43,855 nucleotides of DNA, taken from Candidatus Dadabacteria bacterium. Its GTDB lineage: Bacteria; Desulfobacterota_D; UBA1144; Nemesobacterales; CSP1-2. This document shows positions 1-43,855 of this stretch, piece after piece (position 1 is the first letter of the stretch; each line of letters opens with the position of its first letter). The notes below the pieces were generated by a model that searched no databases, was not told the origin of the DNA, and saw nothing but the letters and a program-made list of their open reading frames with translations. The translations under genes and the position numbers were made by a program. The stretch lies in contig JAHFBK010000002.1 of the NCBI GenBank assembly GCA_023250035.1, forward strand, positions 1-43,855. The letters are read 5' to 3'.

Positions 1-113
1 GAGAGAAATCGACACTCGTAGTGGGAAGACACATGCAGTGGTGTTGCCTATATGACAAATTTAAAGTGTAAAGGATGTCATGGCACACTTTGTAAAGCTT
101 GTCTTGGCATAAA

Positions 114-135
114 ACACACACGGGTCTGCCCCTAC
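114..135. repeat. Dispersed repeat arm ending GTCTGCCCCTAC
   Basis: The segment ending in GGGTCTGCCCCTAC recurs almost unchanged near 6929-6946, where it closes an inverted repeat that opens with GTAGG. Only the closing arm is clear here; the other arm is not recognisable, or lies before the window. The rest of the first 224 bases shows no gene. Confidence 0.6.
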
Positions 136-224
136 ATTGAAACCTTAATAATGCTGGTATCACATTTTAGTATGTTATAGTTTAACAACTTTATTATAGA
201 CCGGCATATGCGGGGTATAGGAAT

Positions 225-1352
225 ATGATTGGAAAGGGAGTAAGACTTACTAAGATTTTTGGAATAGAAATCTGGGTTGATTATTCATGGTTAATAATTT
301 TTGCCCTTGTTGTGTGGAGCTTGGCTTCTAGTTATTTTCCACATGAGTATCCGGGACTAGGAGTTACACCTTATTGGATTATGGGGGCTGTTTCAGCGAT
401 CCTTCTTTTTGTCTGCGTTCTTCTCCATGAACTCTCCCATTCATATGTTGCACAAAAATCTGGTATAGCGGTTCCTAGAATCACACTTTTTATTTTTGGT
501 GGTGTAGCCCAGATTTCTGAAGAGCCCCGTAGTGCTAAGATGGAGTTTAATATAGCTGTTGCTGGTCCTATTTGTAGTTTTATACTTGGAGTTATCTTCT
601 GGATTTTATCAAAAACTGGTTTCGCATCAACTCATAAGGGATTTCTTGCAATATTCGAGTATCTTGCCTTCATAAACATAGCCCTTGTTATCTTCAATAT
701 GATTCCTGGGTTTCCACTTGATGGAGGAAGGATACTCAGAGCCTATCTCTGGAACCGGTGGCAAGACATTAGAAAAGCTACCTACACCGTGTGTCAGATA
801 GGAAGCGCATTTGGGATAGGTTTGATGTTACTAGGTTTGGTTAACTTCTTCCTTGGAAATCTTATCGGGGGAATCTGGTTTGTTTTTATCGGTATGTTTC
901 TAAACCAAGCTGCAAAGTCAGGTTACCAAATGACTGTCTTTAAGGATGTTTTATCAGGAGTGAAGGTCAAGAATGCAATGACTTCAAACGTTATTTCTGT
1001 ACCCGAATCTCTTTCCCTTAATGAACTTGTTCAGAATTATTTCTATCACCATCTCTTCGTGAGCTTTCCTGTCGTAAGAGATGGAGGAGAGTTAATAGGT
1101 ATTGTTTCAGTAAGTCAAGTAAAAAATGTTCCGAAGGATAGCTGGCATGAAAAAAGGGTAGGGGACATAATGATGAAAGCATCAGAGATCCAGCTTATTA
1201 GTCCTGAGGATGAAGCCACAAGTGCACTTAATTTACTTATGAGAAATGAGCTTGGAAGACTTCCCGTAGTTGATGGGAAAAAACTAGTTGGGATCATAAC
1301 AAGAAGGGATATAATGACACTTCTCATGATTAGGTCAGATTTGGGAGTTTGA
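225..1352 (+). CDS. Site-2 protease (M50 family) with tandem CBS domains
   Basis: Intramembrane zinc metalloprotease of the S2P/M50 family, which cleaves membrane-bound substrates within the bilayer. The zinc motif HELSH is at residues 68-72 inside a hydrophobic segment, and the third ligand lies in the conserved NMIPGFPLDGGRILRA stretch (about 158-173, Asp166). Several more hydrophobic segments cover residues 20-225. Residues about 247-370 form two CBS repeats, giving the S2P-CBS architecture; CBS pairs usually bind adenine nucleotides, so activity may respond to energy state. Length 375 is normal for this subgroup. The ATG follows a loose purine-rich site (GGGGTATAGGA). The stop is directly followed by maf, suggesting cotranscription. 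The substrate cannot be told from sequence. Confidence 0.93.
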   Translation: MIGKGVRLTKIFGIEIWVDYSWLIIFALVVWSLASSYFPHEYPGLGVTPYWIMGAVSAILLFVCVLLHELSHSYVAQKSGIAVPRITLFIFGGVAQISEEPRSAKMEFNIAVAGPICSFILGVIFWILSKTGFASTHKGFLAIFEYLAFINIALVIFNMIPGFPLDGGRILRAYLWNRWQDIRKATYTVCQIGSAFGIGLMLLGLVNFFLGNLIGGIWFVFIGMFLNQAAKSGYQMTVFKDVLSGVKVKNAMTSNVISVPESLSLNELVQNYFYHHLFVSFPVVRDGGELIGIVSVSQVKNVPKDSWHEKRVGDIMMKASEIQLISPEDEATSALNLLMRNELGRLPVVDGKKLVGIITRRDIMTLLMIRSDLGV

Positions 1353-1355
1353 TTC

Positions 1356-1994
1356 ATTAATATACCCCTCAAAATAATTTTGGCTTCATCTTCTCCTAGA
1401 AGAAGGGAGCTTCTAGAAAAACTCGGAATAAGATTTGAGGTTATACCAAGTTTGGTGGACGAAACTCCACGTGAAGGTGAATCTCCAAGGGATTTTGCAT
1501 TAAGAGCCTCTATAGAAAAAGCCTTAGCTGCAGCTAGAAGTCTAAATTCGGATTGTGTTGTCATTGGAGCGGATACTATTGTTGTGATAGATGGAGAGAT
1601 ACTTGGTAAGCCCAGGGACGAAGAAGAGGCAAGATTTATATTGAAGAAAATTTCGGGAAGAGAACATAGGGTCATAACAGGATTTTCAATCGTGAAGCCA
1701 AAGATGGAGGTTTTGCATAGGGAATTTGTAGAAAGTAGGGTTAAGATTAAAATCCTTGCACCGTGGGAGATAGAAGGTTACATTAACACCAAAGAGCCAA
1801 TGGATAAAGCAGGGGCTTACGGGGTGCAAGGCATTGGGGCATTTATGGTTCAGGAAATACACGGCTCTTACACAAACGTAGTTGGACTTCCCCTAGCTCA
1901 GCTTGTCGGTGCACTGACAAAGCTTGGGATATTAAAACTCTTTAGTGAAGATGAATATAGCTCAAAACCTAAAAAGGGTCCGAAGGAGAATTAA
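1356..1994 (+). CDS. maf: Maf-like nucleoside triphosphate pyrophosphatase, probably with an ATT start
   Basis: Maf/YhdE-type nucleotide pyrophosphatase, which hydrolyses non-canonical or house-cleaning NTPs. The N-terminal signature LASSSPRRRELL and the later GADTIVVIDGEILGKP and REHRVITGF blocks are intact. The usual cutoff would place the start at TTG 1380, but that codon is the Leu of LASSSPRR, would remove the first beta strand (KIIL), and has no Shine-Dalgarno sequence. The reading frame is open back to the upstream stop. An ATT at 1356 would give MNIPLKIILASSSPRR and lies 8 bases after GGGAG (1343-1347). I therefore prefer ATT 1356; ATA 1362 is another option. The 3' end overlaps yggS by about 44 bases. 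Identity is secure; the start is inferred. Confidence 0.9.
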   Translation: MNIPLKIILASSSPRRRELLEKLGIRFEVIPSLVDETPREGESPRDFALRASIEKALAAARSLNSDCVVIGADTIVVIDGEILGKPRDEEEARFILKKISGREHRVITGFSIVKPKMEVLHREFVESRVKIKILAPWEIEGYINTKEPMDKAGAYGVQGIGAFMVQEIHGSYTNVVGLPLAQLVGALTKLGILKLFSEDEYSSKPKKGPKEN

Positions 1995-2640
1995 AATAGC
2001 GGCTCTTAAAGCTCAAAGAAGTGTAGGGGAAATAAAACTTGTTGCCGTGTCAAAGGGAATAGAAGCAGAAAGTGTTATTGAGGCAGCTCGGTGCGGCATT
2101 AAAAGCTTTGGGGAAAATTATGCTCAGGAGTTTAGAGATAAATACGACTTGGTTGAAAAAGCTGTTGGTAAGAAGGTTGAGTGGCATTTTGTAGGTCGCC
2201 TGCAAAGAAATAAGGTGAAATACATCTTGGATAAAGTTAAGCTTATCCATTCGCTTGATAGCGTTTCTATAGCCGAGGAGATAAATAAAAGAGCCGAAAA
2301 AATCGAAACTAAGGTTTCTGTTCTTATTGAACTAAATACTAACGAAGAAGCAAAGGGAGGAGTTAAGTTTGATCAAATTGAAGATTTTTTGCTTGAGTTA
2401 AGGAGGTTCCCTCAAATAGAAGTTAAGGGTTTTATGATAATGCCTCCCTTTTTTGATAACCCTGAAATGACAAGACCATATTTCAGAAATGTAAGAGAAT
2501 TAAGAGACAAGCTTCAAGGTAGATTTCCGGGTCTTCGCGAGCTTTCCATGGGGATGAGCGGGGATTTTGAGGTTGCAATCGAAGAAGGAGCAACAATTGT
2601 TAGAATTGGAACAGCGATCTTTGGACCAAGAGTGGAATAA
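1951..2640 (+). CDS. yggS: YggS/PLPBP family pyridoxal phosphate homeostasis protein
   Basis: Single-domain PLP-binding protein of the YggS/YBL036C family, involved in PLP and amino-acid homeostasis and not known to be a catalyst. The PLP-lysine block IKLVAVSKG is near the N-terminus, followed by FGENYAQEF, the [11 protein letters not shown] block typical of the family, and [22 protein letters not shown] at the phosphate-binding end. ATG 1951 gives [14 protein letters not shown], matching the usual family start; an in-frame GTG at 1945 would add two residues. It overlaps maf by about 44 bases, so translational coupling is likely. proC, yggT and yggU follow, the arrangement seen in many bacteria. 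Confidence 0.95.
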
Positions 2641-2644
2641 AACA

Positions 2645-2732
2645 TTAGCCACAGAGAGCACTGAGAACACTGAGAAAAGATTTAAAAAATAAAATTTTCA
2701 TTTTTTCTTCTCTCTGTGTCCTCTGTGGCTAA
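2645..2732. repeat. Palindromic repeat, TTAGCCACAGAG family
   Basis: Two arms beginning TTAGCCACAGAG face each other: 2645-2656 on the plus strand, and the mirror CTCTGTGGCTAA ending at 2732. They are separated by an AT-rich loop. Related pairs occur at 42290-42407, 43261-43327 and 43505-43722. The transcript would fold into a long imperfect hairpin between yggS and proC. Confidence 0.85.
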
Positions 2733-2754
2733 ATAGCAAAATCAGGAGTATGAG

Positions 2755-3570
2755 ATGAAAAAGATCGGTTTCATAGGCGCAGGAAACATGGCTGAGGCTC
2801 TTGTAAAGGGGTTACTTACATACGGTGCATTTACAAGGGACCAAATAATATTGAGTGATGTCATACAAGAGAGATTGCATCTTATATCCTCTCTTTATGG
2901 AGTCAAGACTACACTTAAAAATAAGGAGGTTGTGAAATCCTCTGATCTGATTGTACTCGCTCTAAAACCAAATATGATTGGTAGGGTTATAAGTGAGATA
3001 AAGGGAGGGTTGACATCTAAAAAGGTTCTTATCTCTATTGCGGCGGGCATAACCACTTCTTATATTTCCGAAGCAATAAAAAAGAAAATGAAAATAGTTC
3101 GTGTGATGCCTAATACACCTGCAATTGTGCTTACAGGAGCTTCAGTTCTATATTTCAACTCTCAAATAAACCAAAAAGAGAAAGATAGCATTAGAAGAAT
3201 TTTTGAATCTGTAGGGACTGTAGATGTTGTTGAACACGAAGACCTTCTTGATGCTGTTACAGGTTTAAGCGGTAGTGGTCCGGCTTATGTAGCTATGTTT
3301 ATAGAAGCCCTATCCGATGGAGGAGTTAAGATGGGGCTCACAAAAAATATGGCCCTTAAACTCGCTGCTCAAACTGTTTATGGTACTGCTAAAATGGTGC
3401 TCGAAGGCGGACTTCATCCTGCAGAATTTAAGGATAAGGTTACGTCTCCTGGTGGTACAACGATTGAAGGGATTCATGAACTGGAGGTGGGTGGCTTAAG
3501 GGGGAGTGTTATCTCTGCTGTTCAAGCTGCTACTAGACGTTCAAAAGAATTATCCAAGGAGGGAAAGTAA
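2755..3570 (+). CDS. proC: Pyrroline-5-carboxylate reductase
   Basis: Last step of proline synthesis: NAD(P)H-dependent reduction of pyrroline-5-carboxylate. The Rossmann start KKIGFIGAGNMAEAL is at residues 2-16. The family block VTGLSGSGPAYV is in the second half, followed by the C-terminal SPGGTTIEGIHELE stretch of the all-helical dimerisation domain. Length 271 is typical. The ATG follows AGGAG at a good distance. The stop overlaps the yggT start by one base (TAATG), so the two are coupled. Confidence 0.97.
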   Translation: MKKIGFIGAGNMAEALVKGLLTYGAFTRDQIILSDVIQERLHLISSLYGVKTTLKNKEVVKSSDLIVLALKPNMIGRVISEIKGGLTSKKVLISIAAGITTSYISEAIKKKMKIVRVMPNTPAIVLTGASVLYFNSQINQKEKDSIRRIFESVGTVDVVEHEDLLDAVTGLSGSGPAYVAMFIEALSDGGVKMGLTKNMALKLAAQTVYGTAKMVLEGGLHPAEFKDKVTSPGGTTIEGIHELEVGGLRGSVISAVQAATRRSKELSKEGK

Positions 3571-3878
3571 TGTTTGTTCTTGGGAATCTTGTTGGAGCCT
3601 TAGCGATAGTGCTTCACTATTTGCTTAATGTCTATATGTGGATTGTGATTATAAGGGCTATAATCTCATGGGTAAGCCCTGATCCATATAACCCGATTGT
3701 CCGTTTCCTTTATAGGGCAACTGAACCAGTGCTTGGATATGTAAGGAGAATTGTTCCGTCCCTGGGTGGAATTGATGTATCACCGATTTTGGTTCTCGTG
3801 CTAATTGTATTTTTAGATCAATTTCTAGTTGAAACCATAACAGAACTTGCATTTAAGTTAAAGGCAGGGATCCCTTAG
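3570..3878 (+). CDS. yggT: YggT family membrane protein
   Basis: Small integral membrane protein of the YggT family. It has two hydrophobic segments (about residues 5-35 and 68-92) around the conserved WVSPDPYNPIVRFLYRATEP and GGIDVSPI motifs. The family is found beside proC and yggS in many genomes and has been linked to cell division, envelope or osmotic functions; the exact role is unsettled. The start overlaps the proC stop by one base and the stop abuts the yggU start, so all three are likely one transcript. Confidence 0.92.
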   Translation: MFVLGNLVGALAIVLHYLLNVYMWIVIIRAIISWVSPDPYNPIVRFLYRATEPVLGYVRRIVPSLGGIDVSPILVLVLIVFLDQFLVETITELAFKLKAGIP

Positions 3879-4172
3879 ATGTCTTATTCAAAGGAAGAAT
3901 CTGAGGTAACGATCGAAGTTCGGGTTCAACCTAAATCATCATGTGATGAGATTTTCGGACTTCAGAATGGCAGATTCAAAGTGAAAGTCACTGCTCCCCC
4001 AGAAGATGGGAAAGCGAATGAGAGGCTTATAGAGATCATTGCGAGAGCGCTCGGAGTTTCAAAATCATACGTTAAGATAGTTAGAGGAGAGACATCGAGA
4101 ATAAAGATTTTGAAAATTAAGGGTGTAAATAAGGATAAATTGGATTCGTTTATGAAAAGATTTTCTAATTAA
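3879..4172 (+). CDS. yggU: DUF167 / YggU family protein
   Basis: Small soluble protein of the DUF167 (UPF0235, YggU) family, function unknown. Diagnostic blocks are VRVQPKSSCDEI near the start and FKVKVTAPPEDGKANERLIEIIARAL, which forms the alpha/beta core, followed by the GETSRIKILKI strand. Length 97 is normal. It starts right after the yggT stop with no gap. It ends the yggS-proC-yggT-yggU cluster; a 28-base perfect palindrome follows. Confidence 0.92.
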   Translation: MSYSKEESEVTIEVRVQPKSSCDEIFGLQNGRFKVKVTAPPEDGKANERLIEIIARALGVSKSYVKIVRGETSRIKILKIKGVNKDKLDSFMKRFSN

Positions 4173-4221
4173 TTGTTACTAAAAAGCCTTATTGCTCAAT
4201 CTCCTATGTTTTTTAATTAAT

Positions 4222-4249
4222 GTAGAGACGCAATTAATTGCGTCTCTAC
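4222..4249. repeat. 28-base perfect palindrome (GTAGAGACGCAATT arms)
   Basis: GTAGAGACGCAATT is followed at once by its exact reverse complement. There is no T-run on either side, so an intrinsic terminator is unlikely. It sits alone between yggU and the hydrolase gene. Sequences of the type GTAGAGACGC...GCGTCTCTAC are known as dispersed palindromes in several bacterial groups. Confidence 0.8.
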
Positions 4250-4274
4250 GTAAGTTGCAGGGATATTAGCAGGC

Positions 4275-5051
4275 ATGCTTAGCGCTTTCGTCAAAGGGTT
4301 AAAAATAAACTATATCGCAGGAGAAGCTTTAGAGAAGTCACGTCCGAGCATTTTAATGATTCACGGTGCGGGACAGAGCAGTCTCACTTGGGAATATCAA
4401 GTAGATGAATTAAAAAAACACTCAAGGTTTAATCTTTTTATCCTAGATCTTCCCGGGCACGGTAAGTCCGAGGGAAGCGGTTTGAGTAGCATTAAAGAAT
4501 ACAGCGGCTTCATAAAGGATTTTACTGACACTCTTGCTTTAGAGAAACTCATACTTGTAGGACACTCGATGGGCGGTGGTATAGCACAGGTTTTTACGAT
4601 TGATTATCCCGACACGGTCTTTGCTTGTGTTCTAGCAGGTACCGGAGCAAGGCTCCGTGTTGCTAAGGAAACCCTAGAAGCCGTTAAAAACAACTACGAG
4701 GCATACTGCAAAATTGCCCCGACAAGAGCCTTTGGAAGCTCATCGCCCGAGGATCTAAAGAGAAGGTTTGTAAACGGAATTCTTAGAACCCCACAATCAG
4801 TTGTACACCTGGATTTTATAGCATGTGATGAGTTTGATTTTACGAATGAGGTCGAGAAGATAAAGGTTCCAACTCTAATTATTTCTGCAACAGAAGACAT
4901 ATTAACTCCGGTAAAATATGGTGAATATTTGCACAATAGAATCGAAGATTCAAAATTCCATGTTATTAAGGATGTAGGACACTTTATGATGCAAGAGAAG
5001 GCAGACGAGTTTAACCGGGTCTTGCTTGAGTTCTTGATTTCCCTCTGTTGA
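4275..5051 (+). CDS. Alpha/beta hydrolase
   Basis: Soluble alpha/beta-hydrolase fold enzyme of 258 residues. It has the oxyanion motif HGAG at 30-33, the nucleophile elbow GHSMGG with Ser98, the acid Asp208 in TEDILTP, and catalytic His236 in VGHFMMQE. No signal peptide is visible, so it is probably cytoplasmic. The substrate cannot be assigned: esterase, C-C hydrolase or lactonase are all possible, and neighbours do not help. The ATG has a weak upstream site. It is separated from yggU by a palindrome, so it is probably transcribed on its own. Confidence 0.9.
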   Translation: MLSAFVKGLKINYIAGEALEKSRPSILMIHGAGQSSLTWEYQVDELKKHSRFNLFILDLPGHGKSEGSGLSSIKEYSGFIKDFTDTLALEKLILVGHSMGGGIAQVFTIDYPDTVFACVLAGTGARLRVAKETLEAVKNNYEAYCKIAPTRAFGSSSPEDLKRRFVNGILRTPQSVVHLDFIACDEFDFTNEVEKIKVPTLIISATEDILTPVKYGEYLHNRIEDSKFHVIKDVGHFMMQEKADEFNRVLLEFLISLC

Positions 5052-5390
5052 ATGATTATGCAGCATGTCTTGGTTAAGCAGTTAAACAAAGTTTAATGTG
5101 TGTGTTGTAGCTTTTAGCAATTATTTCTCTTTGGTAAATCCTTTTCCAATAAAACCGGGTTATCCTTATTTCTGATAGGGATTGAGTTATTAATTAGAAT
5201 AGTTCATAATTAAATAATAGCTATTCTCTGGTTCTTCAAAGAGCTTAGGGGCTCCGTTAGTTCGAATTTATGGACGATAAAATCTATTTCATTAATGCTT
5301 AATGTTAAGCACAAAATGAGGGGAATTATTTTAGGAGTATAAAATTCCTGATAAAAGAAAAAAGCAATATATTGTCGAGAGGGATCTAAT
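5052..5390. other. Gene-free stretch of 339 bases
   Basis: AT-rich DNA with stops in all frames. I see no convincing promoter pair, hairpin terminator or RNA gene. Confidence 0.6.
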
Positions 5391-5609
5391 ATGAAGGCAG
5401 AGAGATGCCGGTTCTGCGGGGCTCCGGTATTAGAAGGAAATTTTCGTGACAGGCACTTTGATGGTAAAGTTGCATGTTTTGAGTGCTACAATAAGTTTAA
5501 TGATACCCAAGAGAATAAGGAAAAATACAGGCTTCTCTACCATTACTGTAGACGGTTTACTGCACCTTGGTCAGGAAAGGCCCAGGATGGCAAAGGGAGA
5601 ACAAGATAA
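5391..5609 (+). CDS. Small CxxC/CxxC zinc-ribbon-like protein
   Basis: Predicted 72-residue protein of unknown function. Two cysteine pairs, Cys6/Cys9 (CRFC) and Cys29/Cys32 (CFEC), are about 20 residues apart, which suggests a small zinc knuckle or ribbon. The tail is basic. A purine-rich site (GAGAGGG) precedes the ATG. No family was recognised. It could bind nucleic acid or be a protein-protein adaptor, but nothing around it decides this. It is followed by a small putative secreted protein on the same strand. Confidence 0.6.
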   Translation: MKAERCRFCGAPVLEGNFRDRHFDGKVACFECYNKFNDTQENKEKYRLLYHYCRRFTAPWSGKAQDGKGRTR

Positions 5610-5670
5610 CAGGAAATAATCTTGAATATACAATTTTGACTATGTTAAAATTTTAAATCTGACTACTAAG

Positions 5671-6090
5671 ATGCGAGTACTTACTTTTATAATTTTTTTA
5701 ATTTTTGTAACTACTGTGTCATCTGTCTATCCAGGTGAAATTAATAATACGAACGGGAATGGCAACAGTCTGTCTAATAATAACAATGAGTTATTCCCAT
5801 ATGGTTTTATATTCTTAAAAAACGGTACATTTGATGACTTGATGCTTGACATATCTGAGGAGTGGGAATTAGAACAGCTTTTAGGCTCTAATATCATATG
5901 GACAGTAGAGGAATTCGATTGGCTAAAATGGCTCGATTCAAGAAAAAATGTTAACTCCAGAGCGCTTCTTGGAGGCCTTCCCTTTTTTTCTATACCAAAG
6001 CATAGTAGGCAATATGATGAAGAGAGGGATCCTGCATTCATTTCTACTGACAAGTTTTTTTTCTTCTGGTATTTTAAACAAAAGTTCTAA
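5671..6090 (+). CDS. Putative secreted protein of unknown function
   Basis: 139-residue predicted protein with a hydrophobic N-terminus (residues about 3-20, ending near VYPG) that looks like a Sec signal peptide. An Asn-rich linker follows, then a short acidic, tryptophan-containing region. No family was recognised. The final codons run over eight T residues (6055-6062). If one T were absent, the frame would continue as FFSSGILNKSSNDLIK instead of the odd FFFFWYFKQKF end, so the true C-terminus is uncertain. No clear Shine-Dalgarno sequence is seen. Confidence 0.5.
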   Translation: MRVLTFIIFLIFVTTVSSVYPGEINNTNGNGNSLSNNNNELFPYGFIFLKNGTFDDLMLDISEEWELEQLLGSNIIWTVEEFDWLKWLDSRKNVNSRALLGGLPFFSIPKHSRQYDEERDPAFISTDKFFFFWYFKQKF

Positions 6091-6201
6091 TGATTTAATT
6101 AAATGAAGTTACAAAAGCTACTCTTATTCAATTTCTATATTACTCTTTAATACCATTAGTTAAAATAAATCCAACTTAAAATATCGTAGGAGAAAGCAAA
6201 T

Positions 6202-6861
6202 ATGAAAATTGCACTCTTAGGTGGTACTGGTGATATAGCAGAAGGACTCGTGCTCCGTTGGTCAAAGGTGGGACACAAGATTTTTATAGGCTCAAGAAGC
6301 GATGAAAAGGCAAAGGGGATCGCATCAGAGTATAGAGATATACTATTTAAACTCGGAATTAATTCAAGCATAGAAGGTATGGTTAATGCCGAAGCTGCCT
6401 TTGCGGCCGAGATTATTGTGATTAGCTTGCCATTTGAACATGCAACATCAACTATACGTCAAATCCAAAGCAGCTTTACAAATCAGATTGTGATTTCCCC
6501 AGTTGTACCAATGGTTAACAAGGGGAAGGTTTTTGTTTATTCTCCTCCACCACAAGGTTCTGCAGCGCTAGAGATAAAAGAGGCCTTGCCTAATACGGTA
6601 AAACTGGTTTCTGCTTATCATAACCTTCCTGCAAAGGAACTAAGAAAGATAGATCACGTTCTAGAGTATGACGTTGTTATATGTGGAGATGATGAAGAGG
6701 CAAAGGCTGTGGTAAAACGACTAACGGAGGAAATGCCTAATTTAAGGGCCCTTGATGCAGGATCTCTTGAAGCTTCGATGATGATAGAAGCCATTACACC
6801 ACTTATAATTAATTTAAACATGAGATATAAGCCTCAAGAGTTTTCAGTAAAGTTTGTATGA
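6202..6861 (+). CDS. NpdG-like F420-dependent NADP reductase
   Basis: Rossmann-fold oxidoreductase of the F420H2:NADP+ oxidoreductase (NpdG/Fno) family, which moves hydride between reduced F420 and NADP. The N-terminal motif is KIALLGGTGDIAEGL, and the NADP phosphate-binding end of strand 2 is IGSRS. The SPVVPM block, the AYHNLPAKEL stretch and the C-terminal MIEAITPLIINLN helix are typical. Length 219 fits. GTAGGAG precedes the ATG. The cofC gene at 16465-17112 supports F420 use by this organism, although the two are not linked. Related NADP-binding reductases with other partners cannot be fully excluded. Confidence 0.85.
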   Translation: MKIALLGGTGDIAEGLVLRWSKVGHKIFIGSRSDEKAKGIASEYRDILFKLGINSSIEGMVNAEAAFAAEIIVISLPFEHATSTIRQIQSSFTNQIVISPVVPMVNKGKVFVYSPPPQGSAALEIKEALPNTVKLVSAYHNLPAKELRKIDHVLEYDVVICGDDEEAKAVVKRLTEEMPNLRALDAGSLEASMMIEAITPLIINLNMRYKPQEFSVKFV

Positions 6862-6865
6862 ATGG

Positions 6866-6946
6866 GTAGGAGCGAACCTAGCCTGCAGTGAGCATTGTCG
6901 AACTGTGTTCGCCCCTTATCAGAGAAGACACACAGGTCTGCCCCTA
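6866..6946. repeat. Inverted repeat GTAGGAGCGAAC ... GTCTGCCCCTAC
   Basis: The element opens with GTAGGAGCGAAC and closes with CCCCTAC. An inner pair GCGAAC/GTTCGC is also visible. The closing arm is shared with 114-135. It lies between two convergent genes and may serve as a weak hairpin. A relative with GTAGGAGT/ACTCCTAC ends is at 16355-16446. Confidence 0.7.
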
Positions 6947-6949
6947 CAA

Positions 6950-7369
6950 TTATTCACCTATAATCTGAAGGATTACATCCCTCCTTCTTGACCTATTGTC
7001 AAAGTCAACAAGCACTATCTGTTGCCATGTACCTAGGAGAAGCCTTGATGATGAGAACGGGACACTTATAGAAGGCCCGAGGAGTGCGGCTCTAATGTGA
7101 GAGTATCCATTTCCATCACCCCATCTTGCATCATGGTCATAGTGAATATTCTTTGGTGCAATTCTTTCGATGGCTCCTTGAAAGTCCCTTATAGCTCCGC
7201 TTTCATATTCAATTGTTGTAATCCCAGCGGTAGAGCCGGGTACAAATACAGTAACAATACCAGAGGTGATTCCAGAATCTTTAACGAAGTTTTCTACCTT
7301 TCGAGTTATATCAATTAAATCTGTTTCTCCCTTTGTTTCGATTTTCATACTTTGGGTTTTTACAGCCAT
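6950..7369 (-). CDS. yjbQ: YjbQ / UPF0047 family protein
   Basis: 139-residue protein of the YjbQ (UPF0047) family. Members have weak thiamine-phosphate synthase activity in vitro, but their physiological role is not settled. Characteristic blocks are PGSTAGITTIEYESG, NIHYDHDARWGDGNGYSHIRAALLGPS and the closing GTWQQIVLVDFDNRSRRRDV, whose His and Asp residues form the metal or phosphate site. GGAGGAAG precedes the ATG on the minus strand. It is convergent with the NpdG-like gene and divergent from mutS. Confidence 0.93.
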   Translation of the reverse strand: MAVKTQSMKIETKGETDLIDITRKVENFVKDSGITSGIVTVFVPGSTAGITTIEYESGAIRDFQGAIERIAPKNIHYDHDARWGDGNGYSHIRAALLGPSISVPFSSSRLLLGTWQQIVLVDFDNRSRRRDVILQIIGE

Positions 7370-7610
7370 TTACTTCCTCCCAGAAAAGTTTTAATTTTGA
7401 GGGTTTCTATAGTATGCTTGCGTTGAATCTTCATTGAACATTCATGCAAAATAATAACTAAAACCCCAAATAAATATACACCCTTAATTCCTTAAATCTC
7501 TGCAAGCTGAAGAAGCGAATCATAATCAGCATTGCTACTTAGAGAAGGCCATTCATACAGTAAACAGCATGATAATTATTGTTTTAGTGTATACATCTGC
7601 ATTTAAGCAA

Positions 7611-7639
7611 TTGAGAGCGGTTGCTTAAGTTGCTATAAT
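7611..7639 (+). promoter_or_regulatory. Sigma70-type promoter of mutS, probably leaderless
   Basis: TTGAGA (7611-7616) and TATAAT (7634-7639) are separated by 17 bases. The predicted transcription start (about 7646) is only about 4 bases before the ATG at 7650, and no Shine-Dalgarno sequence is present. Confidence 0.75.
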
Positions 7640-7649
7640 CATTCTAGCC

Positions 7650-10238
7650 ATGCCTGTAGATACACCTATGATTAAGCAGTACATGAAGATTAAAAAGCGA
7701 TACCCGGATGCCATACTCTTTTTTCGCCTAGGGGATTTCTACGAGATGTTTTTTGAAGATGCTAAGACAGCGTCAAAGATTCTTGGCATTGCCCTTACCT
7801 CTAGAAATAAATCTGAGAAAAATTCTGTTCCACTATGTGGTGTTCCATACCATAGCGCTGAGCCTTACGTTGCGAAACTCCTTCAACACGGTCATAAGGT
7901 AGCCATATGCGAACAGGTAGAGGACCCTAAGTTTGCAAAGGGGATTGTTGAAAGGAAGGTTATCAGAATTCTTACACCTGGAGTTATTCTTGATACGGAG
8001 AAGCTCGATTCTAAATCAAATAATTTCCTTGCAAGTATATACTTCGATGGGAAATCTTACGGTTTTTCATATGCTGATATATCTACTGGTGAGTTCAGGA
8101 CAACTTCGTTTTCTACCCTTGATGAACTCTTAGACGAACTTGCTCATCTTGAACCTAAAGAGATTCTTCTTACGGAAGAACTTTATCAAAATGATGAACT
8201 GTCTTCCTTTTTTTCACTCGGTTGGGATCCTCTTCTTACTAGAATCGATTCATACATCTGGGATTTGGATAGAGCGAGAGAGCTTTTAGAGGAAAAATTA
8301 GCCTCGAAAACATTAGAAGCCTTTGGGCTTGAGAATCACCCGGAATCAATTGCCGCTTGTGGGGCACTTGTTCATTATCTCAAAGAAATCCAGATAGAAG
8401 ATAAGCCTCCCTTAGAGGATCCATTATATTATCAAACTACCGATTATCTTTTAGTTGACGAATCTACAAAGAGAAACCTCGAGATTGTTAGAACAATTCG
8501 GGGTGAATCAGAAAGTGGTTCACTTTTATGGGTTCTTGATGAGACACTAACGGCAATGGGAGGGAGACTTCTTAAGAAGTGGATAAATTATCCGCTTATA
8601 GATATAGAAAAGATTAGAGAAAGGCTCAATGCCGTTGAAGAACTCAAAGAAAAACCAAGCTTTAGAAAAATGGTCAGGGGCGCCTTAAAAGAGATAAGCG
8701 ACATAGAAAGGCTTATTGGGAGAATATCTACTACCTCCGCAAGACCTAGGGACCTAGGAGCACTCAGGGATTCGTCATATTTTATCTCTAATATAAAAGG
8801 TATTCTGAGCGACTTTCAGTCCACACCACTTGCTAGAATTAGGGATGTTCTTGACGATTTAGCTGATATAAGGGAACTACTAGAGAGTTCGTTAGTTGAT
8901 GAGCCTCCGATTTCTTCTCGTGATGGAGGAATAATTAAGGACGGTTTTAACAGTGAGCTTGATGAGCTTAGGGTTACAAGGCGCGACGGAAAGAGGTGGA
9001 TATCAGCGCTTGAGACGAAAGAGAGGAAATTAGCAGGGATCAACTCGCTTAAGGTCGGATACAATAAAGTATTCGGTTATTACATCGAGGTTACAAAACC
9101 GAACCTTCATCTAGTTCCGGAGAATTATATTAGAAAGCAGACGCTGGTAAATGCGGAGAGGTTTGTTACTCCTGAGCTTAAGGAGTATGAAGAAAAGATT
9201 CTTGGGGCTGAAGAGAAGATTCTAGAACTTGAAAGGGATCTTTTTAACGAGATAAGGGAAAGGGTAGCGAAGGAATCAGAGAGAATAAGACAGACTGCTT
9301 CGCTGATAGCTGAGCTTGATGTCCTTTCTTCTCTCGCAGAGGTTGCTGATAAATACAATTACACTAAACCTGATGTAAGCGACTCAGGGATTATTGACCT
9401 TAGGGAAAGCCGGCATCCTGTTGTGGAAAGGATGGATCTAGGGGAAAGATTTGTATCAAATGACATAACGCTAGACACAGAAGAAAACCAGTTTCTCATA
9501 ATAACTGGTCCTAATATGGCTGGGAAGTCCACTCTCATTCGTCAGGTTGCGCTAATAGTTCTTATGGCTCAGATTGGAGGCTTTATTCCAGCAAGGGAGG
9601 GAAGGATTGGAATTGTAGATAGGATATTCACACGCGTTGGTGCTTCTGATAATCTAGCACGGGGACAATCAACATTCATGGTGGAGATGGTAGAGACCGC
9701 TTACATCCTGAGACATGCCACGCAAAGAAGTCTAGTGGTGCTTGATGAAATAGGGAGGGGAACAAGCACATTCGATGGGATGAGTATTGCGTGGGCTGTA
9801 GGAGAATTCCTCCACGATTTAGGATGTAGATCCCTATTTGCTACACATTACCATGAGCTTGCCCAGCTTGCCATCACAAAACGAAGGGTTAAGAACTACA
9901 ATGTCTTTGTAAAAGAGGACAAGGGAAAGGTCGTGTTTCTAAGAAAGCTCATTCCAGGCGCGGCTAGCCATAGCTATGGAATTCAGGTAGCAAGGCTAGC
10001 AGGGGTTCCTGAAAGGGTTCTTAAGACTGCGCGCGAGGTTCTATTCAAGCTTGAGAAAGCGGAATCTAATCTTGGAAGTGCTATTCGCGGCGGACAGCTT
10101 GGACTTTTTGAGAAGAAGGAAGATGAAATAGGTGATGAGGTTTTAGAGGAGATTAACAAACTCGATCCTAATTCTATGACCCCGCTCGAAGCACTCTCTA
10201 AGCTAGCTGAGATTAAAGGTAAGTTAGAGAATGAATGA
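7650..10238 (+). CDS. mutS: DNA mismatch repair protein MutS
   Basis: Mismatch-recognition ATPase of 862 residues. The N-terminal mismatch-binding domain holds the FFRLGDFYEMF stretch (Phe-X-Glu motif, GDFYE). Connector, lever and clamp domains follow. The ABC-type ATPase has Walker A GPNMAGKST (about residues 620-628), the STFMVEM signature and Walker B LVVLDEIGRGTST, then ATHYHEL. The C-terminal LDPNSMTPLEAL stretch is the usual helix-turn-helix/tetramer end. This is full-length MutS1. The promoter sits immediately before the ATG, and there is no ribosome-binding site. yraN follows after a gap that holds a repeat arm. MutL is not seen intact in the window. Confidence 0.98.
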   Translation: MPVDTPMIKQYMKIKKRYPDAILFFRLGDFYEMFFEDAKTASKILGIALTSRNKSEKNSVPLCGVPYHSAEPYVAKLLQHGHKVAICEQVEDPKFAKGIVERKVIRILTPGVILDTEKLDSKSNNFLASIYFDGKSYGFSYADISTGEFRTTSFSTLDELLDELAHLEPKEILLTEELYQNDELSSFFSLGWDPLLTRIDSYIWDLDRARELLEEKLASKTLEAFGLENHPESIAACGALVHYLKEIQIEDKPPLEDPLYYQTTDYLLVDESTKRNLEIVRTIRGESESGSLLWVLDETLTAMGGRLLKKWINYPLIDIEKIRERLNAVEELKEKPSFRKMVRGALKEISDIERLIGRISTTSARPRDLGALRDSSYFISNIKGILSDFQSTPLARIRDVLDDLADIRELLESSLVDEPPISSRDGGIIKDGFNSELDELRVTRRDGKRWISALETKERKLAGINSLKVGYNKVFGYYIEVTKPNLHLVPENYIRKQTLVNAERFVTPELKEYEEKILGAEEKILELERDLFNEIRERVAKESERIRQTASLIAELDVLSSLAEVADKYNYTKPDVSDSGIIDLRESRHPVVERMDLGERFVSNDITLDTEENQFLIITGPNMAGKSTLIRQVALIVLMAQIGGFIPAREGRIGIVDRIFTRVGASDNLARGQSTFMVEMVETAYILRHATQRSLVVLDEIGRGTSTFDGMSIAWAVGEFLHDLGCRSLFATHYHELAQLAITKRRVKNYNVFVKEDKGKVVFLRKLIPGAASHSYGIQVARLAGVPERVLKTAREVLFKLEKAESNLGSAIRGGQLGLFEKKEDEIGDEVLEEINKLDPNSMTPLEALSKLAEIKGKLENE

Positions 10239-10298
10239 TGCAAGATGCAAGAAGAATCATGTATCGTGAACGACACATCATATATCATTTTACTATTA

Positions 10299-10325
10299 GT
10301 GTAAATTCGTGCTAATTAGTGGTTA
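10299..10325. repeat. Single arm of the TTAGCCAC repeat family
   Basis: GTGTAAATTCGTGCTAATTAG followed by TGGTTA resembles GTGTAAATTCGAGTTCAATCC followed by GTGGCTAA at 43694-43722. The opposing arm is not clear. Upstream bases 10240-10290 contain a shuffled ATGCAAGATGCAAG / ATCGTGAACGACACATC stretch that also looks repeat-derived. Confidence 0.55.
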
Positions 10326-10336
10326 GGTAATTAATT

Positions 10337-10696
10337 ATGATCGATAAAAAATCCCTCGGACAAATGGGTGAGGATATAGCATCCAAGGCTCTAAAAAAGG
10401 ATGGATACCGCATTATCGAGAAAAATTTTAGATGCAAGCAGGGTGAGATAGACATCATCGCTGAGCAAAAGGGGGTTGTTTGCTTCATAGAGGTTAAAGC
10501 CCGTTCATCTGAAAACTTTGGACTGCCGGAAGAGGCTGTTACAAGTTGGAAACAGCGAAGACTCTTGGCTGCGGCTTATGTGTATCTAGAAAAAAAGAAA
10601 ATCAAATCAAAAGATTTGCGCTTTGACATAGTCTCGGTTGATCTTACGAATGAAATGGCTAGAATCTTGAAGAACGCCTTTGAAGTGAATTATTAG
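10337..10696 (+). CDS. yraN: YraN / UPF0102 family endonuclease-fold protein
   Basis: 119-residue protein of the UPF0102 (YraN) family with a Holliday-junction-resolvase/restriction-endonuclease fold; its role is not proven. The order is typical: KSLGQMGEDIASKALKKDGY helix, NFRCKQGEIDIIAEQKG with the acidic residues, FIEVKAR (the E-x-K metal-site motif), then LRFDIVSVD. It starts at ATG 10337 without a strong Shine-Dalgarno sequence. It sits downstream of mutS; the family is often near rnhB or rsmI, so this placement may be incidental. Confidence 0.92.
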   Translation: MIDKKSLGQMGEDIASKALKKDGYRIIEKNFRCKQGEIDIIAEQKGVVCFIEVKARSSENFGLPEEAVTSWKQRRLLAAAYVYLEKKKIKSKDLRFDIVSVDLTNEMARILKNAFEVNY

Positions 10697-11018
10697 GTTG
10701 AGAATACGGTCAGGGTTTTAATCGTACATTTTTCTTAATCAAGATTATCGTATCATAATACAATCCCACAATCTTCCGAATCTCAAAAATGTGTTTTACT
10801 TAGTTATTCAATTCTTTGGCATTAGACCAGAGGAGTAGAATATATGAAAACCTTATATTTCAAGACCTGATCTCATTTTCTCTCCTTGATATAAAGCCAA
10901 GAACTGACCCCTTCTTTTCCTTTGGTCTTTAATATTAAGTTTAATAGAATCATATCTACTAGAAGTAAGTGCTAAAGGATACTTATGTAAGATTTAAGAA
11001 TTAAATAGGGAAGAGTGA
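10697..11018. other. Gene-free stretch of 322 bases
   Basis: AT-rich. It contains GAACTGACCCC, a motif often found in dispersed repeats, and a tiny frame (ATG 10844, 8 codons) behind AGAGGAG. Nothing firm can be assigned. Confidence 0.5.
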
Positions 11019-11441
11019 CTACCTATGTAATTTTTTTGGACGCCTTAGTATTATAGCTGGGTATCCGTAGTCTGTATTTTTATCCAAACTGAGAACATAA
11101 TCTCTTAAAATATTTAATTCATGCTCGACATCGATATATTGTCCTAGTTTGCTGATCCATTTACCATTTTCCAATTGTCGTGCGGCATGAGTTGGTTCCC
11201 CATTATCGTCAACGAAAATTACAATTTTTTCAAAACAAGAATCAAGTTCGTAATTATCACAAGGCACGTAATCTAGAGTAGAAAAAGCCTGTATAAAAAC
11301 TTCTAAGGTTACATCTTTTGAAATACCTTTTGGCCAATATGAGTCACCTGCAGGCCACCACCATCGAGTGTCATCCCCGGCTGACAAAGCAATGCAATTA
11401 TAAGTTGGTGTTTCAGGACTACGCGCAATAACCCCGATCAT
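11019..11441 (-). CDS. DUF7689 family protein, possible papain-like cysteine hydrolase
   Basis: 140-residue protein of a family I recognise as DUF7689, function unknown. The N-terminal hallmark TPTYNCIALSAGDDTRWWWP is followed by YWP. Inference: Cys16 in YNCIA, at the start of a predicted helix, and His85 in EPTHAARQ, at the start of a beta hairpin (HAARQLENGKWISKLG), have the order and spacing of NlpC/P60 or CHAP-type cysteine hydrolases. Asp104 (YIDVEHE) is a candidate third residue. No signal peptide is present, so it acts in the cytoplasm unless exported otherwise. It is the last gene of a three-gene minus-strand cassette and starts 6 bases after the middle gene ends. Confidence 0.78.
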   Translation of the reverse strand: MIGVIARSPETPTYNCIALSAGDDTRWWWPAGDSYWPKGISKDVTLEVFIQAFSTLDYVPCDNYELDSCFEKIVIFVDDNGEPTHAARQLENGKWISKLGQYIDVEHELNILRDYVLSLDKNTDYGYPAIILRRPKKLHR

Positions 11442-11447
11442 TCATTA

Positions 11448-11873
11448 TTATTCAATATATCCGTGCTCTTTACCCCATTTTAACCAAGCTTCTCTAATTT
11501 TCATGAGATTACCTCGATCTTCTAAAGCCACGGGATCCTCCCCTGTAATGGCTCTAAGAGCCCAGGACCAGTGATTAGGTTCACGCTCAAATTCTCTAAG
11601 GATCAAAGGAATAACATCTTGTCCCATACCTATTATACGTTGGTAAGATGGATGAGTAACAATTTTTGTAGTTGATGATAGCAATAACACTTCTTTTTTC
11701 CAAGTTCTCATTAAGGTGTAAAATTTTTCTTTAGTGCTTTGTCTTGATGCAGGGAAACAAAAATGTTCAGCAAGTTCTGACATTTTTTTTAAAATAAAGT
11801 AAGATTCTATACTAATCCCAGCTGATTGATTGCCTCCAGAAGTAAGAGAATAATTAATTGCGACTCCACTCAT
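11448..11873 (-). CDS. Unnamed family protein of the TIGR04255/DUF7689 cassette
   Basis: 141-residue protein with no named family that I can assign. The C-terminal half is the conserved-looking part: HPSYQRIIGMGQDVIPLILREF, then PNHWSWALRAITGEDPV and a basic-aromatic end MKIREAWLKWGKEHGYIE. I have seen this pattern in many hypothetical proteins. The helical repeat-like layout hints at a HEAT-like or adaptor fold, which is only inference. The N-terminal 40 residues look variable. Its ATG overlaps the TGA of the upstream TIGR04255 gene by four bases (ATGA), so translation is probably coupled. DUF7689 follows 6 bases later. Confidence 0.72.
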   Translation of the reverse strand: MSGVAINYSLTSGGNQSAGISIESYFILKKMSELAEHFCFPASRQSTKEKFYTLMRTWKKEVLLLSSTTKIVTHPSYQRIIGMGQDVIPLILREFEREPNHWSWALRAITGEDPVALEDRGNLMKIREAWLKWGKEHGYIE

Positions 11874-12628
11874 TTAAACAACTCCTTTGTTTTATTTGTT
11901 AAATTCTTAAAAAAGATATCATTCTTAAATTTTCGCAATCTCAGCATAATATTCCATATTTCTTCATCCGCGGGATCTAACGTTACAATTTTAAATACAT
12001 CGATATCAAATATCAATGGTAATAATTGTTGATCGTTCTTTACTTCTGGAGATTCGGTTGCTTCTATTATAATCGCCTCAGATTCTAATTCCTTATTTTG
12101 TATTACTAATCTCATCACAACCTGAGTTAGAGCATCCGGTATCCCAGGAGCAATTTCAGGAACTGTTAGTATATATTCTTTAAGATCTTTTATAGGAAGT
12201 GGTATTTCAATCCGATTAATATAACGCAGGGCTAGTCTAGTTACATTTTTAGGTTTGACAATCTTGACATAGTAGTTCCAGAGCTCTCTTGCCTCGGTAC
12301 TAAAAACCTCCCAATTTTCATACGGTTTTAATTTGTTAAATGTAAAGCCATCTAATCTGGATTGAACAACTTTTGTATTATCAGAAGAACGAAAAAGATA
12401 TCCCTCTATTGCTCCCGAGTGTTCAGAAATTTGTGGCCCAATACCAGGTTTTAGTTCAAATTGAGTTTTCAAATGAAATTTTTCTTCTTTTTGGGGGAAA
12501 CGGGTTTTAACTTCCTCATGAAATTCACCAACAGTATTAAGGTTTACTTCCTTTGGAAGGGTAACTCGTATATCTATCAAGGCTTCAGTTATTGGCGGAT
12601 TATGAAAGATTTCGTATTCATTGATCAT
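11870..12628 (-). CDS. TIGR04255 family protein
   Basis: 252-residue protein of the sporadically distributed TIGR04255 family, function unknown. Recognisable blocks are NPPITEALIDIRV at the N-terminus, VVQSRLDGFTFNKLKPYENW in the middle and VTRLALRYINRIEIPLP, followed by a C-terminal FDIDVFK and a charged tail. It is soluble with no membrane segment. It is the first gene of a three-gene operon: four-base overlap with the next gene and a promoter-like pair 48-75 bases upstream. The family is known for patchy distribution, which fits an accessory or mobile role. No strong Shine-Dalgarno sequence precedes ATG 12628. Confidence 0.85.
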   Translation of the reverse strand: MINEYEIFHNPPITEALIDIRVTLPKEVNLNTVGEFHEEVKTRFPQKEEKFHLKTQFELKPGIGPQISEHSGAIEGYLFRSSDNTKVVQSRLDGFTFNKLKPYENWEVFSTEARELWNYYVKIVKPKNVTRLALRYINRIEIPLPIKDLKEYILTVPEIAPGIPDALTQVVMRLVIQNKELESEAIIIEATESPEVKNDQQLLPLIFDIDVFKIVTLDPADEEIWNIMLRLRKFKNDIFFKNLTNKTKELFK

Positions 12629-12675
12629 ATTTTTCTATTAGAAGGTTTTAATCTGAATTAAAGCTTTTTATGCAA

Positions 12676-12703
12676 ATTATAGCATTCATGATATTCGATG
12701 CAA
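12676..12703 (-). promoter_or_regulatory. Predicted promoter of the TIGR04255 cassette
   Basis: Reading the minus strand, TTGCAT (12703-12698) and TATAAT (12681-12676) are 16 bases apart. This would give a 5' leader of about 40 bases before ATG 12628. The rest of 12629-12942 is AT-rich with no gene visible. Confidence 0.55.
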
Positions 12704-12942
12704 ATAATTTGATAATAATAGTAGATTGTGGGCAGGGTCTTGGATTGTGAATTATTTTTATTAACTATCTTGGTTATTGTGCCATTGTGCAAACCCAAAC
12801 CCTACCAAAATCTAGAAGCGTGTACACATAATTTAAGTGCGCATCCTGCATCAAAGATTCCTTATCAGTACGAACGAGATTAAAAAATTTCCACTTTAAA
12901 ACGAATATTTAATGATTATATTGAAAGTTAAGGTGATAAGAT

Positions 12943-13176
12943 ATGGACAAACAATTTGATGGCTATACAGCTATACAAACTGCGGAGGGTTTCCACGTGG
13001 TGTTTCACGATTCTTCGAGAAACCCACTAGATGTAAAATTTAACGATTTTCAAGAATTCGCAAATAAATACAGCCAGGAAATATTGGCTGGAAAACTTCC
13101 AAAACTTTCTGAACAAGAAGCAGTTTTGCTTTCGCTATGGGAGTTAATGCTTATACCAGCTAACACAATACATTAA
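12943..13176 (+). CDS. Small hypothetical protein
   Basis: 77-residue predicted soluble protein, acidic to neutral, with no family recognised. The first half has alternating strand-like residues (YTAIQTAEGFHVVFHD) and the second half looks helical (FQEFANKYSQEIL, LSEQEAVLLSLWELML). AAGGTGAT precedes the ATG at a reasonable distance. It stands alone between the cassette and groES on the opposite strand to the cassette; it could be a small regulator or an orphan. Confidence 0.55.
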   Translation: MDKQFDGYTAIQTAEGFHVVFHDSSRNPLDVKFNDFQEFANKYSQEILAGKLPKLSEQEAVLLSLWELMLIPANTIH

Positions 13177-13290
13177 GGTAGTGAGATCGGGGTTCTATCC
13201 ATATATATCGAGATTTAGGTCAACCTTATTTAAACTGACCTTTTCTTGAATAGGTTTGTAAATAGATAGCATCCTACGTCATTATTACTC

Positions 13291-13319
13291 TTGACACCTT
13301 CGGGATTGATGCATATCTT
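13291..13319 (+). promoter_or_regulatory. Sigma70 promoter of groESL
   Basis: TTGACA (13291-13296) and TATCTT (13314-13319) are spaced by 17 bases. The predicted start falls at about 13326, inside the CIRCE operator, so repressor binding would block initiation. Confidence 0.85.
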
Positions 13320-13323
13320 ATAC

Positions 13324-13350
13324 TCAGCGCTCATCTAACTAGAGTGCTAA
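13324..13350. promoter_or_regulatory. CIRCE operator (HrcA binding site)
   Basis: TCAGCGCTC, nine spacer bases, then GAGTGCTAA. The right arm is a perfect match to the CIRCE consensus (TTAGCACTC-N9-GAGTGCTAA) and the left arm differs at two positions. This predicts heat-shock control of groESL by HrcA; hrcA itself is not in the window. Confidence 0.9.
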
Positions 13351-13383
13351 TTCCATTTATATACCAATCCAGGAGGTAAAACC

Positions 13384-13674
13384 ATGAATGTAAGACCACT
13401 TCACGATAAGATTTTAATCAAAAGAATAGATGCCCCCCAGATGACAAAGGGCGGAATTGTCATTCCGGATACTGTCAAGGAAAAGCCACAGGAGGGAAAG
13501 GTAGTAGCTACTGGTAAAGGTAGGATTCTAGAGGATGGTAAGGTTGTTCCATTAGCGGTGAAGAAAGGAGACAGGATACTCTTTGGCAAATATGGGGGAA
13601 CAGAGATTAAACTCGAGGGTGAGGATTATATAATCCTAGATGAAAATGAGGTTTTGGCTATAATCGAAGAATAA
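13384..13674 (+). CDS. groES: Co-chaperonin GroES
   Basis: 96-residue GroES (Hsp10), the heptameric lid of GroEL. It has the N-terminal VRPLHDKILIKR, the mobile loop region around APQMTKGGIVIPDTVKEKPQ, and C-terminal GGTEIKLEGEDYIILDENEVLAII. AGGAGG lies 7 bases before the ATG. It is the first gene of the CIRCE-controlled operon, with groEL 23 bases downstream. Confidence 0.98.
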   Translation: MNVRPLHDKILIKRIDAPQMTKGGIVIPDTVKEKPQEGKVVATGKGRILEDGKVVPLAVKKGDRILFGKYGGTEIKLEGEDYIILDENEVLAIIEE

Positions 13675-13682
13675 ATTTTTAA

Positions 13683-15332
<1,650 letters not shown>

Positions 15333-15337
15333 TTCAG

Positions 15338-15369
15338 TAGGGGCACGTCTCAACGCGCCCCTATTTTTT
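15338..15369 (+). terminator. Rho-independent terminator of groESL
   Basis: The stem is TAGGGGC (15338-15344) with GCCCCTA (15357-15363), the loop is 12 bases, and six T residues follow. The right arm and T-run overlap the last codons of the convergent speB gene. Confidence 0.85.
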
Positions 15370-16251
15370 ACTGAACTTATAACCTATAGTTTTATATGCA
15401 AGCTTTGCTGCAAGCACATCGGGACCAAGTAGTCCTGAGAATGGTGCAAGTTCCATTATATCAAAACCAATAACCTTTCTTTTTTTAAACACTGTTTTAA
15501 TAAGCTCAGTAACGTCATACCAACCTAACCCTCCGGGCTCTGGTGTGCCTGTTGAAGGAACAAAGGATGGATCAAATACATCAATATCAACGCTTATATA
15601 AACTTGTGGAAGAAGACTAGATATAACCTCATCCATCCATTCTTGATTTTTGCTTTTAAAGATTTCTCTTGCGTGAATGACTTTTAGATTTTTATTCCCT
15701 TTGATAAACTCAGCTTCCTCTTTTGAATAACTTCTTACACCAACCTCGACTACATTATATCCCTCTTCTAAAACCCTTCTCATAACACATGCGTGGTTAA
15801 AAGGAGTTCCCTCATATGAATCTCTCAAATCACAGTGTGCATCAAGATTTAAAACAGAGAAATCTTTGAAACATGTCTTGTGTCCTTTTATGGCTCCCAG
15901 AGTAATCGAATGCTCGCCGCCTAAGGTAATTATGAACTTATTTAATCCAAGTAGTTGAGAGCAGACCTCACTAACTGCGCTTACCATATGAGCAGGGTCA
16001 ACAGAACCGCATTCAAGCTCTGCAAGTGTATGGACTCCACAGGTATAAGGGTCGCATCCGAGTTCATCATCGTAAAGCTCCAGGCATCTTGATGAGTAAA
16101 TTATAGAGGAGGGTCCCCTTGATGTCCCTCTTCCAAACGATACCGTTCTCTCAAAAGGTACAGGAAGTATAACGACCTTTGATGTCTCAAATCCTGAGCT
16201 GTTTTCATCAAGACCAAGGAAATTAATAGGAATAAAATTTCCCTGAATCAT
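15361..16251 (-). CDS. speB: Agmatinase/ureohydrolase family protein (SpeB-like)
   Basis: Binuclear manganese ureohydrolase. Agmatinase (agmatine to putrescine plus urea) is the best guess; guanidinobutyrase or similar specificity cannot be excluded. Metal ligands are visible: His114 (GGEHS), Asp137/His139/Asp141 (NLDAHCDLRD), and Asp222/Asp224 (SVDIDVFDPS). The TGTPEPGGL signature follows at 234-242. Length 296 is typical. The ATG is followed by a normal start (MIQGNFIPINFL). The 3' end overlaps the groEL terminator. No polyamine partner gene is nearby. Confidence 0.93.
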   Translation of the reverse strand: MIQGNFIPINFLGLDENSSGFETSKVVILPVPFERTVSFGRGTSRGPSSIIYSSRCLELYDDELGCDPYTCGVHTLAELECGSVDPAHMVSAVSEVCSQLLGLNKFIITLGGEHSITLGAIKGHKTCFKDFSVLNLDAHCDLRDSYEGTPFNHACVMRRVLEEGYNVVEVGVRSYSKEEAEFIKGNKNLKVIHAREIFKSKNQEWMDEVISSLLPQVYISVDIDVFDPSFVPSTGTPEPGGLGWYDVTELIKTVFKKRKVIGFDIMELAPFSGLLGPDVLAAKLAYKTIGYKFSKK

Positions 16252-16354
16252 GGGAGAAAGAGTTTAATGGTTAGACCCCTCTTGTCAATTAAAACCCTTT
16301 AGAAGCTCTTTGAGTAATATCAAACCCGCATGGCCAATATACATAAATGGTGAA

Positions 16355-16446
16355 GTAGGAGTGCCATCCCTTCGACCCTTCGACAAAGCTCAGGGCTCAG
16401 GACAGGGTTGGCGTGGGGCTGAGTCGCGGCTGGAAGCAACTCCTAC
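16355..16446. repeat. Composite repeat GTAGGAGT ... ACTCCTAC with inner CTTCGAC motif
   Basis: Perfect 8-base ends GTAGGAGT and ACTCCTAC enclose CCCTTCGACAAAGCTCAGGG followed by CTCAGGACAG (16377-16406). The inner part is of the widely dispersed TTCGACAAGCTCAGGG type, and GGCTGGAAGC lies before the right arm. It is more GC-rich than its surroundings. Confidence 0.75.
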
Positions 16447-16464
16447 AGAAGAGAAAAGAATTAA

Positions 16465-17112
16465 TTAACTAGATTTGACATACCCTATTTTCTCTAGCTC
16501 TCTATAGGTTTTTGTAGGACTCTTTTGTGATGCAAAAAGTGATAGATCCTCAGGTTCGTCTATGTCGAGCGCCGCTCTGGGAAGTTTATGTATTTCGTAT
16601 GGGATATTTCTCTTTCGTGCTTCTTCAATATGTTTTTTAAAGCTGTCGTATCCAAATCGAGATGGAATCACGTCAGGTGGTTTTCTAAGGATTGCGTTTG
16701 TTCCGAGTTCATCTCTAGCAGGGACTAGAATAACTGAATGAAGGGGTTTCTCCTTCTCTAGAATAAAATCCACATCCTCTGCTGTTATAAGTGGAGCGTC
16801 CCCAGGGATAACTAGAACTGATTCCGCACCCATCTCCTTACAAATGATAGAAGCCCAGTCTACCGATTCGCTTTCTCCATTTTGTTTAGTTTCTTTAATT
16901 ACTTCTATATCTAAGCTCTCAGCGAGTTTAATAGCATTTTCATCCAAGGTTACAACTAAGATGCGGTCTAATAGTCTTGAGCCTCTCAGTGCTATAAGCA
17001 CGTCCTCTAACATAGCATAGGCGAGATCTGTTCTTTCACTTTGAGAAAGGATTGGAGAAAGTCTCTCCTTTGCCTTTGATAGGTCCTTTACAGGTACAAG
17101 AGCGAATCTCAT
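16465..17112 (-). CDS. cofC: 2-phospholactate/phosphoenolpyruvate guanylyltransferase (F420 biosynthesis)
   Basis: CofC/FbiD nucleotidyltransferase, which activates phospholactate or PEP with GTP to make the F420 side-chain precursor. Hallmarks are the N-terminal MRFALVPVKDLSKAKERLSP (GTP-binding loop), the LVIPGDAPLITAEDVD metal-binding block, and the later GTNAILRKPPDVIPSRFG and LPRAALDIDEPEDL stretches. 215 residues is normal. It sits alone, not with cofD, cofE or cofGH. It is read divergently from pncB. Together with the NpdG-like gene at 6202-6861 it indicates F420 metabolism. Confidence 0.93.
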   Translation of the reverse strand: MRFALVPVKDLSKAKERLSPILSQSERTDLAYAMLEDVLIALRGSRLLDRILVVTLDENAIKLAESLDIEVIKETKQNGESESVDWASIICKEMGAESVLVIPGDAPLITAEDVDFILEKEKPLHSVILVPARDELGTNAILRKPPDVIPSRFGYDSFKKHIEEARKRNIPYEIHKLPRAALDIDEPEDLSLFASQKSPTKTYRELEKIGYVKSS

Positions 17113-17240
17113 CCCTAAAAAATTTACAGGGATTTTTTTGTGTTTGCTATAAATAATTTCAAGAGGTGATAAGTTCCTGCAAATTACACTATTTTACGAT
17201 GCGTTAAGCGTCTACTTCTATAATCGCTCTACTATTAGGT

Positions 17241-17269
17241 TTGATATAAAAATCCACGTAAGCTAAATT
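17241..17269 (+). promoter_or_regulatory. Predicted promoter of pncB
   Basis: TTGATA (17241-17246) and TAAATT (17264-17269) are separated by 17 bases. The leader before ATG 17299 would be about 23 bases and holds no Shine-Dalgarno sequence. Confidence 0.5.
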
Positions 17270-17298
17270 TGTAAGAATCTCTTCCTTTAATCACGACA

Positions 17299-18675
17299 AT
17301 GAATAAAAAGCTTCATTTTGGATGGGTTGGCGAAGACAACATGGCGCTTCTTACAGACCTTTACGAGTTTACTATGGCTGATAGTTATCTAAGAGGCAAA
17401 AGAAATGAAGAGGCGACATTTGATCTTTTTATACGTCATCTTCCAGAGAGCAGGTCATTCCTAGTAAGCGCTGGGCTAGAAGATATTGTCCATTTCTTAG
17501 GTATAATGCGTTTTACAGATGATTCGATTCATTATCTACGAACATTAAATATGCTCAGTGAAGATTTTCTAAGTTACCTAAAGAATTTTCGCTTTACAGG
17601 CACTGTTTATGCAATTCCCGAGGGGGAGATCTACTTTCCAAGCGAGCCAGCTATTGTAGTCACGGCTCCCAGGATAGAAGCACAGATAGTAGAAACATTT
17701 CTACTAAACACCTTTAATTTCCAGTCTGTTATCGCTTCAAAGGCTGCGAGGGTTGTGATTGCTGCTGAGGGTCGTCAGGTTGTGGATTTTTCTCCTAGAA
17801 GGGATCATGGGACGGATGCGGCGATGAAGGTAGCGCGTTCCTCGTACATAGCTGGATGTGTTGGTACGTCGAATGTGCTTGCCGGAAAGGAATTTGGCAT
17901 CCCTGTTCACGGAACAATGGCTCATTCTTATGTAATGTCTTATAAATCTGAGATCGAGTCTTTTAGAGAATTCGTTCGCGATTTTCCTGAAAACTCGGTA
18001 CTCCTTATTGATACATACGATGTAATAGAAGGTGCCAGGAACGCAATCATTGTTGGAAAGGAGATGGCGAGGAAGGGTCAAAAACTTAGGGGTGTAAGAA
18101 TAGATTCGGGTGATTTGGCTCGACTTTCTAAGAGGGTTAGACGAATGTTTGATGATGCAGGACTAGGTTACGTAAGGATTATGTTAAGTGGTGATCTAAA
18201 TGAATACCGTATAAAGGAGATAATCCAAAAAGGAGGAAGCGCAGATGTATTCGGTGTAGGAACGGATATGGGGACATCGAGGGACGCCCCTGCACTCGGC
18301 GGTGTATATAAGCTCGTAGAGGACAACCTAGGACCCAGGATGAAATTTTCAAAGGGTAAAGTAACACTTCCAGGAAAGAAATCCGTGTTTAGGATCCTTG
18401 GAGAAGATGGGAGATTTCGAAAAGACGTGATAACTGAAGAGGGAGGAAAACCTAACTCAGGAGACTACTATCCACTTTTGATAAAGGTGGTGGAGAACGG
18501 AAATATAATCTACGATCCTCCTTCGCTTCCCAAGATAAGGGATAGATTCTTGGAGAACCTTAAAGGGCTTCCTGATGATTTAAAAAAGATAGATGAGATA
18601 CACGAATATAAGGTTGAAATTAGCCATTCGTTGAAGAGTATTATTAAAGGGATCAGGTCAGAAATTATGACTTGA
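17299..18675 (+). CDS. pncB: Nicotinate phosphoribosyltransferase
   Basis: Converts nicotinate and PRPP to nicotinate mononucleotide in NAD salvage (Preiss-Handler pathway). Motifs are [15 protein letters not shown] near the start, [13 protein letters not shown], the [10 protein letters not shown] block with the His (residue 204) that is phosphorylated in the family, [10 protein letters not shown], and the [10 protein letters not shown] phosphate loop. 458 residues fits the bacterial type. The annotated ATG has no ribosome-binding site; an in-frame ATG at 17341 ([10 protein letters not shown]) is an alternative start. The stop is one base from the stop of the convergent AMMECR1 gene. Confidence 0.96.
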
Positions 18676-18676
18676 T

Positions 18677-19294
18677 TTAGCCAATGCTAACTAGTTCCTT
18701 ATGTTCTACGATCTCTCCCCTAGGGTATTTTTCTCCAAATGTTTTTCCTTGAAATCTGTAAACCTCGGTTTTTAAATTCCGCCAGCTATCTATAGGAAGT
18801 ATAGCCTTATAGCATACAGCATTGAGGAAGGCTTCCACATCCCACTTTTCTTTTAGAGGGACCTGGGGAAGAAGAATACCGGAATAAACCCCAAATCTTA
18901 TCAGGATTCCATCTTTCCCAATCTCTATAGTATTTATGTATTCCTCTGGTGATTCTACCATAAGCCTTTCGGGTGTTGTGAGAATCGTGACCTCAAAGGT
19001 GACCATTTCTAACTCATGGATAGAAAGGGGTGGAAATCTATTATCGCTGAAAGCAGACTGTAGTGAAGATTTAATTAGCGCCTTCCAAAGGGACTGGGTT
19101 GGAAGAGGAAAGCCAGTACACCCTCTAAGTTCAGATTCAGGTGATGTTCTAATGGTTGTAAAAACGCCGCGATTTTCTTGAAACTCCTTAGTGAACCACT
19201 CTGGGATATCAGGTTTTTTATTAAAAAGCTCATCTTCTACTACCTTCCTGGCTATCTTTACTAGTTTCTCACCTTGTGAAAAAACATATACCAT
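18677..19294 (-). CDS. AMMECR1 domain protein (AmmeMemoRadiSam system protein A)
   Basis: 205-residue AMMECR1-domain protein. The family signature LRGCTGFPLP lies after GVFTTIRT, and SAFSDNRFPPLSIHEL and TPERLMVESPEEY follow, all typical. In many genomes it is encoded with a Memo-like protein and a radical-SAM protein as a presumed modification system. Neither is in this window, so this copy is an orphan here. The minus-strand sequence just before ATG 19294 has TATACT (19309-19304) only 9 bases upstream and no Shine-Dalgarno sequence, consistent with a leaderless mRNA. Confidence 0.9.
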   Translation of the reverse strand: MVYVFSQGEKLVKIARKVVEDELFNKKPDIPEWFTKEFQENRGVFTTIRTSPESELRGCTGFPLPTQSLWKALIKSSLQSAFSDNRFPPLSIHELEMVTFEVTILTTPERLMVESPEEYINTIEIGKDGILIRFGVYSGILLPQVPLKEKWDVEAFLNAVCYKAILPIDSWRNLKTEVYRFQGKTFGEKYPRGEIVEHKELVSIG

Positions 19295-19489
19295 TACTTA
19301 ATTAGTATAAATTATTCATGATAATGCATGAAGAGGGTAGGTTCAGAATCAAAAGGAAAATTTTTTTGGATTGGCAATATGTTCTTATTTGTGAGAGAAA
19401 AAGATTCGAGCATAAAATGGGATAAAAAACAAAGCGGGAAAAAGCCATGAAAAACGGAAAGGACAAGAAAACATCACAATGTTTGTATA

Positions 19490-19681
19490 GGCATCAACGG
19501 CTTTTGGCGCTTTCATTTAGTGATGCTAGCATACAATTTCATGAACCTATTTAAGGAACTCGTGTTAGGACAAAAGGATAAGAAGCGAATGGGGGAATGG
19601 ACTCGGCAGAGGTTTTTCTTGATAGTTGGGAAGCTCGTTAGGGGGAGGAGGCTTATTTTAAAGTTTCAAGAGGCTTACTAA
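19490..19681 (+). pseudogene. C-terminal remnant of an IS1380-like transposase
   Basis: One frame reads GINGFWRFHLVMLAYNFMNL and then FKELVLGQKDKKRMGEWTRQ, RFFLIVGKLV and a short tail before a stop. This matches the C-terminal end of DDE transposases of the IS1380-like group as I know them (AYNLMNLFKE...LGQK...W.R.R.FLI.GKLV). Upstream the frame meets a stop at 19487-19489 and no catalytic residues remain. No terminal inverted repeats or target duplication could be found, so only a fragment survives. Confidence 0.65.
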
Positions 19682-19691
19682 GGAGGAGTAT

Positions 19692-19860
19692 AATGAGGTA
19701 GAGGGAAGGGTTAAAGCTTTGGTAGGAGCTGCATAACTTAGAAAAAATGGGAGCAGAGATTGATAGAGGCTTGAAGGTGGAGGTCGAGAGCTTCTATGGG
19801 CAAAGTTTGCCTAATCCGAGTGGTAGGCATGTGGAAATCCGGAAATCTACTGAATTGTGA
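19692..19860 (+). pseudogene. Degenerate reading frame of unknown origin
   Basis: An AAGGAGGAG site and ATG 19692 are followed at once by a stop. After one frameshift near 19725 the frame reads ELHNLEKMGAEIDRGLKVEV, then ESFYGQSLPNPSGRHVEIRK and a TGA at 19858-19860. The amino-acid pattern looks like once-coding sequence, but no family was recognised. It follows the transposase remnant directly, so it may be debris from the same insertion. The remaining 19295-19489 and 19861-20069 show no gene. Confidence 0.4.
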
Positions 19861-20069
19861 GCCTGGGGTATAGGCAATGAGCTTATTTGAGGGTACTCAT
19901 GGAGAAATTGTTTTTGACATTAGACTGTTTTTTTTGATGTAAGTAACTTAAATCGACGAATTGTCAATGAACAAATTTAGTACAACTTTGATGTTACATT
20001 ACCATAACTTATGCATAAAATCGGCTTAAAAACCTTTGAATCTTTTCCTGAGTTGATGTTACTCTAACC

Positions 20070-22073
20070 ATGCAAAACCAAAATGAGGTTGAAACAATGG
20101 AAGACTTAAAAGACGGGGTAAACGAGAAGTTAAGCAAGCTGGCAGCCTCAATGAAGCCAGCGGCAGTTAATTTAATCTTAGCTGGTGCTATTGCTTTGTT
20201 GGTATGTATTTTGATAATCTCCACTACGAGTAAGGCTGACGAGGTGTCCTTTGAGGGATGTGACTCTGCCTCGACCGATTTACGTGACGGCCCTGTCACA
20301 GTAGAAGTATGCTGGCCTGATGGGGGAGAGGATGAAGCCTCTGTCTATCTGAACTTGGCTATAGATGCCCTGCCTCTGATCGAGGAATTTGCAAGATTTT
20401 CCCCTGTTGATTCCTTGCTTCGTATTGAACTGGGTCACAACCATAGTGATACGCTTCTTAATACTGTTAGAATAGCAGGATGCTTAGACCTACATGGGTG
20501 TACTGTAGAAGGGCAATTCTGGCTTCTTCTCCATGAGCTAACCCACAGCTTCGTGCCCTCTAGTATTTCCAGCAGTTGGTTTACTGAGACTACAGCAAAC
20601 ATAATAGCCCTCGTAGTTCTGGCACAGCTTGGACAAAGTGAAAACTTTGACACCCCTCATGATGCAGTGGAGCAGCGAGTTATAAGTAGTGAGGAGAGGG
20701 CAACAAGAGAAGGCTGGATTGATGAAGCTGGCTCAGCCGTTACGCATCTGTCTGATTTACCACCCTACCCCGACGCCGAAGAATATCTGATCGGTTCAGT
20801 TGTAGGCGACGTTTTTCTCGGCAAGATATATCTACTCCTAGGTCATAACCTCTTCTCAGAGGCTTATGCATCTTTAGCGAGCTTGAGCCCAACCTCGGAT
20901 GCCCCACTGACTAAAGAAGATATACGGGATGCCTTTCTTGACCGGACAGGTCAGCTAGCTTGTGCCTACCGGGAACTAGTATGGTTATATTTAGACCACG
21001 ATGACCCGGTTAACTGCAATCTAGACCCGGACTCCTATGAACCGAACGATAGCTTCAACGTAGCCGCTACAATCGGTCCCGGTCGCTATAACCTATCTCT
21101 TCACGAAGCATCTGATATGGACCTCTTTTCTATTTCAGTTCCTGCGGGCCATACATTGGGAGTATATATTAGCAGCCTTCTAAGTAGAAGTGTTAATTCA
21201 TTTCTCTACGATTCTGACATTATATCCATTGCTGATTTTAGTGTTGATGAGGATGGAAACATAACGGCTGAACACACAACTGACTTTCCAGATACTAGCT
21301 TCCTTGCGATATCTAGCGAACAGGGAAGTATTTTACTATACGATTTAACAGTTGAGATTTATGGTGCAGACCGTCTTGCTGAGGACGACTATGAGGACAA
21401 CGACTCCTTGGACGATGCAGTAGAGATAGCAACAGGCTTACATTTGAATCTTACTATCGACACCCCCTGGGATGACGACTGGTACTATATAGAGGTCCCA
21501 GCTAACCACTGGCTTGAAATTGAGATATCCGATATGCGTGAGTATGCTGAGCTAGATGCTTGGATATACTCAAACGGAAGACCAGTCGAAGTCGCAAGAC
21601 CGGAGGGTGAAGAGGGGGATGTAAAAAGAGCACGAGCCTTCGTCCATCCCTGCCATAGTGCTAAAACACTAATGATTTATGTAACAGGTGTTTTAGGTGA
21701 ATATGCACGGTATATAAGTGAATACAACTTTGAAATAAACTTAGTTGAAGAAGGATTCAATCCACAGAGGCTTTGCGATATTGCCAGGCTACTTGCAGAG
21801 AGTGATCAGTCTTACGTTTTCAACCTTTTTGCTGGATTCCCTGAAAGGATATGGGTTGAACCTTGTTTAACCTGTCCATTTAAGCAAGGTATAGACAAGG
21901 GGATGAAGATAAAAGTTTTTGTTGAAGAAGATGGCAAGAAATTGTTGGTTGGTACTGTTCCTACGCTGGTTCAATCCAGGAGGGGTCTAAACTCGTTAAC
22001 CTACCGGTTGAACAAGTTAGCTAAGGAGTGGATGCCCGGGGTTTTATTAAATAAATCCGAATACAAAAAATGA
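20070..22073 (+). CDS. Membrane-anchored gluzincin-like metalloprotease with PPC-like domains
   Basis: 667-residue protein of no named family that I know. Residues 33-51 form one hydrophobic segment with a charged cytoplasmic N-terminus, so the rest is probably outside the cytoplasmic membrane. HELTH at 155-159 is a zinc-protease motif, and Glu173 (WFTETTAN), 14 residues after the second His, is in place for the gluzincin third ligand. Two Asp-rich, bacterial pre-peptidase C-terminal (PPC)-like modules follow at about 320-430 (DSYEPNDSF...DMDLFSISVPAG) and 438-558 (DDYEDNDSL...DDDWYYIEVPAN). Cysteine pairs 64/81, 138/144 and 599/602 may be disulphides. The start could be ATG 20070 or 20097 (GAGG upstream). 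A terminator follows. Confidence 0.75.
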   Translation: MQNQNEVETMEDLKDGVNEKLSKLAASMKPAAVNLILAGAIALLVCILIISTTSKADEVSFEGCDSASTDLRDGPVTVEVCWPDGGEDEASVYLNLAIDALPLIEEFARFSPVDSLLRIELGHNHSDTLLNTVRIAGCLDLHGCTVEGQFWLLLHELTHSFVPSSISSSWFTETTANIIALVVLAQLGQSENFDTPHDAVEQRVISSEERATREGWIDEAGSAVTHLSDLPPYPDAEEYLIGSVVGDVFLGKIYLLLGHNLFSEAYASLASLSPTSDAPLTKEDIRDAFLDRTGQLACAYRELVWLYLDHDDPVNCNLDPDSYEPNDSFNVAATIGPGRYNLSLHEASDMDLFSISVPAGHTLGVYISSLLSRSVNSFLYDSDIISIADFSVDEDGNITAEHTTDFPDTSFLAISSEQGSILLYDLTVEIYGADRLAEDDYEDNDSLDDAVEIATGLHLNLTIDTPWDDDWYYIEVPANHWLEIEISDMREYAELDAWIYSNGRPVEVARPEGEEGDVKRARAFVHPCHSAKTLMIYVTGVLGEYARYISEYNFEINLVEEGFNPQRLCDIARLLAESDQSYVFNLFAGFPERIWVEPCLTCPFKQGIDKGMKIKVFVEEDGKKLLVGTVPTLVQSRRGLNSLTYRLNKLAKEWMPGVLLNKSEYKK

Positions 22074-22102
22074 CACTCAATTATTAATAGAAATTGCTAG
22101 AG

Positions 22103-22137
22103 AGGCAGTTGAGCCCAAAACTTAGCTGCCTTTTTGT
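22103..22137 (+). terminator. Rho-independent terminator after the metalloprotease gene
   Basis: The stem is AGGCAG (22103-22108) with CTGCCT (22126-22131), extended by T-G and T-A pairs, followed by TTTTTGTTT. It is strong and correctly placed. Confidence 0.85.
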
Positions 22138-22277
22138 TTCCTCACCTCCGCATCAAAAAAGGATTCTGCTATCACGCTGCTGAGTCATACATGGGGTTAA
22201 TATTAACTGGAGTAATGAAATAATAGGATTAGATGATAGAGACTATTTTTTTCTAACCTCTAATCCCTTTCTAATTC

Positions 22278-22306
22278 TTGAAACTTGTGGGTGAGTGGTA
22301 TAGATT
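22278..22306 (+). promoter_or_regulatory. Predicted promoter of ppiD
   Basis: TTGAAA (22278-22283) and TAGATT (22301-22306) are spaced by 17 bases, about 35 bases before ATG 22341. Confidence 0.45.
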
Positions 22307-22340
22307 TACATAAAAATATTAACAAAAGGCGAGAATAATA

Positions 22341-23942
22341 ATGATTCTTGATATGTTAAGGAAGGGTCAGACCTGGGTTACAAAGGGGATCTTGATCGTT
22401 CTTGCGATCACCTTTGCTTTCGGATTTGGGTTTAGCTTCAGTAAATTTGGCTTTGGAGGGAGGGTTTCTGAAGGGACTGCTGCGGACGTAAATGGCCATA
22501 AGATATCCCTTTTAGATTTCTATAGGACTAGAGAACGTCTTCGCGCGCAATATCGGGAGAGTGGTGTTCCCGAAGAGGCTTTAAATCAGAACTTTATTGA
22601 TATGACAGCACTAAATCAACTCATTGACTTACAACTACTTTCTCAAAAGGCTAAAGAGCTTGGCTTTATGGTAACTGATGAGGAACTAAGTGAAGCAATA
22701 AGGTCTAACCCAGTTTTTCAGGTAGATGGGCAGTTTATTGACGCTAATGAATACAGGGCTTTCGTAGTGCAGAGGTTAAATCAATCTGTAAGCGATTTCG
22801 AGAAAAGTTATAGAGAAGAACTGCTTGCTCAAAAATTAGTAAAGCTAATGTTTGAAACACTTAACGTTACAGACGAAGAGCTGTTTGATACCTATAAAAT
22901 CAGTAATGAAAAGGTAAATCTTAATTTTGTCACTATCTCACCTGAAGATTTTAAAGATTCTTACACACCAAATGAGGAAGAGATAAAAAAATACTATGAA
23001 AATAATAAAAGCGAGTTTAAAACATCTGAACTTAGGAGTGTTCGCTACGTTATTATATCTCCCGATGATTTTATAAATAGAGTGGATGTGTCTCAAGAAG
23101 AAATAAAGTCTTATTACGAAGCACATCCTGATAAATTTAGATCTAATGAAAATGAAAGTCGGCCACTATCAGAGGTAAAAGGCGAGGTGGAAGTGGATAT
23201 TAAGAAGGAGGGTGGAAAGGCGTTATTCAGGGAATTCCATGAAAATCTTAAAGAGTCAGTTGATAAGAAGTCCATCGATGAGATAACAAATGAAAATGGT
23301 TTAGGAGAAGTAAAAGTTGTAGGTCCAATTTCTGTTACTGAAAAGCTTGACGATATTCCATCTAAGGTGGTTGAAAAGGCGTTTACGATTAAACAAGGAG
23401 AAAAGGCCTTTGCTCAAGTAGGAGAGAAAATATACATTATTCAGGTTTCTGAGGTAGTTCCATCTAGGGGAAAGACCTTGAAAGAGACAGAGGGTGAAAT
23501 CAGTAAGCGCCTTCAGTCTATGAAGGCAAAAGAGGTTGCTATGGCGAAGGCTAATGATTTACTTAATAAGGCAAAAATGAATGGTGGGAATTTGGAAGAA
23601 GCTGCGATATCCTTTGGTCTTAAATTGCAGGAGACAGGTTATTTTTCCAGACTTGAACGTGTTCCTGAAATCAACTCGGATGAGATAAAAGTAGATGCGT
23701 TTTTCCTTGACAAAAAAAATCCTCTGGCTTCTAAGGTCTATGAAACCGATGAAAAAATTTATATAGTGTCCCTTAAAGAAGAACAGGATGCAGATCCCAA
23801 AAGGTTTGAGGAAGAAAAGGGTCAGCTAAGAGAAGAAGAACTTTCTCAAAGAAAAAAAGAGCTTTATCTGGACTGGATTCAAAGACTCAGGCAGGAGTCG
23901 AAAATCAATATCAATGATAAGCTTTTACTACCTCAAGGGTGA
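22341..23942 (+). CDS. ppiD: PpiD-like periplasmic chaperone lacking an evident parvulin domain
   Basis: 533-residue membrane-anchored protein of the PpiD/SurA type. MLRKGQTWVTKGILIVLAIT (residues 5-24) starts the N-terminal anchor, and the Gly/Phe-rich FAFGFGFSFSKF follows. The SurA-type helical domain covers about 45-200 (VNGHKISLLDFYRTRERLRA, LIDLQLLSQKAKELGFMVTD). In PpiD proteins the parvulin rotamase domain normally comes after YYEAHPDKFR. Here the sequence goes straight to RPLSEVKGEVEVDIKKEGGK, which resembles the part after the rotamase domain, so isomerase activity is doubtful and a chaperone role more likely. The gap looks like a clean in-frame loss. The ATG follows AAGGCGAG. Confidence 0.85.
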   Translation: MILDMLRKGQTWVTKGILIVLAITFAFGFGFSFSKFGFGGRVSEGTAADVNGHKISLLDFYRTRERLRAQYRESGVPEEALNQNFIDMTALNQLIDLQLLSQKAKELGFMVTDEELSEAIRSNPVFQVDGQFIDANEYRAFVVQRLNQSVSDFEKSYREELLAQKLVKLMFETLNVTDEELFDTYKISNEKVNLNFVTISPEDFKDSYTPNEEEIKKYYENNKSEFKTSELRSVRYVIISPDDFINRVDVSQEEIKSYYEAHPDKFRSNENESRPLSEVKGEVEVDIKKEGGKALFREFHENLKESVDKKSIDEITNENGLGEVKVVGPISVTEKLDDIPSKVVEKAFTIKQGEKAFAQVGEKIYIIQVSEVVPSRGKTLKETEGEISKRLQSMKAKEVAMAKANDLLNKAKMNGGNLEEAAISFGLKLQETGYFSRLERVPEINSDEIKVDAFFLDKKNPLASKVYETDEKIYIVSLKEEQDADPKRFEEEKGQLREEELSQRKKELYLDWIQRLRQESKININDKLLLPQG

Positions 23943-23978
23943 TAAATCAAGTAGTATGATTTTAGGGGGCGGAGGAAA

Positions 23979-24065
23979 ATGCAGCACATAAACATTCTAT
24001 TACCCGAAGCTATCAGTCAATTTTTATTGTTTAGAACAAAATTTAATCTCGACCATAGATTATAA
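23979..24065 (+). pseudogene. 28-codon frame resembling a MutL N-terminus
   Basis: GGAGGAAA directly precedes an ATG, and the frame reads MQHINILLPEAISQFLLFRT before ending with KFNLDHRL. The start weakly recalls the MutL opening (I..LPE.IA), but the essential AAGEV block is absent. It may be a stranded gene start or chance. The rest of 23943-24241 shows only a promoter. Confidence 0.25.
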
Positions 24066-24199
24066 GTAAAGGTTTATTGTATACTTTAAAAATGTAAGAG
24101 AAAGAACTCGGGTTTTGATCCAATTTCTTTGAGAAGTGATGTAAGACACCATATATAGTAGTTTTCTACTAATACACCACATCAATTTGTATATATTTA

Positions 24200-24228
24200 T
24201 TTACAACCTATTATGAATATGATATTAT
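24200..24228 (+). promoter_or_regulatory. Sigma70-type promoter of smc, near-leaderless
   Basis: TTTACA (24200-24205) and TATTAT (24223-24228) are separated by 17 bases. The predicted start is about 6 bases before ATG 24242, leaving no room for a Shine-Dalgarno site. Confidence 0.65.
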
Positions 24229-24241
24229 TCAATTTTAAAGA

Positions 24242-27200
24242 ATGAGAATTAGGTCTCTCGAACTGATTGGTTTTAAATCCTTCTATGAAAAAACTACTGT
24301 TCAGTTTCAGGATGGAATAAATGCCATAGTTGGTCCCAATGGGTGTGGGAAATCCAACATATTAGATGCGATACGTTGGGTTCTCGGGGAGCAGAATCCC
24401 AGGCGCCTAAGAGCGGAGGGGATGGAAGAGGTCGTATCTAATGGGGGAGAGACCTCAAAACCCTTTGGAATGGCAGAGGTTTCCTTAGTGCTAACAGACG
24501 CTTTGCATAAAGGGTATGAAGAGGTTGTAATCAAGCGAAGGCTCTTTCGTTCTGGGGAGAGCGAGTATTACATAAACGGCACACCTTGCAGGTTAAAGGA
24601 CATAACTGAGATGTTTTTAGATACGGGTGCAGGCGCAAGGGCCTATTCTACCGTAGACCAAGGAAAGGTGGAGCATCTAATTACAGCAAAACCTGAAGAA
24701 AAGAGGACATTGATTGAAGAGGCTGCAGGGATAGTGAGATATAGGGTAAGACGTCGTGAGACTGAAAGAAAGATTGAATCTACTAAAGAGAATCTGAGAC
24801 GCTTGAAAGATGTTATGGATGAAATAAATCGGCAGATGGGTAGCCTAAGCCGTCAGGCAAGGGATGCAGAGGGGTTTAAACGCCTTTCGGAAGAAGCCAG
24901 GAGCCTTGAGTTGAGGATAATCTACTCAAAGCTTTATAAAATGGAAGAAGAAAAAAATAGGCTTCTTCAAGAGAAATCAGAGCTCGAAGAAGAGGTTCTT
25001 TCTTTGTCTGGACAAATAAAGAACAAAGAATCCATTTATGAACATATCGAAGCAGAGGTCCATCTTGTCGAACATGGGCTGGAGGAGTTGGGGAAAGAGA
25101 TTTACGATCTCAAATCGGAGCTACAAGCAAAAGAGGCTCTTGGAGAGCTTGTAAGGAGTGAGGTTTCAGGGATTGATGAACTTATTAAGAGGTTGGAAAA
25201 AGAAATTGAATTACTACTGGAAGAGAGCGAAAGGGTAAATATTCAAATTAATCTCAAGCAAAAGATTTTGGAGGAGGTTAAGGCAGACCTATCCAATAAA
25301 GAACATGAGCTTAAGCGAAGAGAAGAGGTCCTTTCTGAAATCAAGGCTGGGTTTACAAAAAACCAGACTGAGCTTGAGGGTATAAGGACATCACTCTTTG
25401 AAATGTTGGATAAGTACAGTTCTCTAAGGGGTAGTGCTTTAGGATACGAAAGGGAGCTGTCTGAACTTCGATCAAGAAGGCAAAGAACAAACAAAGAGAT
25501 TGGAGAAGTAGAAATTGAGAAGAAAAAAACAATATCACGAATCTCGGAGCTTCAAGGTTATGTGAACGCTGACGAGGAGCGTAGAATCAAAGTTGAGGGA
25601 AGGAAAGAAGCTATCGGATTATCTCTCGCTTCTTTAAGTGCCACTCAAGGGTCGAAAAGAAATGAAATAGAAGGGCTAAGCGAGCGTTTTAAAGAGGCGC
25701 AGTCTAGGCTTAACGTTCTAAAACAGATTGAGACAAGCTACGAATGGCTTCCCGAAGGAATAAGGAGATTTTTACTTGAGAAAAAGGGGAACGGAATTTT
25801 AGGGGTGATTGCAGATTTTATATCAGTTCCAAAGGGCTATGAGCGGGCACTTGAGGCAGCATTTGGTGAGAAGCTTAAATGGGCGATTGTTAGAGAAAGC
25901 GAGGAAGCACTGAGTGCAGTTGAACATTTGAGAGAGCTATCCCTTGGAAGAGGCACGTTTGTCCCTATTAATAACACAAGAAAGATTGAGGTTCTTGATA
26001 AAAATGGAAATGGAATTTTGCCTCTCAGTGACATAGTTAAGATTGAGGGAATAGATAAAGACATAATTGACAACATGCTGACTAATGTGTTTGTTGTATC
26101 TTCTCTTAGAGAGGCTCTAAACCTCAAAGACACAATTCAAAATGGCGCCTCTTTTGTCACAATGGGAGGAGATATGCTTGACTCTACCGGTGCGATATCG
26201 GGTGGGCTTACTATCGAAGGTGTGTTTGAGAGAAAAAGGGAAATTGAAGAACTAACAATAGATACTCAAAACCTTGAAGCGGGGCTCTCAAGGATTTCAA
26301 AGGAGATAGAGTCAAATCAGGAAGAGGTTGAAAAACTGCAACTTACGCTTAGGGATCTAGAAAATGAGTTAATAGAGATTGAGATAAAGGGAGCCGAGAT
26401 TAAGACAGATATTACTAATCTTCAAGATAACATCGCAAAAACCAATATGAGATATGAGGTAGTTGAATTTGATTTAAGTGAGATAGATTCTGAAATTCTT
26501 GATAGAGAAGGAAAACTACAAGAAGCACAAGAGGCTATAAAACAAGTTGAAGATCAGAAGATATTTCTTGAGGAAAAATATGCAAAATTAAAAGAAGGTG
26601 CGGAGAAGCTTGAAGAGGAGGAGAAACATATAGAGATAAAAATCACAGATCTCAAGGTTGAACTTGCAGCGCTTATTGAAAAAGAAAAAGGCATCAATGA
26701 AGACCTAGGTGAGCTAGGAAGAAGGCAGAATCATATAAGAGAAAGGATTGAGATTGAGGCTAAGGAGGTTGAAAAGAAAAAACAGGAAAAACTGAATTTC
26801 ATTAAATCAGAAGAAGATGCAAAGCGAGAGGCTAAAGCTGTTTTATCTATTCTTAGCCAGAAGGATGAAGAACTATTAGTTAAGAGAAGTGAGAAGGAAG
26901 AGCTTTTATTGCAAATTAAAACTTCTCTCGGAGATAGAGAAAGGTTAAGGGAAGAGATAAAAGGGTTTGAAAAGAAGATCAGCGCTCTTGATCTTAAGCT
27001 AAACGGCCTTCAAATTGAAATCGAGCATCTTCGAGAAACAATTTGTGAAAACAGTTCCTATCCTGGTCACGATGACGATAATGAGGCTCTTAGGTCTATT
27101 GATCCAGAAGGTTTAAAAAGCCTAGTTACTGAAGGTGAAGAAGCAAGGCTCCTTAAACTTAAAGAAAAGATAGAGAAATTTGGTCCCGTGAATCTCCTTG

Positions 27201-27778
27201 CACCTGTGGAGTACAAGAATCTCGAAGAAAGGTTTAAATTCTTAGGCGCTCAGAATGAGGATTTAGTAAATGCTATCTCATCACTTAAGAAGGCTATGAA
27301 TAAGATAGACAAGGAGTCTGAAAAAAGATTCAACGCTACGTTTGAAGTTCTGAATAAAAAGTTTCAAGAGGTCTTCAGCAGGATGTTTAGAGGTGGCGAG
27401 GCAAAGCTTGTTCTTACAAATAGCGAAGACCTCCTCGAAACCGGTGTTGATGTCATGGTAAGACCGAAAGGGAAAAGGTTTCAATCAGTAAACCTGCTTT
27501 CAGGCGGAGAAAAAGCCCTTTCAGCGATTGCTCTTGTACTTTCTGCTTGCTTTATAAGACCCGCCCCATTTCTTCTATTTGACGAGATTGACGCACCTTT
27601 AGACGATGCAAATACTAGTCAGGTTACCGATTTGCTTGAGGAAGCAACAAAGGATTCTCAGATTATAATTATTACTCACAATAAAAAAACTATGAAGGTT
27701 GCAAGAACACTAGTTGGAATAACTTCTGATGGTAGAAGCACATCCAAGGTAGTTTCCGTTGAGCTTAGGGGTAATTAG
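24242..27778 (+). CDS. smc: Chromosome segregation protein SMC
   Basis: 1178-residue SMC ATPase, core of the condensin-like complex with ScpA/ScpB. Head motifs are Walker A [20 protein letters not shown] at about 32-51, the C-terminal signature [17 protein letters not shown], and Walker B [15 protein letters not shown]. Two long coiled coils (about 170-500 and 670-1010) flank a hinge at about 505-670 ([28 protein letters not shown]). Full length with no break. The start lies next to a promoter and has no ribosome-binding site. ScpA and ScpB are not in the window. secA follows after 338 bases. Confidence 0.98.
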   Translation: [1178 protein letters not shown]

Positions 27779-28116
27779 GTCTACCATCAACTATTTAAAA
27801 TCCTTGAGCGTCATTATATGGTATAATTTACTTTATAGAAATTAGTAAGTTAGCTTTAGGGACGTTTGCTAATACACGCTCATCAATGAATTTAGCTATA
27901 AAGATACCAATCTACCTTCTTCTTATTGGATTCAATGTGGTTGACTAGTCTTATTTAGTAGCGATTCCTTACTAAACATAAATAGTTGAAAATTGTTTAT
28001 CTTTTGCCATTTCATTCTTATTTACGAAACACAGAATAAATAGACACCATCTACTTGTTATAAGGGGGTTTTGGGCTTATAATTTTAAACGGTTTTTGTA
28101 TTATTGGAGGTTTTAT
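27779..28116. other. Intergenic region before secA
   Basis: AT-rich, no gene seen apart from the secA promoter at its end. TTGAGC (27804) and TATAAT (27822) are too close (12 bases) to be a normal pair. Confidence 0.5.
28055..28083 (+). promoter_or_regulatory. Sigma70 promoter of secA
   Basis: TTGTTA (28055-28060) and TATAAT (28078-28083) are spaced by 17 bases. The leader of about 27 bases carries GGAGG (28106-28110) before ATG 28117. Confidence 0.75.
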
Positions 28117-30969
28117 ATGTTTAACTACATTATGAAAAAGATTATAGGGACCCAGAACGAGAGAGAGATTAACAAACTACGTTCTGTTGTTTTACACGCA
28201 AACGAGATTGAGCCTGAATTAATAAGGCTTTCAACCTCGGGGCTCATGGACAAAACCGATTATTATAAAGAATCAATAAAAAACCAACTTAACGAACATC
28301 GTGAACAAGACGAAGGTGAATATTTCAAGAAGATGGAGGAGATCCTATGGGAAATCCTGCCCGAAGCCTTTGCCGTAGTCCGAGAGGCATCTCGAAGAAC
28401 CTTAGGAATGCGCCATTTTGATGTTCAGATTATAGGCGGCATAATCCTTCATCAAGGAAAGATCACAGAGATGAAAACAGGTGAAGGAAAGACTCTTGTT
28501 GCTGCTTTACCTCTTTATTTAAATGGTATCACTGGCTTTGGCGGGCATCTGGTTACAGTAAATGACTATCTTGCTAGACGTGACGCAATATGGATGGGGC
28601 CCATTTATAAACTCCTTGGACTCAAGGTTGGTGTTATAAATCACGAGATTTCATATCTTGTAGAGTGGGAAGACCCTGAAAGGGCAGAACAGGCAATGAA
28701 GAAGAATCTCAGTGTTTGGCCTAATGAGTATATTGGACTCGATTTGCCGCCTGAAAGAAACCTTGAGGCATTTGCTGCTTATAAGACAAAGTTGGTCGAG
28801 AGCACAAGGAAGGAGGCCTACCTAGCCAATGCCACTTATGGGACAAACAACGAATTTGGCTTTGACTACCTTCGCGATAACATGAAATTTTCCCTTGAAG
28901 ACTATGTTCAAAGAGAACACAGTTATGGAATTGTGGATGAAGTAGATAGCATACTGATAGATGAGGCAAGAACGCCTTTAATAATATCAGGTCCTTCAGA
29001 AGAATCTACTCAGCTCTACTATCAGATAGATAATGTTGTGAGAAAGCTTAGAAAAGAGGTTGACTTTACTATTGATGAAAAAACCCGTCAGGTAACACTT
29101 ACCGAAGAGGGTGCAACAAAGGTTGAGAGGGTGCTTAGTGTAAATAATATCTATGACACTATACATCTAGAGCTACTTCATCACGTGATTCAGGCTCTTC
29201 GCGCGCATAACCTCTTTCAAAATGATGTGGATTATATAGTGAAAGAGGGAAAGGTAATAATTGTGGATGAGTTCACTGGAAGACTTATGCCGGGAAGAAG
29301 ATGGAGCGATGGGCTTCATCAGGCGATCGAGGCGAAAGAGGGTGTCGAGATAGAAAGTGAAAATCAGACACTAGCTACAATCACGATTCAAAACTATTTC
29401 AGAATGTATAGAAAACTCGCCGGGATGACGGGAACCGCCGACACAGAGGCGCTTGAGTTTAAGAAGATTTATAACCTAGATGTAGCAGTCATCCCCACGC
29501 ACAAACCTATGATAAGGATTGACTCCAATGATTCAGTGTATAAAACTGAGCGTGAGAAGTTTAATGCGGTTGTTGATGGAATAAAAGACCTTCACACTCA
29601 GGGAAGACCTGTACTTGTGGGAACCACATCTATTGAGAAATCAGAGAAGCTAAACAAGATGCTTGATAAACTTAGAATCAATCACCAAGTCCTGAATGCA
29701 AAGCAGCATGAAAGGGAGGCTGAGATAATAGCCCAGGCAGGGAGGATTGGGTCAGTAACTATTGCTACAAACATGGCTGGTCGAGGAACGGATATCCTCC
29801 TTGGAGGGAACCCAGAGTTTCTTGCAAGGGATATTACACTGAGAAAGTTCAAAATTGAATTACATGAAGCGGAGCCCCATCAATTTGAGGAAGCCATGCT
29901 TGAGGCTAAAGCTATTTGTGAGGATGAGAAGAGAAGGGTTCTTGAGCTAGGCGGTCTTCACATAGTAGGTACGGAACGACATGAAGCTAGACGAATTGAC
30001 AATCAGTTGAGAGGAAGGTCTGGAAGACAGGGTGATCCAGGTTCGTCTCGTTTTTACGTGTCGCTTGAGGATGATTTGATGAGGCTTTTTGCATCTGACA
30101 GAATCTCCCGAATAATGGACAAGCTAGGATGGAATGAAGGGGAACCCATTGAACATAAGCTGATTACTAAATCAATAGAGAATGCCCAGAAGAGGGTTGA
30201 GGCAAGAAACTTTGACATTAGAAAGCACCTTCTTGAATATGATGACGTTTTAAACACACAGAGGGACGTTGTTTACACGAAGAGAAAAGAAATACTTGCC
30301 GGAGAGAATCTTAAGGAAGGCCTCTACGAGATGGTGGATGAACTATTGGACGAAATCGTTCCGATTTATGTTCCTGAAAAAACCAATTCAAACGAGTTGG
30401 ATCTAAAGGGACTAGGCGATGCCATCTTCAGGGATTTCAATGTGCATGTCAGCTTCGATGGTGTTTCTTTTGATGGGATGAAGAACCAAGATATAGTTGA
30501 GATTGTGAGAGAGAAGGTCCGTTCCTCCTATGAGGATAAGGAAAGTCAGATAGGGGGAGAGACCTTAAGACATGTTGAAAGATATATAATGCTTCAGACA
30601 CTTGATTACCTTTGGAAAGACCACCTCCTTAGCATGGATCATTTAAGGGAGGGAATTGGGCTTAGAGGCTATGCTCAGAAGGACCCTCTATATGAATACA
30701 AGAAGGAAGGATACGAGATGTTTTCAGCGATGATGAATCGCTTCAAAGAGGAGGCTTGTGAAAAGTTATTCAGGGTAAAACCTGTGAGCGAAGTAGATAT
30801 GGAACGGCTTGAGAGAAGAAGAAGGCTTGAGCAACAACGTATGGTTTTGAGCAGGGGAGAGGGTGAGGAAAGAAAGGCGCCCATAAGGCGTGATAGAAAA
30901 ATCGGAAGAAACGATCCTTGCTACTGTGGAAGCGGAAAGAAATATAAGAAATGCTGTGGAAGGGCGTAG
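28117..30969 (+). CDS. secA: Preprotein translocase ATPase SecA
   Basis: Motor ATPase of the Sec export pathway, working at the inner face of the cytoplasmic membrane with SecYEG. ATG 28117 ([18 protein letters not shown]) is chosen because GGAGG is 6 bases upstream; an in-frame TTG at 28096 overlaps that site. Walker [15 protein letters not shown] is near residue 119, and [20 protein letters not shown] is near 272. The helicase-like block [16 protein letters not shown], then [20 protein letters not shown] and the [20 protein letters not shown] part follow. The C-terminal zinc finger [14 protein letters not shown] (SecB/phospholipid-binding) is complete. 950 residues, normal. Confidence 0.98.
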
Positions 30970-31000
30970 TGATAACATGGCTAAGTTAAATAGCAAGAGG

Positions 31001-31081
31001 TCATTGCGAGGAGCGATAGCGACGAAGCAATCCCCTCGGGATACAAGAGATTGCTTTGCTCCTTTTAGTCGCTCGCAATGA
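31001..31081. repeat. Palindromic repeat TCATTGCGAGGAGCG
   Basis: The left arm TCATTGCGAGGAGCGATAGC plus GACGAAGCAATC faces GATTGCTTTGCTCCTTTTAG plus TCGCTCGCAATGA. This imperfect palindrome is a well-known dispersed type in many bacterial genomes. It lies between secA and the MoxR gene. Confidence 0.85.
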
Positions 31082-31119
31082 CACTTAATAGCATCGTAGC
31101 CTAGGAGGAGGTAGTTAAT

Positions 31120-32061
31120 TTGGAGGCATTTCTGCCTATCAAGAAGATTAATATCCTTGAGAAAAACATACAAGCTGTTATAAAGGGGAAACCAGAGGCA
31201 GCAAAGGCAACACTTGTTGCATTTCTTTCACAAGGACACATGCTGATTGAAGATGTGCCAGGTGTTGGAAAAACAACACTTGCTCAGGTACTTGCAAGAT
31301 CAACAGATCTTTCTTTTAAGAGGGTTCAATTTACGAGCGACCTTCTTCCATCGGATATTCTCGGAGTATCTATTTACGACCAGAAAACTGGGGAGTTTGA
31401 TTTTAAAGCAGGTCCAATCTTTGCAAATATAATTCTTGCTGATGAGATAAACCGAGCGACACCTAAAACTCAAAGCGCCCTTTTAGAAGCGATGAGCGAA
31501 TCTAAGATAACAATAGATGGAAAAACCTACGAGCTACCAAAACCTTTTATGGTAATTGCCACCCAAAACCCATTTGAGTATCGAGGAACCTTTCCACTTC
31601 CTGAAAATCAGTTAGATCGTTTTTCTATGAGGGTAAGCATTGGGTATCCGGATTATGAGAGTGAAAAGGAAATCCTCTTAAAGTTCAACCCGGCAAAACC
31701 TTGGGACGGTATACAATCAGTTGTATCTAGGGAAGAGGTGCTAGTTATACAGACTATGGTTGAAAGGGTTCATCTGGATGAATCTATTCTTGACTATATT
31801 TTGACAATTATAAAAGAGACAAGAAACCCTAAGGTATTTGAGCTTGGAGTGAGTCCAAGGGGAGCGATAGCCCTTAAGCGTGCGGCTCAGTCACATGCGC
31901 TTATCGAGGGTAGAGCATACTGTATTCCAGATGATGTAAAGGAAATGGCTGTGCCAGTTCTTTCTCATAGGGTCATTCTTAAACACGATCGCATGGGGGG
32001 AAAGGGAAGGGAGGAAGAGGCACTTATAGAGGTACTAGAGCGAGTTAAGGTTCCAATTTAG
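31120..32061 (+). CDS. MoxR family AAA+ ATPase
   Basis: 313-residue MoxR-type AAA+ ATPase, a chaperone-like ATPase that helps mature or activate partner complexes. Walker A is DVPGVGKTTLAQ, Walker B is ILADEINRATPKTQSALLEA, sensor 1 is VIATQNPFEYRGTFPLPENQ, and the lid region has SPRGAIALKRAA. Start TTG 31120 follows AGGAGGAGG. MoxR genes are usually followed by DUF58 and VWA-domain genes. Here only a small membrane protein follows, so the normal partners are missing from this locus. Confidence 0.93.
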   Translation: MEAFLPIKKINILEKNIQAVIKGKPEAAKATLVAFLSQGHMLIEDVPGVGKTTLAQVLARSTDLSFKRVQFTSDLLPSDILGVSIYDQKTGEFDFKAGPIFANIILADEINRATPKTQSALLEAMSESKITIDGKTYELPKPFMVIATQNPFEYRGTFPLPENQLDRFSMRVSIGYPDYESEKEILLKFNPAKPWDGIQSVVSREEVLVIQTMVERVHLDESILDYILTIIKETRNPKVFELGVSPRGAIALKRAAQSHALIEGRAYCIPDDVKEMAVPVLSHRVILKHDRMGGKGREEEALIEVLERVKVPI

Positions 32062-32065
32062 GTAT

Positions 32066-32150
32066 TTGTCGTTTGGGGTTCGTGTTTCGAGACCCGTTTT
32101 CACATTGCGTGATACTAGATCTCGACTTACAATTCACTATTCACGAAAAT
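32066..32150. repeat. Repeat segment with GGTTCGTG and TTCACTATTCACGA
   Basis: GGTTCGTG (32077-32084) and TTCACTATTCACGA (32133-32146) are mirrored at 32431-32491 on the other side of the next gene. This makes the upstream extension of that gene unlikely to be coding. Confidence 0.55.
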
Positions 32151-32161
32151 GGAGGGGAACA

Positions 32162-32434
32162 TTGAATACAAAGCCTAGAATCTATTTTTATAAGGGCAAG
32201 TTACCATTATCTATCATTCCACTTGTTTTATTTGTACTAATAGTCCTTATTTTATTTGCTATTCTAGGTCTTTTTATCGGCGTTATCCTTGGAGCTGCTA
32301 TGTTAGGATTTATCGTTCTCCGTCTCCTTATTTCATCCAAGAAGAAACAAGCCAAGCCGGTAGAAGAAGATAGTCGTACCATTGTACTAAATGAAAGAGG
32401 TTATGAAATTATAGAAAAGGGAAGAAAAGAGTGA
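32162..32434 (+). CDS. Small membrane protein downstream of moxR
   Basis: 90-residue protein (MNTKPRIYFYKGKLPLSIIP) with a long hydrophobic stretch at about residues 15-56, probably two membrane segments, and a charged cytoplasmic tail (SSKKKQAKPVEED). Start TTG 32162 is preferred: GGAGGGG (32151-32157) lies just upstream, and the frame before it is made of repeat sequence. A longer frame from 32066 also exists. No family recognised. It may form a unit with MoxR, 100 bases upstream. Confidence 0.65.
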   Translation: MNTKPRIYFYKGKLPLSIIPLVLFVLIVLILFAILGLFIGVILGAAMLGFIVLRLLISSKKKQAKPVEEDSRTIVLNERGYEIIEKGRKE

Positions 32435-32491
32435 ATCGTGCTTACATGATCGAACCTCGAATCACTATACACGATTCACAAGCCACGAACC
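32431..32491. repeat. Inverted repeat GTGAATCGTG ... CACGATTCAC
   Basis: Perfect 10-base arms at 32431-32440 and 32470-32479. They are followed by CACGAACC (32484-32491), the mirror of GGTTCGTG at 32077-32084. It lies between two convergent genes and could act as a bidirectional hairpin, though no T-run is present. Confidence 0.65.
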
Positions 32492-32493
32492 AC

Positions 32494-32772
32494 TTATTTA
32501 GCTTTATCAATCTTCTTTGCTAGGTTGATGTCATTATCAGTAACACCACCCTGACTGTGAGTCGAAAGGGTTAGAGTAACCTTATTATATTGAATCAGAA
32601 AGTCTGGATGATGGTTTGCTTCTTCAGCTAGGTCTGATACCGTATTTACGAAGGCAATCGCATCTTTAAATGTCTTATGTTTGTAAATCTTATAGATTTC
32701 GTTGCCCTTTAGTTCCCAGCCATCTAGGTCTTTAAGTTTATCTTTTATTTCTTTTTCTGATAAGACCGCCAT
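32494..32772 (-). CDS. phhB: Pterin-4-alpha-carbinolamine dehydratase
   Basis: 92-residue PCD/DCoH-family enzyme, which dehydrates 4a-hydroxytetrahydropterin and recycles tetrahydropterin. The conserved active-site run EANHHPDFLIQYNKVTLTLS and the THSQGGVTDNDINLAKKID end are intact; family motif EAHHPD is here EANHHPD. GGAGGTAAC precedes the ATG. No phenylalanine hydroxylase is nearby, so the substrate context (pterin salvage or molybdopterin) is unknown. Confidence 0.93.
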   Translation of the reverse strand: MAVLSEKEIKDKLKDLDGWELKGNEIYKIYKHKTFKDAIAFVNTVSDLAEEANHHPDFLIQYNKVTLTLSTHSQGGVTDNDINLAKKIDKAK

Positions 32773-32925
32773 GTCGTTACCTCCGTTGATTCATAGTAAG
32801 GTTGAGTATGATGATATATACTATCACGAGATTTGTGATGATCATAAACCTGGGTGAGTTCTGCACAAATAAACATCTTTATATTCATTTTAAGCTCTTT
32901 TTCAAGCACTTTCATATGGATTTAA

Positions 32926-33492
32926 GCGGGATTCAAAAGAATTACGAACGAGTCAGAGCGGGATTTTAGGATACGACTCCAAGAGGCATCACGTGAAGAG
33001 AGAGATCAATTAGTTGAAAGGCTTGGGCAAAAGTATGCACCTAAGATTGCCGCCCTTGAGGAACGCATTCGCCGCGCGGAACAGGCAGTAGCCAGACAGG
33101 AAGAGCAAGCTAAGCAGCAGAAGCTACAGACTGCTATCTCATTTGGAACCACCTTGCTTGGCGCTTTTCTCGGAAAGAAAAGGGTAAGTGTCTCTACTTT
33201 AGGAAGAGCCACGACCGCCGTGCGCGGAGTTGGGCGTACTATGAAAGAATCACAGGATATTGATCGCGCCGAAGAGACTTTGGATGTTTTGAAGAATCAG
33301 CTTGCCGAGCTCGAGGCCCGGTTCCAAGCAGAAACTGAGGAAATCGCGACAAGAATTAGCTCGCGGACAGAACCCCTTGAAACTTTTGAAATAAGGCCAA
33401 AAAAATCAAACGTATCAGTCAATGTACTTGCACTTGTTTGGGTTCCCTATTGGCAAGATGAGCAAGGCAGAATGAAACCTGCATGGACTTAG
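32926..33492 (+). pseudogene. C-terminal remnant of a HerA/DUF87-type ATP-binding protein
   Basis: An open frame after the stop at 32923-32925 has no usable start until TTG 33154. It reads ITNESERDFRIRLQEASREE and continues as a coiled coil (YAPKIAALEERIRRAEQAVA), then TTLLGAFLGKKRVSVSTLGR and MKESQDIDRAEETLDVLKNQ, ending LALVWVPYWQDEQGRMKPAW. That is the tail I know from large HerA/DUF87 ATP-binding proteins. The ATPase domain is entirely missing upstream, so this is a truncated gene. The segment is visibly richer in G and C than its surroundings, hinting at acquisition. Confidence 0.7.
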
Positions 33493-33500
33493 TGAAACTA

Positions 33501-33625
33501 CAAATCCAAAATCACAAAATACAATCTCTAAATAAATTCAAATGACCAAAACTCAAAATTTAATACAGCTTGGAATTTGGCACATGGAATTTGTTTGTTG
33601 TTTGGTGCTTGTGATTTGGAATTTG
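33501..33625. repeat. Palindromic repeat CAAATCCAAAATCACAA
   Basis: CAAATCCAAAATCACAA (33501-33517) is mirrored by TTGTGATTTGGAATTTG (33609-33625) with one or two differences. The inner part also contains TTGGAATTTGGCACATGG. Elements of this composition are widespread in several environmental lineages. Confidence 0.8.
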
Positions 33626-33647
33626 TCTTAATTCGGAGCTTATTCAA

Positions 33648-34175
33648 ATGCCAATAGCCTTTATAGGAATAGGTTCAAATCTTGGAAACAGGATTGAAAA
33701 CTGCGCTAAAGGTGTTGAGGAAATCTCGACTTTCACAAAGATTATCGTTGTTTCCTCTTTTTATGAAACCGAGCCTGTCGATAAGGAAGACCAGTCAGAT
33801 TTCATAAACTGCATGATAAAGATTGAAACTGCTCATCCCCCTTTGGAACTTTTGTCCTTTCTTAAATCTTTGGAGAGACAACTTGGAAGGAAGAACAAAG
33901 AAAAATGGGGTCCGAGAATAATTGACTTTGATATTATATTTTATGACGATCTTATAATCGAAACAAATGATCTCACTATTCCTCATCCAAGGGCTCATCT
34001 TAGACGTTTTGTCCTCCAACCCCTATTTGAGATTGCCCCGAATTTTATACATCCGGTATTAAGGAAATCTGTTTCTGAGCTTCTAAGTGAGGTTAGGTGT
34101 ACTAAGAAGGTATTAAAAGTAGGCGATTTTTCAACATGCTATTCACATAAATCCACAACTTATCCACAAACATAA
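33648..34175 (+). CDS. folK: HPPK (6-hydroxymethyl-dihydropterin pyrophosphokinase)
   Basis: Transfers pyrophosphate from ATP to 6-hydroxymethyl-7,8-dihydropterin in folate synthesis. IGIGSNLGNRIENC opens the protein, and FINCMIKIET, GPRIIDFDIIFYDD (metal-binding aspartates) and LTIPHPRAHLRRFVLQPL complete the family blocks. 175 residues. The tail after about residue 150 is not conserved. GGAG lies 11 bases upstream of the ATG. Folate genes folP and folB are not adjacent. It ends within the first DnaA-box region. Confidence 0.95.
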   Translation: MPIAFIGIGSNLGNRIENCAKGVEEISTFTKIIVVSSFYETEPVDKEDQSDFINCMIKIETAHPPLELLSFLKSLERQLGRKNKEKWGPRIIDFDIIFYDDLIIETNDLTIPHPRAHLRRFVLQPLFEIAPNFIHPVLRKSVSELLSEVRCTKKVLKVGDFSTCYSHKSTTYPQT

Positions 34176-34323
34176 AACATAACTTTCCATAACTTATCCA
34201 CATCTATGGGATTTTTTTCTTTAAATATAACTCATTAAAAATACAACGTTATTTACACCATCTTAATTAAAAATAGTGCTAATAATGAATAATTATTACA
34301 TAATAGCTTCGAAGTTATCCACA
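34160..34323. promoter_or_regulatory. Cluster of three perfect DnaA boxes
   Basis: TTATCCACA occurs at 34160-34168, 34194-34202 and 34315-34323, all on the plus strand, with a weaker AAATCCACA at 34149-34157. The third box follows a very AT-rich stretch (34205-34310). The first box lies in the 3' end of folK. The cluster could be a replication origin or a DnaA-titration or regulatory site; sequence alone does not decide. Confidence 0.7.
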
Positions 34324-34521
34324 AGACATGTTAGAGATGTTTTTTATTAGTTACGTACAACGACTTTAGAGATTAAGGCATTCCTGATACATTCATGCTC
34401 CAAAATCAAATCACCATTTATTAGTATTGGTACAATAGCAGCTAACTAACCATATTGACTTGATTTTAATATTCAAAATAAGCTATTATAGTAATAATAC
34501 TTTATTAAGAATGGTTTTGAG
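34176..34521. other. AT-rich gene-free stretch downstream of folK
   Basis: 346 bases with no reading frame of interest. Contents are two DnaA boxes, a strongly AT-rich centre and a promoter (34460-34489) for the following genes. Confidence 0.7.
34460..34489 (+). promoter_or_regulatory. Predicted promoter of the sensor-kinase unit
   Basis: TTGATT (34460-34465) and TATTAT (34484-34489) are spaced by 18 bases. Confidence 0.5.
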
Positions 34522-34758
34522 ATGGGGTCAACCTACGACAAATACGGACTTAATTGCTTAGTTCTCTCAGCACAAATATACCCAATTAAAATAGAATGTG
34601 ACCACCCTTTTAAACTGAAATTAAAAGCGGAAAATACACATATTCATACGAGCGTATTATATGATCAAAAGATTATCAAAGAACTGGTATTAACCATTTT
34701 TACTGGAGAGTTTTACAAACCGAGAGATTTAATAGTCTTAAATTACTGTCTGCTTTAG
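34522..34758 (+). CDS. Small hypothetical protein before the sensor kinase
   Basis: 78-residue frame (MGSTYDKYGLNCLVLSAQIY start) with mixed strand-like and helical segments; no family recognised and no signal peptide. The ATG is preceded by a weak TTTGAG. It ends 10 bases before the kinase ATG and lies just after a plausible promoter, so it may be a short cotranscribed protein or only an untranslated leader. Confidence 0.4.
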   Translation: MGSTYDKYGLNCLVLSAQIYPIKIECDHPFKLKLKAENTHIHTSVLYDQKIIKELVLTIFTGEFYKPRDLIVLNYCLL

Positions 34759-34768
34759 GAGGTAAAAC

Positions 34769-37700
34769 ATGGGGGATGAATATTTACCTCAGAATCAAAC
34801 CACAAATGAAAAGATTTCTGTGAACGAAGGAATTGTAGGATTCGATTCACTTGAAACCCACTACAAACAAACGAAAGAAAAGTTACGTTTCCATGAGAGC
34901 CTAATCTACTCGATGACTGATGCCTCCCCGTTGGCCTTTTATGTTGTAGACAATCGTACCGACGAAATACTTTACTTTAACCATAGGTTCTGTGAAATAT
35001 GGGGCATCACCCATCTTGAGGAAGCCATGAGGAGGGGTGAGCTCAAGAATCAGGATATTGTTCCTTACTGTCTTCCTCTTGTTAAGAATGTTCCAGCATT
35101 CCTCGAATCATGCAAGCCGCTACAAAACGAGGAAGTGCGTTTCACTGTTGAGGATGAAATTCAATTCGTTGATGGTCGTACGATTAGACGAGTTTCCTCA
35201 CAAATTCGAGGCGAACTCGACCGTTACTTTGGTCGCCTATATATTTTTGAAGATGCCACAGATCGTAAACGTTTAGTTGATGAGCTTAGGAAAATAACCG
35301 AACGAATTATTAACTATCAAAAGGCACTCCTTGAATTAGCGAAGATGGATAACTCCGATCTTGAATTGACACTGAAAAGGGTAACTGAAGTAGGTTCGAA
35401 GACGTTAGGTGCAGAGCGTGTAAGTGTCTGGCTTTTCAACGAAGACCATTCAGAAATTGTCTGTAAAGATTTATACAAAATGAGCGAAAATGTTCATGAA
35501 AAGGGATTAAGGCTTCAAGCCAAGGATTACCCTAGGTATTTTCATGCATTGGAAGAGAGCCGCACCTTGGCGGCGAATGATGCCTTAACCGATCCTCGTA
35601 CAAGTGAATACACCGAAGGGTATTTAAAACCATATAGAATTTCATCGATGATGGATGTGCCTATTCGTGTTGATGGAAAAGTTGTAGGTATTGTTTGTCA
35701 CGAGCACACAGGACCGATGAGAGAGTGGGTACTAGAAGAACAAAACTTTGCAGCCTCGATTGCCGATGTGGGTTCTCTCGCTTTGGAGGCTTCAGAGCGG
35801 AATCGGATTGAAGAGGCACTACGAAAGAGTGAAGAAAGGTACCGTGCTTTGTACGAAGATAACCCGTCTATGTACTTTACTGTGGATCTAGAAGGAAAAG
35901 TTTTATCAGTCAACCTATTTGGGGCAGAACAACTTGGTTACAAGGCTCATGAGTTAGTTGGGCAATCCGTTCTTATGATTTTCCATCCGGATGACCGAGA
36001 AGGGGTACTGAAGCAAATGAGGGTTTGTTTACAGAACCCCAACCAGCTATTCCAATGGGAATTTCGCGAGATCAGAAAGGACGGCGGTATCTTGTGGGGG
36101 AAAGAGGCTGCCCGTGCAGTACAGGGTGCTGAAGGCGGTGTAGTTGTTCTTATCTCTTGTGAGGACATTACCGAGCGGAAACGGATGGAGGAGGCTCTCC
36201 GAAAAGCTAAGTATGATCTAGAAATAAAAGTAGAGGAACGTACTTCTGAATTAAGGAAATCTAATGAGCGACTATTAGCTGAGATCAGTGACCGCAAGCG
36301 GACGGAAGAAGACTTAAATAATAGAAATAGGGACCTAGAAATTCTAAATGCTATCACTCAAGCGGTACATCAGTTCCTTGCCCCGAAGGAGGTCTATAGG
36401 GTTGCATTGGATAAAGTTATTGAACTAGAGAATGTAGACCTAGCATGTATTTATCTGGTTGACGAAGCTAGGAATGAAGCAGTAATTCAGGACCAAAGGA
36501 ACATTCCAGAGTGGTTTATCAAGAGAGCCGGGAGGATCCCATGCCCTAAGGGTGTAACCTGGAGGGTCATAAATACGGGAAACATAGTAAACGTTAAAAA
36601 CGCTCAGGAAGACCCTGATGTAGGACCCGCAGGACGGGAACTTGGTTTTCGGGGCATGCTTGGGATACCTATAACCCTTGAGAGTAAAACCATAGGAGTA
36701 ATATGGCTTATTAGCTATAAAGAGTATCTTTTCACCCGGAGTGAAGAGGAGCTACTTTTATCTATTTGCAGTCAGACATCCATAGCTATAAGTAAGGCAA
36801 GACTCTATGAAAGAGAATTTAATCAAAGGAAGAGGATAGAAGCTCTACAGGTAGTTTCTCAATCTGTTACTTCCAAACTGGATTACAGGAGTGTCCTTCA
36901 GGATGTTGTTGAAAATACTAACAGTTTTATGGGTTCAAGATTCTCGATCATAGCCCTTCAAGAAGGTGATTACTATATCCCGAAGGCTGTAGCCGGTGAT
37001 GACGAGGGTCTAAGGGAGGTTATCCAAATAAGCCCTGATCCAGAGAATATGTGGGGAAGGGGACGTGGTGGGGAGTGCCTACGCACAAAAACCCCTATAG
37101 TTGCAAACGACCTAAGGAATGCCCCGCCACTAATATGGCGAACTGAGCTTATTAAAAGAGGAATCCTATCTGTTGCTATTGTGCCACTTATCATTAAGGG
37201 GGAGGTAAAGGGGCTTTTACTGACCTACTCTCAAGAGCCCTATGCCTTTGATAAAGACAAAACAAATCTCCTTACCTCTTTTGCTAATCAAGCAGCTATT
37301 GCTATTGAAAACGCCAGACTCTATGAAGAAACTAAAATGCAGACCGAGGCTCTCAAGGAGAGTGAGGAACGTTATCGTAGTCTCTTTGAAACTGCTCCCG
37401 AAATCATTTTCAGCGTTTCTCCCGACGGAATGATTGCTTCACTGAATCCTGCGTCAGAAAGGATTACAGGGTGGTTACACAAAGATGTCATTGGACAGCC
37501 TTTCATATCTTTTATACATCCTGATGACCTGCCTTTGGTTATGGAGAAGTTTCAGCAAGTCTTGCAGGGAGAGGCGATACCGCCCTTTGAATTACGTGTT
37601 TTATCTCAATCTGGTGAGTTTCTGATTATAGAAGCTGTTGGCTCAACGCAAATTAAAGATGGACAAGTGGTGGGTGTTTTGGGAATCGCTCGCAATATCA

Positions 37701-39802
37701 CTGAGCGTAAACGTATGGAAGAGGCGCTAAGAGAAAGCGAAGAAAGGTTAAGTGCAATGTTTAATAATACACCAAATGTAGCTGTCCAAGGTTATGATTT
37801 AGAAGGAAGGGTTTTGTACTGGAACAAGGCTTCAGAAAAGATATTCGGCTATACAGAGAAAGAAGCATTGGGAAAAACCCTCGGCCATTTAATATTCGAC
37901 GAGGAAAATACAAAAAGGTTTCATTCAGTTATCAAGGATGTGAACGAATCAAATAAGCCTCATGGTCCCACTGAATGGATTTTTAGAAATGGGGAAGGAG
38001 TCGAACGCGTTGTTCAATCTACATTATTCACAATACATTCTTCAGAGGGTAAAAAGGATTTCATTTGCATGAATATTGACATCACTGACCGCAAGCGGGC
38101 GGAGGAAGCACTTAAAGAAAACTTTGCCCAATTATCCAAAAAGAACCGGTACGAGACGATAATTAGTACTGTAACTAGAAGCGTTCATCAGACGATAAAT
38201 CTACAAGATGTCCTTGAAAATGCGGTTGAGGCTATGAGTAAGAACATAGATGGTGCAGACAATGTTTCGATCTATCTAGTAGAAGGTGCAGAAGCGGATT
38301 CGACAGGCTCACCACAGGCGGTTATCAAGTCTTATAGGGGCTATTCTGAAGCCTTTATAGGGAAGGTTAGAAGAATTCCATATCCAAAAGGCTTTACCTG
38401 GAAAACGATAATCGAGGGAAAGCCTTTGTATTGTCCTGATGTAGACCAGGATACTGTTATTGGACCAGCCGGAAGGGAAGTAGGAACAAAGAGCTATGCA
38501 TCTATGCCTATTCAGTTTGAAGGCAAGACGATAGGATGCATAAATATCAATTCTTTAGAAAAGGATGCTTTCGATGAAGAAGAGTTAAAGCTATTAGAGA
38601 TTGTTGCGCATCAGATAGAGATAGCAATCACTAATGCCCAGCAGGCAGAGTTGCTATATCAGGCTAAAGAGGAACTAGAACTACGTGTACAGGAGCGAAC
38701 ACAGGAGTTATCTGAGATAAATGAAGAACTTAGGAAGGAGATTGCAGAGCGCAACAGGGTAGAGGAGGAAATCAGACAAACCCAATCATTCCTTAATTCC
38801 GTCGTCGAAAACATTCCAGATATGATATTTGTCAAGGACGCCAAGGATCTCAGGTTTGTGCGTTTCAACAAAGCAGGTGAGGAGCTACTTGGTTATTCGA
38901 GGGGAAATCTAATTGGCAAGACCGACCATGATTTTTTCCCGAAAGAGGAAGCAGATTTCTTCACATCTAAAGATCGGGAAGTGTTGGAAGGTTCCAAACT
39001 CCATGACATCCCCGAGGAACCGATACATACGAGGAATAAGGGAAGAAGAATACTGCATACCAAAAAAATTCCAATTTTCAATGCGGATGGTAAGCCACGT
39101 TATCTTTTGGGCATTTCAGAAGATATCACCGAGCGAAAGCGAGTGGAAAAGCAAATTAGGTCATCATTAGAAGAGAAAGAGGTGCTACTAAAGGAAATTC
39201 ACCATAGGGTAAAAAACAATTTGCAGGTCATTTCAAGTCTACTCGACCTTCAATCTGAATATGTTAAGGGTAAAAAGACTCGCCAGTTGTTCCATGAAAC
39301 TCAGAATCGTGTAAGGGCAATTGCACATATACATGAACGGTTTTATCAATCCAAAGATCTAGCAAGGATTGATTTTGCTGAATACATACGGCATCTAGGT
39401 AATTATTTGTTTCAATCATACGGGGTTGACCCGAATTTTATCAAACTGAAGGTTAATGTCCAAGATGTGGTGCTTGATGTTAATACTGCTATTCCTTGTG
39501 GCTTGATAATAAATGAACTTATCTCAAATTCATTAAAACACGCCTTCAGAAAACGTAAGAAAGGAGAAATCTGTATCGATTTTCACTCTGACATTAAACG
39601 CGCAGATAGCCATAGGCATCGTCTATACACTATGACCGTAAGAGATAACGGTGTTGGTTTCCCAAAGGATCTGGACTTCCGAAACACCGAATCATTAGGT
39701 CTTCAATTAGTAAACGCTTTAACAAATCAGATTGGAGGTTCTATAGGGTTAAATAGAAGATATGGTACTGGTTTTAAGATTACGTTTAGTAATCAGTTGT
39801 AA
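34769..39802 (+). CDS. Multi-PAS/GAF sensor histidine kinase (HisKA_2 type)
   Basis: 1677-residue cytoplasmic sensor kinase with no membrane segment. Approximate domain order: PAS (49-168), GAF (186-343), PAS (351-470), coiled coil, GAF (524-680), GAF (688-850), PAS (862-980), PAS (987-1110), GAF (1126-1290), coiled coil, PAS (1338-1460), HisKA_2 (about 1465-1545), HATPase (about 1570-1677). PAS boundaries show as repeated LRKSEERYRALY-like starts and DITERKR-like ends. The phospho-accepting block is EIHHRVKNNLQVISSLL (His1478/1479). N box is GLIINELISNSLKHAF and G box is DNGVGFP. GAF domains carry WRVINTG/GFTWKT-like blocks. AGGAGG precedes the ATG. A response regulator follows 92 bases later. 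Signal unknown. Confidence 0.93.
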   Translation: MGDEYLPQNQTTNEKISVNEGIVGFDSLETHYKQTKEKLRFHESLIYSMTDASPLAFYVVDNRTDEILYFNHRFCEIWGITHLEEAMRRGELKNQDIVPYCLPLVKNVPAFLESCKPLQNEEVRFTVEDEIQFVDGRTIRRVSSQIRGELDRYFGRLYIFEDATDRKRLVDELRKITERIINYQKALLELAKMDNSDLELTLKRVTEVGSKTLGAERVSVWLFNEDHSEIVCKDLYKMSENVHEKGLRLQAKDYPRYFHALEESRTLAANDALTDPRTSEYTEGYLKPYRISSMMDVPIRVDGKVVGIVCHEHTGPMREWVLEEQNFAASIADVGSLALEASERNRIEEALRKSEERYRALYEDNPSMYFTVDLEGKVLSVNLFGAEQLGYKAHELVGQSVLMIFHPDDREGVLKQMRVCLQNPNQLFQWEFREIRKDGGILWGKEAARAVQGAEGGVVVLISCEDITERKRMEEALRKAKYDLEIKVEERTSELRKSNERLLAEISDRKRTEEDLNNRNRDLEILNAITQAVHQFLAPKEVYRVALDKVIELENVDLACIYLVDEARNEAVIQDQRNIPEWFIKRAGRIPCPKGVTWRVINTGNIVNVKNAQEDPDVGPAGRELGFRGMLGIPITLESKTIGVIWLISYKEYLFTRSEEELLLSICSQTSIAISKARLYEREFNQRKRIEALQVVSQSVTSKLDYRSVLQDVVENTNSFMGSRFSIIALQEGDYYIPKAVAGDDEGLREVIQISPDPENMWGRGRGGECLRTKTPIVANDLRNAPPLIWRTELIKRGILSVAIVPLIIKGEVKGLLLTYSQEPYAFDKDKTNLLTSFANQAAIAIENARLYEETKMQTEALKESEERYRSLFETAPEIIFSVSPDGMIASLNPASERITGWLHKDVIGQPFISFIHPDDLPLVMEKFQQVLQGEAIPPFELRVLSQSGEFLIIEAVGSTQIKDGQVVGVLGIARNITERKRMEEALRESEERLSAMFNNTPNVAVQGYDLEGRVLYWNKASEKIFGYTEKEALGKTLGHLIFDEENTKRFHSVIKDVNESNKPHGPTEWIFRNGEGVERVVQSTLFTIHSSEGKKDFICMNIDITDRKRAEEALKENFAQLSKKNRYETIISTVTRSVHQTINLQDVLENAVEAMSKNIDGADNVSIYLVEGAEADSTGSPQAVIKSYRGYSEAFIGKVRRIPYPKGFTWKTIIEGKPLYCPDVDQDTVIGPAGREVGTKSYASMPIQFEGKTIGCININSLEKDAFDEEELKLLEIVAHQIEIAITNAQQAELLYQAKEELELRVQERTQELSEINEELRKEIAERNRVEEEIRQTQSFLNSVVENIPDMIFVKDAKDLRFVRFNKAGEELLGYSRGNLIGKTDHDFFPKEEADFFTSKDREVLEGSKLHDIPEEPIHTRNKGRRILHTKKIPIFNADGKPRYLLGISEDITERKRVEKQIRSSLEEKEVLLKEIHHRVKNNLQVISSLLDLQSEYVKGKKTRQLFHETQNRVRAIAHIHERFYQSKDLARIDFAEYIRHLGNYLFQSYGVDPNFIKLKVNVQDVVLDVNTAIPCGLIINELISNSLKHAFRKRKKGEICIDFHSDIKRADSHRHRLYTMTVRDNGVGFPKDLDFRNTESLGLQLVNALTNQIGGSIGLNRRYGTGFKITFSNQL

Positions 39803-39894
39803 TACTGCTTTTTTGTAATGAAGAGAATTCTGGTTTATTATTTTTAATGGAGAATGTATATAAAAGTAGGAAAAATATATAATGGAGGAACAGA

Positions 39895-41367
39895 TTGCAA
39901 CTGGGGAGTAAACAAATAGCTAAAATCATGGTTGTTGAAGATGAAAGTATTGTCGCTAAGGACATACAAAACAGATTGAAGAGGTTGGGATATAAAGTTA
40001 ATGATATTGTGTCTTCCGGAGAGGAAGCTATTAGTAAGGCAGCCGAGACGCAGCCGGATTTAGTACTCATGGACATTGTGTTAAAGGGAGAAATTGACGG
40101 TATCGAGGCTGCTAAACAGATTAATACACTTTTTAATGTCCCAATAGTGTATCTTACTGCTTATGCTGATGATAGCACAATTCAACGAGCTAAAATAACG
40201 GAACCATTTGGATATATTCTTAAGCCATTTCAAACAAAAGAATTACACTCCGCTATTCAGATAGCTCTATACAAGCATGAAATAGAAAAAAAATTAAAAG
40301 AGAAGAAAAGCTGGTTTGCTACAACACTTAAAAGTATAAATGACGCCGTGATTCTCACCGATACAAGAGGATCAGTAACTTATATGAACGTCTCAGCAGA
40401 AGCGCTGACTGGTTGGAGATGGGAAGATACTATAGGTAAAGATCTGGGAGAAGTATTTCATATCATAAACCAAGAAACACGTACAATAATTGAAAACCCT
40501 GTGACAAAGGCGATTCTTGAAACCCTGGTAGTCAGTCCCCAGAGTCATATAATTCTAATTTCCAAGGATAGAAGAGAAACAATAATTTCGTTAAGTGCCG
40601 CTCCCATTAGGGATGATGTAGGAAAAATCAAAGGTGTCGTTTTTGTTTTCCGTGAAGTAATTGATCACAAAAGAGCGGAAACCGAATTTCTTAAATCTCA
40701 AAAACTTGAATCAAGGATGACTAATGAGTTTAAAAATGCCCATATTAGACTGATGATCGTAACTCCTTCCTCTGTTGTTCGTCAGGGGGTACGCAAGATG
40801 CTTGAATCCGAAAAATATATAGAGATAATAGCAGAGATTTCAAATTACCAAGATATATTATCAATCATTGAACAAAATAAGCCAGATCTTTTGTTTGTTG
40901 ATAAGACACTACCTAGTCTAAATATGTTGGAAATCTTAAGCTCAATCCGTGATAAAAGCCCTACGACAAAAGTACTTTTATTGCTACATAGCTTTGATGA
41001 AGATTTTATTATGAATGCTTTATCTTTGGGTGCACGTGGTTACTTAACAGATACGTCAAACGCGGATCAGTTTATTCAAGCAGTTAGGGCTTTGAGTAAA
41101 GAGGAGATTTGGGGGGAGGTCGAAATTATAACAAAGCTCCTAACTCGACTTTTACATTCTAAAAAAGGTAGTTCTATAGTACCAAGACCACACCTTACAA
41201 AAAGAGAAGACGAGGTTGTAAAGTTAATCATCCAGGGATATTCTAACAAGCAAGTTTCTGAGAAGCTATTTATAAGTGAGAAAACAGTAAAGTCCCACTT
41301 GAATAACGTGTATAAAAAGCTCGGATTAAGCAATAGACTTCAACTTGTCGCGGACTTCCTTGGCTAG
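39895..41367 (+). CDS. Response regulator REC-PAS-REC(degenerate)-LuxR
   Basis: 490-residue regulator. REC1 (about 8-125) has the acidic pocket VVEDES, phospho-acceptor Asp60, Thr88 and Lys110. A PAS domain follows (about 138-262, LKSINDAVILTDTRGSVTYM). REC2 (about 284-405) keeps Asp336 (FVDKTLP) but has IVTPSS where the acidic pair should be and Thr where the conserved Lys should be, so it is probably a pseudo-receiver. The C-terminal LuxR helix-turn-helix is LTKREDEVVKLIIQGYSNKQ then VSEKLFISEKTVKSHLNNVY. Start is TTG 39895 behind GGAGGAA. It is most likely the partner of the upstream HisKA_2 kinase. Confidence 0.92.
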   Translation: MQLGSKQIAKIMVVEDESIVAKDIQNRLKRLGYKVNDIVSSGEEAISKAAETQPDLVLMDIVLKGEIDGIEAAKQINTLFNVPIVYLTAYADDSTIQRAKITEPFGYILKPFQTKELHSAIQIALYKHEIEKKLKEKKSWFATTLKSINDAVILTDTRGSVTYMNVSAEALTGWRWEDTIGKDLGEVFHIINQETRTIIENPVTKAILETLVVSPQSHIILISKDRRETIISLSAAPIRDDVGKIKGVVFVFREVIDHKRAETEFLKSQKLESRMTNEFKNAHIRLMIVTPSSVVRQGVRKMLESEKYIEIIAEISNYQDILSIIEQNKPDLLFVDKTLPSLNMLEILSSIRDKSPTTKVLLLLHSFDEDFIMNALSLGARGYLTDTSNADQFIQAVRALSKEEIWGEVEIITKLLTRLLHSKKGSSIVPRPHLTKREDEVVKLIIQGYSNKQVSEKLFISEKTVKSHLNNVYKKLGLSNRLQLVADFLG

Positions 41368-41402
41368 GGAATGTCTTACCTAGTCCTAGGGCTGAAATCC
41401 GT

Positions 41403-42257
41403 CTAAAACCCTTTAGAATTCTTTGCAGATGAAAATGTATTCCATAGAAGCATAGCAATTGTCATGGGGCCTACTCCGCCTGGGACAGGCGTAATAAATG
41501 CGGCTTTGTTACGAACGTTTTCAAAATCCACATCACCTGCAAGCTTTCCGTCGGGAAGACGGTTTATACCTACATCAATCACAACCGCGCCTTCTTTTAC
41601 CATGTCTTCTGTGATAAGTCTTGCGCGTCCAATTGCAGCCACTAAAATATCAGCCCTCCTTGTAACCTCCCCAAGTGATTTAGTCCTCGAATGACATATT
41701 GTAACAGTTGCATGTCGGTGTAGAAGAAGAAGCGAGACGGGTTTTCCTACTATATTGCTCCTTCCTACTACAACTGCTTCTTTCCCCTGTATTTCTATTC
41801 CGTAGTAATCTAAGAGTTTGATTACGCCGTGCGGGGTACAGGGGATAAATCTAGGATTTCCTTCTACGAGAAGTCCTACGTTTTCAGGATGAAATCCATC
41901 GATGTCTTTTAATGGGGAGACGGTTCTTAGGATTCTTGCTTCATTAATCTGTTTGGGAAGAGGAAGCTGAACGAGTATCCCATGGATTTTTTCATCGTGA
42001 TTTAACTTTTCAATAAGTGTAAGTAAATCGCTTTCTGCAGTTTCTTCTGGAAGCTTATATTCTTCCGAGTAAATGCTAACCTCTTCACAGGCTTTTCTCT
42101 TATTTTTTACATAGATTTGAGATGCAGGGTTATCACCCACAAGCACAGCCGCGAGCCCAGGGACTAATCCTGTTTCCCTCTTGAGCTTATTTACCTCTTC
42201 TGCAATCCCTTTCCTCAGGTGTTCTGCAACCATTTTACCGTCTATTATTTTTGCCAT
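41403..42257 (-). CDS. folD: FolD methylenetetrahydrofolate dehydrogenase/cyclohydrolase
   Basis: Bifunctional 5,10-methylene-THF dehydrogenase and methenyl-THF cyclohydrolase, one-carbon metabolism. Visible blocks: YVKNKRKACE with the catalytic Lys, GILVQLPLPKQINE, KDIDGFHPENVG, the nucleotide-binding VVVGRSNIVGKPVSLLLL, and the closing TPVPGGVGPMTIAMLL. 284 residues, full length. AGGAAGGAAG precedes the ATG on the minus strand. It is convergent with the response regulator, and its C-terminus ends 36 bases from that gene's stop. Confidence 0.97.
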   Translation of the reverse strand: MAKIIDGKMVAEHLRKGIAEEVNKLKRETGLVPGLAAVLVGDNPASQIYVKNKRKACEEVSIYSEEYKLPEETAESDLLTLIEKLNHDEKIHGILVQLPLPKQINEARILRTVSPLKDIDGFHPENVGLLVEGNPRFIPCTPHGVIKLLDYYGIEIQGKEAVVVGRSNIVGKPVSLLLLHRHATVTICHSRTKSLGEVTRRADILVAAIGRARLITEDMVKEGAVVIDVGINRLPDGKLAGDVDFENVRNKAAFITPVPGGVGPMTIAMLLWNTFSSAKNSKGF

Positions 42258-42289
42258 GGTAGGCTTCTTCCTTCCTTCTAGTAATTAAT

Positions 42290-42407
42290 TTAGCCACAAA
42301 GACTCGAAGAAATAAATAGTTTTTTGTTACTAGTGCTTAGTTGTTAGATTAAAAACTAACAACTACAAATTAAACACTTCTTAGTGCCTTCGTGCCTTAG
42401 TGGCTGG
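42290..42407. repeat. Palindromic repeat of the TTAGCCAC family with nested hairpin
   Basis: Outer arms begin TTAGCCACAAAGACTCGAAG and mirror CTTCGTGCCTTAGTGGCT. An inner perfect 10-base pair TAGTTGTTAG (42338-42347) / CTAACAACTA (42356-42365) sits in the middle. It lies between thiD and folD. Confidence 0.85.
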
Positions 42408-42413
42408 ATATAT

Positions 42414-43235
42414 CTACTCTAATTTCCAGAAATGATTTAGGGGCCCGTGCCCCTTACCTAAATTGAAAGAATTTCTTATAGCCTCTGTAACATAGTCTTT
42501 TGCCTGCCTTATGGCTTCTCTCGCGTTTAGTCCCTTTGCAAGCCCTGCACAAATAGCGGCGGAATAGGTACATCCTGTGCCGTGAGTATTTTTGGTTTTT
42601 ATTCTCGGTGAAGGAAAGTCATAAAAATCCTTCCCATCATATAGAATATCTATCGCTTCAGATGACCACTTAAGATGCCCACCCTTCACAAGAACATACT
42701 CGCAGCCAATTGATTTTATTCTTCTTGCTGCTTCTCTCATATCATCAAGTGATGAGACCTTTATCCCCGAAAGCACTTCGGATTCAGGAATATTAGGGGT
42801 AACAACAAAGGCTAATGGCAGAAGCTCTTCTAATAGCGTCCTTTCTGCTTCATGTTTTAGAAGCACATCCCCGCTTTTTGCCCTCATTACTGGGTCTATT
42901 ACCAGTTTTTTGATTCCGTATTGTTTAATCTTTTCTGCGACGGCTGAAATGATTTTCTCATTTGAAAGCATCCCTGTTTTTGCAGCGTCAACCCCAATGT
43001 CATTTAATACTGCTTCAATCTGTAGTTTTACAAAATCGGGTGGTAAATCGTAAATTCCTGAAACTGACTCGGTGTTTTGAGCGGTAATGGAAGTAAGGAC
43101 TGACATACCAAAGACCTTAAATGCTGTAAAGGTCTTTAAGTCAGCTTGAATTCCTGCCCCTCCCCCTGAATCAGAACCTGCGATTGTTAGCGCTCTCGGA
43201 ATTTTTTCACTCACCGAATTTAATATTACAGGCAT
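42414..43235 (-). CDS. thiD: Hydroxymethylpyrimidine (phosphate) kinase
   Basis: HMP/HMP-P kinase of thiamine synthesis, ribokinase fold. The N-terminal ALTIAGSDSGGGAGIQADLK, the TGMLSN and DPVMRAKSGDVLL blocks and the anion-hole motif NTHGTGCTYSAAI are intact. The start is uncertain. A GTG at 43274 would run through bases that belong to a palindromic repeat (GCCCGAGAGGGCACAGAG mirrored), so I choose ATG 43235 (MPVILNSVSEKIPRALT); GTG 43202, giving MSEKIPRALT, is also possible. No Shine-Dalgarno sequence helps. No thiE or thiamine riboswitch is visible here. Confidence 0.94.
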   Translation of the reverse strand: MPVILNSVSEKIPRALTIAGSDSGGGAGIQADLKTFTAFKVFGMSVLTSITAQNTESVSGIYDLPPDFVKLQIEAVLNDIGVDAAKTGMLSNEKIISAVAEKIKQYGIKKLVIDPVMRAKSGDVLLKHEAERTLLEELLPLAFVVTPNIPESEVLSGIKVSSLDDMREAARRIKSIGCEYVLVKGGHLKWSSEAIDILYDGKDFYDFPSPRIKTKNTHGTGCTYSAAICAGLAKGLNAREAIRQAKDYVTEAIRNSFNLGKGHGPLNHFWKLE

Positions 43236-43260
43236 TTGGGTGAGTTTCAAATTAATATTT

Positions 43261-43327
43261 GCCCGAGAGGGCACAGAGGAAATAGAGAGATTTTTTATTC
43301 AATAAACACTCTGTGTTCTATATGGCT
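43261..43327. repeat. Palindromic repeat, TTAGCCACAGAG family (diverged copy)
   Basis: GCCCGAGAGGGCACAGAG faces CTCTGTGTTCTATATGGC. It is a diverged copy of the 2645-2732 element and overlaps the possible upstream extension of thiD. Confidence 0.7.
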
Positions 43328-43367
43328 CGATGCCGAATCACGCCATGGCTCATGCTTTGGGCTGTTC

Positions 43368-43397
43368 TTGACAGTCTGGCTGTAATCTAAGTAGAAT
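43368..43397 (+). promoter_or_regulatory. Promoter of tRNA-Val
   Basis: TTGACA (43368-43373) and TAGAAT (43392-43397) are spaced by 18 bases, about 22 bases before the mature tRNA 5' end. Confidence 0.8.
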
Positions 43398-43418
43398 AAA
43401 TCCTTACGATTTTGGTAT

Positions 43419-43493
43419 GAGCGCGTAGCTCAGGGGGAGAGCGCTTGCTTGACGCGCAAGAGGTCGCAGGTTCAAATCCTGCCGCGCTCACCA
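43419..43493 (+). tRNA. tRNA-Val (anticodon GAC)
   Basis: 75-base cloverleaf: acceptor GAGCGCG/CGCGCTC, D stem GCTC/GAGC, anticodon stem CTTGC/GCAAG with loop TTGACGC (anticodon GAC, reading GUC and GUU), T stem GCAGG/CCTGC with loop TTCAAAT. The CCA end is encoded (43491-43493). No intron. Confidence 0.97.
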
Positions 43494-43504
43494 TTTATTA
43501 GAAT

Positions 43505-43722
43505 TTAGCCACAAATTGACACAAACGGACACGAATGAAAAGAGTAAGCTATTAGCTATCAGTAATCAGCCCTTAATAATAGCGTTAGGGGTAAATCGTA
43601 AGGCGTTAGGGGTCACGAAATATGCCCTTTTGTCCCTTTTACGCTCTCACGCCTTACGCTTCTAACTAATGTCCGAGGCTGGTTGTTAATTTTGTGTAAA
43701 TTCGAGTTCAATCCGTGGCTAA
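43505..43722. repeat. Large palindromic repeat with nested CGTAAGGCGT hairpin
   Basis: Outer arms are TTAGCCACAAATTGACAC and the mirror of TTAGCCACGGATTGAA ending at 43722. Inside, CGTAAGGCGT... pairs with ...ACGCCTTACG. It fills the gap between tRNA-Val and thrS. Confidence 0.8.
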
Positions 43723-43741
43723 TATTACGTCTTTTATAAAC

Positions 43742-43855
43742 ATGAGTGAGATACGAATAAAGCTTCCAGACGGAGAGATAAAAGGCTTTCCGAAGGGAAT
43801 AACTATTGGAGAGATATTTAGATCCCTTGGAATTAGAGATAGTGTAATCGGCGCT
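43742..43855 (+). CDS. thrS: Threonyl-tRNA synthetase, N-terminal part (runs off the window)
   Basis: The first 38 codons read MSEIRIKLPDGEIKGFPKGI and TIGEIFRSLGIRDSVIGA, which is the TGS domain that opens bacterial threonyl-tRNA synthetase. The rest lies beyond the window, so the catalytic core and editing domain are not seen. Other TGS-domain proteins (RelA/SpoT) have a different position for this domain. The ATG has no ribosome-binding site, and a T-box is not visible in the short leader. Confidence 0.8.
   Translation, partial: MSEIRIKLPDGEIKGFPKGITIGEIFRSLGIRDSVIGA

What the first reader, a model, noticed from the sequence alone, without database searches (positions are those of the whole stretch)
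11019..12703. Three-gene cassette TIGR04255 - unnamed family - DUF7689: candidate undescribed system
Three poorly characterised genes are packed on the minus strand with an ATGA overlap and a 6-base gap, their own promoter, and gene-free flanks on both sides. TIGR04255 is known as a sporadically distributed family, and such tight cassettes of patchy genes often encode defence, toxin-antitoxin or stress modules. The last protein carries a Cys16...His85...Asp104 layout that fits a papain-like (NlpC/P60 or CHAP-type) hydrolase, so an effector with two accessory or regulatory partners is a testable model.
Basis: partly seen in the sequence, partly recalled or inferred. Interest (0 to 1): 0.75.

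Follow-up and report, generated by a model that had tools for sequence, protein, structure and literature searches.

The report
Modular three-gene toxin-antitoxin-like cassette
The three genes are one version of a widespread, apparently undescribed bacterial gene cassette in which a constant first protein (TIGR04255) is followed by a swappable antitoxin-like gene and a swappable toxin-like gene, here a candidate cysteine hydrolase, suggesting a new variant of three-part toxin-antitoxin systems.

Summary
In detail: TIGR04255 (12628-11870), a ~92-residue family with a 48-residue N-terminal extension ('MID', 11873-11448) and DUF7689 (11441-11019) lie head to tail on the minus strand with an ATGA overlap and a 6-base gap. 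The trio recurs in at least ten loci of several phyla; MID-DUF7689 also recurs without TIGR04255. The cassette is an accessory insertion: in four same-family genomes yraN and groES are only 61-284 bp apart. The larger result is that TIGR04255 is normally the first gene of compact cassettes whose second and third genes are exchanged as a unit. In 83 classified cassettes the third slot holds PIN, MazF/PemK, HEPN, zeta or HicA-like toxins (18) or uncharacterised families, among them DUF7689 (10). I infer a tripartite toxin-antitoxin-like module: DUF7689 as candidate toxin (AlphaFold pLDDT 91; invariant Cys16, near-invariant His85/Asp104; weak NlpC/P60-papain matches), MID as antitoxin, TIGR04255 as a dedicated partner that reads a short tag in the antitoxin's N-terminal extension. 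A motif learned from an unrelated antitoxin family reappears there (p about 7e-5 to 8e-5). It works like TAC systems but is not a member: TIGR04255 is not SecB-like. No activity was tested.

The parts
11870..12628 (-). TIGR04255 protein (252 aa), constant first component; predicted two-fold repeated alpha/beta fold
   Evidence: E 8.8e-41; AlphaFold pLDDT 85.5, pTM 0.82; Foldseek best match TBP, E 2e-4, TM about 0.3-0.4
11448..11873 (-). MID ('HPSYQ' family, 141 aa), candidate antitoxin; HEAT-like C-terminal core of about 92 aa (HEAT-likeness is my reading of the sequence)
   Evidence: no family hit; adjacent to DUF7689 in 24 of 28 genome loci
11730..11873 (-). N-terminal extension of MID (residues 1-48)
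   Evidence: 46-72 residues in all 10 TIGR04255-linked loci; impossible in 12 of 28 loci without TIGR04255, Fisher p 0.016; dN/dS about 0.13-0.32 in four close pairs
11802..11831 (-). candidate TIGR04255-binding tag NQSAGISIES (MID residues 15-24)
   Evidence: matches a motif trained on an unrelated antitoxin family: p 0.004 by shuffles, 0.0037 against 542 real N-termini
11019..11441 (-). DUF7689 protein (140 aa), candidate toxin/effector with Cys16, His85, Asp104
   Evidence: E 1.2e-34; conservation Cys 24/24, His 23/23, Asp 22/23; AlphaFold pLDDT 91.4; weak NlpC/P60-papain matches
12676..12704 (-). promoter-like site TTTGCA-17-TATAAT with extended -10
   Evidence: 10 of 12 matches; not in excess over shuffles
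10786..13286 (.). accessory insertion between yraN and groES that carries the cassette
   Evidence: yraN and groES 61-284 bp apart in G002, G003, G004, G006; homology to same-genus G001 stops at 10785; GC 0.34 against 0.40 for the window

Best explanation
The cassette is one variant of a modular, tripartite toxin-antitoxin-like system. Gene 3 (DUF7689) is the toxin/effector, probably a papain/NlpC-P60-like cysteine hydrolase or transferase using Cys16, His85 and Asp104. Gene 2 (MID) is the antitoxin, which binds DUF7689 through its core. Gene 1 (TIGR04255) is a dedicated partner that binds a short tag in MID's N-terminal extension (residues about 15-24, G-hydrophobic-S-x-E-A/S) and keeps the antitoxin folded, stable or engaged; loss or titration of TIGR04255, for example by a phage product, would free the toxin. 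Shown here: gene order, recurrence, exchange of gene 2-gene 3 pairs behind a persistent TIGR04255, known toxins in slot 3 of sister cassettes, the conserved extension and shared motif, and accessory insertion. Inferred: toxicity, neutralisation, binding, trigger.
For: Trio in ten loci: window, L003, L009, L025, L027, L029, L032, L063, L065, L086. Slot 3 in 83 classified TIGR04255 cassettes: PIN 9, MazF 4, HEPN 3, zeta 1, HicA-like 1, DUF7689 10, the rest mostly uncharacterised recurrent families; PemK E 2e-13 and PIN up to 6e-19, zeta toxin E 3e-12, annotated independently on a Vibrio plasmid. Slot-3 class switches on the TIGR04255 tree: 17 changes for 10 classes, shuffled mean 38.8. ATGA coupling in 33 of 62. 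Extension under purifying selection. Motif trained on WDG-type middle proteins found in MID N-termini (Fisher 6.8e-5; 8e-5 against real N-termini) and not in classes outside that TIGR04255 clade. Empty sites. TIGR04255 cassettes on phage-like contigs and plasmids.
Against: Most slot-3 families (about 52 of 83) have no known activity. DUF7689's fold match is not significant (best PDB E 0.08). At least five TIGR04255 genes have no cassette behind them (L085, L087, L106, L111, L098). The tag motif appeared only in the third analysis, with a training set picked by TIGR04255 clade after I had seen candidate matches (searches did not show it); L027, L065 and L025 lack it. MID-DUF7689 also occurs without TIGR04255. 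Start choice favoured short overlaps. No toxicity, binding or defence data.
Confidence: 0.55

Rival explanations
1. TIGR04255 is a transcriptional regulator of a two-gene toxin-antitoxin pair, as omega is in omega-epsilon-zeta or PaaR in PaaR-PaaA-ParE; the antitoxin extension then serves DNA binding or folding.
For: Order regulator-antitoxin-toxin is the same; a zeta toxin occurs in slot 3; the best fold match of TIGR04255 is the DNA-binding TBP.
Against: TIGR04255 proteins are mostly acidic (median pI 5.9, window 5.6); TM-scores to TBP are only 0.3-0.4; no helix-turn-helix found; does not explain the tag motif that follows the TIGR04255 clade.
Confidence: 0.17
2. Not a toxin-antitoxin module: DUF7689 is a hydrolase or transferase that modifies a partner or peptide, with MID and TIGR04255 as accessory factors in a stress or maturation function.
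For: DUF7689 resembles NlpC/P60-type enzymes, most of which are not toxins; many slot-3 families are uncharacterised.
Against: Five unrelated toxin families share the same slot with the same coupling; patchy distribution (MID 4/58, DUF7689 4/58 genomes of the phylum) and accessory insertion are unlike a housekeeping function.
Confidence: 0.18
3. MID-DUF7689 is an ordinary two-gene toxin-antitoxin pair and TIGR04255 is a phage sensor that holds the complex inactive, so the trio is chiefly an anti-phage system (a special case of the best explanation, counted apart).
For: Phage contigs carry MID without DUF7689 (L034, L037, L039), as a phage-borne antitoxin would; TIGR04255 cassettes lie on phage-like contigs; CmdTAC senses capsid this way (PMC11618068).
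Against: No PADLOC match; defence-island enrichment not tested; lone phage MID could have another role.
Confidence: 0.25

Closest known systems
Toxin-antitoxin-chaperone (TAC) systems with SecB-like chaperones, e.g. HigBA1-SecB(TA) of M. tuberculosis and CmdTAC
   Same: Three genes: toxin, antitoxin and a dedicated third protein; toxins of several RNase families; antitoxin carries an extra terminal extension; dissimilar antitoxins use the same kind of partner (PMC5105189, PMC11618068).
   Different: TIGR04255 (about 250 aa) has no SecB similarity by sequence or among the 50 best fold matches; the extension is N-terminal, not a C-terminal ChAD; the partner gene comes first and the toxin last.
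omega-epsilon-zeta and PaaR-PaaA-ParE three-component modules (from my own knowledge)
   Same: Third protein first, antitoxin second, toxin third; a zeta toxin occurs behind one TIGR04255.
   Different: Their first genes are small DNA-binding regulators (ribbon-helix-helix or HTH); TIGR04255 is a larger alpha/beta protein without such a domain.
Type II modules VapBC, MazEF, HicAB, HEPN/MNT
   Same: The same toxin families fill slot 3 of sister cassettes.
   Different: Those are two-gene modules; here the antitoxin has an N-terminal extension and a TIGR04255 gene is coupled upstream.
NlpC/P60 and CHAP papain-like hydrolases
   Same: Cys at a helix start, His and Asp on adjacent strands; they dominate the weak fold matches of DUF7689.
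   Different: No significant match; no signal peptide or cell-wall-binding domain noted; TM-score about 0.3 in the PDB.
Panacea-domain hyperpromiscuous antitoxins (PMC8832971)
   Same: One conserved component paired with many toxin families.
   Different: There the constant part is the antitoxin domain itself; here it is a separate protein and both antitoxin and toxin vary.

Membership tests
TIGR04255 (NCBIfam) | Score above the curated cut-off of 30 bits over the whole length | tested here: met
   140.4 bits, residues 8-252 on profile 2-252
DUF7689 (PF24738) | Score above the gathering cut-off of 22.6 bits | tested here: met
   120 bits
TIGR04255-antitoxin-toxin cassette (defined here) | TIGR04255 first, tightly coupled to two downstream co-directional genes, third gene from the exchangeable set | tested here: met
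TAC system | SecB-like chaperone as third component | tested here: not met
   no SecB by profile search of the PDB at E <= 1 or in the 50 best fold matches
TAC system | C-terminal chaperone-addiction extension on the antitoxin | tested here: not met
   the extra segment of MID is N-terminal
TAC system | Third protein stabilises the antitoxin and is needed for neutralisation | not testable with these tools
   needs an experiment
NlpC/P60 / papain-like cysteine hydrolase | Conserved catalytic Cys and His with a third polar residue | tested here: met
   Cys16 24/24, His85 23/23, Asp104 22/23
NlpC/P60 / papain-like cysteine hydrolase | Significant fold match with the catalytic residues superposed | tested here: inconclusive
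   right ranking, best E 0.08 in the PDB and 0.004 in BFVD to an unnamed protein; residue superposition not available
Type II toxin-antitoxin module | Toxin inhibits growth and antitoxin neutralises it | not testable with these tools
   needs an experiment
Known anti-phage defence system (PADLOC) | Match to a PADLOC model | tested here: not met
   no hit for any of the three proteins

The most novel reading that the evidence does not exclude
TIGR04255 defines a broad, undescribed superfamily of tripartite toxin-antitoxin/defence systems in which a TBP-like pseudo-dimeric protein reads an N-terminal peptide tag on exchangeable antitoxins; the window's variant arms a papain-like cysteine hydrolase, an unusual enzyme class for a chromosomal TA toxin, and phages counter it with a solitary antitoxin (MID).
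Probability: 0.3. Interest if true: 0.85.

Novelty: new variant of a known kind. Interest (0 to 1): 0.7.

Why it matters
If right, a large 'sporadic' family of unknown function (13 of 58 genomes of this phylum and 41 of 246 in the planctomycete sample) becomes the common partner of many toxin families, and the uncharacterised third-slot families, DUF7689 among them, become candidate toxins. It would be a second, SecB-independent solution to controlling a toxin through a dedicated antitoxin partner, with a short peptide tag that makes the binding question directly testable.

Tried and rejected
Literature: no paper in the library names TIGR04255 or DUF7689. Plasmid tblastn with MID and DUF7689: none. 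Viral-contig scans with close TIGR04255 or DUF7689 alignments: none; alignments too diverse for back-translation; one pattern scan lost to a one-base spacer error, repeated correctly. TIGR04255 as a SecB relative: rejected. Motif search over mixed N-termini found homologous MID segments instead of a tag; a first WDG-only run was not above shuffles; the final test used a larger, clade-restricted training set. Extension motif across all classes: rejected; PIN, CDL, AFLR and MazF middle proteins lack it. No E. coli copy of the zeta-toxin cassette; no TIGR04255 in the INPHARED phage collection with the L119 query.

Full report
OBSERVATION. Families are TIGR04255 and DUF7689; the middle protein, called MID here, has no family in Pfam, NCBIfam or PADLOC. 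The window belongs to a 2.39 Mb, 224-contig assembly; same-order loci from the public collection are titled Candidatus Dadabacteria.

RECURRENCE. A scan with a MID alignment gave 28 genome loci and 8 viral contigs. DUF7689 follows MID directly in 24 of the 28, in Planctomycetes, Bacteroidota, Acidobacteria, Nitrospira, Dehalococcoidia, Deltaproteobacteria and others. The full trio is in ten loci: the window, L003, L009, L025, L027, L029, L032, L063, L065 and L086. So the pair is an autonomous unit and TIGR04255 an optional, recurrent first gene.

TIGR04255 IS THE CONSTANT PART OF A MODULAR CASSETTE. Reading around TIGR04255 genes elsewhere shows the same plan with different second and third genes. 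My profile-based classification gives 83 cassettes: slot 3 holds PIN 9, MazF/PemK 4, HEPN 3, zeta 1, HicA-like 1, DUF7689 10, and recurrent uncharacterised families that I label GRAD 18 (+3 alike), CDL 16, AFLR 7 (+1), SFW 7, with 3 unclassified. Representatives were checked with Pfam: PIN up to 5.8e-19, PemK 2.2e-13, HEPN 0.0016 (below its cut-off), HicA 0.057 (weak), zeta toxin 3.1e-12. The zeta case is annotated on a Vibrio plasmid as TIGR04255 - hypothetical - zeta toxin family protein. Slot-2 proteins give weak antitoxin-type hits (Xre-like HTH in L091, PHD-like in L100; HEAT in L121 and RnlB antitoxin in L044). Coupling is tight: of 62 cassettes, 33 have a 4-base overlap and all start within 10 bases of the TIGR04255 stop (the start choice favoured short overlaps). 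A few TIGR04255 genes stand alone (L085, L087, L106, L111, L098).

EXCHANGE. On a 64-sequence TIGR04255 tree slot-3 classes cluster but switch: 17 changes for 10 classes against 38.8 in shuffles; MazF (L088) beside CDL (L096), PIN (L054) beside HicA-like (L100), SFW (L121) beside DUF7689 (L025). The gene 2-gene 3 pair is thus replaced behind a persisting TIGR04255.

THE TAG. In all ten TIGR04255-linked loci MID has 46-72 residues before its core; in 12 of 28 loci without TIGR04255 an in-frame stop allows at most 25 (Fisher p 0.016). The extension is protein-coding and constrained: dN/dS about 0.13-0.32 in four close pairs. A 10-residue motif trained only on N-termini of WDG-type middle proteins (77.9 bits against 44.2 +/- 4.9 shuffled) scores in MID N-termini: window NQSAGISIES p 0.004, L003 0.011, L009 0.0065, L086 0.011, combined 6.8e-5; SFW-type proteins of the same clade 0.048; other classes 0.33-0.79; the remainder of the proteins 0.12. 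Against 542 real N-termini the MID result is 8e-5. Two earlier attempts did not show it, the training set was chosen by clade after I had seen candidate matches, and three MID extensions lack the motif, so this is suggestive evidence, not proof.

STRUCTURES. DUF7689: AlphaFold pLDDT 91.4, pTM 0.86; Cys16 starts a helix, His85 and Asp104 lie on strands; conservation Cys 24/24, His 23/23, Asp 22/23. PDB and BFVD matches are weak but enriched in NlpC/P60, CHAP and AvrPphB-like folds. TIGR04255: pLDDT 85.5, pTM 0.82, a duplicated alpha/beta arrangement with TBP as the best match (E 2e-4, TM 0.3-0.4), not SecB.

MOBILITY. In G002, G003, G004 and G006 yraN and groES are 61-284 bp apart; in the same-genus G001 homology ends at window 10785 and a ClpP-like gene follows; in the window the gap is about 2.6 kb. 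The inserted stretch has GC 0.34 against 0.40. G002 carries its trio elsewhere (contig C187). TIGR04255 cassettes also lie on phage-like contigs and plasmids, and phage contigs carry MID without DUF7689, in L034 between an exonuclease and a T4-type RNA ligase/tail-fibre attachment gene.

HOW IT PROBABLY WORKS. Slot 3 is a toxin slot, so DUF7689 is the candidate toxin and MID the antitoxin; TIGR04255 most likely binds the antitoxin's N-terminal tag and makes neutralisation depend on itself, as SecB-like chaperones do through C-terminal ChAD extensions in TAC systems (PMC5105189), where phage capsid can release the toxin (CmdTAC, PMC11618068). Anatomy, recurrence, exchange, insertion and the shared motif are shown; toxicity, neutralisation, binding and trigger are inferred.

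VERDICT. It works like a TAC system but fails two defining features of that family, so it is filed as a new variant of tripartite toxin-antitoxin systems. No paper in the searched library mentions either named family; subscription journals and preprints were not searched.

Noticed in passing
window 10786-13286; L165 (G001:C3:1-2200): The yraN-groES junction looks like an insertion hotspot: the same-genus genome G001 has a ClpP-like protease gene at the same breakpoint (window 10785) where the window has the cassette.
   Followed up: partly
window 12943-13176 (+): A 77-aa ORF inside the inserted stretch, divergent from the cassette, without any Pfam, NCBIfam or PADLOC match.
   Followed up: no
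window about 10230-10340: A roughly 90-bp stretch between mutS and yraN matches many other contigs of the same genome and of relatives at 71-81% identity: a dispersed short repeat.
   Followed up: no
G000:C49:274-1403 against window 13384-14500: A second groES-groEL copy in the same genome, 78% identical at the DNA level.
   Followed up: no
L034:6022-6318; L037:5941-6297; L039:5527-6228: Phage contigs carry the MID family without DUF7689, as expected if phages use a solitary antitoxin as counter-defence.
   Followed up: partly
L012: The record is titled Klebsiella pneumoniae MAG, yet the locus carries a MID-DUF7689 pair otherwise seen in environmental phyla; the label may be wrong.
   Followed up: no
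L071:2715-3461, L048:2713-3111, L057:291-740, L121:4316-4831: Four recurrent uncharacterised third-slot families (labels CDL, GRAD, AFLR, SFW) that by position are further candidate toxins.
   Followed up: partly
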